64,000 nucleotides of DNA from Candidatus Roseilinea sp. (lineage in GTDB: Bacteria > Chloroflexota > Anaerolineae > J036 > Brachytrichaceae): NCBI GenBank assembly GCA_026003755.1, contig BPHV01000001.1, positions 1,400,393 to 1,464,392 on the forward strand. Reading direction: 5' to 3'. Every line of letters begins with the position of its first letter. Position 1 is the stretch's first letter. The notes below the pieces were generated by a model. The model worked only from the letters and a program-made list of their open reading frames with translations, was not told the DNA's origin and searched no databases. The position numbers and the translations under genes were made by a program. Of this stretch, positions 1 through 64,000 are shown piece after piece.

Positions 1-375
1 GATCAAGCTTCGCGCGCGCGGCGAAGCGAACTCGCTCAGATAGACCGCGATGGCCAGCCCGAAGGGCACAGCGACCAGCATGGCGATCGCCGAGGTCAGG
101 AAGGTCGCCGTGATCAACGGCCAGATGCCGAATCTGGGGTTGGAAAACAGCGGCGTCCACAGTGTGCCGGTCAGGTATTCGATCACCGACACTTCCTGGA
201 AGAAGGCGATGGTGTCGCCGGCGAGCGATAGGACAATCGCAAATGTGGTGACGACGGAGAGCGCCGCTGCACTCGCGAGCAAAATGCTGATCAACCGCTC
301 GCCAAGCGCGCCTGTGCGCTTTCGTTGCAGCTCCAACCCTGCATTGCTTGATTCAGAGAGCGCTGCCATGCTCAT
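1..375 (-). CDS. pstC: Phosphate ABC transporter permease PstC, N-terminal part
   Basis: Inner-membrane permease of the high-affinity phosphate importer PstSCAB. The first 125 residues are present; the rest lies beyond the window edge. Predicted membrane segments sit at about residues 29-51 and 86-113, separated by the extracytoplasmic stretch typical of PstC (containing GTLWTPLF and FGIWPL), and the fragment ends in LSEFASPRAR, the usual PstC loop. Start chosen at the ATG at 375-373; a second ATG two codons in is possible and neither has a clear Shine-Dalgarno. It follows pstS on the same strand after 182 bases that hold a hairpin, so it is likely co-transcribed at a lower level. Confidence 0.85.
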   Translation of the reverse strand, partial: MSMAALSESSNAGLELQRKRTGALGERLISILLASAAALSVVTTFAIVLSLAGDTIAFFQEVSVIEYLTGTLWTPLFSNPRFGIWPLITATFLTSAIAMLVAVPFGLAIAVYLSEFASPRARSLI

Positions 376-482
376 GGGCTACTCAAAGGACGGCCTAAGG
401 CCACGCTGCGCGCATTTCGCATTATCTCGATCGCTCCAAGTTTATACATTCTACGAGAAGGCCGGTCTTGCGAGATACGGCA

Positions 483-513
483 GGGTAGGCGAGGACAATA
501 CCTTCGCCTACCC
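483..513 (-). promoter_or_regulatory. Intercistronic hairpin between pstS and pstC
   Basis: Perfect 10-bp inverted repeat (GGGTAGGCGA at 483-492 against 504-513) with an 11-base loop. No T-run follows it in the direction of transcription. Known role of such hairpins behind binding-protein genes: stabilising the upstream message or partly terminating, so that PstS is made in excess over the permease. That role here is inference. Confidence 0.5.
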
Positions 514-557
514 TTGCGCTTTACAGCCAGGTCGTTGAGCCGCGATCCGCGTTCCGG

Positions 558-1760
558 CTAATTCTGCAGATAGCGGTCCAACGTTGCGCCTACTTCTTCA
601 CCGTTGGGGAAGAGCGTGCCCAGCACGCGGTTGTTGAAGCGCTTCGCACCGGCTTCGTAGATCGCGCGTTCCAGTTCGACGTAGCCCACCTCGCGGCTCT
701 GAATCAGCGGGGTGAAGCTGGGGCTGAGGTAGAAGTTGATGAACTCCTTCATGCCCGGCTTATCCACAGACGCAGCCTTCACGTAGATGAAGATCGGGCG
801 CGAGAGCGGCTGATAGGTGCCATTCTTAATGGTCTCGAAGCTTGGCTCAGTGCACTTGCCGGCGAATGGCGTGGGCTCGCCCGTCTTGGGGTTGAGGTCG
901 TAGTCAATCGCGACAGCGCGAATCTTATCGGTGTTCTCCACCACGTAGGCGTAGCCGAAGTAGCCGAGGGCGTATTTGTCGCCTGCAACGCCCTGCACCA
1001 GCACGTTGTCGTCTTCGCTGGCCTGGTAGTCGCCGCGGCTCGACTTGCTCTTGCCGACGATCGCCTCGGTGAAGTAGTCGAACGTGCCCGAATCAGAGCC
1101 GGCGCCGAACAAGACGATGTTCTCATTCGGCCAGCTCGGGTCAATGTCGCTCCACTTAAAGGTCTTGCCCTGCGAGTCGGGTTGCCAGATCTCCTTGAGC
1201 TTGCTGGCCTTGATGCAGCTTGCGAAGGTGTTATCTTTGCTGACCACCACCGCAAGGCCGTCAAACGCGACAGGAATCTCGATGAACTCAATGTTGTTCT
1301 TGGCGCAGGCTTCGCGCTCGGCAGGCAGGATGGGGCGGGAGGCGTTGGAGATGTCGGTCTCGTTGTTGCAGAACTTCTTGAAGCCGCCGCCTGTGCCGGA
1401 GATGCCGACGGCGATGCGCATGTTCGGCGCATACTTGTTAAATTCCTCGACGGCAGCCGCGGTCACCGGGTAAACCGTGCTGGAGCCGTCAATCGAAATT
1501 TCGCCGGAGAGCTTGGCGAGTTCCTCTTTATTCGGAGGCTCGGGCGGCGTGCCCTCGAAGAGGCCTGTTTTCTCGGCTGCCGGTGCAGTGGGTTCAGGCG
1601 CGGCCGCGGTCGGTTCAGCAGGGGCGGCTGCAGTCGGCGCTACTGGGGCAGCCGGCGTCGCTGTAGCGCACGCGGCAAGCGCCAGGGACGCAGCGACGAG
1701 ACTCGCAATGATCTTGGGATGCCTCCAGTTTGTCGTGAGGCTCGTGTTTGGTTTATGCAT
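558..1760 (-). CDS. pstS: Phosphate-binding lipoprotein PstS
   Basis: Extracytoplasmic phosphate receptor of the Pst transporter, 400 residues. It begins with a lipoprotein signal (hydrophobic residues 17-30, lipobox LAAC, Cys31), then an Ala/Pro/Thr/Glu-rich linker of about 40 residues, then a PBP-like domain with the phosphate-binding motifs DGSSTVYPV and ISGTGGGFKKF, and SRPI and GAGSDSGTFDYF further on. Start set at the ATG at 1760-1758 because AGGAG lies 9 bases upstream; an in-frame start 13 codons earlier would place that Shine-Dalgarno inside the gene. Upstream lie 11-bp-spaced repeats resembling a Pho box; downstream is pstC. Confidence 0.93.
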   Translation of the reverse strand: MHKPNTSLTTNWRHPKIIASLVAASLALAACATATPAAPVAPTAAAPAEPTAAAPEPTAPAAEKTGLFEGTPPEPPNKEELAKLSGEISIDGSSTVYPVTAAAVEEFNKYAPNMRIAVGISGTGGGFKKFCNNETDISNASRPILPAEREACAKNNIEFIEIPVAFDGLAVVVSKDNTFASCIKASKLKEIWQPDSQGKTFKWSDIDPSWPNENIVLFGAGSDSGTFDYFTEAIVGKSKSSRGDYQASEDDNVLVQGVAGDKYALGYFGYAYVVENTDKIRAVAIDYDLNPKTGEPTPFAGKCTEPSFETIKNGTYQPLSRPIFIYVKAASVDKPGMKEFINFYLSPSFTPLIQSREVGYVELERAIYEAGAKRFNNRVLGTLFPNGEEVGATLDRYLQN

Positions 1761-1813
1761 CGCTTCTGACTCCTTAGTTTCGCAGTTGTTCGACGTCACT
1801 GTAGCTACGGATA

Positions 1814-1841
1814 GTTAAGTGGTCTTTAAGGCTTTGTGTAA
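1814..1841 (-). promoter_or_regulatory. Possible Pho box upstream of pstS
   Basis: Read on the minus strand, three hexamers TTACAC, CTTAAA and CTTAAC start exactly 11 bases apart (plus-strand positions 1836-1841, 1825-1830, 1814-1819). PhoB/PhoP-type regulators bind direct repeats with an 11-bp period (CTTAAC/TTAACA-like), so phosphate-starvation control of pstS fits. The hexamers are degenerate, no convincing -10 was fixed, and the regulator is not in this window. Confidence 0.35.
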
Positions 1842-1950
1842 AAGAGGTTTAGGACACAATCAATCTGCCAACTTGAGTTTAAGAAAATACATAATACAAG
1901 AGGTTGATCAAGCACACTGCGTGCGACTGCGCAAGGCGTTGAGCGCATAA

Positions 1951-1983
1951 TCAACGCGGTGGAAGGGGGTTCCACCGCGTTGA
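1951..1983. repeat. Perfect 14-bp inverted repeat
   Basis: TCAACGCGGTGGAA (1951-1964) is exactly complementary to 1970-1983 around a GGGGG loop. It lies in the 316 bases between pstS and the small gene at 2077, where no convincing ORF is visible. Neither side has a T-run, so it is not a canonical terminator. It could be a transcription barrier, an operator or an mRNA structure. Confidence 0.55.
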
Positions 1984-2076
1984 CCGTCCAAGAAGAGGAG
2001 GAGAAAAGGAAGAAGCGCCTGGGCATATATTGCAACACTGAATTTAAGTTGCCGTCAACGCCGCCTCAAGCGTGTG

Positions 2077-2381
2077 TTAAGTGGTGGCCGAGGCGCTGAC
2101 CGGTTCCATGGCGCGGGTCGCTTGGAGAATTCCACGCAGCCGGCTAAACTCAGCGTCCTGCGGCCAGTGCGCACGCCAAGCGCCGCAAAGGGTGTTGCGA
2201 ACGGTGCGCCTAGGCGTCGGCTTCCCGCAGTGCGACGCTGTATGCCGGGCGGGAACCTGCCCAGCATATCCTGAACGAACGGGTCGGCACACTGGTAAGC
2301 CCGGCAAAACGCCCAGCCGCTCCACGCCTTGTGAATCTCGGTTACAATGCGTGCCGTGTCGCCGCGCTGGCGACGCCTCAC
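2077..2381 (-). CDS. Small hypothetical protein, reading frame broken twice
   Basis: Three minus-strand frames join into one protein-like sequence of 100 residues if one C is dropped from the CCC of the FPP codons (about 2245) and one C near 2212. The segments are then ...QDMLGRFPP, AYSVALREADA and RRTVRNTLCGAWRAHW..., ending VSASATT. The 305 bases minus two give an exact multiple of three. I do not recognise the family; it is rich in Trp, Arg and Ala with no membrane segment. The GTG at 2381 is only the longest possible start. Its upstream region overlaps the plus-strand small RNA. Existence of the gene is inference from the repaired frame. Confidence 0.33.
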
Positions 2382-2413
2382 GCCGCTATCTTTAGGATGG
2401 AGGTGATGTCACA

Positions 2414-2464
2414 ATGAGTAGTACGCAACCAAGCGCCGTGGCATCACCTCTAGCAACCCGCTAG
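2414..2464 (+). CDS. 16-residue peptide ORF within the candidate small RNA
   Basis: ATG at 2414 follows a near-perfect Shine-Dalgarno (GGAGGTG) at 10-base spacing and reads MSSTQPSAVASPLATR before TAG. The codons do not cluster for any one amino acid, so a classical amino-acid attenuation leader is not indicated. The end of the ORF lies inside the 2433-2477 hairpin, so a translating ribosome would open that structure. Whether it is translated is untested. Confidence 0.35.
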   Translation: MSSTQPSAVASPLATR

Positions 2465-2478
2465 AAAGCCACGGCGCG

Positions 2479-2513
2479 CAGGCCGGCCCCCTTTCGGGGG
2501 CCGGCCTGTTTTT
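2479..2513 (+). terminator. Strong intrinsic terminator (plus strand)
   Basis: Perfect 13-bp GC stem (2479-2491 with 2496-2508), TTTC loop, followed directly by TTTTT (2509-2513). The T-run is on the plus strand only, so it ends the plus-strand transcript. The same stem lies just past the stop codon of the convergent minus-strand gene and could also slow that transcript. Confidence 0.85.
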
Positions 2514-2926
2514 CAGCGCTTCCTCAGGAGCGTCTGCCGTGCTGCAGCGGCTGCCCCCCGCATCACTTCGACATTTCGGAAGCGCGGGCGCTTGGGCATC
2601 TCATACGCGTCCGGCAGCATGTCCATCAAGCGATCCAGGTCTTCGGCCGTAAAGCGCCGCGCGCTGTAAGCCAGGCTTTCCGCAAGCTGCGCCATGGGCA
2701 GCGCCCAGCTCATCTCGCGCCGCAGGGCATCGGCCTTGCTGTGATAGGCGCGCTTGTCCCAGGCGTTGGCGCTCTTCTCGGTGTCCTCGTGGATGCGCCG
2801 TAGGTTGATCGCGATCACGGCGCACATGTCCTTGCACAGGTCGCTGTCGTCGAGATGCGCGAACAGATGCTCGCGCACGATCTCCACGACCATGTTCAGG
2901 TCTTGGCTTCGCTCTCTGACCGTCAT
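2513..2926 (-). CDS. Hypothetical protein, 137 residues
   Basis: Not recognised. Soluble, Leu/Ala/Arg-rich and probably mostly helical, with Met/Leu-rich stretches (MAQLAESLAYSARRF, LDRLMDMLPDAYEMP) and no signal peptide or membrane segment. A TACAAT -10 box (2939-2934) lies 7 bases from the ATG with no Shine-Dalgarno, so the mRNA is probably leaderless. That promoter position is the best support for the start and for the gene being real. It lies downstream of mgtE on the same strand but has its own promoter. Confidence 0.7.
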   Translation of the reverse strand: MTVRERSQDLNMVVEIVREHLFAHLDDSDLCKDMCAVIAINLRRIHEDTEKSANAWDKRAYHSKADALRREMSWALPMAQLAESLAYSARRFTAEDLDRLMDMLPDAYEMPKRPRFRNVEVMRGAAAAARQTLLRKR

Positions 2927-3048
2927 GTTGCAAATTGTAGAACGGAGGTTCTGCTTGCTGGTTGCTGCTCAGCCGTATGGCTGCTGGCTGCCAGGCTTTG
3001 GACTCCTGACGCTGCCCTCTGAGGCCCGACATCTAAGGCAACCGCCCG

Positions 3049-4428
3049 TTAACCGCCGCCGCGTAGTTCGGGCAGCAGCAATCGCGCGATCATCAAGTAA
3101 ATGGCCAGGCCGGTGGCGTCCACCAGCGTGGTGATGAGCGGGGCCGAGACGATCGCCGGATCAATCTTGAAACGCTGGGCCAGCAGGGGGATCAACGACC
3201 CGATGGTGTTCGCCCAAGTACAGATGACGAGGATGGACAAGCCAACGACCAGGGACAGCGAGAAGCCGCTTCCCCATAGCTCGGCGCGCAGGAACGCAAT
3301 GACACCGAGGCTGGCGCCCAGCAGCAGTCCGACCATCAGTTCACGGGAGAGCACCCGGAACAGGTCGCCGGGTTGAATTTCGCGCAGCGCCAAGCCACGG
3401 ATGATCGTCGAGACGGTCTGGGCGCCCGTATTCCCGCCGGTGCCGATCAACAACGGGATGAAGAACGACAGCGCGACGACCGTCGCAAGTTCGTGCTCGA
3501 AGACGCGCAGCACGCTTCCGGTAAACGTCTCGGCGACGAACAGCAACACCAACCAACCCACGCGCGACCGCACCACCCGCGTGAGCGACGTTTTGAAGTA
3601 GGGCTTGTTTAGCACGCCCGGTTCGACCGCGCCGAAGCGATAGACGTCTTCAGTGGCCTCCTCCTCGATCACGTCCACCACGTCATCCACGGTGATGATG
3701 CCGAGCAGGCGGTTGTTCGCGTCCACCACCGGCAGCGCCAGGAAGTCATGTTTCCGCATCAGGTTGGCGACTTCCTCCTGGTCGGCGCCGACGGGCACGC
3801 TGATCACGTCGGGGTTCATGATGCTGCCGATCAGCCGGTTGGGTGAGGCGACGAGCAACTGCCGGAGCGACACCACGCCCACCAGCCGGCGCTCGCGATC
3901 TACGACGAATAGGTAATAGGGCATTTCATCGTCGGGGTTCCACTCGCGCAGCGCGTCAATCGCCTCCTGGGCCGTCATGCCAGGACGTAGGGTGAGGAAA
4001 CTGGTGGTCATCAGGCCGCCGGCGCTCTCGTCCGGATGGATCAACAACGGGCGCACGTCGTCGGCCTCCTCCATGCTGGCCAGCACCCGCGCTTGGCGCT
4101 CCTGCGGCAACTCGCCGATGACGTCCGCTGCGTCGTCCGGCTCCATCTCGTCGAGGATGCGCGAGAGCGTCCGGTCGTCCACGCGCTGGGCAATGTCGGC
4201 CTGGTCCTGGGCATCTAACTCGACCACGATGTCGGCAGCCGTTTCCGGGTCGAGGCGGGGAAGGAGTTCGGCCTGATCCTCGACGTCCAGTTCGTCGAAG
4301 ACCTCGACTTGTTCGTCTTGTCTCAGTCGCTCAAGCACCGCGATCGCATCTTGGACGTTGTTCCGATCGAGCGCGGCGCGGACTTGTGCAAGCGCGCGAT
4401 CAACCGTATCGCGTGTCAACTCGGCCAT
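3049..4428 (-). CDS. mgtE: Magnesium transporter MgtE
   Basis: Mg2+ channel/transporter of 459 residues, the normal family length. Domains in order: N-terminal helical superhelix (about 10-130, with the acidic repeats of the Mg2+-sensing domain), a pair of CBS domains (about 135-255), a connecting helix, and five membrane segments (about 285-455) carrying the MgtE signature around GTGGNTGAQ and the pore segment WANTIGSLIPLL. Start has AGGAG 8 bases upstream. Stands alone on the minus strand; no M-box riboswitch is visible in the 124 bases before it. In this family, cytoplasmic Mg2+ bound between the N and CBS domains closes the pore. Confidence 0.95.
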   Translation of the reverse strand: MAELTRDTVDRALAQVRAALDRNNVQDAIAVLERLRQDEQVEVFDELDVEDQAELLPRLDPETAADIVVELDAQDQADIAQRVDDRTLSRILDEMEPDDAADVIGELPQERQARVLASMEEADDVRPLLIHPDESAGGLMTTSFLTLRPGMTAQEAIDALREWNPDDEMPYYLFVVDRERRLVGVVSLRQLLVASPNRLIGSIMNPDVISVPVGADQEEVANLMRKHDFLALPVVDANNRLLGIITVDDVVDVIEEEATEDVYRFGAVEPGVLNKPYFKTSLTRVVRSRVGWLVLLFVAETFTGSVLRVFEHELATVVALSFFIPLLIGTGGNTGAQTVSTIIRGLALREIQPGDLFRVLSRELMVGLLLGASLGVIAFLRAELWGSGFSLSLVVGLSILVICTWANTIGSLIPLLAQRFKIDPAIVSAPLITTLVDATGLAIYLMIARLLLPELRGGG

Positions 4429-4552
4429 AGCTCATCTCCTGCATGGATACAAAGCAGGGCAGCGCCTGGCCGAGCTCATGCGCCTCAGATGGCGCACATC
4501 GGCGGGGGTCGGTCAGGCGCGACCCCATGTTTGGGTTCTAAGCCCTCGATAT

Positions 4553-6019
4553 TCATGACGTTGTCAAGAGCCGAAGGACGACGCCCTTGCGCTTGGGGAT
4601 GGACACGTTGCGCAGCACGCCGTCGGTCACAGTGTAACTGACGCGCTCGCCCAGTTCCCCGCGCAGCTCTGCGCCCTCTGGCAAGACATCGCGCACGACG
4701 ATGTTCATCGTCGCAGCAACCGGCCCCGAGTTTAGCGCAACAATCAGCTTTTCGTCTCCTCGCGCGCGCAAATAGGCGATGACCTTGCCTTCTGCGAACA
4801 ACACTTTGAATCCACCGTCGCGCAGCGCGCGATAGCGTCTGCGCAGCGCGATGCATTGCTTGAAATAGTCGCGCAGCCCGGTATCCCAGGTCGCTTCGTC
4901 CCAGATGAAGGCGCGTCGGCAATCGGGGTCTTTGCCGCCCCGCATGCCGATCTCATCGCCGTAATAGATCGAAGGCGCGCCGGGGAAGGTCATCTGGCAC
5001 AGCGTGGCCAGCTTGAGCGCAGCGACGTCGCCGCCGGCGATGGACAAGAATCGCGCCGTGTCGTGGCTGTCGAGCAGGTTCATCTGCACGGCGCATACAT
5101 TCTCATCATACAGCGCCAGCATCTCCTCAAGCGCGCGCCCGAACGTCGGCGCGTCCATCACCGGCACCGGCGCATACCCCACGCCCGACGTCAAGTTGAC
5201 GTCCATCGCCTCGCCGACGAAAAAGCCGATGCAGGCCTTCGCGAACTGGTAATTCATCACCGCGTCGAACTGGTCGCCCTGCAACCACCGCTGCGCCGAA
5301 TGCCAGATTTCGCCGACGAGGTAGGCGTCGGGATTGACGGCTTTGACGCGCCGGCGGAACTCGCGCCAGAATTCGTCATCGTCTATCTCGGCCGGCACGT
5401 CCAGCCGCCAGCCGTCTGCGCCGAAGCGGATCCAGTGCTGGGCCACGTCAAAGATGAACTCGCGCACCGCTGGCGTGCGCGTGTTCAACTTGGGCAGCGC
5501 CGGGATGCCCCACCAGGCTTCGTAGTTGATCGGCGTGCCCTCGTAGGCGTGCAGCGGGAAGCCACGGATGTAGAACCAGTCGAGGTAAGGAGAGGCGGCG
5601 CCGTTCTCCAGGGCGTGATTGAACTGATAAAAACCACGGCTCGCGTGATTGAACACGCCGTCAATAATGACGCGGATGTCGCGCCGATGCGCCTCGTCCA
5701 GTAGCGCCCGAAAGGCCGCATCCCCGCCGAGGATGGGATCCACGCGGTAGTAATCGTGCGTGTGGTAACGATGATTGGCGGTGGACTGAAAGATCGGGCA
5801 GAGATAGATGGCGTTGATGCCCAAGTCGTTCAGGTAATCGAGGCGTTCGACTACGCCGAGTAAGTCGCCGCCCTTGAAGCCGTAGTGCGTGGGTTTCTCC
5901 TCCCACGGCTCCAGGTTGCTCGGCTTCGGAACGCGCTCGCTCTTGGCAAAGCGATCGGGGAAGATTTGGTAGAAGATCGCGTGTCGAACCCAGTGGGGTG
6001 TTTCAACCATTGGACGCAT
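4553..6019 (-). CDS. GH13 alpha-glucan hydrolase (neopullulanase / cyclomaltodextrinase-like)
   Basis: Cytoplasmic (no signal peptide) glycoside hydrolase family 13 enzyme of 488 residues. The catalytic triad is visible: nucleophile Asp207 in DGWRLDVPAE, acid/base Glu237 in LVGEIWH, and stabilising Asp319 in LLDSHDTARF; GVFNH of conserved region I is also present. It starts directly with the barrel (VRHAIFYQIFPDRF), lacking the N-terminal CBM34 domain of full-length neopullulanases, and has a short C-terminal beta domain. The start could be the ATG at 6019 or 6010; neither has a Shine-Dalgarno. Substrate (maltodextrin, cyclodextrin or pullulan) cannot be settled from sequence. Confidence 0.88.
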   Translation of the reverse strand: MRPMVETPHWVRHAIFYQIFPDRFAKSERVPKPSNLEPWEEKPTHYGFKGGDLLGVVERLDYLNDLGINAIYLCPIFQSTANHRYHTHDYYRVDPILGGDAAFRALLDEAHRRDIRVIIDGVFNHASRGFYQFNHALENGAASPYLDWFYIRGFPLHAYEGTPINYEAWWGIPALPKLNTRTPAVREFIFDVAQHWIRFGADGWRLDVPAEIDDDEFWREFRRRVKAVNPDAYLVGEIWHSAQRWLQGDQFDAVMNYQFAKACIGFFVGEAMDVNLTSGVGYAPVPVMDAPTFGRALEEMLALYDENVCAVQMNLLDSHDTARFLSIAGGDVAALKLATLCQMTFPGAPSIYYGDEIGMRGGKDPDCRRAFIWDEATWDTGLRDYFKQCIALRRRYRALRDGGFKVLFAEGKVIAYLRARGDEKLIVALNSGPVAATMNIVVRDVLPEGAELRGELGERVSYTVTDGVLRNVSIPKRKGVVLRLLTTS

Positions 6020-6106
6020 GGGGGAATGTGAATGAGCGCTGATGGGCGGCTGCGACCAGCGGCATCCGCCGGCGGCAAGCCGCCCCTCGAAGACCACCGA
6101 GGACGT

Positions 6107-7012
6107 TCACCAACGCCCCCCGGTTGTGGCGAGCCAGATCAGCATCGCTACGGCTGCGCCGAGCAGCGACGCGAGGAAGTTGACCCAGTCGTTGTTGAGC
6201 CACGGCCAGCCGCGAATCAGCCGATTGGGCGTGCCGTCGCGTTCGAAGCGCTTTTCGGTCACTCTGCCGCGCTTCTCGCTGTAGTACGTCGCCTGCACCG
6301 TTGCGCCAAGCAGGCTGTCGAACAGGGCGCCGGCTAAGCCGGCGATGGTTGCTGCGACGATGACGGCGAGGAAGTCGGGCGAGGGATCGGGCGCGTCGGC
6401 GGGGCCGGCAATCGCGCGATAGAGCACGGTGAAGACGACGTAGCATAGGCCGATGAACGCTGCGCCTGATGTCGCCGCGCCGGTGCCCAGCGCCGTGATG
6501 CCGCCGCTCGTTCCGGGAGCGACGCGCTGATGGAGCTGCGTGATCAGCCGTGGCGATGACCGGCTCAGCACGCCGAGTTCAGTCGCCCATGTGTCGGCGT
6601 TCACCGCAGCCAATGCACCGACCATGGCCGCATACAGTGTGTCGCGGGCAGCCGGTTGTTCACGTGTCAGCCAGCTCAACGCAGCCAGGCCGGCCGCGGC
6701 GCCGCCGTTTGCCAGCGCTTGCGCCAGGTCGCGCTGGCCACCTTTGTCGAACATCTCGGCAGCGCGTTGCTTGCGCGCGCTATCTTCTTTGAAATGGCTC
6801 AACAGCGATGACGAGACGAAAAAGGCGATCAGCAACAGCCCGGCAATCCAGCCCCCGAACCCGAAGATCAGCGTGCCGGTGATGATGGCCCCCAGCACGC
6901 CGCTGCGGGCCAGCGATCGGCGTCGGTATGCCAATAGGCCGATGCCGGCGCTGATGAAGAGACCCAGGACAAGCCGAACTAGGACGGCATCGACAGCGGT
7001 GGACTCAACCAT
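6107..7012 (-). CDS. DUF92 integral membrane protein
   Basis: Polytopic membrane protein of 301 residues with about six to seven membrane segments. DUF92 signatures seen: NGGAAAGLAA, VNADTWATELG, GTSGGITALGTGA and ALFDSLLGATVQ. The plant relative VTE6 phosphorylates phytyl phosphate, so a prenyl/phytyl-phosphate kinase role is possible, but bacterial members are uncharacterised. Start set at the ATG at 7012 because a TACAAT box (7027-7022) lies 9 bases before it, and because it places the first membrane helix near the N-terminus; the longer ORF reaches 7054. Lies 51 bases downstream of trmD. Confidence 0.8.
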   Translation of the reverse strand: MVESTAVDAVLVRLVLGLFISAGIGLLAYRRRSLARSGVLGAIITGTLIFGFGGWIAGLLLIAFFVSSSLLSHFKEDSARKQRAAEMFDKGGQRDLAQALANGGAAAGLAALSWLTREQPAARDTLYAAMVGALAAVNADTWATELGVLSRSSPRLITQLHQRVAPGTSGGITALGTGAATSGAAFIGLCYVVFTVLYRAIAGPADAPDPSPDFLAVIVAATIAGLAGALFDSLLGATVQATYYSEKRGRVTEKRFERDGTPNRLIRGWPWLNNDWVNFLASLLGAAVAMLIWLATTGGRW

Positions 7013-7063
7013 GCGCAGCGGATTGTAAGCGGATTGGAGTAGAGACGCGCCCACCGAGGTCGC

Positions 7064-7768
7064 TCATTCCGGCGACTGTTGCGCGCGCGCGCGCGTGCGA
7101 CGTTCCGCCTGCTCGCGCCGCCACTTCGCAATCTCGGCGTGATTGCCGCTCAGCAGCACATCGGGCACGCGCCAGCCGCGAAATTCGGCGGGCCGCGTGT
7201 AGTGCGGATACTCCAGCAAGCCCGACGCATGCGACTCTTCGTCCGGCACGCCGGGCGGCAACACGCCGGGGACCAGCCGCGCCACGGCGTCAATCACCAC
7301 CATCGCCGGCAGCTCACCGCCGGTGAGCACATAGTCGCCGATGCTGATCGCGTCGGTGCACAGATGCTCGCGCACGCGCTCGTCCACGCCCTCGTAGTGG
7401 CCGCAAATCAGGGCAAGGCGCGGGTGCTGGGCCAGCTCCTTGGCGATCGCTTGCGTGAACGTGCGCCCACTGGCGCTCATCAGAATGATGGGGGTTCTCG
7501 AACGCGAGGGGGAAGAGGCAGACGGTCGGTTGAACTCATCCGCCAGAACGCTTTCGACCGCCGCGAAGATCGGCTCGGGTTTCATCACCATGCCACCGCC
7601 TCCGCCGTAGGCCATGTCGTCGGTGATCTTGTGCTTGCCGACGCCGTAATCGCGGATGTTGTGGATGTGAATCTCGATCAAGCCGGCATCTATCGCGCGC
7701 TTGATGATGCTCTCACCGAACGGCCCAGCGAACATGCCGGGGAAGAGGGTAAACACATCGAAGCGCAT
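7064..7768 (-). CDS. trmD: tRNA (guanine37-N1)-methyltransferase TrmD
   Basis: Methylates G37 next to the anticodon, using S-adenosylmethionine, to prevent +1 frameshifting. 234 residues, close to the family norm. Motifs: [13 protein letters not shown] at the N-terminus, [29 protein letters not shown], and the trefoil-knot SAM site [15 protein letters not shown]; the C-terminal domain ends early with a basic tail. GGGAG lies 7 bases before the ATG. Unusually it is not next to rpsP, rimM or rplS. A heptamer repeat tract lies immediately upstream. Confidence 0.95.
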
Positions 7769-7773
7769 CTGCT

Positions 7774-7843
7774 GACTCCCGACTCACTGCTCACACTTAC
7801 GGTTCGCAATTTGCGATTGACGATTCGCGTTCCACTATCCACG
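7774..7843. repeat. Degenerate heptanucleotide repeat tract
   Basis: Ten consecutive 7-base units are in phase: GACTCCC, GACTCAC, TGCTCAC, ACTTACG, GTTCGCA, ATTTGCG, ATTGACG, ATTCGCG, TTCCACT, ATCCACG. It fills the gap between the frameshifted gene at 7860 and trmD. Similar heptamer tracts occur at 10604, 11034 and 44420. They resemble the short tandemly repeated repetitive sequences known from cyanobacterial genomes; the link is by form only. Confidence 0.5.
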
Positions 7844-7859
7844 CCTCCGGTTCATCCCC

Positions 7860-8310
7860 TCACCGTCTTTCGTTCAGCGCCCGCACCGCCTGCAAGTCGC
7901 CCACGATGTAATAGCGCTCGCCGGGCTGCACCTAGACGCCACTGCTACCGGTCGTTTCCTCGGATCGCCGACGGGTTGAATCACACGCGCCGCCGGCCAG
8001 GGCGACCCAGCCGCCGCGCAAGATCACATCCGAGGCCATTTGCAACAACAGCGGGTCGGGGCGGTCATCGGGACCAGCCTGCAGCGTGATTGAGGTTGAG
8101 CACATACAGCAGCGCCCGCAGCGGGTTCGCATGCGTTCCAGTGAGCCAAGAGGGCAGTGTGCCGCCGGCAACCACCGTGGCCAGGATCAGCAAGGGCCAG
8201 CGCGTTTTGTAAAGCGCGGCGAGGACAATGCGCGCCGCCGCCTTGAATCGCCGGAAGCGCGGAAGGCTGGGCTGGCGGCCGCTGGCCGCCCACTGCGGCC
8301 TAGGGTTCAC
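7860..8310 (-). CDS. Small single-pass membrane protein coupled to yajC, three frame breaks
   Basis: The GTG start overlaps the yajC stop (GTGA), implying translational coupling. The first frame gives a basic N-terminus and one membrane helix (WPLLILATVVAGG, about residues 40-55). Removing one A at 8090 and one G near 7990, and adding one G at 7931, yields a continuous 149-residue protein ending VQPGERYYIVGDLQAVRALNERR, and the length becomes an exact multiple of three. The reconstructed segments PDPLLLQMASDVILRGGW and RVIQPVGDPRKRP read as genuine protein. Family not recognised. The breaks fit the homopolymer-error pattern of this window but a decaying gene cannot be excluded. Confidence 0.5.
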
Positions 8311-8660
8311 TTCTTCGCTGATGCGCTTGACGCTTGCGACTTCGGCCTGCTGGCCTCCTGCTCCAGCCGTGCCAAGCGCTGCATGTAGTCCAGCGGATGG
8401 CTGATGGCCGCCGGGATGATGCGAATTTCGACGCCGGGCGCAACCTCGATGCGCGCCAAATCCTCCTCGCGGTTCAGGTAGGTGAGCTTGCCGATCACAC
8501 CGCCAACCGTAACGATTTGCTCACCGATCTTCAACTCTTCGATGACCCTTTCCTGGTTCTTGCGGGCGCGATTTTGGGGCACGACGACGATCACCCATAC
8601 CAGGATGAACACAAACGCGATCGTAATGGCCAATGTGACAACCGCCAACGTCAAGTCCAT
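8307..8660 (-). CDS. yajC: YajC-family preprotein translocase subunit
   Basis: Accessory membrane subunit that associates with SecDF-SecYEG. 117 residues: one N-terminal membrane helix (about residues 5-30), the PQNRARKNQ turn just after it, and the small beta domain with KIGEQIVTVGGVIGKL, the YajC signature. The C-terminal tail is Ala/Ser/Lys-rich. No secD or secF follows; the next gene is an unrecognised small membrane protein. TATAAT (8672-8667) lies 6 bases from the ATG, so the mRNA should be leaderless. Divergent from leuD with only 36 bases between start codons. Confidence 0.88.
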   Translation of the reverse strand: MDLTLAVVTLAITIAFVFILVWVIVVVPQNRARKNQERVIEELKIGEQIVTVGGVIGKLTYLNREEDLARIEVAPGVEIRIIPAAISHPLDYMQRLARLEQEASRPKSQASSASAKK

Positions 8661-8696
8661 GACGAGATTATAGCGAGCGCGCCCTATAATTTAGCT
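8661..8696. promoter_or_regulatory. Back-to-back leaderless promoters of yajC and leuD
   Basis: Two perfect TATAAT boxes face away from each other: minus strand at 8672-8667, 6 bases from the yajC ATG, and plus strand at 8685-8690, 6 bases from the leuD ATG. The -35 region of each promoter falls on or beyond the -10 box of the other, so polymerase binding at one should exclude the other. Neither gene has a Shine-Dalgarno. Confidence 0.8.
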
Positions 8697-9269
8697 ATGC
8701 ACTTCACCGGCCGCTGCTGGGTGTATGGCGACGACGTGAACACCGACGTCATCTTCCCCGGCAAATACACCTATACCCTCACCGACATCAACCAGTTTGC
8801 TGCGCATGCCCTGGAGGACCTCGACCCGGATTTTGCCAAACAGGTGCAGCCCGGCGACATCATCGTCGGCGGCAAGAATTTCGGCTGCGGCTCATCGCGC
8901 GAGCAGGCCGCCGTGTGCCTCAAAATGTGCGGCGTGCGCGTCATCATCGCCAAATCGTTCGCCCGCATTTTCTTCCGCAACTGCATCAACAACGGCGTGC
9001 TGCCGATCGTCTGTCCCGAAGCCGTGGACGTGCTACACAAGGGGGATCGCATCAGCGTTGACCTGGCGAAGAGCATGATCTACATCGAGGAGCAATCTGC
9101 GCGTGAGGATGTCGCGAACGGGCCGGAGGTGCATCGCAGCTTCTCCTTCCCTCCGCTGAGCGCCTCGGTGATGGCGATCATCGAGGCTGGCGGGCTGATC
9201 CCTATGCTGCGCCGCAAGCTGGGCACCGAACATCTGCCCATGCCGGAGGTCAAGTTCGCCGCAGAGTAA
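8697..9269 (+). CDS. leuD: 3-isopropylmalate dehydratase small subunit (LeuD/HacB type)
   Basis: Small (swivelling-domain) subunit of the [4Fe-4S] isopropylmalate isomerase of leucine synthesis, or of the related homoaconitase or 2-methylmalate dehydratase; sequence alone does not separate these. 190 residues. Family motifs: WVYGDDVNTDVIFPGKYTYTL near the start, GGKNFGCGSSREQA, and IIAKSFARIFFRNCINNG. The ATG at 8697 follows TATAAT by 6 bases; a longer upstream reading frame is an artefact. The large subunit leuC is not in the window, which is unusual. The last 20 bases overlap the 3' end of the convergent yfhO-like gene. Confidence 0.88.
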   Translation: MHFTGRCWVYGDDVNTDVIFPGKYTYTLTDINQFAAHALEDLDPDFAKQVQPGDIIVGGKNFGCGSSREQAAVCLKMCGVRVIIAKSFARIFFRNCINNGVLPIVCPEAVDVLHKGDRISVDLAKSMIYIEEQSAREDVANGPEVHRSFSFPPLSASVMAIIEAGGLIPMLRRKLGTEHLPMPEVKFAAE

Positions 9270-12102
9270 TGGGCGGGCTAAGCCGACGCAAAGCGAACGC
9301 GCCGATGGCCTTGAATCTCACACCCACCAACGCCAGCCACAGCGCCATGCCAGCGGCTGTCACGATCAGGCCCGAGCGGACGCTCTGCGGCTCGTAGCTG
9401 AACGTCACTTCGCGCGCGCCGGCGGGCAGCGCGACAGCGCGGAACATGACGTCGGCGCACGTGGTGGGTGTTTCAATGTCGTCCACCTGGGCCACCCAGC
9501 CGGGGAAGCATGCATCGCGCAGCACCAACCACTGAAGAGAGCGGCGTAACCCTGAGCTGGGCAGGCGGATGCGCACGAACTCCGGCTGATCGGCAATGAC
9601 CCTCCCCCCTTGGGCGATGACGTCCACCTCCGCGCCTGCTGCGTCGCGCAGCACGACGCGCGGCGCATGACGCATGTTCCGATAGATCTTCACATCGCCG
9701 GAGTGAATCAGACGCATGTCGTGATCGCCCGTCACCATCTGGGATTGAAACGTCCCGTCGGTCTCGTCAATGCCGGTCATGCCGCGCAGCGTGATGCGCG
9801 CACCGTCGGCGCTTGGGAGGCTTCGTAGAGAGATGACGAGCGGCGTCTTGCGCCCTTCCCACTGCAAGCGCGTGCCGAAGTAAGGCGTGAGCGGCTCGCC
9901 GGCGCGAATCGCGAAGGTCCGTATCTCGCCGCTGCTGAAACGCACTTCCGCCGTTGCAATGGCTTCGCCGGCGCGCGCGTTTTCGGCGCTCAGCACCAGC
10001 CCCAGCGCCGTGGACCGAAATGCGCGCAGCGGGATGCCAGTGGTGATCGGCGTGATCGGCACGCTGAACAACAGGTCGTAGTACACGCCATCGAGGAAGA
10101 CATCCTGCGTCTTGTCGGCGATGAGGTAGTGCACGGCCATTTGCTCTAACCACCGATTGGCCGGGGGGCCGGCCAGAAACTCGCGCAGGCGGCCGTCCAC
10201 CGTACCGGCAGGCATGGCCGCAAACTGGCGCACGAACGCAGCATATCGCCGCGTCGGCAGCAGGCCGCCGTCGTAACCATCCACGCTGGGCAGCCGGTAA
10301 TACAACGACAGGTTGGGCGACAGGATCTCCTTGTGCTTAGCCGCAATCAGCCGGTCGTATGTTTCATCTGCGTTCAACGACGCGCCGAAGGTCAGCTCCT
10401 GTTCGGCCTTGTCGCCGGGGTCGAAGAAGAGCGAAGAGAGCGCCAGGATGCGCCCCGTGCGCATCGCGCCTAGCTCCGACTCGGCCAGCAAGTGCGCCGT
10501 CGCCGGCCGCAGCGAGGTAAGCGCTTGCCGGTCTGCCGCGCGCGCGTAGGGCTGGAACTGCGAGGCGGCCAGGAGTTCGAGCGCGAGGATGAGAAAGAAG
10601 AGGTTAGGGATTAGGGATTGGAGATTGAATCGCGATCTCCAATCTCCCATCTCCAATCTCCATGTACACGCGACCAACACTGTCACCGTTCCCAGCGCCG
10701 CAATCCAGCCTATCATCACGTTGCGATCAGGCAAGGCGCGATACTCCGGCTCCGGCGCAAAGCGCACACCGGCCAGCACCCCCACGCCCCACAGCCCCAT
10801 AAGCACCAACCAGCCAACGAGCCAGTCGCGCGCCTGCGCCGCGCTCAGGCCGCGTTGCAGGCGTTGCACACCGAAAGCGACCAGCATCGCCGCCCCTAGC
10901 GCAAACATCACCAGCCAGCGCGCCTGGGCGCGAAAAAGGTTGAAGCCGGGCATGAAGCGGTACAAGACGCCGAACAGCGGCGTGGCTAGGCCCAACGCCA
11001 GCACAAAGCCGATCACGACGAGAATCAAAGGAAGGAGATTAGAGGTCGGAGATTGAGCCTCCGCACGCGCTTGCACCCCTAATCTCCTCTCTCTAATCTC
11101 CAATCCACCAAGCAACGCCAGCGCCAACCCAGCCGCGCCGAGATAGGCAACGTACTCCGGGAACAGTGGATCGCCGTAGGTCGGCATCAGCGCCCGCGCG
11201 ACGACCCATGGCCGCCAGGAGAACGACGCGGCTTCGTTGAAGGGCAAGCCACCGGCGCGCGCCGACTCGCGCGAGAGTTCGAGTGTAGGCAACAATTGGA
11301 CGCCGCAGATGGCGGCGGCGAGGATAGCCGCCGCAACGACAACGCGTAGTGGCGTTGCGGCGCAGAAAGTCGCCTTAACGCTGAGCAGCCGGCTGCGCCA
11401 CAGCCCGGCCATCGCCAAGATGAGCGCGATCAGTCCCAGCGTCACCAGGCTGATGTAGAGCGACTGCATGTGGCCGGCCAAGATTTGCAACGCGAGCACG
11501 AGCGCCAAGGTCGCCGCGCCCGCGCTCCAACTGGCCCGCTCCACAGTGCTCACGACGATCAACGCGCTCAACGGGAGCCAGGCCAGGGCTTGAAGCTGGT
11601 TCAGGTGCTCCACCTGCGCGCCTAGATAGCCGCCCAACCCAAACGTCACCGCGCCGGCAAACGCCGCCAACCGGCTGAGCGCAAATCCTCGCCGTGCAAG
11701 GGCATAAGCGCCCAATGCAGCGATGGCCAAGTGAAGCACGATGTTCCACGACACGGCGCGTTCGACCGGCAGCCAGGCGGTGAGGACGTTGAACGGGTAG
11801 AAGAACCCGACCTGCGAGTTGGCCAGGAACGGCGCCCCCATGAACGTGTAGGGATTCCACAGCGGCAGGCGTCCTTCGCGGATGGCCTGTGAAGCGTAAT
11901 CGCGCAAAGGATAGAAATAGAGCAGCAGATCGCCCCGCGCGATGATCCGGTCGCCCAGCGTGAGTTTCCACGTCGCGCCAAGCACGAGCAAGACGAGCAA
12001 GCTGGGCCACGCCAAGCGACCCAGGAGGCGCACTGCGCTCCCGCAGGGCGCTGTCGCTGCGCTCACGACATCCAGGCCATGCCTCTCACTGCGCGAGCAC
12101 AT
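9250..12102 (-). CDS. YfhO-family large membrane protein
   Basis: 950-residue polytopic membrane protein. The first half holds about a dozen membrane helices with the GT-C-like N-terminal pattern (GDLLLYFYPLRDYASQAI then LPLWNPYTFMGAPFLANSQ), matching the YfhO family. A large extracytoplasmic beta-rich region follows, with a final membrane helix near the C-terminus. In Gram-positives YfhO is needed for lipoteichoic-acid glycosylation; the role here is unknown but sugar transfer from a lipid carrier is a reasonable inference. Two heptanucleotide repeat elements lie inside the coding sequence, in loops between membrane helices. The start overlaps the end of the upstream gene by 17 bases. Confidence 0.8.
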   Translation of the reverse strand: MCSRSERHGLDVVSAATAPCGSAVRLLGRLAWPSLLVLLVLGATWKLTLGDRIIARGDLLLYFYPLRDYASQAIREGRLPLWNPYTFMGAPFLANSQVGFFYPFNVLTAWLPVERAVSWNIVLHLAIAALGAYALARRGFALSRLAAFAGAVTFGLGGYLGAQVEHLNQLQALAWLPLSALIVVSTVERASWSAGAATLALVLALQILAGHMQSLYISLVTLGLIALILAMAGLWRSRLLSVKATFCAATPLRVVVAAAILAAAICGVQLLPTLELSRESARAGGLPFNEAASFSWRPWVVARALMPTYGDPLFPEYVAYLGAAGLALALLGGLEIRERRLGVQARAEAQSPTSNLLPLILVVIGFVLALGLATPLFGVLYRFMPGFNLFRAQARWLVMFALGAAMLVAFGVQRLQRGLSAAQARDWLVGWLVLMGLWGVGVLAGVRFAPEPEYRALPDRNVMIGWIAALGTVTVLVACTWRLEMGDWRSRFNLQSLIPNLFFLILALELLAASQFQPYARAADRQALTSLRPATAHLLAESELGAMRTGRILALSSLFFDPGDKAEQELTFGASLNADETYDRLIAAKHKEILSPNLSLYYRLPSVDGYDGGLLPTRRYAAFVRQFAAMPAGTVDGRLREFLAGPPANRWLEQMAVHYLIADKTQDVFLDGVYYDLLFSVPITPITTGIPLRAFRSTALGLVLSAENARAGEAIATAEVRFSSGEIRTFAIRAGEPLTPYFGTRLQWEGRKTPLVISLRSLPSADGARITLRGMTGIDETDGTFQSQMVTGDHDMRLIHSGDVKIYRNMRHAPRVVLRDAAGAEVDVIAQGGRVIADQPEFVRIRLPSSGLRRSLQWLVLRDACFPGWVAQVDDIETPTTCADVMFRAVALPAGAREVTFSYEPQSVRSGLIVTAAGMALWLALVGVRFKAIGAFALRRLSPPITLRRT
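10604..10662. repeat. Heptamer repeat element inside the yfhO-like gene
   Basis: Units in 7-base phase: TTAGGGA, TTAGGGA, TTGGAGA, TTGAATC, then after GCG, ATCTCCA, ATCTCCC, ATCTCCA, ATCTCCA. The two halves are inverted relative to each other and could form a hairpin. The element is read through in frame on the minus strand and encodes a soluble insert (WRLEMGDWRSRF and following residues) between two membrane helices. Confidence 0.65.
11034..11101. repeat. Second heptamer inverted-repeat element inside the yfhO-like gene
   Basis: The left arm (11034-11054) is GGAGATT, AGAGGTC, GGAGATT; the right arm (11081-11101) is AATCTCC, TCTCTCT, AATCTCC. The 21-base arms are complementary except in the middle unit and are separated by 26 bases. 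Like the element at 10604 it keeps the reading frame open and encodes a charged loop (GLEIRERRLGVQARAEAQ) next to a membrane helix. Confidence 0.65.
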
Positions 12103-13336
12103 CCAGGAGTCGGTCCACCTCTTCGCGCGTGTTGTAATGGGTCAGACCAATGCGCACCAGGCCGCCGCCGTCCTCGACGCCCAACCGTTCGGTGAGGTTG
12201 ATGGCGTAGTAGTTTCCGTCCCACACGCAGATGCCGTGCTGCGCCAGGCGCTCGGCCGTCGCGCGCGGGTGCTCATCCTTGTAGCGAATGGCAATGGTGG
12301 GCGCGCGCTGCTCCATGCGCTCGCGAATGCCAAAGAAGCGCACGCCGGGGATCGCTGTCACGCGCTCGATCAGGTAGCTGACCAGTCCGGTTTCGTACGT
12401 GCGCACGGCATCCATGGCGCGATGAATCGCGGCGGCGCGTGGGCTGCGCAAGTTCGCGCTCAACTCCGGCGTCACGTCGGCTTGTGTGGCTAACCATTCC
12501 AGATACTCAATCACGCCGAGCAGGCCGGCCTGATTCTCATGGCTTTGGGTGCCGGTCTCGAATTTGTGCGGTGGGCGGTCGTCGGCGGGGCGCACCTTGT
12601 AGGCCGGCAGCCGGTCGAGCAAGTCATACTTGCCGTAGAGGATGCCCTGATGCGGCCCCCAGAACTTGTAGGTCGAGCAGGCCAAGAAGTCGGCGCCCAG
12701 GTCGCGCACATCAATCGGCAAGTGCGGCGCAGCAGCGACCCCATCCACAAAGACCCACGCGCCGGCGGCGTGCGCCATGGCAGCGATTTGCTTGACCGGG
12801 TTGATCGTGCCCACGGCGTTGCTCACGTATCCGACGGCCACCAGCCGGGTGCGCGCGTTCAGGTAGCGCGCGAAGTCTTCCATGACCAGCGTGCAATCTT
12901 CAGGATGGATGTCCACGACATGCACGCGCACGCCGCGCTCCTCGGCCATCAACCGCCAGGGCGAGAAGTTGGCGTCGTGATCCAGCCGGGTGAGGATGAT
13001 CTCGTCGCCTTCGCGCAGCGTGCGGCCGATGCTGCGGCTCAGCGCGAAGGTCAGGCTGGTCATGTTCTGGCCGAAGATGATTTCCTCTTTGCGCTCGGCG
13101 TTGAGCAGATCGGCAGCCGCTTCATGGGCCGCCGCGATGATCGCGTCGCTCTCTTGAGCAGTGACGAATGCGCCGTGGGTGTTGGCGTTGTGGCGGGTGA
13201 GGTACTCGACCATGGAGTCCAGGCAGCGCCGCGTGACCTGCGTGCCGCCGGGCGCGTCGAAGAAGATCAATGGCCGGCCGGCATGTTCGCGCGCCAGCGC
13301 CGGGAACTCGCTGCGGACTGCGGAGAGGTTGAACAT
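12086..13336 (-). CDS. Class V aminotransferase, cysteine desulfurase-like
   Basis: PLP-dependent fold type I enzyme of 416 residues. The PLP lysine is Lys224 in ACSTYKFWGPHQG and the pyridine-binding Asp is Asp198 in FVDGVAAAPH; the N-terminus (FFDAPGGTQV) is typical of the group. The loop that carries the catalytic Cys in SufS/CsdA (GHHCAQP) is replaced by GNYYAINL, so this is probably not a true desulfurase but a member of the desulfurase-like subfamily with an unknown substrate. Located 8 bases after the OLD-type ATPase gene and overlapping the yfhO-like gene, so likely in one operon. Confidence 0.85.
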   Translation of the reverse strand: MFNLSAVRSEFPALAREHAGRPLIFFDAPGGTQVTRRCLDSMVEYLTRHNANTHGAFVTAQESDAIIAAAHEAAADLLNAERKEEIIFGQNMTSLTFALSRSIGRTLREGDEIILTRLDHDANFSPWRLMAEERGVRVHVVDIHPEDCTLVMEDFARYLNARTRLVAVGYVSNAVGTINPVKQIAAMAHAAGAWVFVDGVAAAPHLPIDVRDLGADFLACSTYKFWGPHQGILYGKYDLLDRLPAYKVRPADDRPPHKFETGTQSHENQAGLLGVIEYLEWLATQADVTPELSANLRSPRAAAIHRAMDAVRTYETGLVSYLIERVTAIPGVRFFGIRERMEQRAPTIAIRYKDEHPRATAERLAQHGICVWDGNYYAINLTERLGVEDGGGLVRIGLTHYNTREEVDRLLDVLAQ

Positions 13337-13344
13337 CCGTCGCT

Positions 13345-15066
13345 TTAAATCGTTTCCTGTGGCTTGGCGCGCTGGGCGACTTCGAGGATCGCATCGAGCT
13401 TTTCACATACCTCGGCGTCAATGTCTTCAGGTTCCATGTAATCGGCCAAGACGTAAAAGTCGCTCTTATCCATCAAATTCGGTTGCCCTAGCTTTTTGAA
13501 GTAGGACTGAAAGAGCGGACGCAGGAATTCTTCACTTGCTTTGATGTCGTCCGACCATGGATCAGGTCTTCCGAGCGTCCTCAGTGCGCCGGCTACTTCT
13601 TCGATGGCTTCGCGCATGTGCTGTTCGTTTCGCACGCCAAACAGGTCTTCCGTCTGGCGCGCAAATCTGAGCAGCATCGGTTCACGGCAAAGGTAGTTCT
13701 CGATCTCGCGCTTGCGCCACATCAACTCTCGTAGCGCTTCGCCAGTCTGTAATTGCTTGTCGAGTCTGTCGAAGACTGCAATGCCGACCAGATCCGGCTT
13801 GGCTTCGCGCAAGCCGAAGAAATGGTCACGCGCTTCCTGAGGAACATTCGTGCCGAGATATTTGACAAACGGCCTTTCAAGATGCTCCTGCGCAGGATGG
13901 TTCAGTTTGCGCGCCAGTGCGCTTAAGATGGCAAGGTCAGTCGAGCCCTCCAGGTAGAGCACCCATCCACGCTGTTCAGCAAGCTGATACTGGTCGAAGC
14001 CGATATACGACAACGCCTTGCGCACCTGATCGCTCTTGCTCTTGCTGTCAATGCGATGCGGGCGGCCCACAAAAGCGATGACCGTATCGCGTCCGGCGGC
14101 TTCATTCAGCACTACCTCTGAGTGAGTCGCAACGATGAGCTGACAGCCCTGTTGCTGTGCCAGCTCAGTAATCAGCTGATACGTCTGACGCTGGCGCAGC
14201 ACTTCCAAATGCGCGTCCGGTTCGTCGAGGAGCAGAACCGTCTGTGGATTGGCGTGCAAGTAGGCCAGCAGTAACATCGTCTGCTGCAAGCCGCGCCCAG
14301 ATGACGCTAGATCAAGCTCGCGGCCTCTGCCTTCCCGATATGCCATGGTGATCTCACCACGCTCAGGAATGTATTCAGGCGGCAAGAGTTCGACGCCAAA
14401 GAGAGCTTTGATCTGTTCAACAAACTTTTCCCAAATAAGGGAAGGCGCGCGTTCTCCATCCGAGCCATACAAGCGATAGCACAAGTTGCGCAAGACCTGA
14501 GCCGTCTGGCCTTCGCCGATCAGCACGTTGATACGGCCAGGCTCCCATTTAGGTTCAACTGCTGCTAGGCCGGACATCGGCGGGAGGAAAGCCACGCGCA
14601 CTTGTGTCGCTTCTTGGGGAATGGGAAGTCGCTCTCCATCTGGCTGGCGCAGTGGACGGCAGTAGAACGATTCCTCGTTAGCATAGTCGAATTCCAGACC
14701 GCACGCCCAAGGTTGGCTGTTGATGCCTTCCACGATGATTTCGACGCGCACATTCTGCGTGCGCTGTCTGCCGTTGGCTCGCTCGACTTCACGCACGTGC
14801 AAGTCGCGCCATAGCAGGTTGGCGCTAGGCACAGGAATGGCGATCAGATCCCTGCGGTTAATTGTGACGCCCGGCCGCTTCTCTGGTGCTTGCTTACCCT
14901 GTCGTCGTTCATGCCAGCGCTGTATCCCGATATGCCAAAGCGCTAACGCTTGCAGCGCCGTGGTCTTGCCGGAGTTATTCGGCCCAACGAGGACAACGCT
15001 TTGCCCAAGGTCGAGGTCTACATCATCGAACCGTTTGAAGTTTCTAATCCGTAACCGTGTAAGCAT
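13345..15066 (-). CDS. OLD-family ATPase/TOPRIM endonuclease
   Basis: 573 residues. The N-terminal half is an ABC/SMC-type ATPase: P-loop GPNNSGKT (28-35), signature-like DLASSGRGLQQTMLLL (about 252-267), Walker B VLLLDEPDAHL (277-287) and H-loop ATHS (313-316). The C-terminal half has a TOPRIM pattern: Glu373 in LYLEGSTDLA and Asp433 in IAVFDRLD. This ATPase-TOPRIM order defines OLD nucleases, many of which act in phage defence (phage P2 Old, GajA of Gabija), while others have unknown roles. No gajB-type helicase is present. Start set at the ATG at 15066, 11 bases after the RNase HI gene; the longer frame overlaps that gene. Confidence 0.82.
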   Translation of the reverse strand: MLTRLRIRNFKRFDDVDLDLGQSVVLVGPNNSGKTTALQALALWHIGIQRWHERRQGKQAPEKRPGVTINRRDLIAIPVPSANLLWRDLHVREVERANGRQRTQNVRVEIIVEGINSQPWACGLEFDYANEESFYCRPLRQPDGERLPIPQEATQVRVAFLPPMSGLAAVEPKWEPGRINVLIGEGQTAQVLRNLCYRLYGSDGERAPSLIWEKFVEQIKALFGVELLPPEYIPERGEITMAYREGRGRELDLASSGRGLQQTMLLLAYLHANPQTVLLLDEPDAHLEVLRQRQTYQLITELAQQQGCQLIVATHSEVVLNEAAGRDTVIAFVGRPHRIDSKSKSDQVRKALSYIGFDQYQLAEQRGWVLYLEGSTDLAILSALARKLNHPAQEHLERPFVKYLGTNVPQEARDHFFGLREAKPDLVGIAVFDRLDKQLQTGEALRELMWRKREIENYLCREPMLLRFARQTEDLFGVRNEQHMREAIEEVAGALRTLGRPDPWSDDIKASEEFLRPLFQSYFKKLGQPNLMDKSDFYVLADYMEPEDIDAEVCEKLDAILEVAQRAKPQETI

Positions 15067-15077
15067 TTCCCACAAGT

Positions 15078-15689
15078 CTACTTGCGACCGAAGTCTGCCG
15101 GATTCTCGCCCCATTCCTCCGTGCGCCACTTCAGCACGGCGTTGCAGTAGTCGTGCTCGTCCAGCCAGCGCTCCGCTTGCGCTATGCGTGTCCGCAGGGC
15201 CGCGTTACGGGGCGTGGGCGTCAGCGTCGTCCGGCAACGCCCCTGGGCCACCCACAGGATCGCGTTGTTCGAATCGGTGTATACCGCCGCTCGGCTGTGG
15301 CGCTCTCGCAACCAGGCCAGCGCCTGCACCACGGCGAGGAACTCGCCGACGTTGTTCGTCGCATCTTCAAAAGGCCCGGCGCGGAAAATCTCTCGGCCTG
15401 TGGCGATCGCCACACCGCGGTATTCCATGACTTTGGATTGAGCATCCCAGGCGGCATCCACCGCATAGCCGGCGCGCACCTTGTCCGGCAAGCAAGACAG
15501 CCGGGCCGATCGGGCCGCCTCCTCCGCAGCAGCGCCTGAGCCGGCGGCAAAGGCGGCCTCTGCCTGGGCGCGATCTGCGTAGGCCTTGAAGCGCGCGCCC
15601 GGGTAGCCCAGCACTTGCGCCCGCGCTTCCTCCCAGGTGTCATACACCCCCGGCACGCGTCCCCGCCACACCACATAGTGCTTGGTCAT
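15078..15689 (-). CDS. rnhA: Ribonuclease HI with N-terminal hybrid-binding domain
   Basis: Degrades RNA in RNA:DNA hybrids. 203 residues: an RHBD/viroplasmin-like domain at residues 2-47 (KHYVVWRGRVPGVYDTWEEA, a motif that binds hybrids), an Ala-rich linker, then the RNase H fold from about residue 70. The acidic active site is complete: Asp78 (GYAVDAAWD), Glu116 (NNVGEF), Asp139 (YTDSNN) and Asp199 (NPADFGRK). Start at the ATG at 15689. It lies 40 bases after sucD and 11 before the OLD gene. Pairing of a hybrid nuclease with an OLD nuclease is notable, though coincidence of operon order is possible. Confidence 0.9.
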   Translation of the reverse strand: MTKHYVVWRGRVPGVYDTWEEARAQVLGYPGARFKAYADRAQAEAAFAAGSGAAAEEAARSARLSCLPDKVRAGYAVDAAWDAQSKVMEYRGVAIATGREIFRAGPFEDATNNVGEFLAVVQALAWLRERHSRAAVYTDSNNAILWVAQGRCRTTLTPTPRNAALRTRIAQAERWLDEHDYCNAVLKWRTEEWGENPADFGRK

Positions 15690-15728
15690 CACGCCCTGAC
15701 ATCGTGCACCGCACGAGATGCAACGCCG

Positions 15729-16589
15729 CTACCGCAGCAGCTCCGGAATGTCCGTCGGCAGCTCGGCCATGCGAATGCCGGCGGCTTTCATCGCCGCGAT
15801 CTTGCTCTCCGCTGTGCCCATGCCGCCCTCGATGATGGCCCCGGCGTGCCCCATGCGCTTGCCGGGCGGCGCCGAGCGACCGGCGATGAAGCCGGCCATC
15901 GGCTTCTTCACGTTGTCCTTGATCCACGCCGCCGCCATTTCCTCGTCGCTGCCGCCGATCTCGCCGATCATCACGATCTTCTCCGTCTGCGGGTCCTCGT
16001 TGAACATCTGGATCACTTCGAGAAAGCCCAGGCCGCGCACCGGGTCGCCGCCGATGCCGACGATGGTGCTTTGGCCCATGCCGGCTTGCGTCAGAGCGTT
16101 CACCGCCTCATAGGTCAACGTGCCGCTGCGCGAGACCACACCCACGTTGCCGGGCATGGCGATGTTGCCGGGGATGATCCCGATCTTGGCCTGGCCGGGG
16201 GTGAGCAATCCGGGGCAGTTCGGGCCTAGCAGCAACGATTGTTTGGTATCCAGGTAGGCGCGCACACGGATCATGTCAATCACCGGGATGCCCTCGGTGA
16301 TGCAAACGATCAGCCTGATGCCGGCGTCGGCGGCCTCCATGATGGCGTCGGGCGCAAAACGCGCCGGCACGTAAATCACGCTGGCATTCGCGCCCACTTC
16401 GCGCACCGCTTGGCCGACGGTATCGAAGACGGGCACGCCATAGTCCGTCACCATGCCGCCCTTGCCGGGCGTCACCCCGCCCACGACAATCGGGCTATAG
16501 GCTTGCATCTGGCGCGCGTGGAAGTCGCCTTCTCGGCCGGTGATCCCTTGCACGATCAGGCGCGTGTGTTTATCTGCGAGGATAGCCAT
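15729..16589 (-). CDS. sucD: Succinyl-CoA synthetase (ADP-forming) alpha subunit
   Basis: Alpha subunit of succinate-CoA ligase (TCA cycle substrate-level phosphorylation), 286 residues, full length. CoA-binding Rossmann domain first ([25 protein letters not shown]), then the ligase domain with the phosphohistidine His248 in RMGHAGAII and GPNCPG at 122-127. The beta subunit sucC is not adjacent, which is uncommon. Start supported by AAGG upstream and by a TATAAT box at 16656-16651. Confidence 0.95.
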
Positions 16590-16650
16590 GAAAAGACCTT
16601 CTGTGTGCGGATGTTGAAAGCGCTACGTGCGTCAAGTCACAAGCGCAACG

Positions 16651-16656
16651 ATTATA
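16651..16656 (-). promoter_or_regulatory. -10 box of sucD
   Basis: Perfect TATAAT on the minus strand about 60 bases before the sucD ATG, leaving a leader of roughly 55 bases that contains AAGG near the start. No convincing -35 element. Confidence 0.55.
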
Positions 16657-16705
16657 GCGACCCGCATGAGATTTGAGGCGACGCCACTGTCGGCAACCAA
16701 CAAAC

Positions 16706-16738
16706 AAGGGGCGGCATCACCAGGCGATGCCGCCCCTT
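16706..16738 (-). terminator. Intrinsic terminator after the winged-helix gene
   Basis: Perfect 13-bp stem (AAGGGGCGGCATC, 16706-16718, with 16726-16738) and 7-base loop. On the minus strand it is followed by GTTTGTTGGTT, so it ends the transcript of the gene at 16766 before the sucD promoter. Confidence 0.8.
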
Positions 16739-16765
16739 GCAAACTTTGGACCAATGCGGATAGCC

Positions 16766-16927
16766 CTACTTGATAATGCCTGCCCGGCGCATCCATTCGA
16801 CGCGCTGCTGGATGTAATCCAGCGGGACGTGCTCGGCCTTGGCCAGCGCATGCCAATCGGGCAGCCCCAATGGCGCTGTCTTGATCGCTTCCAGAATTGT
16901 CCTCTCTAGCTTGGTCAGCTTGATCAC
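16766..16927 (-). CDS. Very small winged-helix DNA-binding protein, 53 residues
   Basis: Reads VIKLTKLERTILEAI... to ...EWMRRAGIIK. The pattern LTKLERTILEAI, a helix-turn-helix around ALAKAEHVPLDYIQQRV, then RRAGIIK matches the N-terminal helix-turn-helix of Lrp/AsnC-type regulators without any ligand domain. GTG start at 16927 chosen because AAGGAGG lies 10 bases upstream; the longer ORF would bury it. It has its own TATAAT (16994-16989) and its own terminator, so it is a single-gene unit. Could be an autonomous regulator or a remnant of a larger one. Confidence 0.68.
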   Translation of the reverse strand: MIKLTKLERTILEAIKTAPLGLPDWHALAKAEHVPLDYIQQRVEWMRRAGIIK

Positions 16928-16988
16928 CGTGTGACCCCTCCTTCCTAATAAGCTCGAATTATGAATAGAAGCCGATGAGCCGAATGGC

Positions 16989-16994
16989 ATTATA
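16989..16994 (-). promoter_or_regulatory. -10 box of the small winged-helix gene
   Basis: TATAAT on the minus strand, about 60 bases before the GTG start, giving a leader of about 55 bases ending in the AAGGAGG ribosome site. Confidence 0.55.
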
Positions 16995-17116
16995 CCAGCG
17001 CAGATAGCAGATGCGAGTTTTATGGATAGGCTTGCGGTGCAAGCATAGGTTCGGACACAGGTCAGGATCAGCCAAATCGGGCCAAGCTGGTTTTTGCCGG
17101 ATTTCCATCGCGGCGC

Positions 17117-17605
17117 TCAGCGCAAGAAGGGTTGTGGAGCGCCCGCGAGCGCGTCCTGAATCCGAATCTTATGCGCAAGCAACACGGGCTCCGGCAGCGC
17201 GTCCGGTGGATAGAAGCCGATGTCCACGCTCTCGGATGAGATGGCCAGTTGTCCACCGATGATCTCGCACTCGAAGCACATATTGCAAATTTGCACCACC
17301 TCGCCGCCCGGATAACGGGCCACCAGGAACTGCGTCGGGTCGGAGTAAATGCCGATTAACCGCTTGACCCGCACGCGCAGGCCGGTCTCTTCCCACACCT
17401 CGCGCACGCACGTTTGGGTGATGCTCTCACCGATGTCTTGTCTCCCACCGGGCATCGCCCAGTGACGATTATCCTGGCGCAATTGCAACAGCAGATGCCC
17501 CTGCTCGTTCAGGATAAAGGCCGAAGCGCTGCACTGAATGCGACTGGGCAGCCGTTCCACCGGTGCGCCGGTCCAGTCGTAGAGGATTGTCGCAGATTGT
17601 GTCAT
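17117..17605 (-). CDS. Nudix hydrolase
   Basis: 162 residues. A complete Nudix box is visible: GGRQDIGESITQTC followed by VREVWEETGLRV (pattern G-x5-E-x7-REVxEExG), the Mg2+-binding catalytic motif for hydrolysis of nucleoside diphosphates linked to another group. It lies in the MutT-like subgroup (WAMPGG before the box). Substrate unknown. The ATG at 17605 (MTQSATIL) is preferred to one nine codons upstream because TATCAT (17619-17614) lies 8 bases before it, a leaderless arrangement. Divergent from the methyltransferase gene. Confidence 0.85.
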   Translation of the reverse strand: MTQSATILYDWTGAPVERLPSRIQCSASAFILNEQGHLLLQLRQDNRHWAMPGGRQDIGESITQTCVREVWEETGLRVRVKRLIGIYSDPTQFLVARYPGGEVVQICNMCFECEIIGGQLAISSESVDIGFYPPDALPEPVLLAHKIRIQDALAGAPQPFLR

Positions 17606-17657
17606 GAGGGCTGATGATACGCGACCGGTCAACGCCCGGATATGTTAGGCTGCAGGT

Positions 17658-18374
17658 GTGCTTTCGCTGGATAGGCAGAACCAATACCGCGAACGCTATC
17701 GCGCCATGCGCCCAGGCTGGCGTGCGAGCGGAGAGGTCTACGAGTCGCGCGTCCGCCAGTATGCGACCGGCGACGCGATCGTGCTCGACCTGGGCTGCGG
17801 CGCAGGTGGCGTGATGGAACTGCTGGGCGCGCAGGTGAAGATGCTGGCCGGCGTAGACCGCCATTGGCCCTCGCTGTCGTGCAACCGCGTGCGCGCCATG
17901 CAGCGCGTCTTGAGCGAAGCGGACGCGATCCCCTTTCGGGCCGCATCGTTTGATCTGGTGGTGTGTTCGTGGGTGATCGAGCACATCGCCCGACCGGATC
18001 GCTTATTCGCCGAGGTGAGTCGGGTGCTCAAGCCGGCCGGCCACTTCGTTTTCCTGACGCCCAACGCGGCCAACTACGTCACCCTGCTCAATCGGCTGAC
18101 GCCAAAACTGGCGCAGGCGCCGCTGGTGCGCATATGCTACGGGCGCGCCCGGGCGGATACTTTTCCGGTGACCTATCGGGCGAACACACTGCGCGCGCTG
18201 CGCAAGTTGGCCGGCGACGTCGGCCTGCATGTCTGCGCGCTGGAGACGATTCACGATCCCACGTATCTCGCCTTCGGCGAGGTTGCGTTCCGCTTGAGCG
18301 CGCTCGTCGAGCGATTCATCGCCGATGCATGCGCAGTGCACATCGTTGGGGATTTCGCCAAGCGCGCATCGTGA
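17658..18374 (+). CDS. SAM-dependent methyltransferase (class I, UbiE/type 11)
   Basis: 238 residues. Motif I VLDLGCGAGG (42-51) binds S-adenosylmethionine; motif II-like AGVDRHW and the type-11 segment SFDLVVCSWVIEHIARPDRLFAEVSRVLKPAG follow. The C-terminal third probably selects substrate, which is unknown. GTG start; TATGTT at 17641-17646 lies 11 bases upstream. Followed after 13 bases by the Lgt-like gene. Confidence 0.85.
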   Translation: MLSLDRQNQYRERYRAMRPGWRASGEVYESRVRQYATGDAIVLDLGCGAGGVMELLGAQVKMLAGVDRHWPSLSCNRVRAMQRVLSEADAIPFRAASFDLVVCSWVIEHIARPDRLFAEVSRVLKPAGHFVFLTPNAANYVTLLNRLTPKLAQAPLVRICYGRARADTFPVTYRANTLRALRKLAGDVGLHVCALETIHDPTYLAFGEVAFRLSALVERFIADACAVHIVGDFAKRAS

Positions 18375-18387
18375 AACCGAACTAAGT

Positions 18388-19164
18388 ATGCCTTCGCAGT
18401 TCATCTCGGTCGGCCCGTTCGCGCTCAATGTCTACACCGCGCTCCTCGCAGCCGCAGCGCTGGCGACCTCGGCCTGGGCCTTGCACCAAACACGCGACAG
18501 GCGCATCATCATTGGGGTGTTCTTCGTCGCCCTTTTCGCCCTGGCCTTTGGTCGCATCGGCTACGTCGCGTTGCACTGGGAATACTTCCGCGAACGCACC
18601 GATCAGCTTTTCTCTTTGGCCGGCTTGTCAGAACATGGGGCGGTCGGGGGCGGCACCATTGGGCTGATCCTGGCGTTGCGCGTCGCGCGCGGCATGTCTC
18701 CGGCGTTTGTCCGGCAGTGGCTTCCGCTCGCGCTTTCGCTCGTCGGCATCGCCGCGTCCATCGGTTGTATTCCGAACGGCTGCGCGTATGGCCGTGAGGT
18801 GTTCTGGCAAACGGATGGGGAACACTCGCCGGCATGGCTGCTGCGCGCCGACTGGCCGGATGCCTATTCGATCCACAACCCGCGCTGGCCGACGCAGGCA
18901 TTCATGGCATCCTGGCTGGCGGCGACAGGCGCGAGCTGGGCGGTTTGGACGGGGCTGCCGGCGAACCGCCGGGGCTGCCGATCGGTCTCACCTGCCATCC
19001 GCTTCGCCATCCTGTGCTTTGCCGCCGGCGACTTTCTGATCCAGTTCTTTCGCGGCGATCCAGCGCCGACGTTGGCCGGCCTGCGCATCTACCAGTGGCT
19101 GGACTTAGGGTTGTTGGCGTCCGTCGCAATGACCTCTGTGTTTACCATAACTCACACCCGCTGA
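18388..19164 (+). CDS. Prolipoprotein diacylglyceryl transferase-like membrane protein
   Basis: 258 residues, about six to seven membrane helices. Lgt-like motifs: FGRIGYVALHWEYF (Lgt GGRLGYVLFY), GLSEHGAVGGGTIG (Lgt HGGLLG with its His), and IGCIPNGCAYGREVFW, which corresponds to the GCFxxGCxYG of Lgt relatives. The arginine usually found just before IGC is a Ser here (AASIGC), so a divergent paralog is possible rather than the main Lgt that makes the lipoproteins seen in this window. Start at the ATG at 18388. Second gene after the methyltransferase. Confidence 0.72.
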   Translation: MPSQFISVGPFALNVYTALLAAAALATSAWALHQTRDRRIIIGVFFVALFALAFGRIGYVALHWEYFRERTDQLFSLAGLSEHGAVGGGTIGLILALRVARGMSPAFVRQWLPLALSLVGIAASIGCIPNGCAYGREVFWQTDGEHSPAWLLRADWPDAYSIHNPRWPTQAFMASWLAATGASWAVWTGLPANRRGCRSVSPAIRFAILCFAAGDFLIQFFRGDPAPTLAGLRIYQWLDLGLLASVAMTSVFTITHTR

Positions 19165-19280
19165 GCCATCGGTTGCGTCCCCCCCACTTCGGGTACACTG
19201 TCGTCGCCGCATCCTGACAGCGCGGTCGCGCTTCTACCCTATTTCGCGGCCGTCCGATCACGGCTATCTCGGAAGGGGAT

Positions 19281-20354
19281 ATGGCCATGCGACGCACGCG
19301 CGAGTTGTTGTTCCAAACCGATACGCTCAAACTTGAGCTGCTCAACACGCCGATCAACCAACTCGACTTGAAGTTCGAGGGCACGATCTTTGCCCAGGCT
19401 ATCCCGCTGGTGAAAGAGGAGCTGCGACGGGCCGGCGTTCGCAAGCTCGAGCCGGTTTTCTACATCTCAACAGGCTATGGTTGCATCGCCGGCCAGCCGA
19501 TCATCTCGTTGGGCTTTTACGACTTTCACCCGCTGCTCAAGGAGCTGAACGAGGAGTTTCGCGGCTGGCGCTACAGCGACGCCGACATCTTCGACTTGCT
19601 GCGCCACGAGTGCGGACACGCCTTCTGCTATGCCTACAAGCTCTACCGGCGCAGGGACTTTCGCGAGTTGTTCAATGTGCGCGGCCACTTCTTCAACACC
19701 TATCCGGAGAGCGACGCGTATCGCTACAACCCGTGGAGCCGTAGCTACGTCAACCCCAATGGCGACTACTACGCACAAAAGCACCCGGACGAGGATTTTG
19801 CCGAGACGTTCACCGTATGGCTCACACCGCGCTCGAATTGGCAGCGGGTATATCGCCACTACCCAACCGCGCTGAAGAAACTGCGCTTCACTGACCGCGT
19901 GGTCAAGGAGCTGGGCGTCTGTCCGCCGCTGGTCGAGGTGGATGAAGGCTGGATGATCGAACCCTACACCGAGGTGAAGCTGACCGTGGCCCAATTCATG
20001 AAGGCCAAACCTAACCGCTACTACCACAAGGTCACCGGCTATGTGGACCCTGACCTGAAGGCGATGTTTCGTCCGCAGCCACAACGCTGCACACGTCGCG
20101 AATTGTTCAGCCGGTTCATGCGCGCCGAAGCCTTCATCAAAGCGCACAAGCAACTCTTGATCTCGCGCATCGCCTACTGGGTCGGCGTGGATTCGGTGGT
20201 GGTCTTTGACCTGCTCGACAAGTTAATCACGCGCGCCAGGGCGCTCAACTTGTGGCTCGAGAAGGCGCAGGAAGAGAAGAAGCTGATCGAACTGACAACC
20301 TACGTCGCCACCTTGTGCACGCGCTACAAGAACGCCGGCCAGTATCTGGCTTGA
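19281..20354 (+). CDS. Putative zinc-binding metallopeptidase
   Basis: 357 residues, cytoplasmic. It contains HECGH (109-113), a textbook HExxH zinc site, in a predicted helix (IFDLLRHECGHAFCYAY), and about 60 residues later PDEDFAETFTVWL, which offers a third zinc ligand (Glu171 or Glu175), the gluzincin arrangement. The rest, with many aromatic and basic residues, matches no family I can name beyond putative zinc-binding metallopeptidase. GGAAGGGG precedes two in-frame ATGs at 19281 and 19287; the second has better spacing. Followed after 12 bases by an SDR gene. Confidence 0.65.
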   Translation: MAMRRTRELLFQTDTLKLELLNTPINQLDLKFEGTIFAQAIPLVKEELRRAGVRKLEPVFYISTGYGCIAGQPIISLGFYDFHPLLKELNEEFRGWRYSDADIFDLLRHECGHAFCYAYKLYRRRDFRELFNVRGHFFNTYPESDAYRYNPWSRSYVNPNGDYYAQKHPDEDFAETFTVWLTPRSNWQRVYRHYPTALKKLRFTDRVVKELGVCPPLVEVDEGWMIEPYTEVKLTVAQFMKAKPNRYYHKVTGYVDPDLKAMFRPQPQRCTRRELFSRFMRAEAFIKAHKQLLISRIAYWVGVDSVVVFDLLDKLITRARALNLWLEKAQEEKKLIELTTYVATLCTRYKNAGQYLA

Positions 20355-20366
20355 AAACGGATAACC

Positions 20367-21293
20367 ATGGCAACGATCCTCATCACCGGCGGCACCGGGC
20401 TGATCGGCCGGCACGCGGCAAAACTGCTGTGCGCGCGCGGCCACGCTGTGCGCATCCTTTCGCGCCGCGCCCGGCCCGACGTGCCCTTGCTGCGCGGGCT
20501 GCCCGTTGACTATGCGCAGGGCGACGTGCGCGACCCCGCCTCGCTGGCACCGGCATTCGCAGGATGCGACGCGGCCGTGCTCTCCCACCAATTCCAGAAC
20601 TTTCCAGTTGAGAACCCAAAGCGTAACGAGACGTTCGACGCCGTGGATCGCGCCGGCACCGAGCACTGCGTCGCCGCTGCGCGAGAGGCCGGCGTGCGAC
20701 GTCTGGTTTACATGAGCGGCATCGCCCTTGGCAACCCCAACCCACCCCACCCCGGCATACGGGCCAAGTGGGCTGCCGAGCGGGCCATCTTCGAGAGCGG
20801 CATCCCGGCCATCGCGCTGCGCGTGAACGTGGTCTATGCTGCGGACGACAAATACTTCCCCCGGTTGGCGCGCGCCGCACGACGGTCGCCGTTCGTGCCC
20901 ATCCCCGGCGCCGGCGCTGCGCGCTGCGCGCCCGTGCATGTGGATGACGTGGCGCGCGCAATTGCGCACGCCATCGAGCGTTCGACAATCAGCGGCGTGG
21001 TCAACGTGTGCGGGCCGGACGAGGTGACCTGGAAGGAACTCCTGTTGGCCGTCGCGCAGGTCAACGCTGCGGGACAGCGCAAAATACCGCTGCCCATCCC
21101 GCAGCGCCTGCTCCTCCTGGCCGGCTGGATGGGCGAACGCTTGCCCACGCCGGCGCTCTCGCGCGATGCCGTGATCTTCGCCACGCGGTTCGACCAGTCG
21201 TGCCGCGACGGCATAAGCTGCAGCGAGGCGTTTGGCTTCCAGCCCATCGGGCTGCGCGAGGGCCTGCGCATGACCTTTGCCGAGCGCAGGTGA
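20367..21293 (+). CDS. NAD(P)-binding atypical SDR (NDUFA9/NmrA-like)
   Basis: 308 residues. Rossmann motif GGTGLIG (8-14) at the N-terminus, then LVYMSGIALG where classical SDRs have the catalytic Tyr region; YxxxK is replaced by IRAKW, as in atypical SDRs that bind NAD(P) without classical catalysis. The C-terminal part (VHVDDVARAIAHAI, GVVNVCGPDEVTWKELL) resembles the NDUFA9-type group associated with complex I or quinone metabolism. Role here unknown. Likely co-transcribed with the metallopeptidase-like gene. Confidence 0.8.
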   Translation: MATILITGGTGLIGRHAAKLLCARGHAVRILSRRARPDVPLLRGLPVDYAQGDVRDPASLAPAFAGCDAAVLSHQFQNFPVENPKRNETFDAVDRAGTEHCVAAAREAGVRRLVYMSGIALGNPNPPHPGIRAKWAAERAIFESGIPAIALRVNVVYAADDKYFPRLARAARRSPFVPIPGAGAARCAPVHVDDVARAIAHAIERSTISGVVNVCGPDEVTWKELLLAVAQVNAAGQRKIPLPIPQRLLLLAGWMGERLPTPALSRDAVIFATRFDQSCRDGISCSEAFGFQPIGLREGLRMTFAERR

Positions 21294-21357
21294 TGCAGCC
21301 CACCTTTGGCGCGCCGTTCGCGCTCGTCGGATGCGCGCGACATGCAATCGCAGCGCG

Positions 21358-21864
21358 CTATCGGCAGTCGCCTGGCTCGGCCAGCACGTAGCCGCCGCGC
21401 ACCGTCGCGCCGATCACCAACGCCGCGCTGATCAGCACGATGTTCTTGATGATGTACTGGCCCTCCAACGTCGGCGCAATGGGGAAGATGGCCCACGTTT
21501 CGCCGGGGAAGAGCGCCAGCGGCGTGAGCGTGCCCAGCATCTGCGCCAACAAAAGCAGGATGGTGACGCGCATGAACTTGCCGCTGATCATCCCTAGGCC
21601 GATCAGGCACTCCCAAATGGCCAGCGCCGGCACACTCACCGCCGGCGGCACCAGCCCAAAGGTGAGCGCGCCGATCGTGCGCGCGGCCAGGTCTTGCGCC
21701 GGGCTGAGGCCGGGGATCAACTTGAGCGCCCCGAACCAGAGGAACACGACGCCGAGGCCGATGCGCAGCAGGGTGATGCCGTGCCGTGCCATCCAACGCG
21801 TGATGCGCCGGTCAATCTGATCGAAATTCAGTTGCAGCAGTGCAATTGATTTATCCGTTGACAT
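21358..21864 (-). CDS. DoxX / DUF417-like membrane protein
   Basis: 168 residues with four predicted membrane helices: ITLLRIGLGVVFLWFGALK (typical DoxX first helix), a helix after SVPALAIWECLIGLG, VTILLLLAQMLGTLTP, and IIKNIVLISAALVIGA. The start is set at the ATG at 21864 (MSTDKSIALL), where AAGGATGG lies upstream. Members of this superfamily are linked to oxidative-stress or respiratory functions but most are uncharacterised. Convergent with the SDR gene. Confidence 0.75.
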   Translation of the reverse strand: MSTDKSIALLQLNFDQIDRRITRWMARHGITLLRIGLGVVFLWFGALKLIPGLSPAQDLAARTIGALTFGLVPPAVSVPALAIWECLIGLGMISGKFMRVTILLLLAQMLGTLTPLALFPGETWAIFPIAPTLEGQYIIKNIVLISAALVIGATVRGGYVLAEPGDCR

Positions 21865-22125
21865 GATCCACCATCCTTGAACACTGGCGCGAATCGTCTC
21901 ACATTCGCGTTCAAATGTCATGGTCGTTCCGCGCCGGTCAGACATGACTTTTCTCACCCAGGTTGACGCGTCAAATCGCGCTATGCAACACCGAGCTGCT
22001 TTGCCCATGGCCGGCGATTCAGCCCCAGGGACAAACCCCGCTTAGGAAGGGGGGAGGCAACGGCTCTGCCTTCGCTCGCCCGATTGGCTCGCCCTGTTGG
22101 AGAAACGTCGCCTAAGTCATGGCGG

Positions 22126-22131
22126 TATAAT
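22126..22131 (+). promoter_or_regulatory. -10 box of the thiamine operon
   Basis: Perfect TATAAT; transcription would start near 22138, just before the TPP aptamer. No convincing -35 element. Confidence 0.6.
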
Positions 22132-22151
22132 TTGCCCACAATCCAATACGC

Positions 22152-22242
22152 GAACGGGGAGTCCGCGGACGCGGGCTGAGAGGGCGCCCAATCCGGCGCC
22201 GACCCTTGAACCTGATCTGGGTCATGCCAGCGGAGGGAAACG
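22152..22242 (+). promoter_or_regulatory. TPP (THI-box) riboswitch
   Basis: All conserved THI-box blocks are present in order: CGGGGAG at the 5' end, GGGCTGAGAGGGC (pyrimidine-sensing helix), a variable GGCGCC stem, then GACCCTTGAACCTGATCTGG and GTCATGCCAGCGGAGGGAA. It binds thiamine pyrophosphate. An intrinsic terminator follows 25 bases later, just before the first gene, so TPP is expected to cause premature termination. Downstream genes are a TPP-forming kinase and a thiamine transporter, matching the expected regulon. Confidence 0.95.
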
Positions 22243-22266
22243 CGAAGCGCTATCGGCGGTGCTCAC

Positions 22267-22304
22267 CACATCCCCACTGGCATCCCCAGTGGGGATGTGC
22301 TTTT
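22267..22304 (+). terminator. Riboswitch-controlled terminator ahead of thiN
   Basis: Perfect 14-bp stem (22267-22280 with 22286-22299), CATCC loop, then CTTTT. It ends 5 bases before the thiN ATG, so read-through is needed for any expression of the operon. It is the expression platform of the TPP riboswitch. Confidence 0.88.
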
Positions 22305-22308
22305 ACCG

Positions 22309-22992
22309 ATGCGCATTGTGATCATTGCCAACGGCGATCCGCCAGGACAAGACGAAGCAGCGCGCTGGCTAGCGGGAGGCGCCATGCTCATCTGCGCTGA
22401 CGGCGGCGCGCGCACCGCGCTGGCTTTGGGGCTGACGCCGGCGCACGTCATCGGCGACTTCGATTCGCTGAACGAAGATGCGCTCGCCGAGCTGGCGCGG
22501 CGCGGCGCACAATTGCACCGTCACCCAACGCGCAAGGACGAAACCGACCTAGAGCTTGCGCTGCTGTTCGCTGCCCGCGCCCTGCGCGACGAGGAACGGC
22601 CGGAGATCGTCGTCCTCGGCGCGCGTGGCGGGCGGTTAGACCACGAGTTGGCCAACATGCTGCTGCTGGCGATGCCTGCGCTTCGGCATGCGCGGGTGTT
22701 GCTGGCGCACGGATGCGAGCGCGTCTTCCTGATAGACGCGCGCGATCGGCCGGCGACGTTGACCCTGCGCGGCAGCGCCGGCGACACCGTCTCACTCCTG
22801 CCCTTCGGCGGCGACGCCCACGGCATCTGCACCACCGGGCTGGAATATCCGCTGCGCGACGAGTCGTTGTCCATCGGCCCGGCCCGCGGCGTGAGCAACG
22901 TCCTGCTCGGCGAGGAAGCGACCGTCTCTCTGCGACAAGGGATGCTGCTATGCGTGATCATCCATCACGCCCCAACAACTGAAAACCGATAA
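22309..22992 (+). CDS. thiN: Thiamine pyrophosphokinase
   Basis: Transfers pyrophosphate from ATP to thiamine, making TPP. 227 residues. Motifs: IANGDPPG at the N-terminus, CADGGARTALALGLTP, VIGDFDSL, RKDETDLELAL and GARGGRLDHELAN, the catalytic and substrate-binding signatures of the family. The C-terminal beta domain (GDTVSLLPFGG, GLEYPL) is also present. ATG at 22309 is four codons into the longest ORF; the earlier start would lie within the terminator. First gene of the TPP-riboswitch operon. Confidence 0.93.
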   Translation: MRIVIIANGDPPGQDEAARWLAGGAMLICADGGARTALALGLTPAHVIGDFDSLNEDALAELARRGAQLHRHPTRKDETDLELALLFAARALRDEERPEIVVLGARGGRLDHELANMLLLAMPALRHARVLLAHGCERVFLIDARDRPATLTLRGSAGDTVSLLPFGGDAHGICTTGLEYPLRDESLSIGPARGVSNVLLGEEATVSLRQGMLLCVIIHHAPTTENR

Positions 22993-23002
22993 ACCCGAAT
23001 CT

Positions 23003-24094
23003 ATGAGGCAAATGAAGATGAAACGCTTGATCCTTTCTCTAACGATGGCGACGCTGCTGGCAGCATGCGCCGTGCAAGCGCCGCCGCCCCGCCCCGTGAC
23101 GCAGCCGCAGCGGGCTGCGCCGCGCACGCTGACGATCATGACCCACGACAGCTTCAGCGCAAGCGAAGACGTGATCGCCGAATTCGAGCAGGCCAACAAC
23201 GCCAAGGTCGTCATCCTCAAGTCCGGCGATGCCGGCTCGACGTTGAACAAGGCCATCCTAAGCAAGGATGCGCCGCTGGCGGACGTGATCTACGGCGTGG
23301 ACAACACCTTCCTCGGCCGCGCGCTGGCCGCCGACATCGTTGAGCCGTACAACTCCCCGGCGCTGGCCGACATCCCCGACCGCTTCAAGCTCGACCCGCA
23401 AAATCGGATGCTGCCGGTGGATTACGGCCACGTGATCATCAACTACGACAAAGCTTATCTACGAGAAAGGGGATTGGCGCCGCCCACTTCGCTGCGCGAG
23501 CTGACCGAGCCGCAATGGAAGGGCAGGCTGGTGGTGCAAAACCCGGCCACATCGTCACCCGGACTCGCCTTCCTGCTGGCGACCATCGCCGCTTTCCCCG
23601 AAGGCAGCACATACGATTGGAAGCAGTTTTGGCGCGACCTACGGGCTAACGATGTGTATGTCAGCCCCGACTGGAGCGACGCCTACTACTCCCAGTTCAG
23701 CGGCAGCAGCGGCAAGGGGCCACGCCCGCTCGTCGTCTCCTACGCCACCAGTCCGGCTGCCGAGGTCTTCTTCAGCGAGGGCAAGCTGGAAGAACCGCCC
23801 ACCGGCAACCTGGAGGGCACGGCCTTCGAGCAGATCGAGTTCGTTGGCATCTTGAAGGGCACCAAGAACCGCGACCTGGCCGAGAAGTGGGTGGACTTCA
23901 TGCTGAGCAGGCGCTTCCAAGAGGATATCCCACTGCAAATGTTCGTCTATCCGGTCGCGCGGGCGGCCCAGTGGCCGGAGGTGTTTGTGAAGTTCGGCCA
24001 GCCGCCGGCGCAGGCCTTCTCACTGACGCCCGAACAGATTGATCAGGGCCGCGACCAGTGGATCGAGACGTGGACGCAGCTCGTCCTCAAGTGA
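23003..24094 (+). CDS. thiB: Thiamine ABC transporter substrate-binding lipoprotein
   Basis: Extracytoplasmic receptor for thiamine or its phosphates, 363 residues. Lipoprotein signal with lipobox LLAAC (Cys22), a short Pro-rich linker, then a ThiB/TbpA-type domain: LTIMTHDSFSASEDVIAEFE, DVIYGVDNTFLGRAL, and LPVDYGHVIINYDK. The C-terminal QFWRDLRANDVYVSPDWSDAYYSQF region also matches ThiB. Context (TPP riboswitch, thiN upstream, thiP downstream) supports thiamine as substrate. The precise start among three near ATGs is uncertain. Confidence 0.92.
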   Translation: MRQMKMKRLILSLTMATLLAACAVQAPPPRPVTQPQRAAPRTLTIMTHDSFSASEDVIAEFEQANNAKVVILKSGDAGSTLNKAILSKDAPLADVIYGVDNTFLGRALAADIVEPYNSPALADIPDRFKLDPQNRMLPVDYGHVIINYDKAYLRERGLAPPTSLRELTEPQWKGRLVVQNPATSSPGLAFLLATIAAFPEGSTYDWKQFWRDLRANDVYVSPDWSDAYYSQFSGSSGKGPRPLVVSYATSPAAEVFFSEGKLEEPPTGNLEGTAFEQIEFVGILKGTKNRDLAEKWVDFMLSRRFQEDIPLQMFVYPVARAAQWPEVFVKFGQPPAQAFSLTPEQIDQGRDQWIETWTQLVLK

Positions 24095-25830
24095 GCCCTG
24101 GGCAATGGGAGCGATCGGCGATTCTGCGTGCTTGGCCTCAATCGGCGATCGCTCCCCTCCTCATCGCTTCGCCGGCGCTCGTCTTCCTCGCCGTCTTCTT
24201 CGCCTGGCCGCTCATTGAGATCGCGCGCGTCTCGTTTACCCCCAGCGAAATCAGCCGAGGGGCAACCCCGCTGACGGTGCTGCGCGACCCGGCGCATCTG
24301 CGCGCGCTGGGATTCAGCGCGGGCCAGGCGGCGCTCTCCACCGCGCTCACGCTCCTGGCCGGCATCCCGATTGCTCTGGCCTTCGCCCGCTATCGCTTCG
24401 CCGGCCAGCGCCTATGGCGCGCGCTGGCCATGGCGCCGTTCGTCATGCCTACTGTAGTCGTTGCGGCGGCGTTTAGCGCACTGCTCGGCCCGCGCGGCGC
24501 GCTGAACAGCGCGCTGCAAGCCGCGTTCGGCCTCAAGCAGCCGCCCATACAGTTGATGGGCACGCTGCCGATGATCCTGCTCGCGCATGTGTTCTACAAC
24601 GTCGCCGTGGTGCTCCGGCTGGTGGGCGGTTTCCTCGCCACCTTCGATCCGAGCGTGGAGGAAGCCGCCGCCGGGCTGGGCGCGAACCGTTGGCAGACCT
24701 TTCGCCACATCACGTTGCCCATGGCCATGCCGTCGGTCGGCGCGGCGGCAGCGCTGACCTTCCTGTTCACCTTCACCAGCTTCGGCGTGGTGCTGATCCT
24801 GGGCGGCGCGCGCTTCGCCACGCTGGAGGTGGAGATTTACCGACAGACCGCGCAATTGCTACGCCTGGACGTAGCCACGTCGCTGGCTATCGTGCAGATG
24901 GCTGTCACATTGCTCGTGGGTTGGGCTTCGGCGCGCCTGGAGACGCGCGCCGGCGCACCGCTAGCTGCGCGCCCAGCCGATGACATCCGCCGGCCCGTCA
25001 ACAGTCCGGCGGCGCGCGCGCTCGTCGCCGGCAGCCTGGCGTTCATCATCCTCGTCTTGGGCCTGCCCCTGGCCACGCTGGCCTGGCGTTCGCTAGACCT
25101 ATCAGGGAGCGACCCGCTGCGTTATTACGCAGCGCTGAGCGAGAATCCGCGCGGGTCGCTGTTCTTCGTCCCACCCCAGACGGCGATCCGCAACTCGTTG
25201 TTCTTTGCCGGCGCTACGGCGACGCTGGCGATGCTGCTCGGTGTGCCACTGAGCTACGCCATTGCGCAGGGCAGCCGCTCAGCGGCCGGCGGCGCGGCGC
25301 GCCTGGCGCGATCGCTCGACGCGCTGCTGTTGCTACCTTTGGGGACCAGCGCGGCGACGCTGGGGTTGGGCTTCCTGGTGGCCTTCGATCGGCCGCCGCT
25401 TGAACTGCGCACGTCGGTCGCATTGTTGCCGCTAGCGCATACGCTCATCGCGCTGCCGTTCGTCGCGCGCGCATTGGTGCCGGCCATCCGTGCGCTCGAC
25501 CCGCGCCTGCGCGAAGCAGCGCGCGGTCTGGGCGCCGGCCCGTTGCAGGCGCTGCGCTACGTGGACCTGCCATTGCTGGCGCCGCCGTTCATTGCTGCGG
25601 CGATCTTCGCGTTCACCGTCTCGTTGGGGGAATTCGGCGCTTCGCTGCTCATCGCGCGCCCGGAATATCCTACGATGCCGATGGTGATCTATCGCTTCCT
25701 CGGACAACCCGGCGCGCTGAACTACGGCCAGGCGCTGGCGATGAGCACGCTGATGATGCTCGTCACGCTAGTCAGCGTGATCGCCATCGAGCGCGTCAAC
25801 GAGCAGGCCCTATCGGCGCGCAAGGCGTAA
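24091..25830 (+). CDS. thiP: Thiamine ABC transporter permease
   Basis: 579 residues: two fused permease domains, each with about six membrane helices and its own ATPase-contact loop. The first EAA loop is EEAAAGLGANRWQTFRHITL and the second REAARGLGAGPLQALRYVDL. This tandem architecture is characteristic of ThiP and of iron FbpB; the riboswitch context points to ThiP. GTG start overlaps the thiB stop (GTGA). The ATPase ThiQ does not follow; it must be encoded elsewhere or shared with another transporter. Confidence 0.92.
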   Translation: MSPGQWERSAILRAWPQSAIAPLLIASPALVFLAVFFAWPLIEIARVSFTPSEISRGATPLTVLRDPAHLRALGFSAGQAALSTALTLLAGIPIALAFARYRFAGQRLWRALAMAPFVMPTVVVAAAFSALLGPRGALNSALQAAFGLKQPPIQLMGTLPMILLAHVFYNVAVVLRLVGGFLATFDPSVEEAAAGLGANRWQTFRHITLPMAMPSVGAAAALTFLFTFTSFGVVLILGGARFATLEVEIYRQTAQLLRLDVATSLAIVQMAVTLLVGWASARLETRAGAPLAARPADDIRRPVNSPAARALVAGSLAFIILVLGLPLATLAWRSLDLSGSDPLRYYAALSENPRGSLFFVPPQTAIRNSLFFAGATATLAMLLGVPLSYAIAQGSRSAAGGAARLARSLDALLLLPLGTSAATLGLGFLVAFDRPPLELRTSVALLPLAHTLIALPFVARALVPAIRALDPRLREAARGLGAGPLQALRYVDLPLLAPPFIAAAIFAFTVSLGEFGASLLIARPEYPTMPMVIYRFLGQPGALNYGQALAMSTLMMLVTLVSVIAIERVNEQALSARKA

Positions 25831-25896
25831 GCAGAGGAGAGAAGAAGGCGGCGCCTTCACCCATCCCCGAGGGAGTTTTTATAATTTTGCTCGGAC

Positions 25897-26226
25897 GTGG
25901 ACGAGCCGATTCGACTGCCCAACCGCGAGCGCGAAAGCGAAACCGATGTCATCGCCGACGAAATGGTGTGGGTTGAGCCGCCGTGGCGCGTGCTGATCCA
26001 CAACGACGATGTGACGACGTTTGAGTTCGTGGAGCGCATGTTGCAGACGATCTTCAAGCTCTCGCGCGAGATTGCCGAGCACATCGCCTGGCTTACGCAC
26101 ACCGAGGGGATCGCGCTGGTGTGCGTGCGCCCGCGCAGCGAGGCAGAGCGGCTGGTCGGCCAGGCCATCTTCGCCGCACGGCTGGAGGGCTTCCCGCTCA
26201 TGCTGACGTGCGAGCCGGACGAGTAA
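25897..26226 (+). CDS. clpS: ClpS adaptor protein
   Basis: Adaptor that delivers N-degron substrates to the ClpAP/ClpCP protease. 109 residues. Family core: [22 protein letters not shown], then [17 protein letters not shown], and the C-terminal [13 protein letters not shown]. The substrate-pocket Asp of the HNDD motif is present. GTG start; TATAAT (25880-25885) is 11 bases upstream, so the leader is very short. Neither clpA nor aat is adjacent. Confidence 0.92.
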
Positions 26227-26316
26227 TCGGCGCAGCCCGTCCATCCGTCCGCCGCGGGCGCGCTGGAATCGGCGCGCGCCTCATCCTCGTCCTGCAAGCC
26301 AAGCTCGACGCATGAC

Positions 26317-26961
26317 TCAAGTCGCCTCCCCTTCCCGGCTGTGGTGCAGCAAGGCTTCAAATTCGCTGAGCACCATCGCCGTCGCGCCCCACACCTTGTG
26401 CGCGCCGAATTGGTAGTGAGGCGTCATCCTCAGCAAACCACCCAGGCTGACGAGCGGACGCAGCTCCGCGCCCCGTCGTGTGGGATCGAGCAAGTCGCGC
26501 AGCGGCACTTCGATCACCTCGGCCACCTCGTTTGCGTTGGGGCGAAAGTCCGGCCGCGTCGGCGCGTAGGCGACGGCCGGATGGATGACGAAGTGGCTCG
26601 GCGGCACATACAAAGCCGTGAGCGCCCCCAGCAGCTCGACATCCGTCAGCGCGACGCCTAACTCTTCGCGTCCTTCGCGCAGCGCGGTGGCCACGAAGTC
26701 AGCATCGCCCAATTCGCGTCGGCCGCCCGGCAGCGAGATTTGCCCGCCGTGATTGCCCAGACGATCCGCGCGCCGCGTCAGCACAAAGTGCAGCGCGCCG
26801 TCGCGCGGATACAGCAGCACTAGCACGCCGGCCTGGCGCGGCGCGGCCTTGCGCGCCACGGGGGTGGCGGGGCCCGGCGGCGCCATGCGCGACTGCGCTG
26901 CCCATCCGGGCAACGGCTGTTGCATTGCGCGGCGCACCGCATCCAGGTTCAGCACATTCAT
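26317..26961 (-). CDS. Nudix CoA pyrophosphatase (NudL-like)
   Basis: 214 residues. The Nudix box is extended by the CoA-type prefix: NHGGQISLPGG, then the box GGRRELGDADFVATALREGREELG (residues 79-102, split here only for reading). The prefix plus Nudix box is the signature of peroxisomal NUDT7/NudL-type enzymes that hydrolyse CoA and acyl-CoA. Downstream PPSHFVIHPAVAY is also typical. Convergent with clpS and divergent from the TIM-barrel gene at 27168. Confidence 0.85.
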   Translation of the reverse strand: MNVLNLDAVRRAMQQPLPGWAAQSRMAPPGPATPVARKAAPRQAGVLVLLYPRDGALHFVLTRRADRLGNHGGQISLPGGRRELGDADFVATALREGREELGVALTDVELLGALTALYVPPSHFVIHPAVAYAPTRPDFRPNANEVAEVIEVPLRDLLDPTRRGAELRPLVSLGGLLRMTPHYQFGAHKVWGATAMVLSEFEALLHHSREGEAT

Positions 26962-27154
26962 CGGCGCCTCTATTATCCGTCGGCGCCACGCTATACCGTT
27001 CCGCCTGCAGACGCGCGCGATTCAGAAGGCCCACAGCGCACAGCCGCCGGCAATCCCGCGCGGAGCACGCCGCCAGCGGGCAACTCGGCGACGGCCTCGG
27101 CCACGCACCCGCGGTTTCGTGCTGACCAACGTCAAATGCGAGCGGCAATCCGGC

Positions 27155-27160
27155 TAAACT
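27155..27160 (+). promoter_or_regulatory. -10 box of the 27168 gene cluster
   Basis: TAAACT lies 7 bases before the ATG at 27168 with no Shine-Dalgarno between, indicating a leaderless transcript. Probably the main promoter for the five-gene plus-strand cluster to 33476. Confidence 0.5.
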
Positions 27161-27167
27161 CTATCGC

Positions 27168-28079
27168 ATGACGACTGAGCGCTTCCCCCGCCTCGCGGCG
27201 TTCCCCAAGTGCTACATCGAGGAGATCGCCTTCAAGCGGACGATGTCGCTGTTCGACTGGATCGAGATGGCGAAGGCGTTGCCGGCGGAGGGGTTGGAGT
27301 TATACGAAGGCTTCCTAGAGAGTCATGACGACGCGTATCTCGACAGCGTCGGCGAGGCCATCAGCAAGGCCGGCTTCTCGATGCCGATGATGTGCTGTTC
27401 GCCCGACTTCACGCACCCCAGCGCCGATATGCGCCGACGCGCCTTCGATCACCAGGTCGAGATGATGCGCATCACGCGACGGCTCGGCGGGCCGGGCGCA
27501 ACCTGTCGCGTGCTCAGCGGCCAGCGCCACCCCCAGGTGTCGCTCGATCAAGGCGTGGAATGGGTCGTGGACGCCATCACGCGCTTAATCCCCATTGCCA
27601 AGGCGTATGACGTGGTGTTGGGGATGGAGAACCACTACAAAGATGCCGCGTGGCGCTATCCGGAGTTTGCGCAGAAGCAAGCGGTGTTCCTGCGCATCGT
27701 GAACGCGATCCCGGAACGCGCGCACTTCGGCGTGCAATATGACCCGTCCAACGCGATCGTCGCCGGCGATGATCCCATCGTGCTGCTGCAAGCGGTGAAG
27801 GACCGCGTGGTGAGCATGCACGCCAGCGATCGTTACCTGGCGGAAGGTGTGACGCTGGACGACTTGCGACAGCACGATGGCACGCTGGGCTATTCCCCGC
27901 ATCTGCGCCATGGCGTCATCGGCCGAGGGCTGAACGACTATCACGCCATCTTCCGCATCCTGCGCGAGGTGGACTACGCGCGCTGGATCAGCATCGAAGA
28001 TGGCATGGAAGGCATGGGCGAAATGCGCGAGTCGCTCCTGTTCCTGCGCCGCATGCGGGAAGAGTACTTCGGCCGGTGA
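27168..28079 (+). CDS. Sugar phosphate isomerase/epimerase-like TIM barrel
   Basis: 303-residue AP-endonuclease-2-fold (xylose isomerase-like) protein. Metal-ligand-bearing strands are recognisable: VLGMENHYKDAAW (Glu), FGVQYDPSNAI (Asp), VVSMHASDRY (His) and WISIEDGMEGM (Glu). Such enzymes isomerise or epimerise sugars or act on inositol derivatives; the substrate cannot be assigned. First gene of a plus-strand cluster with an FAD oxidoreductase, a LarA-like protein, a GNAT and an amidohydrolase, which looks catabolic. Confidence 0.8.
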   Translation: MTTERFPRLAAFPKCYIEEIAFKRTMSLFDWIEMAKALPAEGLELYEGFLESHDDAYLDSVGEAISKAGFSMPMMCCSPDFTHPSADMRRRAFDHQVEMMRITRRLGGPGATCRVLSGQRHPQVSLDQGVEWVVDAITRLIPIAKAYDVVLGMENHYKDAAWRYPEFAQKQAVFLRIVNAIPERAHFGVQYDPSNAIVAGDDPIVLLQAVKDRVVSMHASDRYLAEGVTLDDLRQHDGTLGYSPHLRHGVIGRGLNDYHAIFRILREVDYARWISIEDGMEGMGEMRESLLFLRRMREEYFGR

Positions 28080-28107
28080 TCACGTTTGGCCGGTGGGCAT
28101 CCTCGCT

Positions 28108-29601
28108 ATGAGCAGCAAGGCGCGCTACGATGCGGTGGTGGTCGGTGCAGGGCCGAACGGCCTAGCTGCGGCGATCACGCTGGCCGAAGCCGGCTGCTCG
28201 GTATTGCTGATTGAGGCTGCTGAAACAGTGGGCGGCGGGTGCCGCTCGGCTGCGCTGACGCTGCCCGGATTCGTCCACGACATCTGCTCGGCTATTCACC
28301 CGCTAGGCGCCTCTTCGCCGCGCTTCCGCACGCTGCCGCTGGAACAATACGGCCTGAATTGGGTTCATCCGTCGGCGCCGTTTGCGCATCCCTTCGACGA
28401 CGGCCGCGCGGCGATCGCCGAGCGCTCCCTGGACGCCACGGCCGAGCGCCTGGGGGCGGACGGGCCGGCCTATCGCCGGCTGATGACGCCACTGGTGGAG
28501 GCATGGGATGCGCTGGTCGAGGATGTGCTTGGGCCGTTGCCTTTGCCGCCGCGTCACTTTGCACCGCTGGCGCGTTTTGGGGTGCGCGCGGTTTGGCCGG
28601 CGCGAGCGCTCGCCCAGTTTTGCTTTCGCGGCGAGGCGGCCCGCGCGCTGTTCGCCGGCCTGGCCGCGCATTCCGTTCTGCCGCTCGATGCGCCCATCAC
28701 TGCGGCGTTTGGGCTGGTGCTGGGCGCGAGCGCGCATGCCGTGGGGTGGCCGATGGCCCAAGGCGGCTCGCAGCGCATCGCCGACGCCTTGGCCCAGCAT
28801 TTCAGGGCGCTGGGCGGCGAGATGGTCACCGGCTGGCGGGTGGAGTCGCTGCGCGAGTTGCCATCGGCGCGCGCGACGCTGCTCGATGTGACCCCGCGCC
28901 AGTTCGCGCGCATCGCGGGCGACCGTCTGCCGGCCGGCTACCGCCGCCAACTGATGCGCTATCGCTACGGCGCGGGCGCGTTCAAGGTGGACTATGCGCT
29001 CGACGGGCCGATCCCGTGGAAAGCGCCGGAGTGCGCGCGCGCCGCAACGGTGCACCTGGGCGGCGCGCTGGACGAGATCGCCGAGGGCGAGCGAGCGGTC
29101 ATGCGCGGCCGGCACCCGGAGCGGCCTTTCGTGCTCCTGGCGCAGCATACCCTCTTCGACCCCAGCCGCGCGCCAGCCGGCGGTCATACCTGCTGGGCCT
29201 ATTGCCACGTGCCGCATGGTTCAACGGTGGACATGACCGAGCGCATCGAGGCGCAGATCGAACGGTTTGCGCCGGGCTTCCGCGAACGCATCCTGGCGCG
29301 CCATGTGATGAACCCCGCTGCGATGGAGCGTTATAACGCCAACTATATCGGCGGGGACATCAACGGCGGCGCGCAAGATCTGCGCCAGCTCTACACGCGC
29401 CCGACGCTGCATCAACCGCCCTACGCCACGCCGGTAGCGGGACTCTATCTCTGCTCGTCCTCGACGCCGCCAGGCGGGGGGGTGCACGGCATGTGCGGCT
29501 ATCATGCAGCCCGACTGGCGCTGAAGCGAATGGGGGCGAGGGTCAAAAACTCAGATGGCCAATGCGGATCGCCGACCGAGCGGTCGTCATCCGGCCTATA
29601 A
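28108..29601 (+). CDS. FAD-dependent NAD(P)/FAD oxidoreductase, phytoene desaturase-like
   Basis: 497 residues. N-terminal dinucleotide-binding fold VVVGAGPNGLAAAITLAEAG followed by IEAAETVGGGCRS, as in carotenoid desaturase/isomerase-like flavoproteins. The C-terminal FAD-binding motif is GLYLCSSSTPPGGGVHGMCG. CrtI-like proteins outside carotenoid clusters often have unknown substrates, and no carotenoid gene is near. Start at the ATG at 28108 (MSSKARYDAV); the longer frame overlaps the preceding gene. Confidence 0.85.
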   Translation: MSSKARYDAVVVGAGPNGLAAAITLAEAGCSVLLIEAAETVGGGCRSAALTLPGFVHDICSAIHPLGASSPRFRTLPLEQYGLNWVHPSAPFAHPFDDGRAAIAERSLDATAERLGADGPAYRRLMTPLVEAWDALVEDVLGPLPLPPRHFAPLARFGVRAVWPARALAQFCFRGEAARALFAGLAAHSVLPLDAPITAAFGLVLGASAHAVGWPMAQGGSQRIADALAQHFRALGGEMVTGWRVESLRELPSARATLLDVTPRQFARIAGDRLPAGYRRQLMRYRYGAGAFKVDYALDGPIPWKAPECARAATVHLGGALDEIAEGERAVMRGRHPERPFVLLAQHTLFDPSRAPAGGHTCWAYCHVPHGSTVDMTERIEAQIERFAPGFRERILARHVMNPAAMERYNANYIGGDINGGAQDLRQLYTRPTLHQPPYATPVAGLYLCSSSTPPGGGVHGMCGYHAARLALKRMGARVKNSDGQCGSPTERSSSGL

Positions 29602-29602
29602 T
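29597..29602 (+). promoter_or_regulatory. -10 box ahead of the LarA-like gene
   Basis: Perfect TATAAT overlapping the stop of the preceding gene; a transcript would start near 29609, about 26 bases before the ATG at 29635. Suggests an internal promoter within the cluster. Confidence 0.5.
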
Positions 29603-29634
29603 CGTCAGAACCCGGTCCCGATACAGACTGCGCG

Positions 29635-30951
29635 ATGCGGCTGCTCGAACAGATTCCCCACCTGCGCTTCCCTGCGCCTTTGCCCTCGATGTTGCTCGAA
29701 GTGCATCAGGCATTCGATGGGCCGCGCGTGGATGACCCGGCCCTCGCAACGCGTCGGGCGCTCGAAACGAGCGGCATCCTCGCGCGGATCAAGGCCGGCG
29801 ATAGTGTCGCCGTGGGGGTGGGAAGTCGCGGCATCGCGAACATCGCCATCATCGCCCGCGCTGCCGTGGACCGGCTGAAGGAGCACGGCGCGCGCCCCTT
29901 TGTGGTTGCAGCGATGGGCAGCCACGGCGGAGCGACGGCGGAAGGCCAGCGCGAGCTGCTGGCCGGCATGGGCATCACCGAGGAGAGCATCGGCTGCGAG
30001 TTCCGCATCACGATGGAGGTGAAGGAGATCGGCCGCATTCCCGGCGGCCCGGCGCTGCACCAAGACATCCACAGCGCGGCGGCCGACCACACCATCCTGA
30101 TCAGCCGGATCAAGCCGCACACCGACTTCCACGGCAAGCTGGAGAGCGGGCCATCGAAGATGGAAGTGATCGGGCTGGGCAAGCGCCACGGGGCGGAGAC
30201 GATGCACGCCTGGGGCACGGTCGGCTTTCAGCGCTTCCTGGCGCCGGCGGCGCGTATCTATGAGGCGAACACCAACGTGCGCGGCGCGCTCGCCATCATC
30301 GAGAATGCTTGCGAAGAGACCGCCGAGATCGTCGGCCTAACCGCCGACCAGATCGGCACGGAGGTCGAGGAGCGCCTGCTGCAGAAAGCGAAGTCGCTGA
30401 TGATGAGCCTGCCGTTCAAAAGCATAGACGTCCTGGTGATCCGCGAGTTGGGCAAGGACATCAGCGGCACCGGCATGGACACCAACGTCCTCGGCAAGCT
30501 GGAGGTCAACCGCCAGCCGGAGCCGGAAGACCGCAACGACATCGGCGCCTTGGTATTGCTCGACTTGACCGAAGCGACGCACGGCAACGCCTCCGGCATC
30601 GGCTTGGCCAACGTGACGACGGCGCGCGCCGTGCGCAAGATAGACTTCATCGCGACTTACACCAACGCCATCACTGCGACGACCTTCGGCCTCAAGCGCT
30701 CGGTCATCCCGATCACGATGGCCGACGACCGCCGGGCGCTGGAAGTGGCCGTGCGCTGCTGCGGCGCGCCGCCCGACCGCGAGCCAACGTTCGTCTTCGC
30801 GCGCAATACGCTCACCGTTGAGCATCTGTGGATGAGCCCCAACCTGCGTCCGCAGATCGAAGCCCATCCGCGACTGACCATCCTCGGCGAGACGCCGTTG
30901 GCCTTCGACGAAAGCGGCTGTATGACTTCGCCGTGGCGGATGGAACCTTGA
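29635..30951 (+). CDS. LarA-like protein (lactate racemase / DUF2088 domain)
   Basis: 438 residues. The N-terminal DUF2088 domain has the family segment FVVAAMGSHGGATAEGQREL and GITEE, and the central ISRIKPHTDFHGKLESGPSKM resembles the LarA region that holds the catalytic site. True LarA needs the nickel-pincer cofactor made by LarB, LarC and LarE, none of which is here. The family is known to include many non-lactate racemases or epimerases of 2-hydroxy acids. Substrate unassigned. Placed between the FAD oxidoreductase and a GNAT gene. Confidence 0.75.
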   Translation: MRLLEQIPHLRFPAPLPSMLLEVHQAFDGPRVDDPALATRRALETSGILARIKAGDSVAVGVGSRGIANIAIIARAAVDRLKEHGARPFVVAAMGSHGGATAEGQRELLAGMGITEESIGCEFRITMEVKEIGRIPGGPALHQDIHSAAADHTILISRIKPHTDFHGKLESGPSKMEVIGLGKRHGAETMHAWGTVGFQRFLAPAARIYEANTNVRGALAIIENACEETAEIVGLTADQIGTEVEERLLQKAKSLMMSLPFKSIDVLVIRELGKDISGTGMDTNVLGKLEVNRQPEPEDRNDIGALVLLDLTEATHGNASGIGLANVTTARAVRKIDFIATYTNAITATTFGLKRSVIPITMADDRRALEVAVRCCGAPPDREPTFVFARNTLTVEHLWMSPNLRPQIEAHPRLTILGETPLAFDESGCMTSPWRMEP

Positions 30952-30954
30952 CGC

Positions 30955-31800
30955 ATGCATCTGTTCACCCCTGCCGGCGCCGATGAGTTTTTGGCGCATG
31001 CTCAGGGCGCCCTCGAGGCGCGCGAAGTGGCCAGCAACTTGATGCTAGGCGTGGCGCTGCAGTTGCGGGCTGACCCCGTCGTCGAACAACGGCCATACTT
31101 CGCCGTCGTGGAAGATGAAGGCGGCCTGGTCGCTGCTGCGCTGATGACGCCGCCGCATCGCTTGATCGTACATGCCGAGCGCGGTGATGCGCAGATCGGC
31201 TTCACGCGCATCGCACATGACCTGCGCGAGCATCGCTGGCAGGTGAAGGGCGTGATCGGCCCCGGCGATGCTGCAGACGAATTCCTGAGCATCTGGCAAA
31301 GGCTGACCGGCGCGACCGTCCGGCGAACGATGCACGAGCGCGTCTTCCAACTCGAGCGCGTGGTCGAGCCGCGCTGGCCGACGGGTGAGTTTCGCGCTGC
31401 GAATGCGGATGACGTGCCGCTCGTCGCCGAGTGGATCGCGGCTTTCCATCACGAAGCCCTGCCCGATCACCATCATCCGGATCCGGTGGAATGGGCCAAA
31501 CGTCGGATTGGCGAAGGCGACGTCTTCCTTTGGGAAGATGGCGGGCGCCCCGTGTCCTTGGCAGCGCGCAGTCGCGAGACGCCGAATGCGCGGGCGATCG
31601 GGCCGGTGTACACCCCGCCCGAACGACGCGGGCGCGGCTATGCTTCGGCCGTAACGGCGCGGCTCAGCCAGCTCATCCTGGATTCCGGCAAGCGCTACGC
31701 GATGCTCTTTACCGATCGGTCGAATCCCACGTCGAACAGCATCTATCGTAAGATCGGCTACAAGCCCGTGTGCGATTACAACGCATATCTCTTCAACTGA
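30955..31800 (+). CDS. GNAT-family N-acetyltransferase
   Basis: 281 residues: a variable N-terminal half and a C-terminal GNAT domain with GPVYTPPERRGRGYASAV, in which RRGRGYA is the acetyl-CoA pyrophosphate-binding motif A, followed by YAMLFTDRSNPTSNSIYRKIGY. Starts three bases after the LarA-like gene and ends two bases before the amidohydrolase start, so co-transcription is very likely. Acceptor unknown. Confidence 0.85.
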   Translation: MHLFTPAGADEFLAHAQGALEAREVASNLMLGVALQLRADPVVEQRPYFAVVEDEGGLVAAALMTPPHRLIVHAERGDAQIGFTRIAHDLREHRWQVKGVIGPGDAADEFLSIWQRLTGATVRRTMHERVFQLERVVEPRWPTGEFRAANADDVPLVAEWIAAFHHEALPDHHHPDPVEWAKRRIGEGDVFLWEDGGRPVSLAARSRETPNARAIGPVYTPPERRGRGYASAVTARLSQLILDSGKRYAMLFTDRSNPTSNSIYRKIGYKPVCDYNAYLFN

Positions 31801-31802
31801 CC

Positions 31803-33476
31803 ATGCCACACGCCTCACTCGTCCTCCGCAACGCGCGCATCTATACGCTCGTCCGCGCCGATCCGTGGGCCGAGGCGCTGGCCATCGTCGGCGACCGCAT
31901 CGCTTGGGTTGGCCCAGATATGGAGGCCGCCGATTGGGTTGGACCGCGCACGCAGGTGATCGACGCCGGCCGGCGGCTGGTGCTACCCGGCCTGGTTGAC
32001 AGCCACTTTCACTTGCTGATGGGCGCGCGCGCCCTGCGCGACCTGCAACTGGACGACGCGCGCACGGTGGATGAAGTGCAAGCGCGCCTGCGCGCCTTCG
32101 CCGATGCGCACCCGGAGCGCGAGTGGCTCACCGGCCGCGGTTGGCAGCACAGCCTGTTTGCCCGAGGTGGCAGGCCGGATCGGACCGTGCTCGACGCCGT
32201 CGTAGCCGATCGGCCGGTCTTCCTGGCGGCGTCGGACGGCCACAGCGCGTGGGTGAATACCGCTGCCCTGCAGCGCGCCGGCATCTTCACTGGCCCGGCA
32301 AGTCAGCCGTCGTTCGGCGCAGTAGTGATGGGCGAAGACGGCCTGGCCACCGGCGAGCTGCGCGAAGCCGGGATGGACTTCGTCCGCCGTCTGATCCCAC
32401 CCCTGGCGCGTGCTGACGAGGACGAATTGCTGCGCCAAGCGCTGCGCGCCTGCGCCGAATACGGCATCACCAGCGTCCACAACATGGACGGCGACGCCCA
32501 GTCGCTGGCGATCTATCGCGACTTCGAGGCGCGCGGCGAACTGACGCTGCGCATCTATGTGCCGCTCACGATCGAGCCAGGCACGCCGGAGGCGGCGATC
32601 GAGTCCTGGGTGGACGAGACGCAGGACATCAATCGGGCGACGCTCGACGCGCGCGCCGAGCCGGGCGAGACGCCCTTCGTCCGCACCGGCTGCGTCAAAC
32701 TGTTTGCCGATGGCGTGATCGAGTCGAAGACGGCCTGGATGTTGGAGCCATACGACGACGGCAGCGGTGAGCGCGGTCGGCCCAATTTCGATCCCGACGA
32801 GTTTAAGCGGTTGATCACCAAGGCCGATGCGCTCAAGTTGCAAATCTTCGTGCATGCCATCGGCGATGCGGCAGTGCGCGCGGCGCTGGATGCCTTCGAC
32901 CTGGCCCGCAAGCTGAACCAGCCGCGCGACTCGCGCCATCGCCTCGAGCATATCGAGGTGCTCGATCCGGTGGACCTGACGCGCATGAAGCGCAGGCGCG
33001 TGTTGGCCTCGGTGCAACCGCTGCATGCAGCATTCGGCAGCGATCCGGACAATCCATGGCGCCGGTTGGTCGGCCCGAAGCGTTGGGCGTGGGGCTTCCC
33101 CTGGCGCGCGATTCTAAACGCCGGCGTGCCGATGGCGTTCGGCAGCGACTGGCCGGTGGTCACCATGAACCCGTTCGAGGGCATGCGCGCGGCGCTCACG
33201 CGCCCCAAGCTCGACTTCAGCGACGCGCGAAGCCACTTCCCCGATCACCGCCTGACGCTCGAAGAGCTGGTGACCGGCTACACCTTCGATGGCGCTTTCT
33301 TTGAGTTTCAGGAGCGCAACAAGGGACGCATCAAGCCGGGGATGCTGGCCGACCTGGTCGTGCTGGACACCGACCTGTTCAACCTGCCGCGCGCCGACCT
33401 CGAGGCCAGCATCGCGAACACGCGCTCCGCGCTCACCATCGTCGGCGGCCGCATCGCGCATCGCGCGCTGGCGTAA
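31803..33476 (+). CDS. Amidohydrolase family protein (YtcJ-like)
   Basis: 557-residue metal-dependent hydrolase of the amidohydrolase_3 group. Motifs: GLVDSHFHLLMG (HxH metal ligands on strand 1), HNMDGD, KLFADGVIESKTAWM (the strand-4 segment, with Lys often carboxylated), FVHAIGDAAVRAAL, HRLEHIEV and FGSDWPV (catalytic Asp). The tail KGRIKPGMLADLVVLDTD is the usual C-terminal beta sandwich. Substrate unknown. Start at the ATG at 31803; the longer frame runs into the GNAT gene. Confidence 0.87.
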   Translation: MPHASLVLRNARIYTLVRADPWAEALAIVGDRIAWVGPDMEAADWVGPRTQVIDAGRRLVLPGLVDSHFHLLMGARALRDLQLDDARTVDEVQARLRAFADAHPEREWLTGRGWQHSLFARGGRPDRTVLDAVVADRPVFLAASDGHSAWVNTAALQRAGIFTGPASQPSFGAVVMGEDGLATGELREAGMDFVRRLIPPLARADEDELLRQALRACAEYGITSVHNMDGDAQSLAIYRDFEARGELTLRIYVPLTIEPGTPEAAIESWVDETQDINRATLDARAEPGETPFVRTGCVKLFADGVIESKTAWMLEPYDDGSGERGRPNFDPDEFKRLITKADALKLQIFVHAIGDAAVRAALDAFDLARKLNQPRDSRHRLEHIEVLDPVDLTRMKRRRVLASVQPLHAAFGSDPDNPWRRLVGPKRWAWGFPWRAILNAGVPMAFGSDWPVVTMNPFEGMRAALTRPKLDFSDARSHFPDHRLTLEELVTGYTFDGAFFEFQERNKGRIKPGMLADLVVLDTDLFNLPRADLEASIANTRSALTIVGGRIAHRALA

Positions 33477-33538
33477 TGGTGTGGACGTAGAGCGTGACGC
33501 CCCGCGCCCGACCCATGATCGGGAGTAGGGAGGGGGTA

Positions 33539-34510
33539 TCAATCCATCACCAGCACGATCTTGCCGATGTTCTGGTTGGCCTCCATGCGGCGATGCGCCT
33601 CGGCGGCGTCGCGCAGGGGGTAGATCGAATCAATGATCGGGCGCAGCTCGCCCCGCTCGAAGCGCGGCACGGCGAACGCGACGAACGCTTGAACGAGCGC
33701 GACCTTCTCCGGCAGCGGCGTGCGACGCAGCGTCGTGCCGGTCACCGTGATGCGCTTAGCCATGATCGGACCCAGGTCGAGTTCGCCCCGTGACCCGCCC
33801 AACATACCGATGAGCATCAGCCGGCCATGCGTTGCGATTGCGCGCAGGTTAGCATTCCAGTATGGCGCGCCGACGAAGTCAAGCACCACGTCGGCGCCGC
33901 GCCCTTCGGTGAGGGCAAGGACGCGCTCGGCGAAGTCCTCCTGCTTGTAGTTGATGGCGTGGGTTGCGCCCAAGTCGCGGCAGAACGCCACTTTCTCCGG
34001 CGCGCCGGCAGTGGCGATGACCTGCGCGCCGGCGGCGCGTGCCAGTTGAATGGCCGCCGTGCCCACACCGCTCGCGCCGGCGTGGATCAACACCGTTTCG
34101 CCAGCGCTGAGTTTGCCTAGGGTGAACAGGTTGAGATATGCCGTGAGGAAGGCTTCCGGGATTGCCGCAGCTTGCTCGAACGAGAACCGATCGGGGATGC
34201 GCATGGCCATGCCGGCAGGCACGGTCGCCAGTTCAGCATAGCCACCGCCGGTCACGACGGCCATCACGCGGTCGCCGGTTTGCCATGGCCCGGCGGGTTG
34301 CATCACCTCGCCGGCCAGCTCTAGGCCCAGGATCGGTGAGGCGCCAGGCGGAGGCGCATAGTGGCCCCGGCGCTGTAGGGTGTCGGCGCGGTTCACCGCC
34401 GCGGCCCGCACGCGCACGAGCAGCTCGCCCTCAGCCGGCCGGGGATCGGGCGCATCGCCGTAGCGGAGCACTTCGGGGCCGCCGGGCGCATCGAAGAGAA
34501 TGGCTTTCAT
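33539..34510 (-). CDS. NADPH:quinone oxidoreductase (zeta-crystallin / PIG3-like)
   Basis: 323 residues, zinc-free medium-chain dehydrogenase. N-terminus MKAILFDAPGGPEVLRYGD is typical, as are AVNRADTLQRRGHY, the cofactor-binding GASGVGTAAIQLARAAG, and GRLMLIGMLGG. The arrangement matches TP53I3/PIG3-type quinone reductases. Start set at the ATG at 34510 (GAGG 10 bases upstream); it overlaps the Nudix stop as ATGA, so the two are translationally coupled. Confidence 0.88.
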   Translation of the reverse strand: MKAILFDAPGGPEVLRYGDAPDPRPAEGELLVRVRAAAVNRADTLQRRGHYAPPPGASPILGLELAGEVMQPAGPWQTGDRVMAVVTGGGYAELATVPAGMAMRIPDRFSFEQAAAIPEAFLTAYLNLFTLGKLSAGETVLIHAGASGVGTAAIQLARAAGAQVIATAGAPEKVAFCRDLGATHAINYKQEDFAERVLALTEGRGADVVLDFVGAPYWNANLRAIATHGRLMLIGMLGGSRGELDLGPIMAKRITVTGTTLRRTPLPEKVALVQAFVAFAVPRFERGELRPIIDSIYPLRDAAEAHRRMEANQNIGKIVLVMD

Positions 34511-35055
34511 CGTCTTTGCCTCGCTGCCCACAACACCGCGATCACCGTCATGGCGTCGCGAATCTCGCTGTCGAGCACCATCTTCAGCACGTCGGCGAAC
34601 GGCAGTATGGCGACTTCGAGAAATTCGGTGTCGTCCGGCGCGATTGAGTCATCGGCGGCGCGAATCAGATCGCGCGCGATGAACAAGTGCGCCACTTCGT
34701 GGCATACCGATTTCGACGTGTAATGCGTGTTGATGTGCTGCAGGACGCCGGCGCGATGGCCGATTTCTTCGATCAGCTCACGCTGGGCGCTGGCCTCGGG
34801 GGATTCGCCGGGCTTGCATCCGCCGGTCGGCATTTCCCAGCGATGCCCTTCGCCAAAGACGTAGCGATACTGGCGCACCATCATGACGTGCTCATCGTCC
34901 ACGAAGGGCAGCACGCCGACGCAGGCGTTCATCTCGCATACACCGTAAATCGTCGTCTTGCCGTTGGGCAGCTCGGCGATGTCTTCGCGCAGTCGAATCC
35001 ACGGATTGCGATAGACCTCGCGGGTCGAAAGGGTCTTCCAGGGCTGGGGCGTCAT
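34507..35055 (-). CDS. Nudix hydrolase, ADP-ribose pyrophosphatase-like
   Basis: 182 residues. Nudix box GGCKPGESPEASAQREL followed by IEEIGH; the sequence before it (MMVRQYRYVFGEGHRWEMPTG) is the ADP-ribose pyrophosphatase pattern for Mg-dependent hydrolysis of ADP-ribose to AMP and ribose 5-phosphate. The ATG at 35055 is chosen because the family fold starts there; the longer ORF adds a Pro/Arg-rich stretch. Coupled with the downstream quinone reductase by an ATGA overlap. Confidence 0.87.
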   Translation of the reverse strand: MTPQPWKTLSTREVYRNPWIRLREDIAELPNGKTTIYGVCEMNACVGVLPFVDDEHVMMVRQYRYVFGEGHRWEMPTGGCKPGESPEASAQRELIEEIGHRAGVLQHINTHYTSKSVCHEVAHLFIARDLIRAADDSIAPDDTEFLEVAILPFADVLKMVLDSEIRDAMTVIAVLWAARQRR

Positions 35056-35171
35056 CGGTTTGGCAGCTTGCAAGTTGATCCGTTGATAGGCCGGTAGGTT
35101 ACCAGATGGGCTGGGGCGCGGTTGGACGGGGCTGCCACGCCTGCTGCGCGGCAATTCGCCGGCTTTGCCAA

Positions 35172-35177
35172 TACAAT
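35172..35177 (+). promoter_or_regulatory. -10 box of the ybaK-like gene
   Basis: TACAAT, 8 bases before the ATG at 35186; no Shine-Dalgarno, so a leaderless transcript is expected. Confidence 0.5.
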
Positions 35178-35185
35178 GTCGCGGG

Positions 35186-35671
35186 ATGCCGATGAAACGC
35201 ACGCGCGCGCTCGACATTCTGGCAAAGGCCGGCGTGCCTCACGAGGTGCGTGAATTCGCAGCGAGCGAGTTCACCGTCGCAGAAGCTGCCGAGAAGCTCG
35301 GCCTGCCGTTGCGCATGGTGTTCAAGACGCTGCTGGTCAGGGGCGAGCGCACGGGGCTAGCCTTCGCGCTCACACCGGGCGACGCCCGGCTCAGCCTGAG
35401 CAAGCTGGCGAGGGCGATGGGCGACAAGCGCGCCGAACTGGTGGCCGTCGAAGACCTGTTTCGATTCACCGGCTACCTGAAGGGCGGGTGTTCGCCGCTT
35501 GGCGCGAAGCGCGATTTTCCGGTGTTCATGGAGCAATCGGCGATGGCGCACGCGCGCATTTGCGTGAGCGCCGGCTTGCGCGGCGTGCAGGTGCTGATTG
35601 CGCCGGCCGACCTGCAGCGCGTAACGCGGGCGACGATCGCCGACCTGTGCGAGGGCGAGCGGGTGAGTTGA
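35186..35671 (+). CDS. Cys-tRNA(Pro)/Cys-tRNA(Cys) deacylase YbaK/EbsC
   Basis: 161 residues. Trans-editing enzyme that hydrolyses Cys-tRNA(Pro). Family motifs: VAEAAEKLGLPLRMVFKTLLV, in which the Lys is the conserved catalytic/positioning residue, ALTPGDARLSLSKLARA, and FTGYLKGGCSPLGAKRDFPVF. The ATG at 35186 or 35192 is possible; the former fits the -10 box. About 110 bases upstream of mtnA. Confidence 0.9.
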   Translation: MPMKRTRALDILAKAGVPHEVREFAASEFTVAEAAEKLGLPLRMVFKTLLVRGERTGLAFALTPGDARLSLSKLARAMGDKRAELVAVEDLFRFTGYLKGGCSPLGAKRDFPVFMEQSAMAHARICVSAGLRGVQVLIAPADLQRVTRATIADLCEGERVS

Positions 35672-35778
35672 CGGCGCCGGCGGCATCCGGTATCGTCCGT
35701 TTGCTCAGCGCGAAAGTTTGCGCCCGATGCGCGCTCCCCGTTGGGCTTGGCGCGCCGTCATCGGTCACAACAAAAACC

Positions 35779-36904
35779 ATGATTCCGGTCAAGACGATTG
35801 AATGGATTGGGCGAGCTTGATGGCGTCGCCCGGCTGATTGATCAGACGTTGCTGCCTACCGAGCTGCGCTACCTGGACGTGCGCGATGTGGAGACGATGT
35901 GGGAAGCGATCAAGATGCTGCGGGTGCGCGGCGCGCCGGCCATCGGCATTGCCGCGGCGATGGGCATGGTGCTGGCCGTGCGCGACTGCGCGCCAACCTG
36001 TCGCGACGATTTCTGCGCCGCGGTTGATCGCGCCGCGGCCTACCTCAACAGCGCGCGCCCCACTGCGGTCAACTTGTCATGGGCGACGCGCCGAATGCAA
36101 TCGTTGGTGGTCAACCACCTTGCGCTGCCCCTCGAAGACCTGAAGCAGCTCATGCTTGCCGAAGCGAAGCGAATGGTGGAGGAAGACAACGCCGTATGCC
36201 AAGCGATCGGCCGGCTGGGCGAACCGTTGATTCGCGACGGCGACTCGTGGCTGACCCATTGCAACGCCGGCGGCCTGGCGACGGCGCAATGGGGCACGGC
36301 GACCCGCGCCGATCTACATGGCGCATGCCGCCGGCAAACGGGTGCACGTCTTCGCCGACGAGACGCGCCCATTGCTGCAGGGCGCGCGCCTGACCGCCTG
36401 GGGAGTTGCAACAGGTCGGCGTGCCGGTGACGGTCATCACCGACAACATGGCCGCTACCGTCATGGCGCAGGGGAAGGTGCAAGGCGTCATCGTGGGGGC
36501 GGATCGCGTGGCGGCCAACGGTGACTTCGCCAACAAAATCGGCACGCTCGGCGTGGCCATCCTCGCCAAGGAGTTCGGCATACCATTCTACGTCGCCGCG
36601 CCGACTTCCTCGATCGATATGCAGCTCGCTTCGGGCGACTTGATCCCCATTGAGGAGGCGTCGCCCCGAAGAGGTGAGCGAAGGTTTCGGCAGACGCACT
36701 GCGCCGCTCGGCGTGCGCATCTACAATCCTGCTTTTGATGTGACCCCCCATCGCTACATCACGGCCATCATTACCGAGCGGGGCATGGTGCGTGCGCCGT
36801 TTAGCGAAGGATTGCGCGCGCTCTTCGAGCGCAGCCCGTCGTTGCGCTCCGCGAGTCATGCGCCGTTGGGTGCACATGCAGGCACTGATCACCCACCGGT
36901 ATAA
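35779..36904 (+). CDS. mtnA: Methylthioribose-1-phosphate isomerase MtnA, frame broken four times
   Basis: Isomerises 5-methylthioribose 1-phosphate in the methionine salvage pathway. MIPVKTIEW starts in one frame; [25 protein letters not shown] (catalytic Cys), [29 protein letters not shown] (catalytic Asp) and [17 protein letters not shown] follow in others. Each break coincides with a homopolymer: GGG near 35812, CCC 36303-36305, GGGG 36400-36403 and CCCC 36664-36667. Removing one base at each gives 373 continuous residues, the normal length, so the gene is probably intact in the organism. The raw sequence would be read as a pseudogene. Its TAA lies within the -10 box of the next gene. Confidence 0.85.
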
Positions 36905-36905
36905 A
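36900..36905 (+). promoter_or_regulatory. -10 box of the STAND-WD40 gene
   Basis: TATAAA, 7 bases before the ATG at 36913; GAGG also sits directly before the ATG. The box overlaps the mtnA stop codon. Confidence 0.45.
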
Positions 36906-36912
36906 CTCGAGG

Positions 36913-39472
36913 ATGCCCCCAGGACGTTCGCAGCGCCAACCACCGAGAGGGCATCAAGGTAATCGTCGAGCTGTGAGTGACCAAAACCAACCTACAACGA
37001 CAGACTCACCGAACGTCTACACGGCTGAACAAGCCGCATCGCTGATCGCGCGCTACCAGTCGGTGCGTCAGCCGCATCCGTTCGACGGGCGCTGCCCATA
37101 CGTGGGCGCGGTGCCTTTTCGCGAAGCCGACGCGCGGCTGTACTTCGGTCATGAGAACCAGCTCGAAGCCCTGCTCGATCAGATCGAACGCGGCGAACGT
37201 TTCATCTGCATCTACGGGCCGGCGAAGAGCGGCAAGACCTCGCTGATCCAGGCCGGCTTGACCTTCGCACTACACAACGGCGCCATCATGGATAGCCACG
37301 CCTGGCCGATCCAGACCTTCACGCCCGGCGACGCGCCGATGCGCCGGCTGACCGACGCCGGCGCAAGCCTGATCGAGCGCGCCGGCTTGAACCAGGGGAT
37401 TGCCGACGCCCTCCGCCGACACGGACTGGCCAACTTGGACGACATGCGCGACTTCGTGGATGCCTTGCTCGGAGCGGATGCCCGGCGGCGCGTCGTGCTG
37501 GTCATAGACCAGTTTGAGGATGTGTTTACGTCGGCGGATGAGTCCGAACGACGCGCGTTCATCGGCCTCATCGCGCAGCTCGCCAAACACCCACCCGCGC
37601 GGTTGATCCTCATCTTGGTGATGCCGTTCGGAGTTTTTGGATCAACTCTCGCGCTACCCTGAATTGCACAAGCCGTGCATTGCGCATGGGGTCGAACTGC
37701 CGTTGATGGAGCCGAGGGAGCTGGCGCGCTCCATCGTGCTGCCGGCGCTGGAGACGGGCACAACCATCGAGCCCGCGCTGGTGGCGCGATTGGTGAACGA
37801 CGTGTACGGCGCACCGGACATGCTGCCCAGCTTGCAGAAGGTCCTGCGCGATCTGTTTATGGCCATTCCGGTCAAACGCGGCGCGGAGAAGACGCTGCTG
37901 TTGGCTGATTACATAGACTTCGGCCCCCTGCGCGAACGAGAAGGCGACCGGCCGCCGGTTGCGATCGGTGAGGCAGCGACGCCCGTCCAGCGTCCGCTCC
38001 GCGAGGCGCTGGGCGAGCAGCGCGCGGTATCGCACTTCGCCCGCCAGGAGGCGCGCCTGCGCCGAATGAAGACCGTGACGATCATCGCAGCGATGTTCGG
38101 CGTACTCGCAGGGACCTTCGGCGCATTCGGCCTCGTCCAGCGTGCGCAATTCGGCCAACAGGCCGAAGCGGCGGCTACGGCAGAAGCGATTGCCCAAGCC
38201 GACGCCACCCGCGCCGTGCAGACGGCCAGCGCCGCCGGCTTTGCCCAAGCCACAGCCGAGGCGCACGCGACGCGCGCCGAAGCCGAACGACAAAGCGCCG
38301 TCGCAACGCGCACCGCTGCCGAGGCCGCCGCGACCCAGTCGGCTGTGGCGCGCCGGCGCGCGGTGGATGAGCGCGCTACGGCGGTTGCGCTGGCCACCGG
38401 CGTCGCCAACCGCGAGCAAAACGCCGCGCTGATGGAGGCGACGATCAGCGCGGTGGCGACGCGGTCGAGCGCGCAAGTGCGCGATGCGCTCGCCGCCAAG
38501 GCCACCGCCGAAGTGAATCTGCTGACTACGCGCTCGCGCGAGCTGGCTGCCGTCGCGCTCAATCAACTGGCCGATGACCCGCAGCTTGCGCTCTTGATCG
38601 CGATCGAGGCAGCACAGACTGCCCCCACCATGCAATCGGAGGACGCGTTGCGGCTATCTATGGCGCGCGCCTTCCCCAACGAGGGCGCCTTTCGTCATCC
38701 GGCTGCAGTGGCCGACGCGCGTTTCTCATCCGATGGCAGGTATCTGCTCACGGCCGGCCGCGATGGTGTGGCGCGCCTCTGGGACATCGCGTCGGGCCAG
38801 GTGATCACAGCCTTTCGCGGGCATCTGGGGCAGGTGACGCGCGTCGCGTTCTCGCCGACCGGGGGCCAAATCGCCACAGCCAGCACCGACCGCACAGCGC
38901 GCATCTGGAACCTAGACACCGGGCGCACCATTACCGTGCTGGCAGGGCATACCGGCATTGTGAACGATGCCGCCTTCTCGCCCAATGGCGAGCTGCTCGT
39001 GACCGGCGGCGCAGACCGCACCGTGCGCGTGTGGGATCTGGCGTCTGGGGCATTGCTCACCAACCCGATTCAACTGCGCGCGGTCGTCAGCCGGGTCGTC
39101 TTCCTGGAGAACGGCGAGATTGGCGTCTTGACCGCAGAGGGCGCGGAGCGGTTCAACCCGCGCACCGGCCAGAGCGTCGGCCCGTGGTCTCAGGATGGGC
39201 TGACTTCGTTCATCCGCTTGCCGAACGGATTGCCGGCTGTGCGACGCGCAGGCGAGGATGGAGTGGGCCTGTACGGCCACACTGCGCCGGCGGCGGTGAC
39301 GGATGTCAGCGCCGACCGCGTCGCCACGGCAAGCGCCGACGGGACGGCGCGCGTGCATTGGTTGCGCGTAGCGGCGCTGATCGAGCGGGCGCGCGCGCTG
39401 CTCGGCCGCGAGTTGACCTGCGCCGAGCGCGTTCGCTTTCTCAACGAGGCGCGCCCGTGCCCTGCGCCATAG
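36913..39472 (+). CDS. STAND NTPase with membrane helix and WD40 repeats, one frame break
   Basis: Reconstructed length 852 residues after removing one T from the TTTTT at 37634-37638. Domains in order: nSTAND1-type NTPase, entered by CPYVGAVPFREADARLYFG, with P-loop GPAKSGKT (102-109) and Walker B VVLVIDQFEDVF (194-205); one membrane helix (about 387-408); a long Ala/Thr/Glu/Arg-rich coiled coil; then about three to four WD40 blades ending in LWDI, IWNL and VWDL. Such STAND proteins act as signal-driven switches in bacterial signalling and conflict systems. No effector domain or neighbour is seen. The C-terminal blades are degenerate. The start could instead be GTG 36973. Confidence 0.8.
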
Positions 39473-39480
39473 CCCCGGTC

Positions 39481-41793
39481 TTATTGGCTATACGAAGCCA
39501 CCTCTCCCCATCCGCCCACCACTGCCTGACCCAGCGCCAGTCCGCCGTCGTTGGGCGGCACGGCGTGGTGTATGAGCACCTCGAACCCCGCTGCGCGCAA
39601 GCGCGGCAACGTCCGCCGCAACAACTGCACGTTTTGGAAGACGCCGCCGCTCAGCGCCACGACGTTCAGGCCGGTCTGTCGGCGCGCGTGGTCGCTCGCC
39701 TGCGCGATCAGCTCGGCGATGGTGTTGTGCAACCTGGCCGCGATGACCTGGCGCGCAACGCCGGCGCGCAGGTCGTCCACGATGCGGCGCAGCATCGGCG
39801 CGGGGTCGAGCAACAGCGCGCCGCCATCTGCCGCCGGCGCGGTCGCCCATTCATACCGTTCCCGTTCTGCGTCGTCGCAGAGCGCCTCCAACTCAATCGC
39901 AGCTTGCGCTTCGTAGGTGACCGTTTGCCACACCCCCACCAGCGCTGCGACGGCGTCGAACAGTCGGCCCATGCTGCTGGTCGGGGGGCAGTTGAAACCG
40001 CGCTCCAGTTGTTGGCGCAGCGCGCGCCGCTCCTGTGGCGGACATGCCGACACACACGGCAGGTCGTCGTCCCATGGGATGCCGGCCACCCATAGATGCG
40101 CCAGCGCGGCGCGATACGGCCGCTTGATGCTGGCATCGCCGCCGGGCAGCGGGACGTACTTCAGGTGCGCCACCCGCGTAAACGTCCGACAGTTGGCGAC
40201 TAACACCTCGCCGCCCCAAATTGCGCGATCGCTGCCGTAGCCCGTGCCGTCGAAGCTGATGCCGATGGCATCCACATCGGGGGCGAAGCCGTGCTCGGCC
40301 AAGCAAGCCGCGATGTGCGCATGATGATGCTGCACCTTCACCAGCGGCAAGTTGCGCTCTGCCGCGAAACGCTCGGCCCACTGCGTGGAGAGGTAGCCGG
40401 GATGGAGATCGCAAACCACCCGCTCTGGCGTGATGCGAAAGAGCTTGACGAAGTGCGCCAGCGCGCGTTCGAACGCTTGGAGCGTCTCCAGATTCTCCAT
40501 GTCGCCGATGTGCTGGCTGAGATAGGCTTGCCGATCGCGGGCGACGCAGAACGTCGCCTTAAGCTCGCCGCCCACTGCGATGAGCGCTGGGACTGGCTGC
40601 GCCAGTCGAATGGGGAAAGGCGCATAGCCGCGCGAGCGCCGGATGGGCAACGTGCGCCCTGCGCAGGCGCGCATCACGCTGTCGTCGCACCACATGTGGA
40701 TGTCGCGGTTGTGCAGCAAGAACCCATCGGCCAGCGACGCCAGCCGGCGCAGCGCTTCGTCGTTGTCCTTGCAGATCGGCTCGTCGCTCCGGTTGCCGCT
40801 CGTCATCACCAGCGGCTGCGTCAGGTCGTCCAGCAACAGGTAATGCAGCGGCGAATAGGGCAGCATCAGGCCGACGTAGGCATTGCCCGGCGCGACCCAC
40901 TCGCTCAACGGCGCATCGGGCCGGCGGCGCAGCAGCACGATCGGCCGAGCCTTGCTGGTCAGCAGGGCGATCTCGTCCTCGTCCATCTCGGCCAACGCGC
41001 GCGCTGCGGCGAGATCGCGCACCATCACGGCGAAGGGTTTATCGGCTCGCCCTTTGCGCCGACGCAGGGCGCGCAGGGCGGCATCGTTCGTTGCGTCGCA
41101 AGCCAGATGAAAGCCGCCGATGCCTTTGACCGCGACGATCCAACCGTTGCGCAGGGCGGCCTGCGCGGCGCGGATGGCGTCGTCATGGTGTAGCGTCGGT
41201 TGGCCAGGCGCCTCGAACCACACGCGCGGCCCGCATGTCGGACACGCCACCGGTTGGGCGTGAAAGCGACGGTCGTTCGGGTCGTGATATTCGCGCGCGC
41301 ACGCCGGGCACATCGGAAAGGCCGCCATCGTCGTGAGCGGCCGGTCGTAGGGGATGTCTTGGATGATGGTGAAGCGCGGCCCGCAGTGGGTGCAATTGAT
41401 GAACGGATAGCGATAGCGCCGGTCGGTGGGGTCGAACAGTTCGCGCAGGCAATCGTCGCAGATGCACACATCGGGCGAGATGGAGGTGTTGGCCTCGGCG
41501 CGCGCTTCGCTCTCGACGATGACGAAAGCCGATTCGCCGAGCACCGGCACAGCTTTTACTTCAATGCTGTCCACCATCGCCAGCGGCGGCGGGTTGGTGC
41601 GCAGCTCGCGCAGGAATGCGGCCAGCGCGCTGGGTGCCCCCTCAACCTCGATGAACACGCCGCCGCTGTCGTTGCCCACGTGTCCGGCGAGCGCCAGCCG
41701 CTGGGCAAGGCCGAACACAAACGGCCGGAAGCCTACGCCCTGCACGATCCCCCGCACAATCAGCCGCCAGCGCGCGCGTGCACCATCAGACAT
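39481..41793 (-). CDS. hypF: Carbamoyltransferase HypF
   Basis: Makes the thiocarbamate on HypE that becomes the cyanide ligands of [NiFe] hydrogenase. 770 residues, full length. Acylphosphatase domain (about 8-95, VQGVGFRPF with its Arg), zinc-finger domain with CxxC pairs at 112/115, 134/137, 162/165 and 184/187, a YrdC-like domain (about 205-385, KGIGGFHLACDA) and a Kae1-like domain (about 400-765, VQHHHAHIAACL metal ligands, VALSGGVFQN). Transcribed divergently from hypABCDE. TACAAT lies 8 bases before the ATG, and an almost identical promoter-start copy lies just upstream. Confidence 0.96.
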   Translation of the reverse strand: MSDGARARWRLIVRGIVQGVGFRPFVFGLAQRLALAGHVGNDSGGVFIEVEGAPSALAAFLRELRTNPPPLAMVDSIEVKAVPVLGESAFVIVESEARAEANTSISPDVCICDDCLRELFDPTDRRYRYPFINCTHCGPRFTIIQDIPYDRPLTTMAAFPMCPACAREYHDPNDRRFHAQPVACPTCGPRVWFEAPGQPTLHHDDAIRAAQAALRNGWIVAVKGIGGFHLACDATNDAALRALRRRKGRADKPFAVMVRDLAAARALAEMDEDEIALLTSKARPIVLLRRRPDAPLSEWVAPGNAYVGLMLPYSPLHYLLLDDLTQPLVMTSGNRSDEPICKDNDEALRRLASLADGFLLHNRDIHMWCDDSVMRACAGRTLPIRRSRGYAPFPIRLAQPVPALIAVGGELKATFCVARDRQAYLSQHIGDMENLETLQAFERALAHFVKLFRITPERVVCDLHPGYLSTQWAERFAAERNLPLVKVQHHHAHIAACLAEHGFAPDVDAIGISFDGTGYGSDRAIWGGEVLVANCRTFTRVAHLKYVPLPGGDASIKRPYRAALAHLWVAGIPWDDDLPCVSACPPQERRALRQQLERGFNCPPTSSMGRLFDAVAALVGVWQTVTYEAQAAIELEALCDDAERERYEWATAPAADGGALLLDPAPMLRRIVDDLRAGVARQVIAARLHNTIAELIAQASDHARRQTGLNVVALSGGVFQNVQLLRRTLPRLRAAGFEVLIHHAVPPNDGGLALGQAVVGGWGEVASYSQ

Positions 41794-41826
41794 CGCTCAG
41801 CATTGTAGGCATCGCTCGGCATTGTA
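41791..41826 (-). repeat. Tandem duplication of the hypF promoter and start codon
   Basis: Two 17-base copies (41791-41807 and 41810-41826, 16 of 17 identical, 19-base period) each read, on the minus strand, TACAAT, 8 bases, ATG. The inner copy supplies the hypF start. The outer ATG opens an 8-codon frame (MPTMLSDV) whose TGA overlaps the hypF ATG. Both copies satisfy the leaderless pattern of this genome. Confidence 0.7.
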
Positions 41827-41854
41827 AGCAACTCTCGGTCGGCCGCGCATCCCT

Positions 41855-41860
41855 TAGAAT
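41855..41860 (+). promoter_or_regulatory. -10 box of hypA
   Basis: TAGAAT, 7 bases before the hypA ATG, no Shine-Dalgarno: leaderless start of the hypABCDE transcript. About 30 bases from the outer hypF promoter copy on the other strand. Confidence 0.55.
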
Positions 41861-41867
41861 TGCTTCG

Positions 41868-42266
41868 ATGCACGAGCTGTCCATCGCTGCCAGCCTGGTC
41901 GAATCGGTCGAGCAAGCGGCGCGCCGGGCGGGGGCGCAGCGCGTCACGCAGGTGTTTCTGCGCTTGGGCGCGCTCTCCGGCGTGGCCAAGGATGCGCTGT
42001 TGTTCTGCTACAACGTTGCCACGGCGGGCACGCTGCTGGAAGGATCGCGCCTGATAATAGAGGAGGTGGCGGTGGCAGTGCATTGTGAGACCTGTCGCCG
42101 CGATGCGACGCTATCGAGCATTCAGGACTTTCGCTGTCCGGTATGCGGCCAGCCCTGCGCGCAGATCGTGGCGGGGCTGGAGCTAGAGATCACCGGCGTT
42201 GAAATCGAAGTGGCCGACGACGCGCGCCTTCAAGCGGATCGGCCTGACAAGCAGGGAGACGTATGA
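41868..42266 (+). CDS. hypA: Hydrogenase nickel-incorporation protein HypA
   Basis: Nickel metallochaperone for [NiFe] hydrogenase, 132 residues. The N-terminal MHELSIA supplies the Ni-binding His2; the zinc site is CETC (about residues 66-69) and CPVC, joined by RRDATLSSIQDFR. The C-terminus extends a little past the family norm (ADRPDKQGDV). ATG at 41868 fixed by the MHELSI signature and the -10 box. Overlaps hypB as ATGA. Confidence 0.95.
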   Translation: MHELSIAASLVESVEQAARRAGAQRVTQVFLRLGALSGVAKDALLFCYNVATAGTLLEGSRLIIEEVAVAVHCETCRRDATLSSIQDFRCPVCGQPCAQIVAGLELEITGVEIEVADDARLQADRPDKQGDV

Positions 42267-42937
42267 CGACGCGCTACCTCGAAATTCGACAAGGGGTGCT
42301 GAGCAAGAATGATCAACTGGCGGCCGGCCTGCGCGAACGCTTCGCGCGCGCCGGCCTGTTCGTCGCCAACCTGGTGTCCAGCCCAGGCACCGGCAAGACC
42401 GCGCTGTTGGAACGCATGCTCGCCGAGATGCGCGCCATGGGCCTGCAAGTCGCGGCGGTGGTGGGCGACTTGCAGACCGACAACGACGCGCGACGGCTGG
42501 CGCGCAGCGGCGCACCCGTGCGCCAGATCACCACAGACGGTATGTGTCATCTGGAAGCGGACATGCTGGCCGGCAAGCTGGAGGGTTGGGACCTCGACGC
42601 GCTCGACTTCTTGTTCATCGAGAACGTCGGCAACCTGGTGTGTCCGACGTGGTATGACCTGGGCGAGGACATTCGGCTGGTGCTCCTCTCGGTGACCGAG
42701 GGCGAGGACAAGCCGTTGAAATATCCGGTGATGTTCAACTCTGCCGATGTCGCGGTGATCACCAAGACCGATCTAGCGGCGGCGTGTGAGTGTAACCTAG
42801 ACGCGATGCGCGCCAACATTCGCGCCGTGCGGCCGGGGATGCTGATCTTCGAGACCTCGGCCAAGACCGGGGCGGGATTGTCCGAGCTGCTCGCCTTCCT
42901 GCTCGCGCAGCGCCGGGCGAAGTATCCAACTGCGTGA
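42263..42937 (+). CDS. hypB: Hydrogenase nickel-incorporation GTPase HypB
   Basis: GTPase that powers nickel insertion, 224 residues. P-loop SSPGTGKT (39-46), VVGDLQTDNDA, the metal-site region around ENVGNLVCP with its Cys, TEGEDKPLKYP, and the guanine-specificity ITKTDL. It lacks the His-rich nickel-storage stretch and the CxxCGC motif found at the N-terminus of some HypB proteins. Overlaps hypA by four bases, so they are co-translated. Confidence 0.96.
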   Translation: MTTRYLEIRQGVLSKNDQLAAGLRERFARAGLFVANLVSSPGTGKTALLERMLAEMRAMGLQVAAVVGDLQTDNDARRLARSGAPVRQITTDGMCHLEADMLAGKLEGWDLDALDFLFIENVGNLVCPTWYDLGEDIRLVLLSVTEGEDKPLKYPVMFNSADVAVITKTDLAAACECNLDAMRANIRAVRPGMLIFETSAKTGAGLSELLAFLLAQRRAKYPTA

Positions 42938-42956
42938 GCGCGCAGGAGCCACAGCG

Positions 42957-43277
42957 ATGTGCTTGGGCATTCCAGGTCGCGTCCAAGAAATCTACGAAGC
43001 AGACGGCATCCGCATGGGCAAGGTGAACTTCGGCGGCGTCGTCAAAGAGGTATGCCTTGACTACGTGCCGGAGATCGCCGTCGGCGACTACACCATCGTG
43101 CACGTCGGCTTCGCCATCACCCGCATTGACGAGGCGTCGGCGCAGGAGAGCCTGCGCCTCTTTCAGAAGCTGGGCGTGCTCGATGAGGAGTTGCAGCCTG
43201 AACAGCACGCGGGGGCATCCGGCCCGCCGGCGTGTCCGGTTCACCCATGGGGCGGCGCGGCGCCGGATGAACGATGA
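42957..43277 (+). CDS. hypC: Hydrogenase assembly chaperone HypC
   Basis: Small chaperone that carries the Fe(CN)2CO unit with HypD and delivers it to the hydrogenase large subunit. 106 residues, with the essential N-terminal MCLGIPG (Cys2), then [18 protein letters not shown] and [17 protein letters not shown]. The last 25 residues ([11 protein letters not shown]...) extend beyond the usual 75-90-residue protein and contain an extra Cys and His. Overlaps hypD as ATGA. Confidence 0.95.
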
Positions 43278-44371
43278 AGTACCTGGCCGAGTTTCGCAAC
43301 GGTGAGATCGCGCAGCGCCTGGCCGCTGAAATCCGGCGCATGACCACGCGGCGCTGGGCGATCATGGAGGTGTGCGGCGGGCAGACGCATGCGATCATCC
43401 GCAACGGCATTGACCAATTGCTGCCGCCGGAGATCGAGTTGATCCACGGCCCCGGCTGCCCGGTGTGCGTGACGCCGCTGGAGGTGATTGACAAGGCGCT
43501 GGCCATCGCCGCGCGCCCCGACGTGATCTTCTGCTCGTTTGGCGATATGCTGCGCGTGCCCGGCAGTCGCCACGACCTCTTCCGCGTCAAGAGCGAGGGG
43601 GGCGACGTGCGCGTGGTGTACTCGCCGTTGGACGCCGTGGCGATTGCGCGCGACAACCCGCACAAGCAGGTCGTCTTCTTCGGCATCGGCTTTGAGACCA
43701 CGGCGCCGGCGAACGCGATGGCCGTCGTCGTCGCCAAGCGCCAGGGGCTAAAAAACTTCTCGATGCTCGTCTCGCACGTGCTGGTGCCGCCGGCCATCGA
43801 GGCGATCATGAATTCGCCATCCAACCGCGTACAGGCCTTCCTCGCCGCCGGCCACGTGTGCAGCGTGATGGGCTACTGGCAATATCCGCCGCTGGCCGAG
43901 AAATATCGCGCACCGATTGTGGTGACCGGCTTCGAGCCGCTGGACATCCTGGAAGGCATCCGCCGCGCCGTGCGCCAGTTGGAAGCCGGCGCAGCCTACG
44001 TCGAGAACGCTTACCCGCGCGCCGTCACCTTTGAAGGCAATCAGCCGGCGCAGCGCATGCTGGCCGAGGTGTTCGAGCCTACCGACCGCGCCTGGCGCGG
44101 CATCGGCGTCATCCCCAACAGCGGGTGGCGCCTGCGCGACGCCTACCGCGCGTTCGACGCCGAAGCCCGGTTCGACGTCGCCGACATCCGCGCGCAAGAG
44201 CCGCCGATCTGCCGCAGCGGCGATGTGTTGCAGGGCAAGATCAAGCCCATTGAATGTCCGGCGTTCGGCAATCCGTGCACGCCTCGCACGCCGCTGGGCG
44301 CAACGATGGTGAGCAGCGAAGGCGCCTGCGCGGCTTACTACAACTACGGACGGTTCGCACGAGCGGGGTGA
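43274..44371 (+). CDS. hypD: Hydrogenase maturation protein HypD
   Basis: Iron-sulfur scaffold on which the Fe(CN)2CO centre is built together with HypC and HypE. 365 residues, the normal length. Conserved blocks: VCGGQTHAI (Cys that binds iron with HypC), [23 protein letters not shown], and the C-terminal cysteine cluster in CRSGDVLQG and [10 protein letters not shown] that ligates the [4Fe-4S] cluster. Part of hypABCDE. Confidence 0.96.
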
Positions 44372-44419
44372 GCCTCGAGCGATGAGGGTGAACAGGGTGA
44401 GCGGCAAGGGGTTGAGCCC

Positions 44420-44461
44420 GACTCCCTGCTATCCACTCCCGACTTCCGAATCTTTGACTTC
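44420..44461. repeat. Degenerate heptamer tract between hypD and hypE
   Basis: Six units in 7-base phase: GACTCCC, TGCTATC, CACTCCC, GACTTCC, GAATCTT, TGACTTC. It shares the GACTCCC unit with the tract at 7774. It fills the 100-base gap between hypD and hypE, the only sizeable gap in the operon. Confidence 0.45.
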
Positions 44462-44471
44462 TCAGTTGCCT

Positions 44472-45527
44472 ATGTCCCTCGACTTCGCGACCTGGTCTTG
44501 CCCGCTGCCGCTGCGCGATTACCCCAACATCGTCATCGGCCACGGCGGCGGGGGGAAGCTGACGGCCGAGCTGATCCAACATCTGTTCGCGCCGGCCTTT
44601 GACGATGAGGCGCTGCGCCCACCGGGCGACGCCGCAATCTTGTCGTTCGATGGCGCGCGCCTGGCGGTCTCGACCGATTCGTTCGTGGTGCGGCCGTTAT
44701 TCTTCCCCGGCGGTTCGATCGGCGAGCTGGCCGTCAACGGCACGGTGAACGATTTGGCCATGATGGGCGCGCGGCCGCTCTACCTGACTGCCGGCTTCAT
44801 TGTTGAGGAGGGGCTGCCGCTTGCGCAGCTTGGCGCAATTGTCGCGCGCATGGCGGCAGCGGCGCGCGCGGTCGGCGCGCGTGTTGTGGCCGGCGACACC
44901 GAGGTGGTGGACAAAGGCCATGGCGACGGCGTATTCATCAACACGACGGGCATCGGCCTCATCCCCGACGGCGTGCGCATTGGGCCGGATCGCGCCCGGC
45001 CGGGCGACTGCGTGCTGGTCAACGGCTCGATCGGCGATCACGGCATGGCCATCATGAGCGTGCGCGAGGGCCTGGAGTTCGAGGCGACGATCACCAGCGA
45101 CACTGCGCCGCTGTGCGACTTGGTCGCGGCGATGTTGGCAGCCGCGCCGGACGCAATTCACACCTTGCGCGACCCCACGCGCGGCGGCCTGGCGGCCGCG
45201 CTGAACGAGATCGCGGCAGCTTCGCGCGTTGGCATCCAGATTGATGAGCGCGCGCTTCCGGTGAACCCCGCCGTGCAAGCGGCGTGCGACCTGTTGGGCA
45301 TGGATCCGCTCTACGTGGCCAACGAAGGAAAGCTGGTCGCGTTTGTCGCGCCAGAGGCGGCCGAGGCGATTCTGGCGCGCATGCGCGCCCATCCGTTGGG
45401 CCGCCAGGCCGCGATGATCGGGCAAGTCGTGGAGCAGCCGGCCGGGGTAGTGGCGGCGCGCACGGCCATCGGCGGCACGCGGGTTATCCCGATGCCGCTG
45501 GGTGAGCAGCTCCCGCGCATCTGTTAA
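44472..45527 (+). CDS. hypE: Hydrogenase maturation protein HypE
   Basis: Dehydrates the carbamoyl group on its C-terminal Cys to thiocyanate, the cyanide donor. 351 residues. The C-terminal PRIC with its terminal Cys is intact; other motifs are IVIGHGGGGKLTAELI, LAVSTDSFVV, NGTVNDLAMMGA, VAGDTEVVDKGHGDG and LRDPTRGGLAAALNE of the PurM fold. ATG at 44472 selected because the alignment with the family begins there and upstream bases are heptamer repeats. Confidence 0.96.
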   Translation: MSLDFATWSCPLPLRDYPNIVIGHGGGGKLTAELIQHLFAPAFDDEALRPPGDAAILSFDGARLAVSTDSFVVRPLFFPGGSIGELAVNGTVNDLAMMGARPLYLTAGFIVEEGLPLAQLGAIVARMAAAARAVGARVVAGDTEVVDKGHGDGVFINTTGIGLIPDGVRIGPDRARPGDCVLVNGSIGDHGMAIMSVREGLEFEATITSDTAPLCDLVAAMLAAAPDAIHTLRDPTRGGLAAALNEIAAASRVGIQIDERALPVNPAVQAACDLLGMDPLYVANEGKLVAFVAPEAAEAILARMRAHPLGRQAAMIGQVVEQPAGVVAARTAIGGTRVIPMPLGEQLPRIC

Positions 45528-45540
45528 GGAATCCGTTCAC

Positions 45541-46056
45541 ATGGCTGACACGGCTTACCTGATGATCAGCGGCGCGACGACGGCCTATCGCGCCCCGGAG
45601 TTCGTCGCCGCGCTCAGCGCCCGATTTGCGCGTGTGATTACGGTGCAGACGCCGAACGCCACGCGCCTGATCAGCCCGCATGACCTGCGCCGCATCCCCA
45701 ACAACCAACTGGTGGAGAGCTACTTTGACGCGCGCATCTTGCCGCGGCCGACGCCCGGGCCGGTGTTGTTCGCACCGTGCAACTTCAACTCGCTCAACAA
45801 GCTGGCCGGCGGCGTGGCCGACAACCTGGCGCTGTCCATCGTTGCCGAGATGATCGGCTTCGGGCAGCCGGTCGTCGTCGCGCTGTCGCTGAACGAGCCA
45901 TTGTTCGCTCATCCCATTGTTCGGGAGTCCATCACGACGCTGACCCGTTGGGGGGTCACGGTCGTCGAGCCGCAGGATGTGGGCCAGGGCCTCACCATGG
46001 CGCCGACCGAGGTCGTGCTGAAGGCGTTCTTCGCGCGCGCCGTCACGGGCAGTTGA
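45541..46056 (+). CDS. Flavoprotein-family protein in the hyp operon
   Basis: 171 residues resembling the PPC-decarboxylase/UbiX-like flavoprotein fold: TAYLMISGATTAYRAPEFV at the start, FAPCNFNSLNKLAGGVADNLALSIV (the FMN-fold substrate helix), and QPVVVALSLNEPLFAHPIVRESI. AAGGAA lies 10 bases upstream of the ATG, and the gene starts 13 bases after hypE, so it is probably part of the hyp transcript. It is not a standard hydrogenase-maturation gene. A role in hydrogenase or cofactor assembly is inference from position only. Confidence 0.72.
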   Translation: MADTAYLMISGATTAYRAPEFVAALSARFARVITVQTPNATRLISPHDLRRIPNNQLVESYFDARILPRPTPGPVLFAPCNFNSLNKLAGGVADNLALSIVAEMIGFGQPVVVALSLNEPLFAHPIVRESITTLTRWGVTVVEPQDVGQGLTMAPTEVVLKAFFARAVTGS

Positions 46057-46063
46057 CGGCCGG

Positions 46064-47017
46064 CTATTCAGCCGGCGTCGGCGCATCCGACTCGATCAGC
46101 TCGCGCGCTTTTAATTCGGTCCAGAACGCCGGCGGAATCGGCGCAGCGAAGTCGGCGAGGTTTTGGTCAATCTCGCTCGGCTTGGCCATGCCGACGATCA
46201 ACGCTTGCACGGCCGGATGCGCCGCGGCGAATTGCATGGCCGCCGCGCGCAGCGAGACGCCATACCGGGCGCAGACGCGCGCGATCATCCGCGTCAGGCG
46301 CAGGATCGGCTCCGGCGCAGGCGCATACTGGTAGCGCGCGCCCGGTTGCGCGCCGGTGGCCAAAATGCCGCCGTTGAAAACCCCAGCGGCGAGAATGCCG
46401 ATCCCCTTCGCCATGGCGAGCGGAAAGGCCTCGCGCAGCGGCGCCTGCTCCAGCAACGTATAGCGGCCGGCCAGGATGGCGCAATCGAGCGGGGCATGGC
46501 GCGCGAAGTCCAACAGAAAGTCGGTCTGGTTCAAGCCGGCGCCGATCGCGCGAATGACCCCTTGCGCTTTCAAGTCCAGCAGCGTCGGATAGGCTTCGTC
46601 CATGATCTGTGCGCGGTAGTCGCCGGCTTCCGGGTCGTGCACGTGCACGATGTCCAGATGCGCCACGCCCAGGCGCGTGAGGCTGCCCTCGATGCTGCGC
46701 AGCACCGCATCGCGCGCGTAGCTGCGCACGCCGGCGCCCTGCTGGCCGATGCGGTCTGGGTCGGGCAGCCAACCGACCTTGGTGCTGATCAGAAACCGGT
46801 CGCGCGGGATGCCGCGCAGCGCCAGGCCAACGCGGATTTCAGATTGGCCGTTGGCGTAGAAAGGCGCAGTGTCCAGCAGGTTGACGCCGCGTTCGAGCGC
46901 GCGATGAACCGTCGCAATCGCATCGGCTTCGCTCACGCCATAGCCGAACGTAGGCTCCATCGAGCCGAGCGGTGCGCAGCCGAGGCCGAGCCGAGGAATC
47001 GAAAAGGAAAGCCCCAT
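46064..47017 (-). CDS. Aldo/keto reductase
   Basis: 317-residue (beta/alpha)8 oxidoreductase using NAD(P)H. Catalytic tetrad region: NLLDTAPFYANGQSE (Asp, and Tyr one turn on), ISTKVG (Lys) and DIVHVHDPEA (His). Closest in form to L-fucose/D-threo-aldose dehydrogenases, which have the same N-terminal LGLGCAPLGSM. Convergent with the flavoprotein gene. Substrate unknown. Confidence 0.85.
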   Translation of the reverse strand: MGLSFSIPRLGLGCAPLGSMEPTFGYGVSEADAIATVHRALERGVNLLDTAPFYANGQSEIRVGLALRGIPRDRFLISTKVGWLPDPDRIGQQGAGVRSYARDAVLRSIEGSLTRLGVAHLDIVHVHDPEAGDYRAQIMDEAYPTLLDLKAQGVIRAIGAGLNQTDFLLDFARHAPLDCAILAGRYTLLEQAPLREAFPLAMAKGIGILAAGVFNGGILATGAQPGARYQYAPAPEPILRLTRMIARVCARYGVSLRAAAMQFAAAHPAVQALIVGMAKPSEIDQNLADFAAPIPPAFWTELKARELIESDAPTPAE

Positions 47018-47103
47018 AGGCGGGCAGGATTCGCGTCACTTGCAACCTGGAGACCACCGAGAAGGCCCCAAGGCGCAAATGGCGCGTGGTTAAGTTGGGC
47101 GCT

Positions 47104-47637
47104 TTATGATCCCGCCGGCGTCGTCACAATGTCGCCTTCGAAGCGCATGAAGAACACGGTCATCGTCGTTTCGTTCTCATTGCGCGTCGCCGCAAGCACA
47201 AGTAGGGACTTGTTGGCGGGGTTCTGCTTGCCGAACAAGCAGAACGTTGCGCCGGCGCTCGACGCGTTGTTCATGCCGGTGCAACCGGGTTGACCCGCCA
47301 TGTCCCACCCTGCGGCTCGCATGCGCTCGTCGGTGTAGAACGCCTTTATATCGTCCGGCGTCTTGGCCGATGTAAAGGTCAGGACCTCGAAGTTATCTAG
47401 GCGCACGCCCTCACTCGACGCCGATGCCCTGACCAGCGCCTGCACCGCCAGCCGAATCGGCAGCGGCAGATCTACGTTCTCCTTTGTCATCCCCTCCATG
47501 ACCGGCACATCGGCCCACATCCCGCCGGCCTGTGCGCCACCGCCGCCGCCGAGTAACGAGCCGATGGGGCCACAGCCCGAGGTCACAAGCAACACACAGG
47601 CGAGCGCGATCGAGAGCGCGATCGTTTTTGTATTCAT
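47104..47637 (-). CDS. Hypothetical lipoprotein
   Basis: 177 residues. Type II signal peptide with lipobox VTSGC (Cys22), a Gly-rich linker, and a soluble domain containing TFTSAKTPDDIKAFYTDERMRAAGWDMAG. This DDIKxFYxxxMxxxGW pattern occurs in small secreted domains of unknown function in many bacteria. Start fixed at the ATG at 47637: AAGGAGG lies 9 bases upstream, whereas the ATG three codons earlier directly abuts it. No functional assignment. Confidence 0.75.
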   Translation of the reverse strand: MNTKTIALSIALACVLLVTSGCGPIGSLLGGGGGAQAGGMWADVPVMEGMTKENVDLPLPIRLAVQALVRASASSEGVRLDNFEVLTFTSAKTPDDIKAFYTDERMRAAGWDMAGQPGCTGMNNASSAGATFCLFGKQNPANKSLLVLAATRNENETTMTVFFMRFEGDIVTTPAGS

Positions 47638-47947
47638 CACAAACATCCTCCTTGGCTCAGTTGAAAACCTTGCGAAGGCACCGTGAGCGATAAGCGTTGA
47701 CCTGGGCTTCACGATGTTGGCAAGCAAACGTGATTGAAGCGCAGCAGCGCCATCTGCGTCCGGGCGCGGGTGATCCGTGCCCACTTCACATGCCGGCTTT
47801 CTCGCAACCCTGTCGCAGTCGCCTTTCTCCCTTCACGGCTTCGTGTCAATTTGTTGTAGCCAATTGCGCTCAATCCTAGCAAAGATCGGTTGTTTGTGGT
47901 AGCGGTTCGCGTTCGTTGGCAGAAGCCGAAGCAAGCCTTATGCCCGC
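47638..47947. other. Intergenic stretch, no gene seen
   Basis: 310 bases between the lipoprotein start and the mevalonate kinase end, both on the minus strand. It holds the AAGGAGG ribosome site of the lipoprotein gene and a TTGACA-like hexamer at 47847-47852 (minus strand) without a matching -10. No RNA gene or repeat recognised. Confidence 0.4.
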
Positions 47948-48931
47948 CTACTCGGAGAGGCTCGAAGTGAAGACGCGCTTCGCGCCTGCGCGCAAGAGCG
48001 CTTCGCGCAGTGCTTCGGCATGGGCGACATCGCGCGCCAGGGCGATCATGTTGCCGCCGCGCCCGCCACCGCTCATCTTCGCGCCCAGGGCGCCGGCGGC
48101 CCGCGCAGCGTCGCACAGCGCGTCCAGCTCTGGGCACGACACGCCGAGCTGTTGCAACAACGCGTGATTGGCGTTCATGGCGTGGCCGAGCTGCACCCAA
48201 TCGCCGCGCTCCAACGCCTCGCGCGACCGATGCACCAATGCGGCGATCGCGTCGAAGCAGCCCTCGATGCGATCCCGGTCGCGCTCCCATGCGGCGCGCA
48301 CGTCGCCGACGGGGATGCGCGTCGGCGTGGCGATGCCGGTGTCGGCGATCACTAGCGGCAGCCCGGCGCCGATCTTCGCGTCGAGCAGTTCCAGCGGCTT
48401 CCCACGCGCGAACCACACGGGCTGCTCGTAAGCGATCACGGTGTTGTCTATGCCGCTGGGTGAGCCATGGTGCAATTGTTCGACTTCGTAGGCCATCCGG
48501 CTCGCCTCCTCCGGCAGCAACGCGCGGTCGAAATGCGCAGCGATCGCTCGTCCGATCGCAACCGACACCGCCGCGCCGCTCCCCAGATTAGCGCCGACCG
48601 GAATATCGGAGGTCACGGTCAATGTGGCGCGTGGGGGGCGGTGGCCGATAAGCTCGAAGGCCGCCAGGGCCGCGCGCGCCAGCGGGTTGCGCGTCCGTCG
48701 CGAGTGACGCCACAGCGAGACGGTGACGCCGACGTCGGGCGCGACGATTGTGAAGGCGCGCGAGCCGGTTTCGATGCGCGCACGTGCGCGGAGCGTTGGC
48801 AACGGCAGCGCGATAGCCGGCCGGCCATACACCACAGCGTGTTCGCCGCACAGAATCACTTTGGCGCAGGCGCTGCGCTCTACGGTGGTCACCTGTTCGA
48901 TCCCTGCTGTTGGGCGATCAGCTCCGTTCAC
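47948..48931 (-). CDS. mvk: Mevalonate kinase
   Basis: GHMP-family kinase that phosphorylates mevalonate for isoprenoid synthesis. 327 residues. Motif 1 CGEHAVVYGRPAIALPL, motif 2 PVGANLGSGAAVSVAIGRA (ATP-binding) and motif 3 KMSGGGRGGNMIAL; HHGSPSGIDN is the mevalonate kinase active-site segment with the catalytic Asp. GTG start at 48931 preferred, with GAGG 10 bases upstream; the longer ORF to 49078 adds a non-family extension. Other mevalonate-pathway genes are not in the window. Confidence 0.9.
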   Translation of the reverse strand: MNGADRPTAGIEQVTTVERSACAKVILCGEHAVVYGRPAIALPLPTLRARARIETGSRAFTIVAPDVGVTVSLWRHSRRTRNPLARAALAAFELIGHRPPRATLTVTSDIPVGANLGSGAAVSVAIGRAIAAHFDRALLPEEASRMAYEVEQLHHGSPSGIDNTVIAYEQPVWFARGKPLELLDAKIGAGLPLVIADTGIATPTRIPVGDVRAAWERDRDRIEGCFDAIAALVHRSREALERGDWVQLGHAMNANHALLQQLGVSCPELDALCDAARAAGALGAKMSGGGRGGNMIALARDVAHAEALREALLRAGAKRVFTSSLSE

Positions 48932-49123
48932 AATTTTGCCACCTCGCGGGGCAAACGCGATTTTAAGGCTGCCTGCTGACCGAGCGCAGGCGGCAGCGCC
49001 CGCCCCCGCCAGCAAGCAGGCGCTTAGGCCTGATCCCCCCGTTCCTTGGTTGTGCGGACCTGAACAGGTTGAGGGCAATGGCGAAGGATGGCGAAGTTTT
49101 TAGGGTAGCCCCTTCAAAACAAG

Positions 49124-49151
49124 TTGACAACCTTAAAAAAATGAGTAGACT
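49124..49151 (+). promoter_or_regulatory. Promoter of nusA operon
   Basis: TTGACA (49124-49129), 16-base spacer, TAGACT (49146-49151). This is the best -35/-10 pair in the window; the transcript would begin near 49158 with a leader of about 80 bases. Confidence 0.7.
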
Positions 49152-49180
49152 TACGGTTGCAACTTCGCGCGACACGGGAC

Positions 49181-49215
49181 GAAAGTGGGTCGAGAAAGCC
49201 CACTTTCTCTTTTCT
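49181..49215 (+). terminator. Attenuator-like terminator in the nusA leader
   Basis: Perfect 9-bp stem GAAAGTGGG (49181-49189) with 49199-49207, then TCTTTTCT. It lies between the promoter and the nusA start, so termination here would reduce the whole operon. NusA itself stimulates pausing and intrinsic termination, so feedback control is plausible but inferred. Confidence 0.55.
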
Positions 49216-49239
49216 AAGACGCATGAGGTGTAATGGGCC

Positions 49240-51105
49240 ATGAAAAGCGAATTTGCACTTGCTCTCAATCAGATTGGCGCCGAGCGAAGCCTGCCGCGCG
49301 AAATCATCACCAAGGTGATCGAAAGCGCGCTGGTGCAGTCCTATCGCAAATATGCCAACGTGATGAACAGCCAGAACGTGGCCGCCCGAGTGGACATGGA
49401 CAGCGGTGACGTGCGCATCTTCGTCGAGAAGGAGGTCGTCGAGGCGGTGATGGACGACCGCACTGAAATTTCTCTGGAGGACGCCTTGAAGCAAAAGCCG
49501 GACGCCGTCCTGGGCGACTGCATCATGGTTGACGTCACGCCGAAGGACTTTGGGCGCATCGCCGCGCAGAACGCCAAACAGCTCATCGTGCAAAAGCTAC
49601 GCGAAGCCGAGCGCGACTCTCAATATAGCCATCTTGTTGATCGCGAGGGCGAAATTGTCACGGGCACGGTGCAAAGCGTCAACAGCGCGGCCGTCATCGT
49701 CAATTTGGGCCGCAGCGAGGCCACGTTGCCGCGCAAAGAGCAGATTCCAAATGAGAAGTATGAGGTTCAGCAGCACCTGTGCGCCTACGTCATCGAGGTC
49801 AAACGCACCAACCGCGGCCCCCAAGTGACGCTGTCGCGCGCGCATAAGAATTTCTTGCGTCGGCTGCTGGAAAGAGAAGTGCCTGAAGTAAGCAATGGCC
49901 TAGTGGAAATTAAGTCCATCGTCCGAGAGCCAGGCTCGCGATCAAAGGTTGCCGTGGCCGCGTTACAGCCTAATATTGACCCGGTCGGCGCGTGCGTCGG
50001 CCAGCGTGGGACGCGCATCCAGAATATCATCAACGAACTGCGCGGCGAGAAAATTGATGTCATCGAATGGAGCGCCGATCCGACGGTCTATATTGCCAAG
50101 GCGCTCGGCCCGGCCAAAGTGATGGCCGTGCATCCCACCGAAGACAAGAGCGCGTCGGTCATCGTGCCCAACGACCAGCTCTCACTGGCCATCGGCCGCG
50201 AGGGGCAGAACGCGCGCTTGGCCGCGCGGCTGACCGGTTGGCGGATTGACATTAAGAGCAGCAGCGAGGCGCTGGGCGAGGCGCTGAACAAAATTTCGGA
50301 AGATCCGGATCTGCGAGTTTGGGTCGGGGACGAAATCCTGCAGGCGCTGCCAACACTGCGCGAGCTGCTCGTGCGTCAGCGCGCCCTGCCAACGGCGCTG
50401 ACGCCGGAGGAATTCACGCTCGTCAAGCGCGTGGTGGATAGCGTATACGCCTACGAGGTCGCGCGCCGCTCGAACGCCGATCACCTCAAGCCCGTGATCC
50501 AAAAGGCACAAGCCGAGGAGCGCCGTCAGGCGCGTCAGGCAGCCCTTTCGGCCATCCCGCAGGCCGCCTACGCCATGCCGCTGGAGGAGCTGGGACTTTC
50601 CCCTCGCGTAGCGCAACACATCATCGCTGCCGGCATCGTCTCGGTGGGACAACTGCTCGAACATAGCGTGCGCGGCGATGAGGGCCTGCTGGCCATCGAG
50701 GGCATTGGCCCAAAGGCGCTGAATGAGATCAAACAGGCGTTGGATAAGGCGGTTGGCCAATGGAAGGTAACGCCTGAGTCCACGCAGACTAACGCCGGCG
50801 ACGGCGCAAACGCATCGGCAGCACAACCGGCGACGGCAGCAGCGGCCCCTAAGGTCGAGGAGACGACGGAGGAAGCTCAACAATACTTCATCGAAGCCAT
50901 GAGCGAAGGGGCGGACGAGGATGAGGATGAGGACGAAGGTGAGGCCGCCGGCGCCAAGCCGGCCAAGCCGAAGAAGAAAGACGCCAAAGGCAAGAAGCCG
51001 CCCAAAGACCGCTTGCTCGTCTACGATGAAGAGTTGGGCCGCGTCGTGACTCAGCACTTGCGTAAGCCGGGCCGCTATGGCGACCTGGACGATCTCGAAG
51101 TCTGA
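49240..51105 (+). CDS. nusA: Transcription termination/antitermination factor NusA
   Basis: RNA polymerase-associated elongation factor, 621 residues (longer than the usual 350-500). N-terminal RNAP-binding domain (1-125), S1 domain (about 135-200), KH1 with GxxG GQRG (254-257), KH2 with [16 protein letters not shown] (about 319), a helix-hairpin-helix AR-like domain ([25 protein letters not shown]), and a long low-complexity acidic then Lys-rich tail ([21 protein letters not shown]). GAGGTG 9 bases before the ATG. First gene of the operon with ylxR and infB. Confidence 0.95.
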
Positions 51106-51107
51106 AC

Positions 51108-51413
51108 ATGGGGCGGGTGAACAAGGCGAAACATGCGCGTTCGGGCGTCAGGCATGTGCCCATGCGCACGTGCATCGGCACACGCACGCAGCACCCCAAG
51201 CGCGATATGATTCGCTTAATACGCACGGAAGACGGTCACATCGTGATCGACCTGACCGGCAAGCGTTCGGGAAGTCGGGGCGCGTATCTGTCCAAGAGTC
51301 GCGTCGCCGCCGAACAAGCCATTAAACACAAGCGTTTGGAGGCCGAGTTCGGCCAACCCGTTTCAAAGGAAGATGAGGAAGCCATCTTGGCGTTCTTCAG
51401 TCAGTTCGACTAA
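51108..51413 (+). CDS. YlxR/RnpM family RNA-binding protein
   Basis: 101 residues. DUF448 motif: RTCIGTRTQHPKRDMIRLIR, then HIVIDLTGKRSGSRGAYLSKS; the usual GRGAY is SRGAY. Related proteins (RnpM/YlxR) bind and modulate RNase P RNA. Starts 2 bases after the nusA stop. Standard position in the nusA operon. Confidence 0.9.
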   Translation: MGRVNKAKHARSGVRHVPMRTCIGTRTQHPKRDMIRLIRTEDGHIVIDLTGKRSGSRGAYLSKSRVAAEQAIKHKRLEAEFGQPVSKEDEEAILAFFSQFD

Positions 51414-51471
51414 GGTCAACGCAGTATGACCGGTGCGCGTTGAACGCTGAAGCTTTCAGCAAGACTCGGAG

Positions 51472-51507
51472 CAACGCAGGCTTCCCATCGGCCTGCGTTG
51501 TTGTTGC
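51472..51507 (+). terminator. Terminator-like hairpin between ylxR and infB
   Basis: Perfect 10-bp stem (CAACGCAGGC, 51472-51481, with 51491-51500), 9-base loop, then TTGTTGC. The T-run is weak, so partial termination is likely. The 214-base gap holds no L7Ae-type gene, which often sits here. Confidence 0.5.
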
Positions 51508-51627
51508 CGGCGCCTGGCAGTGCGCCCGTGATGCTCGGAGCAGAGGCCTAAGCCGATCGTCCGCAGACGGCGGGGTCAAATCTCCGCGCCAACGCACTGC
51601 GCAGCGCGGCGAAGAGAGGTGATGCAT

Positions 51628-53619
51628 ATGGCGGCAGAGACGAAAACTCCTGCGAAGAATTCAGCACAAGGCAACCGCAACGGCGGTCGCAGCGGCGAGC
51701 CGCGCCGCGACACCCCCCGGTCGAGCGGCCCAGCGCAACCCCGGCCGCCTCGGCCGGTTGAGCCCAAGCCGGCCGAACCCAAGGTGATCGAACTGCCGGA
51801 GTCCATTTCGTTGCGCGATTTGGCGACCAAGATCAACGTCAGCCCGATCAACGTCATCCGCGAGCTAATGCAAAACGGCGTGATGGCGACCATCAACCAG
51901 CCGCTTGACTTTGACACAGCCGCCATCGTCGCGAGCGCGTTTGGCTGGGAGGCGCGGCCGATCCCGATCGCGGTCGAATCGCAGCCCCCGGCCGAAGTCG
52001 CGGTGACGCCTGACGGCACACCTGCGCCGACCGGCAAGATCATGACGCTCAGGCAGCGCTTGCTGGCCAAGGAGCAGGCCGAAAACGAAAGCGCGCTCAA
52101 GCCGCGTCCGCCTATCGTGACCGTGATGGGACACGTGGATCACGGCAAGACGTCGCTGCTGGACGCCATCCGCAAGACGGATGTCGCCAGCGCCGAGGCA
52201 GGTGGGATCACCCAGCACATCGGCGCCTACATGGTGGAACATCAGGGCAAAAAGGTCACCTTCATTGACACGCCGGGCCACGAAGCCTTCACCGCCATGC
52301 GCGCGCGCGGCGCGCAAGTGACCGACATCGCGGTGCTGGTGGTCGCTGCGGACGACGGTGTGATGCCGCAAACGCGCGAGGCGATCGCCCATGCCCGCGC
52401 GGCGCAAGTGCCGATCATCGTCGCCATCAACAAGATCGACAAACCGAACGCCAACCCGGAGCTAGTGAAGAAAGAGTTGAGCGAGCTGGGCCTCGTGCCC
52501 GACGAATGGGGCGGTCAGACGTTGTTCATCCCGGTCTCGGCCAAACAACGCAAAGGCATCGAGGATCTGATCGAAGGCATCCTGCTGGTGGCGGAATCGC
52601 TCGACACGATCAAAGCGAACCCCAATCGCAGGGCCGTCGGCACGATCATCGAAAGCCACTTGAGCAAGTCGAAAGGAGCGATGGCGACGGTGCTCGTGCA
52701 GAACGGCACGCTCAACGTCGGTGATGCGTTCGTGGCCGGCAGCGTGTACGGCCGCGTGCGCGCCATGTTTGACTTTCGTGGCCAAAGTGTGAAAAAAGCC
52801 GGGCCTTCCGTGCCGGTCAGCATTACCGGCATGTCAGAAGTCCCGATCGCCGGCGACATCTTCGAGGTCGTCGAGGACGAACGCGCGGCGCGCGCGCTTG
52901 CGGCGCAGAATCAGGCCAAGCGCGCGCGCGAGGGCAACGTCCAACGCGTGACCAGCCTCGAGCAATACTTCGCCATGGCTAAGGCCAGCAAGGCCAAGAA
53001 GATGTTCTTCATCGTCAAGGCCGACAGCCAGGGGTCGCTCCAGCCGATCGTTGAGCAGTTGCACAAACTCAACAGCACCCTCGGCGGCGAGCCGGGTGAG
53101 GAAATACGGCTCGAAGTCATCCATCAAGGCACCGGCGATGTGACCGAAAGCGATGTTAACCTGGCGATCGCGTCCGGTGCCGTGATCCTCGGATACGAGG
53201 TGCAGGTGGACACGGCTGCGCGACGCAAAGCCGAGAGCAATCATGTGGACATCCGCCTCTACAATGTGATCTACAACCTGCTCGAAGACGTGGAGTTGGC
53301 CCTGAAGGGCATGCTCGCGCCGAAGATCGTCGAGAAGGTGGTCGGCGTCGCCGAAGTCAAGCAAACCTTCAAGATTCCCAAGGTGGGCATCATCGCCGGC
53401 GTACGTGTGACGAACGGCGTGGCCATGCGCAACGCCAAGGTGCGCATACTGCGCGGCGAGCAAGTGTTGCACACCGGGACGGTGGCCTCGCTCAAGCGGT
53501 TGACCGAAGATGTGAAGGAGGTGCGCCAGGGCTTCGAGTGCGGCATTGGCATCGAGGGCTTCGAAGGATTCAAGCCGGGCGACGTGATTGAATTCATCGT
53601 GCAAGAAGCGCAGTCTTAG
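51628..53619 (+). CDS. infB: Translation initiation factor IF-2
   Basis: GTPase that places initiator tRNA on the ribosome. 663 residues, a short form with only about 160 residues before the G domain. IF2_N-like segment ([22 protein letters not shown]), then G1 GHVDHGKT (168-175), G3 DTPGH (214-218), G4 NKID (268-271), domains II-III and the C-terminal domain binding fMet ([24 protein letters not shown]). The ATG at 51628 is preferred over GTG/ATG just upstream for its GAGGTG spacing. A 7.5-kb interruption follows before rbfA. Confidence 0.97.
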
Positions 53620-53729
53620 GCGCCCATCCCGGTAGGATGGCATCATACGCGGCGCGCGCAATCGAAAGCACCAGCCGACGAGCGGCGGAATTTACGCATC
53701 GGAAATTTTAAGGGGGTGCGCGGCGCAAT

Positions 53730-53990
53730 GAGCAGGAAGTCATCGCTGCGTGCTGCGCGCAAGCATTTGGCCTTGAATCCTGCGCGCCTTCCTCGTCAGG
53801 TCGCCCCAATTGAAGTGCGCTGCGCCCGGCGCGCACGGGGCTGAGGCCTTCGCCGAACGCTACATCCAGCACCCCGTGCGCACCGTTCTCAATCTGCCGA
53901 TAAGCACGCACCGCACGCGCAACGCGCTGCACATCCTGCTTCAGACTGGCTCGGCCGGCGACGTGATGGCCAATCACTCATCGCGGTGAT
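53730..53990 (-). mobile_element. ISAs1-family transposase remnant (C-terminal fragment)
   Basis: Minus-strand frames read VARAVRAYRQIENGAHGVLD then VAFGEGLSPVRAG, the catalytic-Glu region of ISAs1 DDE transposases (usually HWxIENxLHWVLDVxFxED). Two homopolymer-type frame slips then give AAHFNWGDLTRK and GFKAKCLRAARSDDFLL, matching the ISAs1 C-terminus. A stop at about 53990 and absence of the N-terminal half show truncation. No terminal inverted repeats identified. It lies in the 688-base gap between infB and the peptide-binding protein gene. Confidence 0.5.
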
Positions 53991-54055
53991 GATCCCCTGA
54001 TGTGATGCGTAAGCCCCGCGACCGGTTATCATGCAACAGCAAGCCGCATTTTGAC

Positions 54056-54061
54056 TATAAT
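54056..54061 (+). promoter_or_regulatory. -10 box of peptide ABC operon with a long leader
   Basis: Perfect TATAAT; a transcript would start near 54068, leaving a leader of about 240 bases before the ATG at 54308. No known riboswitch was recognised in the leader. A strong ribosome site (AAGGAG) precedes the ATG. Confidence 0.55.
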
Positions 54062-54307
54062 GCCCGTTCACAAAGTTGAGCTGGGCGCACTTGGCGTACG
54101 ACGTTTGCTGGAGCCTACGCCGATGTCTGAGCAGCCGACGATATCGGTCGCCATCGCTGCGTATTCGGTTGAGGGTGAATCCACCGCGCGCGAACCTTTC
54201 GGAGAATGAGGTCGCGGCGAACCCTTGTGAAACGGCTTCACTCAGCGCGTGAAAGCAGAGAAAATGCATATGTTCCGATCCATGCTGATTAAAAGGAGAG
54301 AAGAACC

Positions 54308-56389
54308 ATGAAAACCGTTTCGCGACGCAAGTTCTTGAAAGCCGCAGCGTTCGCGGCCGGCGCGGCAGGTCTGGCCGCTTGTGCGACGTCCACGCCGGCG
54401 CCCACGGAGGCGCCTGCGCCGCCGACAGAAGCCCCCAAGCCCGCGGCGCCTGCGCCGGCCGAGCCGACCAAGGCCGCCGAGCCTGTGACGCTGCCGGGCA
54501 AGTTCAACGAGGCGCCGATGCTGGCCGAGATGGTCAAGGCCGGCAAGCTGCCGCCGGTGGATCAGCGCCTACCGGAGAACCCGCAAGTGGTCAAGCCGCT
54601 GGTCGCGCCGGGCAAGTATGGCGGCACGTTGCGCCAGGGCATCGTCGGCAACAGCGTCACCTGGGGCGGCGGCCTTTACACCTTTCAGTGGGAGAACCTG
54701 GTGCAATGGAAGCCGGACTTCTCCGCGCCTGAACCCAGCCTGGCCGAGAAAATTGACATCAGCCCTGACGGCAGGGAATACACCTTCACCCTGCGCAAGG
54801 GCATCAAGTGGTCGGACGGCCAGCCGTTTACCGCCGACGACATCATGTTCTACATTGACGACGTGCTGTTCAACACGGAGATCAACCCCGGCGGCCCCGC
54901 AGCGGACTGGCTGCCGGCCAATCAGCGCGAGGGCTTCCGCGCCGAGAAGGTGGACGATTACACCTTCAAGTTGATCTTCCCGCGACCGTTCGGCTCGTTC
55001 CTCTACAACCTGGCGACGTGGGTGGGCCGCTACTTCGCCCAGTATCCCAAGCATTATCTCCAGCAATTCCACGCCAAATACAACCCGGAGGTGGATAAGC
55101 TGGTCAAGCAGGAAGGGATGGAGAACTGGGTGCAGCTCTTCTTCCGCAAAGGGCCGGACACCTGGGGCAACCCCGATCGCTTCATGGACGTGCCGGAATA
55201 TCCCTCGCTCGGCCCGTGGGTGGTAGTGCAACCGATCGGCTCCGGTTCAACGGCGCGTTTCGTCCGCAACCCCTACTACTGGAAGGTGGACGATCAGGGC
55301 AACCAGCTCCCTTACATTGATGAGGTCATCATTACCGCCTATCAGGACCCCGAAGCGCGCGCCTTGGCGATGCTCAACGGCGATCTGGACTTCATCAAAG
55401 ACCCCGGCGAGCAAAACCGCGAGCTGTACTACGACGCGATGAATGCCGGCAAGTCGCTCAAGATTATCCAGCGCGTCCCGGAGGGCGGCAACACCATCTC
55501 GATCCACTTCAATCAAGGCTCCAAGAACCCGGTGCTGCGCCAGGTCTTCCAAGACAAGAACTTCCGCATCGGCATGTCGCACGCCATCAACCGCGAAGAG
55601 CTGATCGAAGTGGTCTTCAAGGGACAAGGGAAGCCGGCGCAGGTGGCGCCGTTGGAGAACTCGCCCCTCTACATCGAGCGCCTGGCGAACCAGTATCTGG
55701 AGTACGACGTGGCCAAGGCCAACGAATACCTCGACAAGGTGCTGCCCAACAAGGACGCCAACGGCATGCGCCTTGGGCCGGATGGCAAGCCGTTCTCCAT
55801 CATCTGGACATGCCTAGACCAGACCTACACCGGCGGCGACGCGCGCGCCTGGTTGCAGGCGGCGGAGATCATGGTGGGTTACTTCAAGGCGGTTGGCGTG
55901 GATGTGAAGCTGGACGTGATCTCCGAGCAAGTGCTCAACGAGCGCCGACGCACCAACGACGTGGATATGTTCATCTTCCACGGCTCCGAGGGTGGCGCAG
56001 GCGTGACGGCCATCATTGACCCGCGCTGGCACGTGCCCGGCGAGTATTGGAGCTTCTTCGGCCACGGTTGGGCCCCGTACGTTGTCCCAACGGACCTCAG
56101 CGAAGAGGAGAAGTCCAACTTCGTCGAGCCGCCGGATTGGGTGATCCAGCATCGCCGCTTGTACGAGCAGGCGACGGAGCAGACCACTTACGAAGCGCAG
56201 GTGGCCGCCATGCGCAAGGTGCTTGAGGCGTCGGCGGATTACTTCTGGGTGATCGGCATCTCACGGCCCGGCCTCAGCTATCAGCCGATGAGCAAGCGCC
56301 TGCAAGGTCTGCCGGAAGGTTCAGTGGACGGCTGGCTGCCCGGCACGCACAAGATCATGCGGCCCGAGCAGTGGTTCATCGAGGGCTGA
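54308..56389 (+). CDS. Peptide/nickel-type ABC transporter substrate-binding lipoprotein
   Basis: 693-residue SBP_bac_5 family receptor. N-terminal twin-arginine motif SRRKFLK (residues 5-11) with lipobox LAAC (Cys25): a Tat-exported lipoprotein. Pro/Ala/Thr/Glu linker to about residue 60, then the family body (LRQGIVGNSVTW, FTLRKGIKWSDGQPFTADD, FRIGMSHAINREELIEVV). The family includes oligopeptide, dipeptide, nickel and some oligosaccharide receptors. AAGGAG 7-8 bases before the ATG. Ligand cannot be inferred. Confidence 0.9.
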   Translation: MKTVSRRKFLKAAAFAAGAAGLAACATSTPAPTEAPAPPTEAPKPAAPAPAEPTKAAEPVTLPGKFNEAPMLAEMVKAGKLPPVDQRLPENPQVVKPLVAPGKYGGTLRQGIVGNSVTWGGGLYTFQWENLVQWKPDFSAPEPSLAEKIDISPDGREYTFTLRKGIKWSDGQPFTADDIMFYIDDVLFNTEINPGGPAADWLPANQREGFRAEKVDDYTFKLIFPRPFGSFLYNLATWVGRYFAQYPKHYLQQFHAKYNPEVDKLVKQEGMENWVQLFFRKGPDTWGNPDRFMDVPEYPSLGPWVVVQPIGSGSTARFVRNPYYWKVDDQGNQLPYIDEVIITAYQDPEARALAMLNGDLDFIKDPGEQNRELYYDAMNAGKSLKIIQRVPEGGNTISIHFNQGSKNPVLRQVFQDKNFRIGMSHAINREELIEVVFKGQGKPAQVAPLENSPLYIERLANQYLEYDVAKANEYLDKVLPNKDANGMRLGPDGKPFSIIWTCLDQTYTGGDARAWLQAAEIMVGYFKAVGVDVKLDVISEQVLNERRRTNDVDMFIFHGSEGGAGVTAIIDPRWHVPGEYWSFFGHGWAPYVVPTDLSEEEKSNFVEPPDWVIQHRRLYEQATEQTTYEAQVAAMRKVLEASADYFWVIGISRPGLSYQPMSKRLQGLPEGSVDGWLPGTHKIMRPEQWFIEG

Positions 56390-56440
56390 AGGCGCACTTG
56401 AGCTTGGCTCTGGCGCATCGCGGCTCGATCAACGTTGTAT

Positions 56441-56469
56441 GGGCGCCGGCAGACTGGCTGCCGGCGCCC
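56441..56469 (+). promoter_or_regulatory. Intercistronic hairpin after binding-protein gene
   Basis: Perfect 12-bp stem GGGCGCCGGCAG (56441-56452) with 56458-56469, 5-base loop, no T-run. It parallels the pstS-pstC hairpin and would favour excess of the binding protein over the permeases. Confidence 0.55.
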
Positions 56470-56581
56470 ACGCCCACCTTGAGCGCGACGCACCGCCGCT
56501 CACACGCCAGTCCACATCACACGCAGATCGCATAAACTAAATCTCGCCTTGCCGCCCAGGCAGCGGGAGGGATAGACTGAA

Positions 56582-57568
56582 ATGTGGCAATTCATGCTCC
56601 GTCGCTTGTCATACGCCTTGTTAGCGGTGTTCGTCATTTCGCTCGTGTCGTTCGCGGTGATCCAGTTGCCGCCGGGCGACTACGTGACCGACATGATTAA
56701 CCGCGTGCGCGCGACCGGCGGCAAGGTGGACCCCGAGTTCGAGCAGCGCATGCGCGAGGTATACGGCTTCAACCAGCCGATGATCGTACAGTATGCCAAG
56801 TGGCTGACCAATATCCTCACGCGAGGGGAGTTCGGCTATTCGTTCATCTACAAGCGCGACGCCGGCGAGATGATCATGGAACGCCTGCCCACCACCGCGG
56901 TCATGGTGTTCGGCGCTGTGCTGCTGACGTGGGTCATCGCCTTGCCGCTCGGCGTGATGGCGGCGGTCTACAAGCGCACCGCGATTGATTACAGCGCCAT
57001 TTTCATCGGCTTTGTCGGCCTGGCCGTGCCCAGCTTCATGCTGGCGATCGTGGTGCTCTTTGTGGTGTATCGCACTTTTGGGCGTGCAACGATTGGGCTG
57101 TTCTCGCCGGAGTATGTGGCAGCGCCGTGGAGCGTCAACCGGCTGCTGGACTTGCTGAAGAACATGTGGCTGCCGGCGCTGATCACCGCTGTGACTGGCA
57201 TCGGCGCGCTGACGCAGACCATGCGCGCTAACCTCTTGGATGAGCTGAACAAGCCCTATGTGAACACGGCGCGCGCCAAAGGGCTGCCCGAATGGCGCTT
57301 GCTGTGGAAGTACCCCGTGCGCCATGCGCTCAACCCCTTCGTCAGCACCATCGGCTGGCTGCTGCCGGCGCTGGTGGCCGGCGATGTGGTGATCTCCATC
57401 GTGCTGAACTTGCCCACCGCCGGCTCGATGCTGTATGCAGCGCTGCTGCAACAAGACCAGTACGTCGCGGCCGGCTTCATCCTGCTGCTCAGCTCGCTTA
57501 CGGTGATCGGCACACTGATCTCGGACCTGTTGTTGGCGTTGTTGGACCCGCGCATCCGTCTCTCTTAG
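56582..57568 (+). CDS. Peptide ABC transporter permease (DppB-like)
   Basis: 328-residue permease, six membrane helices. N-terminus MWQFMLRRLSYALLAVFVISLVSF, the DppB-type long first loop (GDYVTDMINRVRATGGK), and the cytoplasmic EAA-like loop around YVNTARAKGLPEWRLLWKY. GGGAGG 11 bases before the ATG. Pairs with the DppC-like gene, 9 bases downstream. Confidence 0.9.
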   Translation: MWQFMLRRLSYALLAVFVISLVSFAVIQLPPGDYVTDMINRVRATGGKVDPEFEQRMREVYGFNQPMIVQYAKWLTNILTRGEFGYSFIYKRDAGEMIMERLPTTAVMVFGAVLLTWVIALPLGVMAAVYKRTAIDYSAIFIGFVGLAVPSFMLAIVVLFVVYRTFGRATIGLFSPEYVAAPWSVNRLLDLLKNMWLPALITAVTGIGALTQTMRANLLDELNKPYVNTARAKGLPEWRLLWKYPVRHALNPFVSTIGWLLPALVAGDVVISIVLNLPTAGSMLYAALLQQDQYVAAGFILLLSSLTVIGTLISDLLLALLDPRIRLS

Positions 57569-57577
57569 TTGTTGGAT

Positions 57578-58717
57578 ATGGCTACCATTACCCGCAGCCT
57601 AAACGCTCCCCCGCCGAGCGAGGTGCAGGAAGCCCAGCGCAGCGTCGAAGTTGCCTCGCAATGGCGGCTGATGTGGTGGAAGTTCCGCAAGGACAAGCTG
57701 GCGATCACAGGCGGCATCGTGGTCATCGGCTTCTACCTCATGGCGATCTTTGCGGAGTTCTTCGCCCCACGTCTGCCGGAGAGCTTCAACGCGCAATACG
57801 TCTATGCCCCGCCTCAACCCCTGTATTTCTTCCTGGACGGACGATGGGATCCGTTTGTGTATGGCCTCAAGTTCGAACGCGACCCTATTTCCTTAAAGAA
57901 GCAATGGAGCGTGGACTACAACACCCGCATTCGTTGGGCCTTCTTCGTGAAAGGTGAGCCTTACAAGCTGCTCGGCCTGATCCCCGCCGACGTTCACCTC
58001 ATCGGCCCAAAGAATCCCGGCGACCCCTTTTACCTGCTCGGCGCCGATAAGAGCGGCCGCGACGTGCTCAGCCGCATCATCTACGCCTCGCGCATCTCGC
58101 TCACCGTGGGCCTGGCCGGGGTGTTTGTCTCGCTCGTCATCGGCGTCGTGATCGGTGGCATCTCCGGTCTGATGGGCGGCCTGGTGGACGTGCTTATTCA
58201 GCGCGTGATCGAGATCGTCAACTCGGTGCCCAGCCTGCCGCTGATGATGGCCTTTGCCGCGATGGTGCCGCCCGGCACGCCCATCGTCCAGGTGTACTTC
58301 ATCGTCACCCTGATCCTCGCGTTGCTGAGCTGGACCGGCATGGCCCGCGTGGTGCGTGGGCGCTTCTTGGCCCTCCGTGAGGAGGACTTCATCCTCGCAG
58401 CACGGCTGGACGGCGCCAGCCGCAGCCGCCTGATCTTCCGCCACATGCTGCCCTCATTCCTCAGCCACATCATCGCCTCGATCACCATCTCCATCCCCTA
58501 CATGATCCTGAACGAGACCGGCCTGAGCTTCCTGGGCATCGGCCTGCGCCCGCCAGTGGTCAGTTGGGGAGTGATGTTGCGCGATGCGCAGCAGATCGCC
58601 AACGTGGCCAACTATCCATGGCTGCTGTTGCCGGCAGTGGCCGTGGTCGCTTTTGTGCTGGCCATGAACTTCCTCGGCAACGGTCTGCGCGACGCCGCCG
58701 ACCCCTACGCGAACTGA
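57578..58717 (+). CDS. Peptide ABC transporter permease (DppC-like)
   Basis: 379 residues from the ATG at 57578 (an alternative TTG start lies three codons upstream). OppC-N segment (WRLMWWKFRKDKLAITGGIVV), a long extracytoplasmic loop of about 110 residues that is larger than usual, then GADKSGRDVLSRIIYASRISL and the EAA loop ILAARLDGASRSRLIFRHML. Ends LGNGLRDAADPYAN, standard for the family. Confidence 0.9.
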   Translation: MATITRSLNAPPPSEVQEAQRSVEVASQWRLMWWKFRKDKLAITGGIVVIGFYLMAIFAEFFAPRLPESFNAQYVYAPPQPLYFFLDGRWDPFVYGLKFERDPISLKKQWSVDYNTRIRWAFFVKGEPYKLLGLIPADVHLIGPKNPGDPFYLLGADKSGRDVLSRIIYASRISLTVGLAGVFVSLVIGVVIGGISGLMGGLVDVLIQRVIEIVNSVPSLPLMMAFAAMVPPGTPIVQVYFIVTLILALLSWTGMARVVRGRFLALREEDFILAARLDGASRSRLIFRHMLPSFLSHIIASITISIPYMILNETGLSFLGIGLRPPVVSWGVMLRDAQQIANVANYPWLLLPAVAVVAFVLAMNFLGNGLRDAADPYAN

Positions 58718-58727
58718 GGCGCGCACC

Positions 58728-59765
58728 ATGACCGACGCAATTCAACTGGAGTTCAAAGACCTGCGCGTGCATTTCTTCACCGACGAGGGCGTCGTGAAGG
58801 CGGTGGACGGCGTGGACTTGGTGATCCCGCGCGGCAAGACCACCTGCATTGTGGGCGAAAGCGGCTGCGGCAAGAGCGTGATGTCGCTCACCGCGCTGCG
58901 CATCGTGCAGAAGCCGGGGCGCATCGTCAGCGGCCAAATCCTGTGGCACAGCAAAAGCGGCGATGTGATTGACCTGGCTAAGCTCAACCCCAAGGGGCGC
59001 GAAATCCGCCACATCCGCGGCGCCGAGATCGCGATGATCTTCCAGGAGCCGATGACCAGCCTCAGTCCGCTTTACACCATCGGCAACCAAATCGGCGAGG
59101 CTATCCGGCTGCATCAAGGCGTCTCCAAGCAAGAGGCGCGCGCGCGCACGATTGAAATGCTGCGCAAAGTGCGCATCCCGCGCCCGGAGCGTTTGGTGGA
59201 CGAGTATCCCTTCCGCCTCAGCGGGGGCATGCGCCAGCGGGCCATGATCGCCATGGCCCTCTCGTGCAACCCCAGCCTGTTGATCGCCGACGAGCCGACC
59301 ACCGCGCTCGATGTGACCACCCAGGCGCAAATTCTCGACCTGATGCTCGACCTACAACGGGAATACAACATGAGCATCCTCTTCATCACCCACGACCTCG
59401 GCGTGGTGGCCGAGATCGCCGACTATGTGGCAGTGATGTACTTGGGGCGCGTGGTCGAAAGCAGCGATGTTGACACCATTTTCAACAACCCGAAACACCC
59501 CTACACACAGGCGCTGCTCAGCTCTGTGCCGAAGATCAGCGTCACGCGCCAGCCGCTAGCGCCGATCCAGGGCATGGTGCCCAGCCCGTTCCGTCGTCCT
59601 TCGGGTTGCACTTTCCATCCGCGCTGTTCGCACGCCATGCCGATCTGCCAGGCAGTGGAGCCGAGCATGATCCCGCTGGACCACGGCCACCACGTGCGCT
59701 GCCTGCTGTACGACGATGCCGCGCGTCAGATAGCCCCCCCGGCGGCGGAGTTGGCAGCGCAGTGA
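58728..59765 (+). CDS. Peptide ABC transporter ATP-binding protein (DppD-like)
   Basis: 345 residues. Walker A GESGCGKS (43-50), Q-loop MIFQEPMTSLSP, signature LSGGMRQR, Walker B LLIADEPTTALDV and H-loop ITHDLGVVAEIAD. C-terminal oligopeptide/dipeptide domain with the cysteine pattern GCTFHPRCSHAMPIC, which in DppD/DppF proteins ligates a [4Fe-4S] cluster. Forms the heterodimer with the DppF-like protein. Confidence 0.93.
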   Translation: MTDAIQLEFKDLRVHFFTDEGVVKAVDGVDLVIPRGKTTCIVGESGCGKSVMSLTALRIVQKPGRIVSGQILWHSKSGDVIDLAKLNPKGREIRHIRGAEIAMIFQEPMTSLSPLYTIGNQIGEAIRLHQGVSKQEARARTIEMLRKVRIPRPERLVDEYPFRLSGGMRQRAMIAMALSCNPSLLIADEPTTALDVTTQAQILDLMLDLQREYNMSILFITHDLGVVAEIADYVAVMYLGRVVESSDVDTIFNNPKHPYTQALLSSVPKISVTRQPLAPIQGMVPSPFRRPSGCTFHPRCSHAMPICQAVEPSMIPLDHGHHVRCLLYDDAARQIAPPAAELAAQ

Positions 59766-59786
59766 GCACACCCGACTACTCCAACC

Positions 59787-60878
59787 ATGACGACCAACAA
59801 CGGACAACTTTCCCAAGCCGCCTCGCCGGCCACCTCAGCCGCTGGGGTGCTGCTTCAGGTGCGCGACCTGAAGATGCACTTCCCCATCACCAAAGGCGCG
59901 TTTGGCAGCGTCAAAGGTTACGTGAAGGCGGTGGACGAGGTGACGTTCGATGTGGCGGCCGGCGAGACGCTTGGCTTGGTAGGCGAGAGCGGTTGCGGCA
60001 AGACCACCGTCGGGCGATGCATCGTGCGCGCCTACAAGCCCACCGCCGGCCAGATGCTGTACTACGGCAATACCGATGGGCCAGCGGTAGACCTTGCCGC
60101 CCTCAACGAAGACCAGCTCAAGCCCTACCGACGCGACATTCGGATGATCTTCCAAGACCCCTACTCATCGCTGAACCCGCGCATGCCGGTGTTCCAAAAC
60201 GTGGGTGAGGCGCTGCTCAACCTCACGAACATACGCGGCAGCGAGCTGGAAGATCGCGTCAAAGAAACGCTCGTGCGGGTCGGCCTGCGCCCGGAGTACA
60301 TCCGTCGCTATCCACACGCCTTCTCCGGCGGTGAGCGCCAGCGCATCGTCATCGCCCGCGCGCTGGTCACCAACCCACGCCTGGTGATCTGCGACGAGGC
60401 CGTCGCCGCGCTCGACGTGTCCATCCGCGCCCAAGTGCTCAACTTACTGGAGCAGCTTCGTCAGGAGATGGGCTTGACCTATTTGTTCATCTCACACGAC
60501 CTGAGCGTGGTGCGCTACATCTGCGACCGCGTCGCGGTGATGTATGTGGGTCGCGTGGTGGAGATTGCGCCGGTGAACGCGCTGTTTCGCCAACCCAAAC
60601 ATCCCTACACCGAGGCGTTGATGTCCGCCGTGCCGATCCAAAACCCGCGCCATCGCAACCGCGTGGCGCGCATTCGGCTGGAAGGTGAGGTGCCCGATCC
60701 GTCCAACCCGCCGAGCGGTTGCTATTTTCATCCGCGCTGCCCTTACGTCCAGGAGCGCTGCCGGCGCGAGACGCCGGCCCTGCGCAACATCGGCGATGGC
60801 CGACAGGTAGCCTGCCATTTCGCTGAGGAGCTACAGTTGCGCGGCGCCGTGCTGGCAGATCCTCGTCCTCAGCCCTAG
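59787..60878 (+). CDS. Peptide ABC transporter ATP-binding protein (DppF-like)
   Basis: 363 residues. Walker A GESGCGKT (66-73), MIFQDPYSSLNPRM, signature FSGGERQRI, Walker B LVICDEAVAALDVS (usually DEPVSALDVS) and the H-loop SHDLSVVRYI. C-terminal GCYFHPRCPYVQERC cysteines. Last gene of the transporter operon; the start lies 21 bases after the DppD-like stop. Confidence 0.93.
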   Translation: MTTNNGQLSQAASPATSAAGVLLQVRDLKMHFPITKGAFGSVKGYVKAVDEVTFDVAAGETLGLVGESGCGKTTVGRCIVRAYKPTAGQMLYYGNTDGPAVDLAALNEDQLKPYRRDIRMIFQDPYSSLNPRMPVFQNVGEALLNLTNIRGSELEDRVKETLVRVGLRPEYIRRYPHAFSGGERQRIVIARALVTNPRLVICDEAVAALDVSIRAQVLNLLEQLRQEMGLTYLFISHDLSVVRYICDRVAVMYVGRVVEIAPVNALFRQPKHPYTEALMSAVPIQNPRHRNRVARIRLEGEVPDPSNPPSGCYFHPRCPYVQERCRRETPALRNIGDGRQVACHFAEELQLRGAVLADPRPQP

Positions 60879-61167
60879 CAACTGCCTGAGCGAGACGAAC
60901 AAGCCAAATTAACGCTGCTATCGCCTGCCCGGTTTTTTTGGGGAGGTTCCGACCATCGCTCTATTGCGGAGTCGCTCCCTACTTCGGCTTGCCCATATAG
61001 CCAATCGCGCCGGCACCGACCGATGCGCGAACCTCCAGCAGCGTTACAGTTACAATCGTACGTCATTCGTTATACTTCAGGTCTGGTTAGGCGAGCCGGT
61101 TGGACATAAACCAACCCTTTGGCCTACCCGATCGTTTAAGGCACTCACTTCTGCCCTCTATCGGACC
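60879..61167. other. Intergenic region before rbfA
   Basis: 289 bases. It contains a T7 run at about 60930-60940 and possible -10 boxes TACAAT (61051-61056) and TATACT (61071-61076), one of which could drive the rbfA cluster after its separation from infB. No RNA gene recognised. Confidence 0.35.
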
Positions 61168-61536
61168 ATGAGCAAGAAGTACGCCAAGCGCGTCAACGAA
61201 CTGATTCGTATGCATTTGACCGATCTACTGGAGCGCGAGCTGAACGATCCGCGTGTGAACAGCGCCCAGGTGACAATTAGCGACGTGGAAATCACCCCCG
61301 ATGTGCGGCACGCGCGGGTGTTTTACAGCATCATCGGCGATGATGCGCAGAAGGCCGAGGTCGCGCGTGGTTTAGAAAGCGCCGCCGGCTGGCTCAGCCG
61401 CGAGTTAGGCAAGCGCCTTCGCACACGCCACACCCCCCAGTTGACGTTTGAGTTCGACGAATCGTTCGAGCGTGGCGACCGCCTATCGCGGCTGCTAGAC
61501 GAGCTGAAGGGCGGCGAGGAGTTCACTGCATCTTGA
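61168..61536 (+). CDS. rbfA: Ribosome-binding factor A
   Basis: 30S maturation factor that helps process the 5' end of 16S rRNA. 122 residues, single KH-like domain. Motifs RVNELIRMHLTDLLERELNDPRV at the start and VTISDVEITPDVRHARVFYSI. ATG at 61168 chosen by family alignment; the longer frame is non-coding. Stop overlaps the nrnA start (TTGA). Confidence 0.94.
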   Translation: MSKKYAKRVNELIRMHLTDLLERELNDPRVNSAQVTISDVEITPDVRHARVFYSIIGDDAQKAEVARGLESAAGWLSRELGKRLRTRHTPQLTFEFDESFERGDRLSRLLDELKGGEEFTAS

Positions 61537-62510
61537 TCGTGACCGATCCTCGCGCTTGGGCGGACGCCGAGGGTTACTTGCGCCGGGCGCAGTCAATCCT
61601 CGCCATCACCCATGTCTCACCGGACGGCGACGCCATCGGCAGCTTGCTGGGGTTCACGCATGCGATGCGCAGCCTGGGCAAGCTGGTCACGCCGACCTGC
61701 CAGGACCCGCCGCATCCGCGCTTCGATTACCTCAAGGGCGTGCGCGACATTCGCCAATCGGGCGAGGGTGAGTTCGACTTGATCGTTTCGCTCGACTCGA
61801 GCGACCTAGCCCGCCTGGGATCCGTCTTCATCCCGGCGCAGCACAGTCGCCTGCCCGTCGTGGTGTTCGACCACCACATCACCAACCTCAACTTCGGCCT
61901 GGTCAACGTCGTCGAGCCGGGCGCATCTTCGACCTCCGAGATCATCTACGCGCTGCTCCAGCGGATGGGCGTGACGATCACCCCCGACATTGCCAATGCG
62001 CTGCTGACCGGCGTGATCACCGACACGTTGGCCTTCCGCACGTCGAACACGACGCCCGATACGCTGGCTGTGGCGATGGCACTGATGCGCAGCGGGGGCA
62101 ACCTGCAAGAAGTCACGCGCCAGGCGCTGATTATGCGCTCATTCGACTCGCTGCGCTTGCTGGGCGCCGGATTGATGAACGCCAAGTTGGACGGCCGCTT
62201 GGCTTACGCGACAATCCCGCGCAAGCTGCGCAAGGAGCTGGACGTGAAGGAGGAGCGCGGCGACGCCGGCCTGGTGAGCACTTTAATCACCGCCTATGAG
62301 GTGGACGTGGCTGCGGTGTTCGTAGAATTACAAAACGGCGACATCGAGATCGGCCTTCGCGCGCAGCCGGGCTTTGATGTATCCCAGGTGGCGCTTGAGT
62401 TGGGCGGAGGCGGGCACCCGGCCGCCGCCGGATGCACCCTGCCCGGCCCGATGCGGGATGCCGTCAATCGAGTCTTGCCGCGACTCCGGCAGGTCATCCG
62501 CGAAGCGTAG
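61533..62510 (+). CDS. nrnA: DHH-family nanoRNase/phosphoesterase NrnA
   Basis: Degrades short oligoribonucleotides, and pAp in some bacteria. About 325 residues. DHH-domain ligands: THVSPDGDAIGS, SLDSSD, VVVFDHHI and TGVITDTLAF; DHHA1 ends with GGGGHPAAAG. TTG at 61533 overlaps the rbfA stop as TTGA; GTG at 61539 is an alternative start. Standard neighbour of rbfA and truB. Confidence 0.93.
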   Translation: MIVTDPRAWADAEGYLRRAQSILAITHVSPDGDAIGSLLGFTHAMRSLGKLVTPTCQDPPHPRFDYLKGVRDIRQSGEGEFDLIVSLDSSDLARLGSVFIPAQHSRLPVVVFDHHITNLNFGLVNVVEPGASSTSEIIYALLQRMGVTITPDIANALLTGVITDTLAFRTSNTTPDTLAVAMALMRSGGNLQEVTRQALIMRSFDSLRLLGAGLMNAKLDGRLAYATIPRKLRKELDVKEERGDAGLVSTLITAYEVDVAAVFVELQNGDIEIGLRAQPGFDVSQVALELGGGGHPAAAGCTLPGPMRDAVNRVLPRLRQVIREA

Positions 62511-62540
62511 CAGCGCCTATCGGCATCGCGCGATCGGACG

Positions 62541-63465
62541 ATGGATGGTTTGCTGATCGTGGACAAGCCGCGCGGCATGTCGTCGCACGACGTGGTGGCG
62601 CGCGCGCGCCGGCTGCTGCGCGAGAAGCGCATCGGCCACGCAGGCACGCTGGATCCGTTGGCGACCGGCGTGCTGGTGTTGTGCGTCGGCCAGGCCACCC
62701 GCCTGAGCGAGTACCTGCTCGGCGAAGATAAGTCCTACGAAGGTGTGATCCGGCTGGGCCAGCGCACGACGACCGATGACGCCGCCGGCGAGGTCGTCGA
62801 AGCGCGTCCGGTGCCGCCGATAACCCCGGAGCGGCTCAGGCAGCTCGAAGCGCAATTCACCGGCGCCATCGCGCAGATCCCACCTCAGTTCTCCGCCATT
62901 CAAAAGGGCGGCCAACGCGCCTACGCCCTGGCCCGGCAGGGCCGACCGGTTGAGCTTGAGCCGCGGCCGGTCACGGTATATGCGCTGCAGCTCATGCCGC
63001 ACGACGGAGCGGGGACGGCGGAAATCGGCCACCTGCGCATCGTGGTTCGCTGCTCCGCCGGCACCTACATTCGCGCCCTGGCGCGCGACATCGGCGAGGC
63101 GCTCGGTTGCGGAGGCCATCTCATCGCGCTGCGCCGCACACAGGTGGGCCGCTTCACACTGGCCGATGCTGTCACGCTCGAGCGCATCGAAGCGGCGGCC
63201 GGTGAAGGCTCAGCCGCCGCGCTGCTGCTGCCGATGGATCGCGCAGTGGCCGAGTGGCCCGCAGCGTACCTCAGCGACGAGGACGCCCGGCGCTTGCAGA
63301 GGGGACAAGCGATTACACCCACCCGCGGCGGCGATACCATGCGCGGCTCATGCGCCAGGGGTGCGCGTGTATGATTCCCGCCGTGCGTTCATTGCCATCG
63401 CCCATTGGGATGGAATGAAACTCAAACCGGCGAAGGTCTTCAATGCGGCTCCTCCACTCGTTTGA
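62541..63465 (+). CDS. truB: tRNA pseudouridine-55 synthase TruB, one frame break near the C-terminus
   Basis: Makes pseudouridine 55 in the T loop of tRNAs. Catalytic Asp38 in GHAGTLDPLATG; other motifs KSYEGVIRLG, PPQFSAIQKGGQRAY and SAGTYIRALARDIGEAL. The raw frame stops at 63374, but dropping one G from the GGGG near 63355 restores the PUA-like tail VRVYDSRRAFIAIAHW and gives 307 residues. This fits the homopolymer-error pattern. Overlaps ribF by 23 bases. Confidence 0.92.
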
Positions 63466-64000
63466 TGCAATCTCCACTTCCGTTCCATCCACCTGCACCA
63501 TTGGCGCATTCGACGGCGTGCACCTGGGCCACCAGCAGTTGATCCGCACCGTGGTGAACGATGCGCGCAGGCGAGGCGCGCAATCGGCTGTGGTCACGTT
63601 CTTCCCTCACCCGCGCGTCGTGCTCGGCCGGGCGCCGAATCGCTATCTCACCTTGCCGGATGACAAAACCGAGCACATCGCCGCGCTCGGCGTGGACGTG
63701 TTGGTAATCCTAGAATTCACCCTGCAGATGGCCCAACTTACGGCGCAGGAGTTCATCGCGCGCATGGTCGCCGCGCTCGCGCCGGTCAGCCTGTGGATCG
63801 GCCCAGATTTCGCGCTGGGCCGGGGGCGACAGGGGAACGCCACCCACCTGGCTGAACTCGGCCGCCGATTCGGATTCACCGTGAACGTGCTGCCGGAGCT
63901 GAACATCGGGGCTGGAATCATCTCCAGCACGCGCATTCGCGATTCGCTGGCCCGCGGCGACGTAAGCGACGTTAACCTGTGCTTAGGGCGCCCATTCCGG
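63443..64000 (+). CDS. ribF: Bifunctional riboflavin kinase/FAD synthetase RibF, N-terminal part
   Basis: Phosphorylates riboflavin and adenylates FMN to FAD. 186 residues of the N-terminal FMN adenylyltransferase domain are in the window; the C-terminal kinase domain is beyond the edge. Motifs: TIGAFDGVHLGHQQLI (nucleotidyl-transferase HxGH), VVTFFPHPRVVL, IGPDFALGRGRQGN and ISSTRIRDSLARGDV. ATG at 63443. Standard position after truB. Confidence 0.92.
   Translation, partial: MRLLHSFDAISTSVPSTCTIGAFDGVHLGHQQLIRTVVNDARRRGAQSAVVTFFPHPRVVLGRAPNRYLTLPDDKTEHIAALGVDVLVILEFTLQMAQLTAQEFIARMVAALAPVSLWIGPDFALGRGRQGNATHLAELGRRFGFTVNVLPELNIGAGIISSTRIRDSLARGDVSDVNLCLGRPFR

Follow-up and report, generated by a model that had tools for sequence, protein, structure and literature searches.

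In translational riboswitches and RNA thermometers that work through the Shine–Dalgarno sequence (SD), an anti-SD segment has two alternative partners, the SD and a third strand. For dual-function small RNAs such as RNAIII/hld and SgrS/SgrT, mRNA targets are known, and the encoded peptides are conserved. In the AapA mRNAs of Helicobacter pylori, and also in hok/Sok, metastable hairpins decide whether translation takes place (PMC6733600). The SD of the AapA3 toxin mRNA is hidden in succession during transcription, by an upstream anti-SD and then by an anti-SD located within the open reading frame (ORF) (PMC6733600).

Here, we describe an RNA element of Candidatus Roseilinea sp. (Chloroflexota; Anaerolineae) that resembles each of these systems in part. 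It is located in a 64,000-nucleotide stretch of contig BPHV01000001.1 (positions 1,400,393 to 1,464,392), referred to below as the window. The element shares its three-strand logic with SD/anti-SD riboswitches and RNA thermometers, but no aptamer was recognised and no regulated gene lies downstream; instead, the ORF under control itself contains the anti-SD, and the switch forms the end of the transcript. Its likeness to RNAIII/hld and SgrS/SgrT lies in a terminator-capped small RNA with a short ORF (here predicted to be translated) and a structure affecting its own translation. Those RNAs have mRNA targets, whereas here the pairing segment co-evolves with the SD of the same RNA. With AapA and hok, the element has in common a small-ORF mRNA whose SD is hidden by upstream and in-ORF anti-SDs while the RNA is being made, although here this is the outcome of predicted folding and the upstream component is weakly supported. 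A 3′ anti-SD keeps the finished AapA RNA silent until it is trimmed, whereas the 3′ strand of the Chloroflexota RNA sequesters the anti-SD and the finished RNA is predicted to be open. AapA mRNAs encode a toxin, for which there is an antisense antidote, and the product here would be a polar, partly conserved peptide; unlike AapA and hok, the Chloroflexota RNA is single-copy and spread through its lineage. Judged by its modelled folds, it acts in the manner of the metastable locks on the SD of type I toxin mRNAs, yet it does not belong to them.

Architecture of the element in the window

The RNA is predicted from sequence to be approximately 160 nt long, extending on the plus strand from about position 2355 to position 2513 of the window. 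Its parts, in window coordinates, are the following.

2343..2348, plus strand: -10-like hexamer TACAAT; GGTTACAATG is kept across the genus
Near 2355, plus strand: predicted transcription start
2385..2390, plus strand: upstream box GCYAUC(C), possibly a weak first anti-SD (strand 0), from alignments and RNAalifold
2399..2412, plus strand: strand 1, consisting of SD GGAGGUGAU(G) and spacer UCAC; pairs with strand 2 and is invariant in one family alignment
2399-2408, plus strand: SD GGAGGUGAUG
2414..2464, plus strand: 16-codon ORF MSSTQPSAVASPLATR with AUG at 2414 and a stop codon bordering the 3′ arm of the hairpin; frame, start, and stop are kept family-wide
2417..2432, plus strand: linker with NGU codons (AGU AGU at this locus), identified by codon bias in the family
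2433..2450, plus strand: strand 2, the 5′ arm of P1 (GCGCCGUGGC) overlapping the anti-SD CAUCACCUC (2442-2450), from covariation and folding
2449..2465, plus strand: inner hairpin P2 (UCUAGC/GCUAGA, 2449-2454/2460-2465), from the fold; variable in the family
2468..2477, plus strand: strand 3, the 3′ arm of P1 (GCCACGGCGC) and putative releasing strand, from covariation and folding
2478..2513, plus strand: intrinsic terminator, a 14-pair stem (2478-2509) followed by a U-run, from the fold

An earlier note on this DNA had drawn attention to a 16-codon ORF with a near-ideal ribosome site, a perfect helix further downstream, and a strong terminator, and all three are present. Because the 16S rRNA of this genome ends in ...GGATCACCTCC, which is complementary to GGAGGUGAU of strand 1 over 9 bases, the SD is near-perfect and the anti-SD is a copy of the 16S 3′ end. 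The nine-base complementarity reported in the note, between GAGGUGAUG (2400-2408) and CAUCACCUC (2442-2450), is indeed perfect, and its real extent is longer: 13 pairs, one of them G-U, join 2400-2412 to 2438-2450. The helix, hereafter P1, is a perfect 10-pair helix (2433-2442/2468-2477), and the anti-SD begins inside it. Strand 2 consequently has two alternative partners, strand 1 (2438-2450 with 2400-2412) and strand 3. The note had placed the anti-SD in the loop of the helix; it occupies an asymmetric internal loop together with the start of the inner helix P2, and not a simple apical loop. None of 200 dinucleotide shuffles is as stable as the fold of the window RNA (z = -9.26).

A family of small RNAs in Chloroflexota

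By DNA similarity, the element is found in 9/9 genomes of the genus. A pattern scan of named genomes yielded more than 70 loci with the hairpin, nearly all of them in Anaerolineae, Caldilineae, and Thermoflexus. Since this pattern fixes both the SD and the anti-SD, variation in the two cores is invisible in those loci, and covariance-model matches were used to study it. A covariance search in related Chloroflexota, which the earlier note had suggested as a check, recovered the family: the first model (R1) matched 253 of the 396 sampled Anaerolineae genomes, nearly always with one copy per genome. Conservation at this level, in all nine genomes of the genus and in 253 of 396 Anaerolineae genomes, excludes chance as an explanation of the element.

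Among 400 genomes of the phylum, 82 had an R1 match at E ≤ 0.001; the lowest-scoring of these matches cannot be told apart from noise. In a control set of 23 genomes from non-Chloroflexota records, the same model produced three weak matches with a maximum of 22.6 bits, and R1 matches below ~25 bits in other classes were therefore left uncounted. Three loci (L232, L233, and L235) were rejected as false members. A second model (R2), built from divergent members, matched 51 of 400 genomes at E ≤ 1e-4 and recovered several further families. One genome (G666) carries two copies of the divergent-type RNA (C7:19664-19766 and C4:333301-333405), while the others listed have one.

No Rfam 15 family reaches its gathering score at the locus, where sub-threshold matches fall mostly on the GC-rich terminator, and 18 diverse homologues gave no Rfam match. 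Chloroflexi-1 (RF01698), which is listed for Chloroflexus aggregans only, does not match either. A phage or mobile origin was also rejected: the pattern of SD and anti-SD occurs in just three viral contigs, 0/3 with the hairpin. Literature searches found no description of this RNA. Taken from sequence comparison, this is a previously undescribed family of predicted small RNAs that is present in most Anaerolineae and has relatives in other Chloroflexota classes. It adds an uncatalogued, single-copy, and widespread RNA family to a phylum for which the literature searches made returned almost no described small RNAs.

Conservation and covariation of the pairings

Homologous loci with unconserved pairing had been named in the earlier note as evidence against its reading, and we found the opposite. 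In 42 diverse sequences, 99.5 per cent of P1 cells are paired and both sides have changed in 7 of 10 pairs, and RNAalifold agrees on P1. In the divergent type, covariation is seen in 7 of 12 pairs of the hairpin arm that contains the anti-SD. The SD/anti-SD helix of this type is paired at 98 per cent; it shows G-U exchanges, and in one pair both sides have changed. P1 covaries, as far as the sequences tell, in two alignments of different lineages.

The SD and the anti-SD also fit each other within individual members. Among 122 members, cognate SD/anti-SD duplexes have a mean energy of -23.4 kcal/mol versus -21.4 kcal/mol for swapped ones, and 0 of 2000 permutations were as good, with shared ancestry not removed. 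In the 71 members whose SD and anti-SD cores are identical, the spacer fits the P1 arm of its own RNA better than those of others (0 of 5000 permutations, again with shared ancestry not removed). The eighth SD position forms an A-U pair in 103 members, a G-C pair in 11, and a G-U pair in 5, and is an unpaired A in 3. Anaerolineaceae-like members carry the SD GAGGAGGUGAUG with the anti-SD CAUCCCUCCUC, and another family combines GGAGGUGGUGC with GCACUACCUCC. Read from the alignments, both are coordinated shifts, and in the Anaerolineaceae-like members the registers of SD and anti-SD have moved together.

The upstream box GCYAUCC is conserved shortly before the SD, and pairing with the SD explains it only weakly. 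RNAalifold pairs YAUCCY with GGAGGUG, and at most positions only C/U changes are seen opposite G. The predicted upstream pairing of the SD is 0.76, versus 0.63 with a shuffled 5′ UTR. In these models, the box may be a putative weak first lock on the SD.

Predicted folding and a proposed mechanism

Comparison of family members establishes the hairpin, the SD/anti-SD pairing, the constraint on the ORF, and the terminator. The order in which these parts would act was examined by partition-function folding of growing chains across the family, using programs that ignore pseudoknots. When only the SD has been made, weak upstream pairing is predicted. Before strand 3 is made, the SD core is predicted to be locked downstream by the anti-SD in 95 per cent of members. 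In the full-length RNA, with strand 3 complete, the SD is predicted to be paired downstream in 7-8 per cent of members, and the RNA is thus not predicted to be held inert by a 3′ anti-SD as a full-length type I toxin mRNA is. If strand 3 is scrambled, the SD is predicted to be still locked in 92 per cent of members. The full-length minimum free energy structure contains P1 in 114 of 122 members. In the window RNA, folding favours the open state by 4 kcal/mol and predicts a locked nascent RNA. Upstream pairing is predicted for the released SD (0.67) and may leave it incompletely open. In many Anaerolineae models, the CACCUC in the loop of P1 is partly free, and a pseudoknot contact between loop and SD might form in the finished RNA.

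Because the folding of growing chains agrees across the family, we propose a lock on the nascent RNA that is released by its last strand. On emerging, strand 2, the in-ORF anti-SD, would pair with the SD and block ribosomes on the nascent RNA. Strand 3, once made, would capture strand 2 and free the SD, and RNA polymerase would terminate at once, such that translation of the ORF would be permitted solely on the finished RNA. A translating ribosome would open P1 and halt at the 3′ edge of this hairpin; the RNA would then refold. This order of events in the cell, and the occurrence of translation, we infer from the folds and from the alignments. With somewhat better than even confidence, we consider the element to be best explained as a single-copy small mRNA whose start site is under three-strand control, locked while nascent and open when finished. 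Such an RNA would be a natural and clear-cut case of a start site predicted to be locked on the nascent RNA and released by the final strand before termination.

The ORF and its NGU codons

Across the family, the ORF is 9-21 codons long, and length changes are in-frame. Its start codon comes after the spacer, and it ends, stop codon included, a median of 1.5 nt short of strand 3. In most Anaerolineae, the anti-SD motif GGCAUCACC encodes A-S-P; the divergent type and Thermoflexus have G-I-T or R-I-T at this place, and two further loci (L033 and L059) have R-H-H-L or Q-H-H-L, giving the peptide forms AVASP, GIT/RRITS, and RHHL over the anti-SD. Since the motif is read in all three frames across lineages, the anti-SD is kept as RNA and not as a part of the peptide.

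The linker between the start codon and P1 has a codon bias. In 122 members, GU occupies codon positions 2-3 266 times versus 18 times out of phase, a pattern partly accounted for by independent preferences at codon positions 2 and 3. NGU makes up 36 per cent of linker codons in 127 non-redundant members, compared to 1.5 per cent in five neighbouring genes. The linker NGU codons are AGU, CGU, UGU, and GGU, leaving the amino acid free among Ser, Arg, Cys, and Gly. The bias may keep the linker from pairing with the GC-rich arms or may reflect a decoding effect. The ORF is predicted to be translated because the phase of GU in the linker argues for it, and codon phase, the stop at the edge of strand 3, and in-frame length changes together make the ORF look translated. 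What matters would be the translation of the ORF rather than the C-terminal half of the peptide. At one locus of the SSC4 chromosome (L062:5324-5376), the switch strands are intact, and the ORF is frame-shifted with a stop before the anti-SD (MSDCSNAAP, then stop); this is either a natural test case of the importance of the ORF or a sequencing error. The codon-phased NGU pattern, which leaves the amino acids variable, lends itself to direct tests in cultured Chloroflexota.

A more far-reaching proposal, which we put forward tentatively and regard as doubtful, is that the element is a housekeeping RNA of the whole phylum whose function lies in translating the NGU-repeat ORF as such, not in the peptide or in pairing with targets, and which would read ribosome availability or decoding state through its self-locking start.

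Alternative roles

Candidate cellular roles are translation timing, a role in trans, a readout of ribosome state, and the peptide. It is unlikely that the element is a trans-acting dual-function small RNA, the loop anti-SD of which represses the SDs of other mRNAs and for which pairing with its own SD is a brake or a storage form. A terminator-capped RNA of small RNA size without a conserved neighbouring gene is consistent with this role, and in Anaerolineae the AUCACC within P1 is predicted to be unpaired and fits strong SDs. In other lineages, however, the anti-SD tracks the SD of the RNA in which it lies, not SDs in general (GCACUAUCUCC against GGAGGUGGUGC), the anti-SD GGGCAUCACC is without the CUCC core, and the anti-SD is buried in a stem. 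Moreover, an Hfq-type small RNA is unlikely because Hfq was found above the Pfam cut-off in 0 of 41 genomes of the class (three matches were weak and sub-threshold).

That the peptide is the product, with the switch merely limiting its dose as for a small regulatory or type I toxin-like peptide, is quite unlikely. The conserved frame and stop would agree with such a role, as would the N-terminus M-D-x-S-S and the AVASP segment, both of which recur within lineages; SD locks are, in addition, typical of type I toxin mRNAs (PMC6733600). Against it, the C-terminal half lies in three frames across lineages and thus lacks conservation at the protein level, the NGU pattern stays fixed while Ser, Arg, Cys, and Gly replace one another, and one copy per genome with a wide spread in the class is unlike mobile toxin–antitoxin loci. 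The peptides are also mostly polar, with a mean GRAVY of -0.18 and a best 11-residue window of 0.42 on average, unlike the hydrophobic, membrane-active peptides of type I toxins.

Slightly less probable still is a sensor or titrator of ribosome state, in which the SD and the mimic of the 16S 3′ end (AUCACCUC) compete with the real 16S end, and free 30S subunits or the load of ribosomes on NGU codons set the state, stability, or partners of the RNA. The nine-base fit of strand 1 to its own 16S 3′ end, the copy of that end in strand 2, the codon-phased NGU bias, and the phylum-wide presence of one copy per genome all fit this reading. Yet the 16S mimicry is lost in several lineages in which the anti-SD and its own SD have changed together, and no output in cis is visible.

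Predicted transcription unit and neighbouring genes

The small mRNA under three-strand control that we favour comes with its own predicted signals of transcription. Sigma70-like promoter pairs matching at least 9 of 12 positions are found upstream in 76 per cent of 122 members versus 6 per cent of shuffles, and the -10 element is mostly 45-70 nt before the SD. In the window itself, the -10 hexamer TACAAT is clear, and the -35 element is judged weak because the consensus scan gave no 9/12 sigma70 pair. A terminator directly follows the hairpin in 115 of 122 members, compared to ~20 in shuffles. Of 74 loci, 37 have their next gene on the same strand and 37 on the opposite strand; these genes belong to many unrelated families, and there is no conserved neighbour. 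By these sequence features, the element is a stand-alone transcription unit composed of promoter, RNA, SD, ORF, hairpin, and terminator, with a predicted transcript. These results support the earlier note's view of a self-contained switch or dual-function RNA rather than a leader, as well as its observation that no plus-strand gene lies downstream, the next gene (2513-2926) being on the other strand.

A leader or attenuator controlling a downstream gene through terminator read-through is very improbable and was rejected, since the resemblance of a short ORF, hairpin, and terminator to attenuators and the 37 loci with a same-strand downstream gene are set against 37 others, and the window, with the next gene on the opposite strand, the lack of a conserved co-oriented downstream gene, and a terminator stem that has no conserved sequence in common with the switch strands.

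The convergent ORF in the window (2513-2926, minus strand; 137 aa) ends exactly at the terminator of the RNA and matches no Pfam family at E 0.001. Other nearby genes encode a PBP-like protein (558-1799) and an MgtE transporter (3049-4428). Elsewhere in the window, a TPP riboswitch (RF00059; 60.1 bits) is located at positions 22145-22255 on the plus strand.
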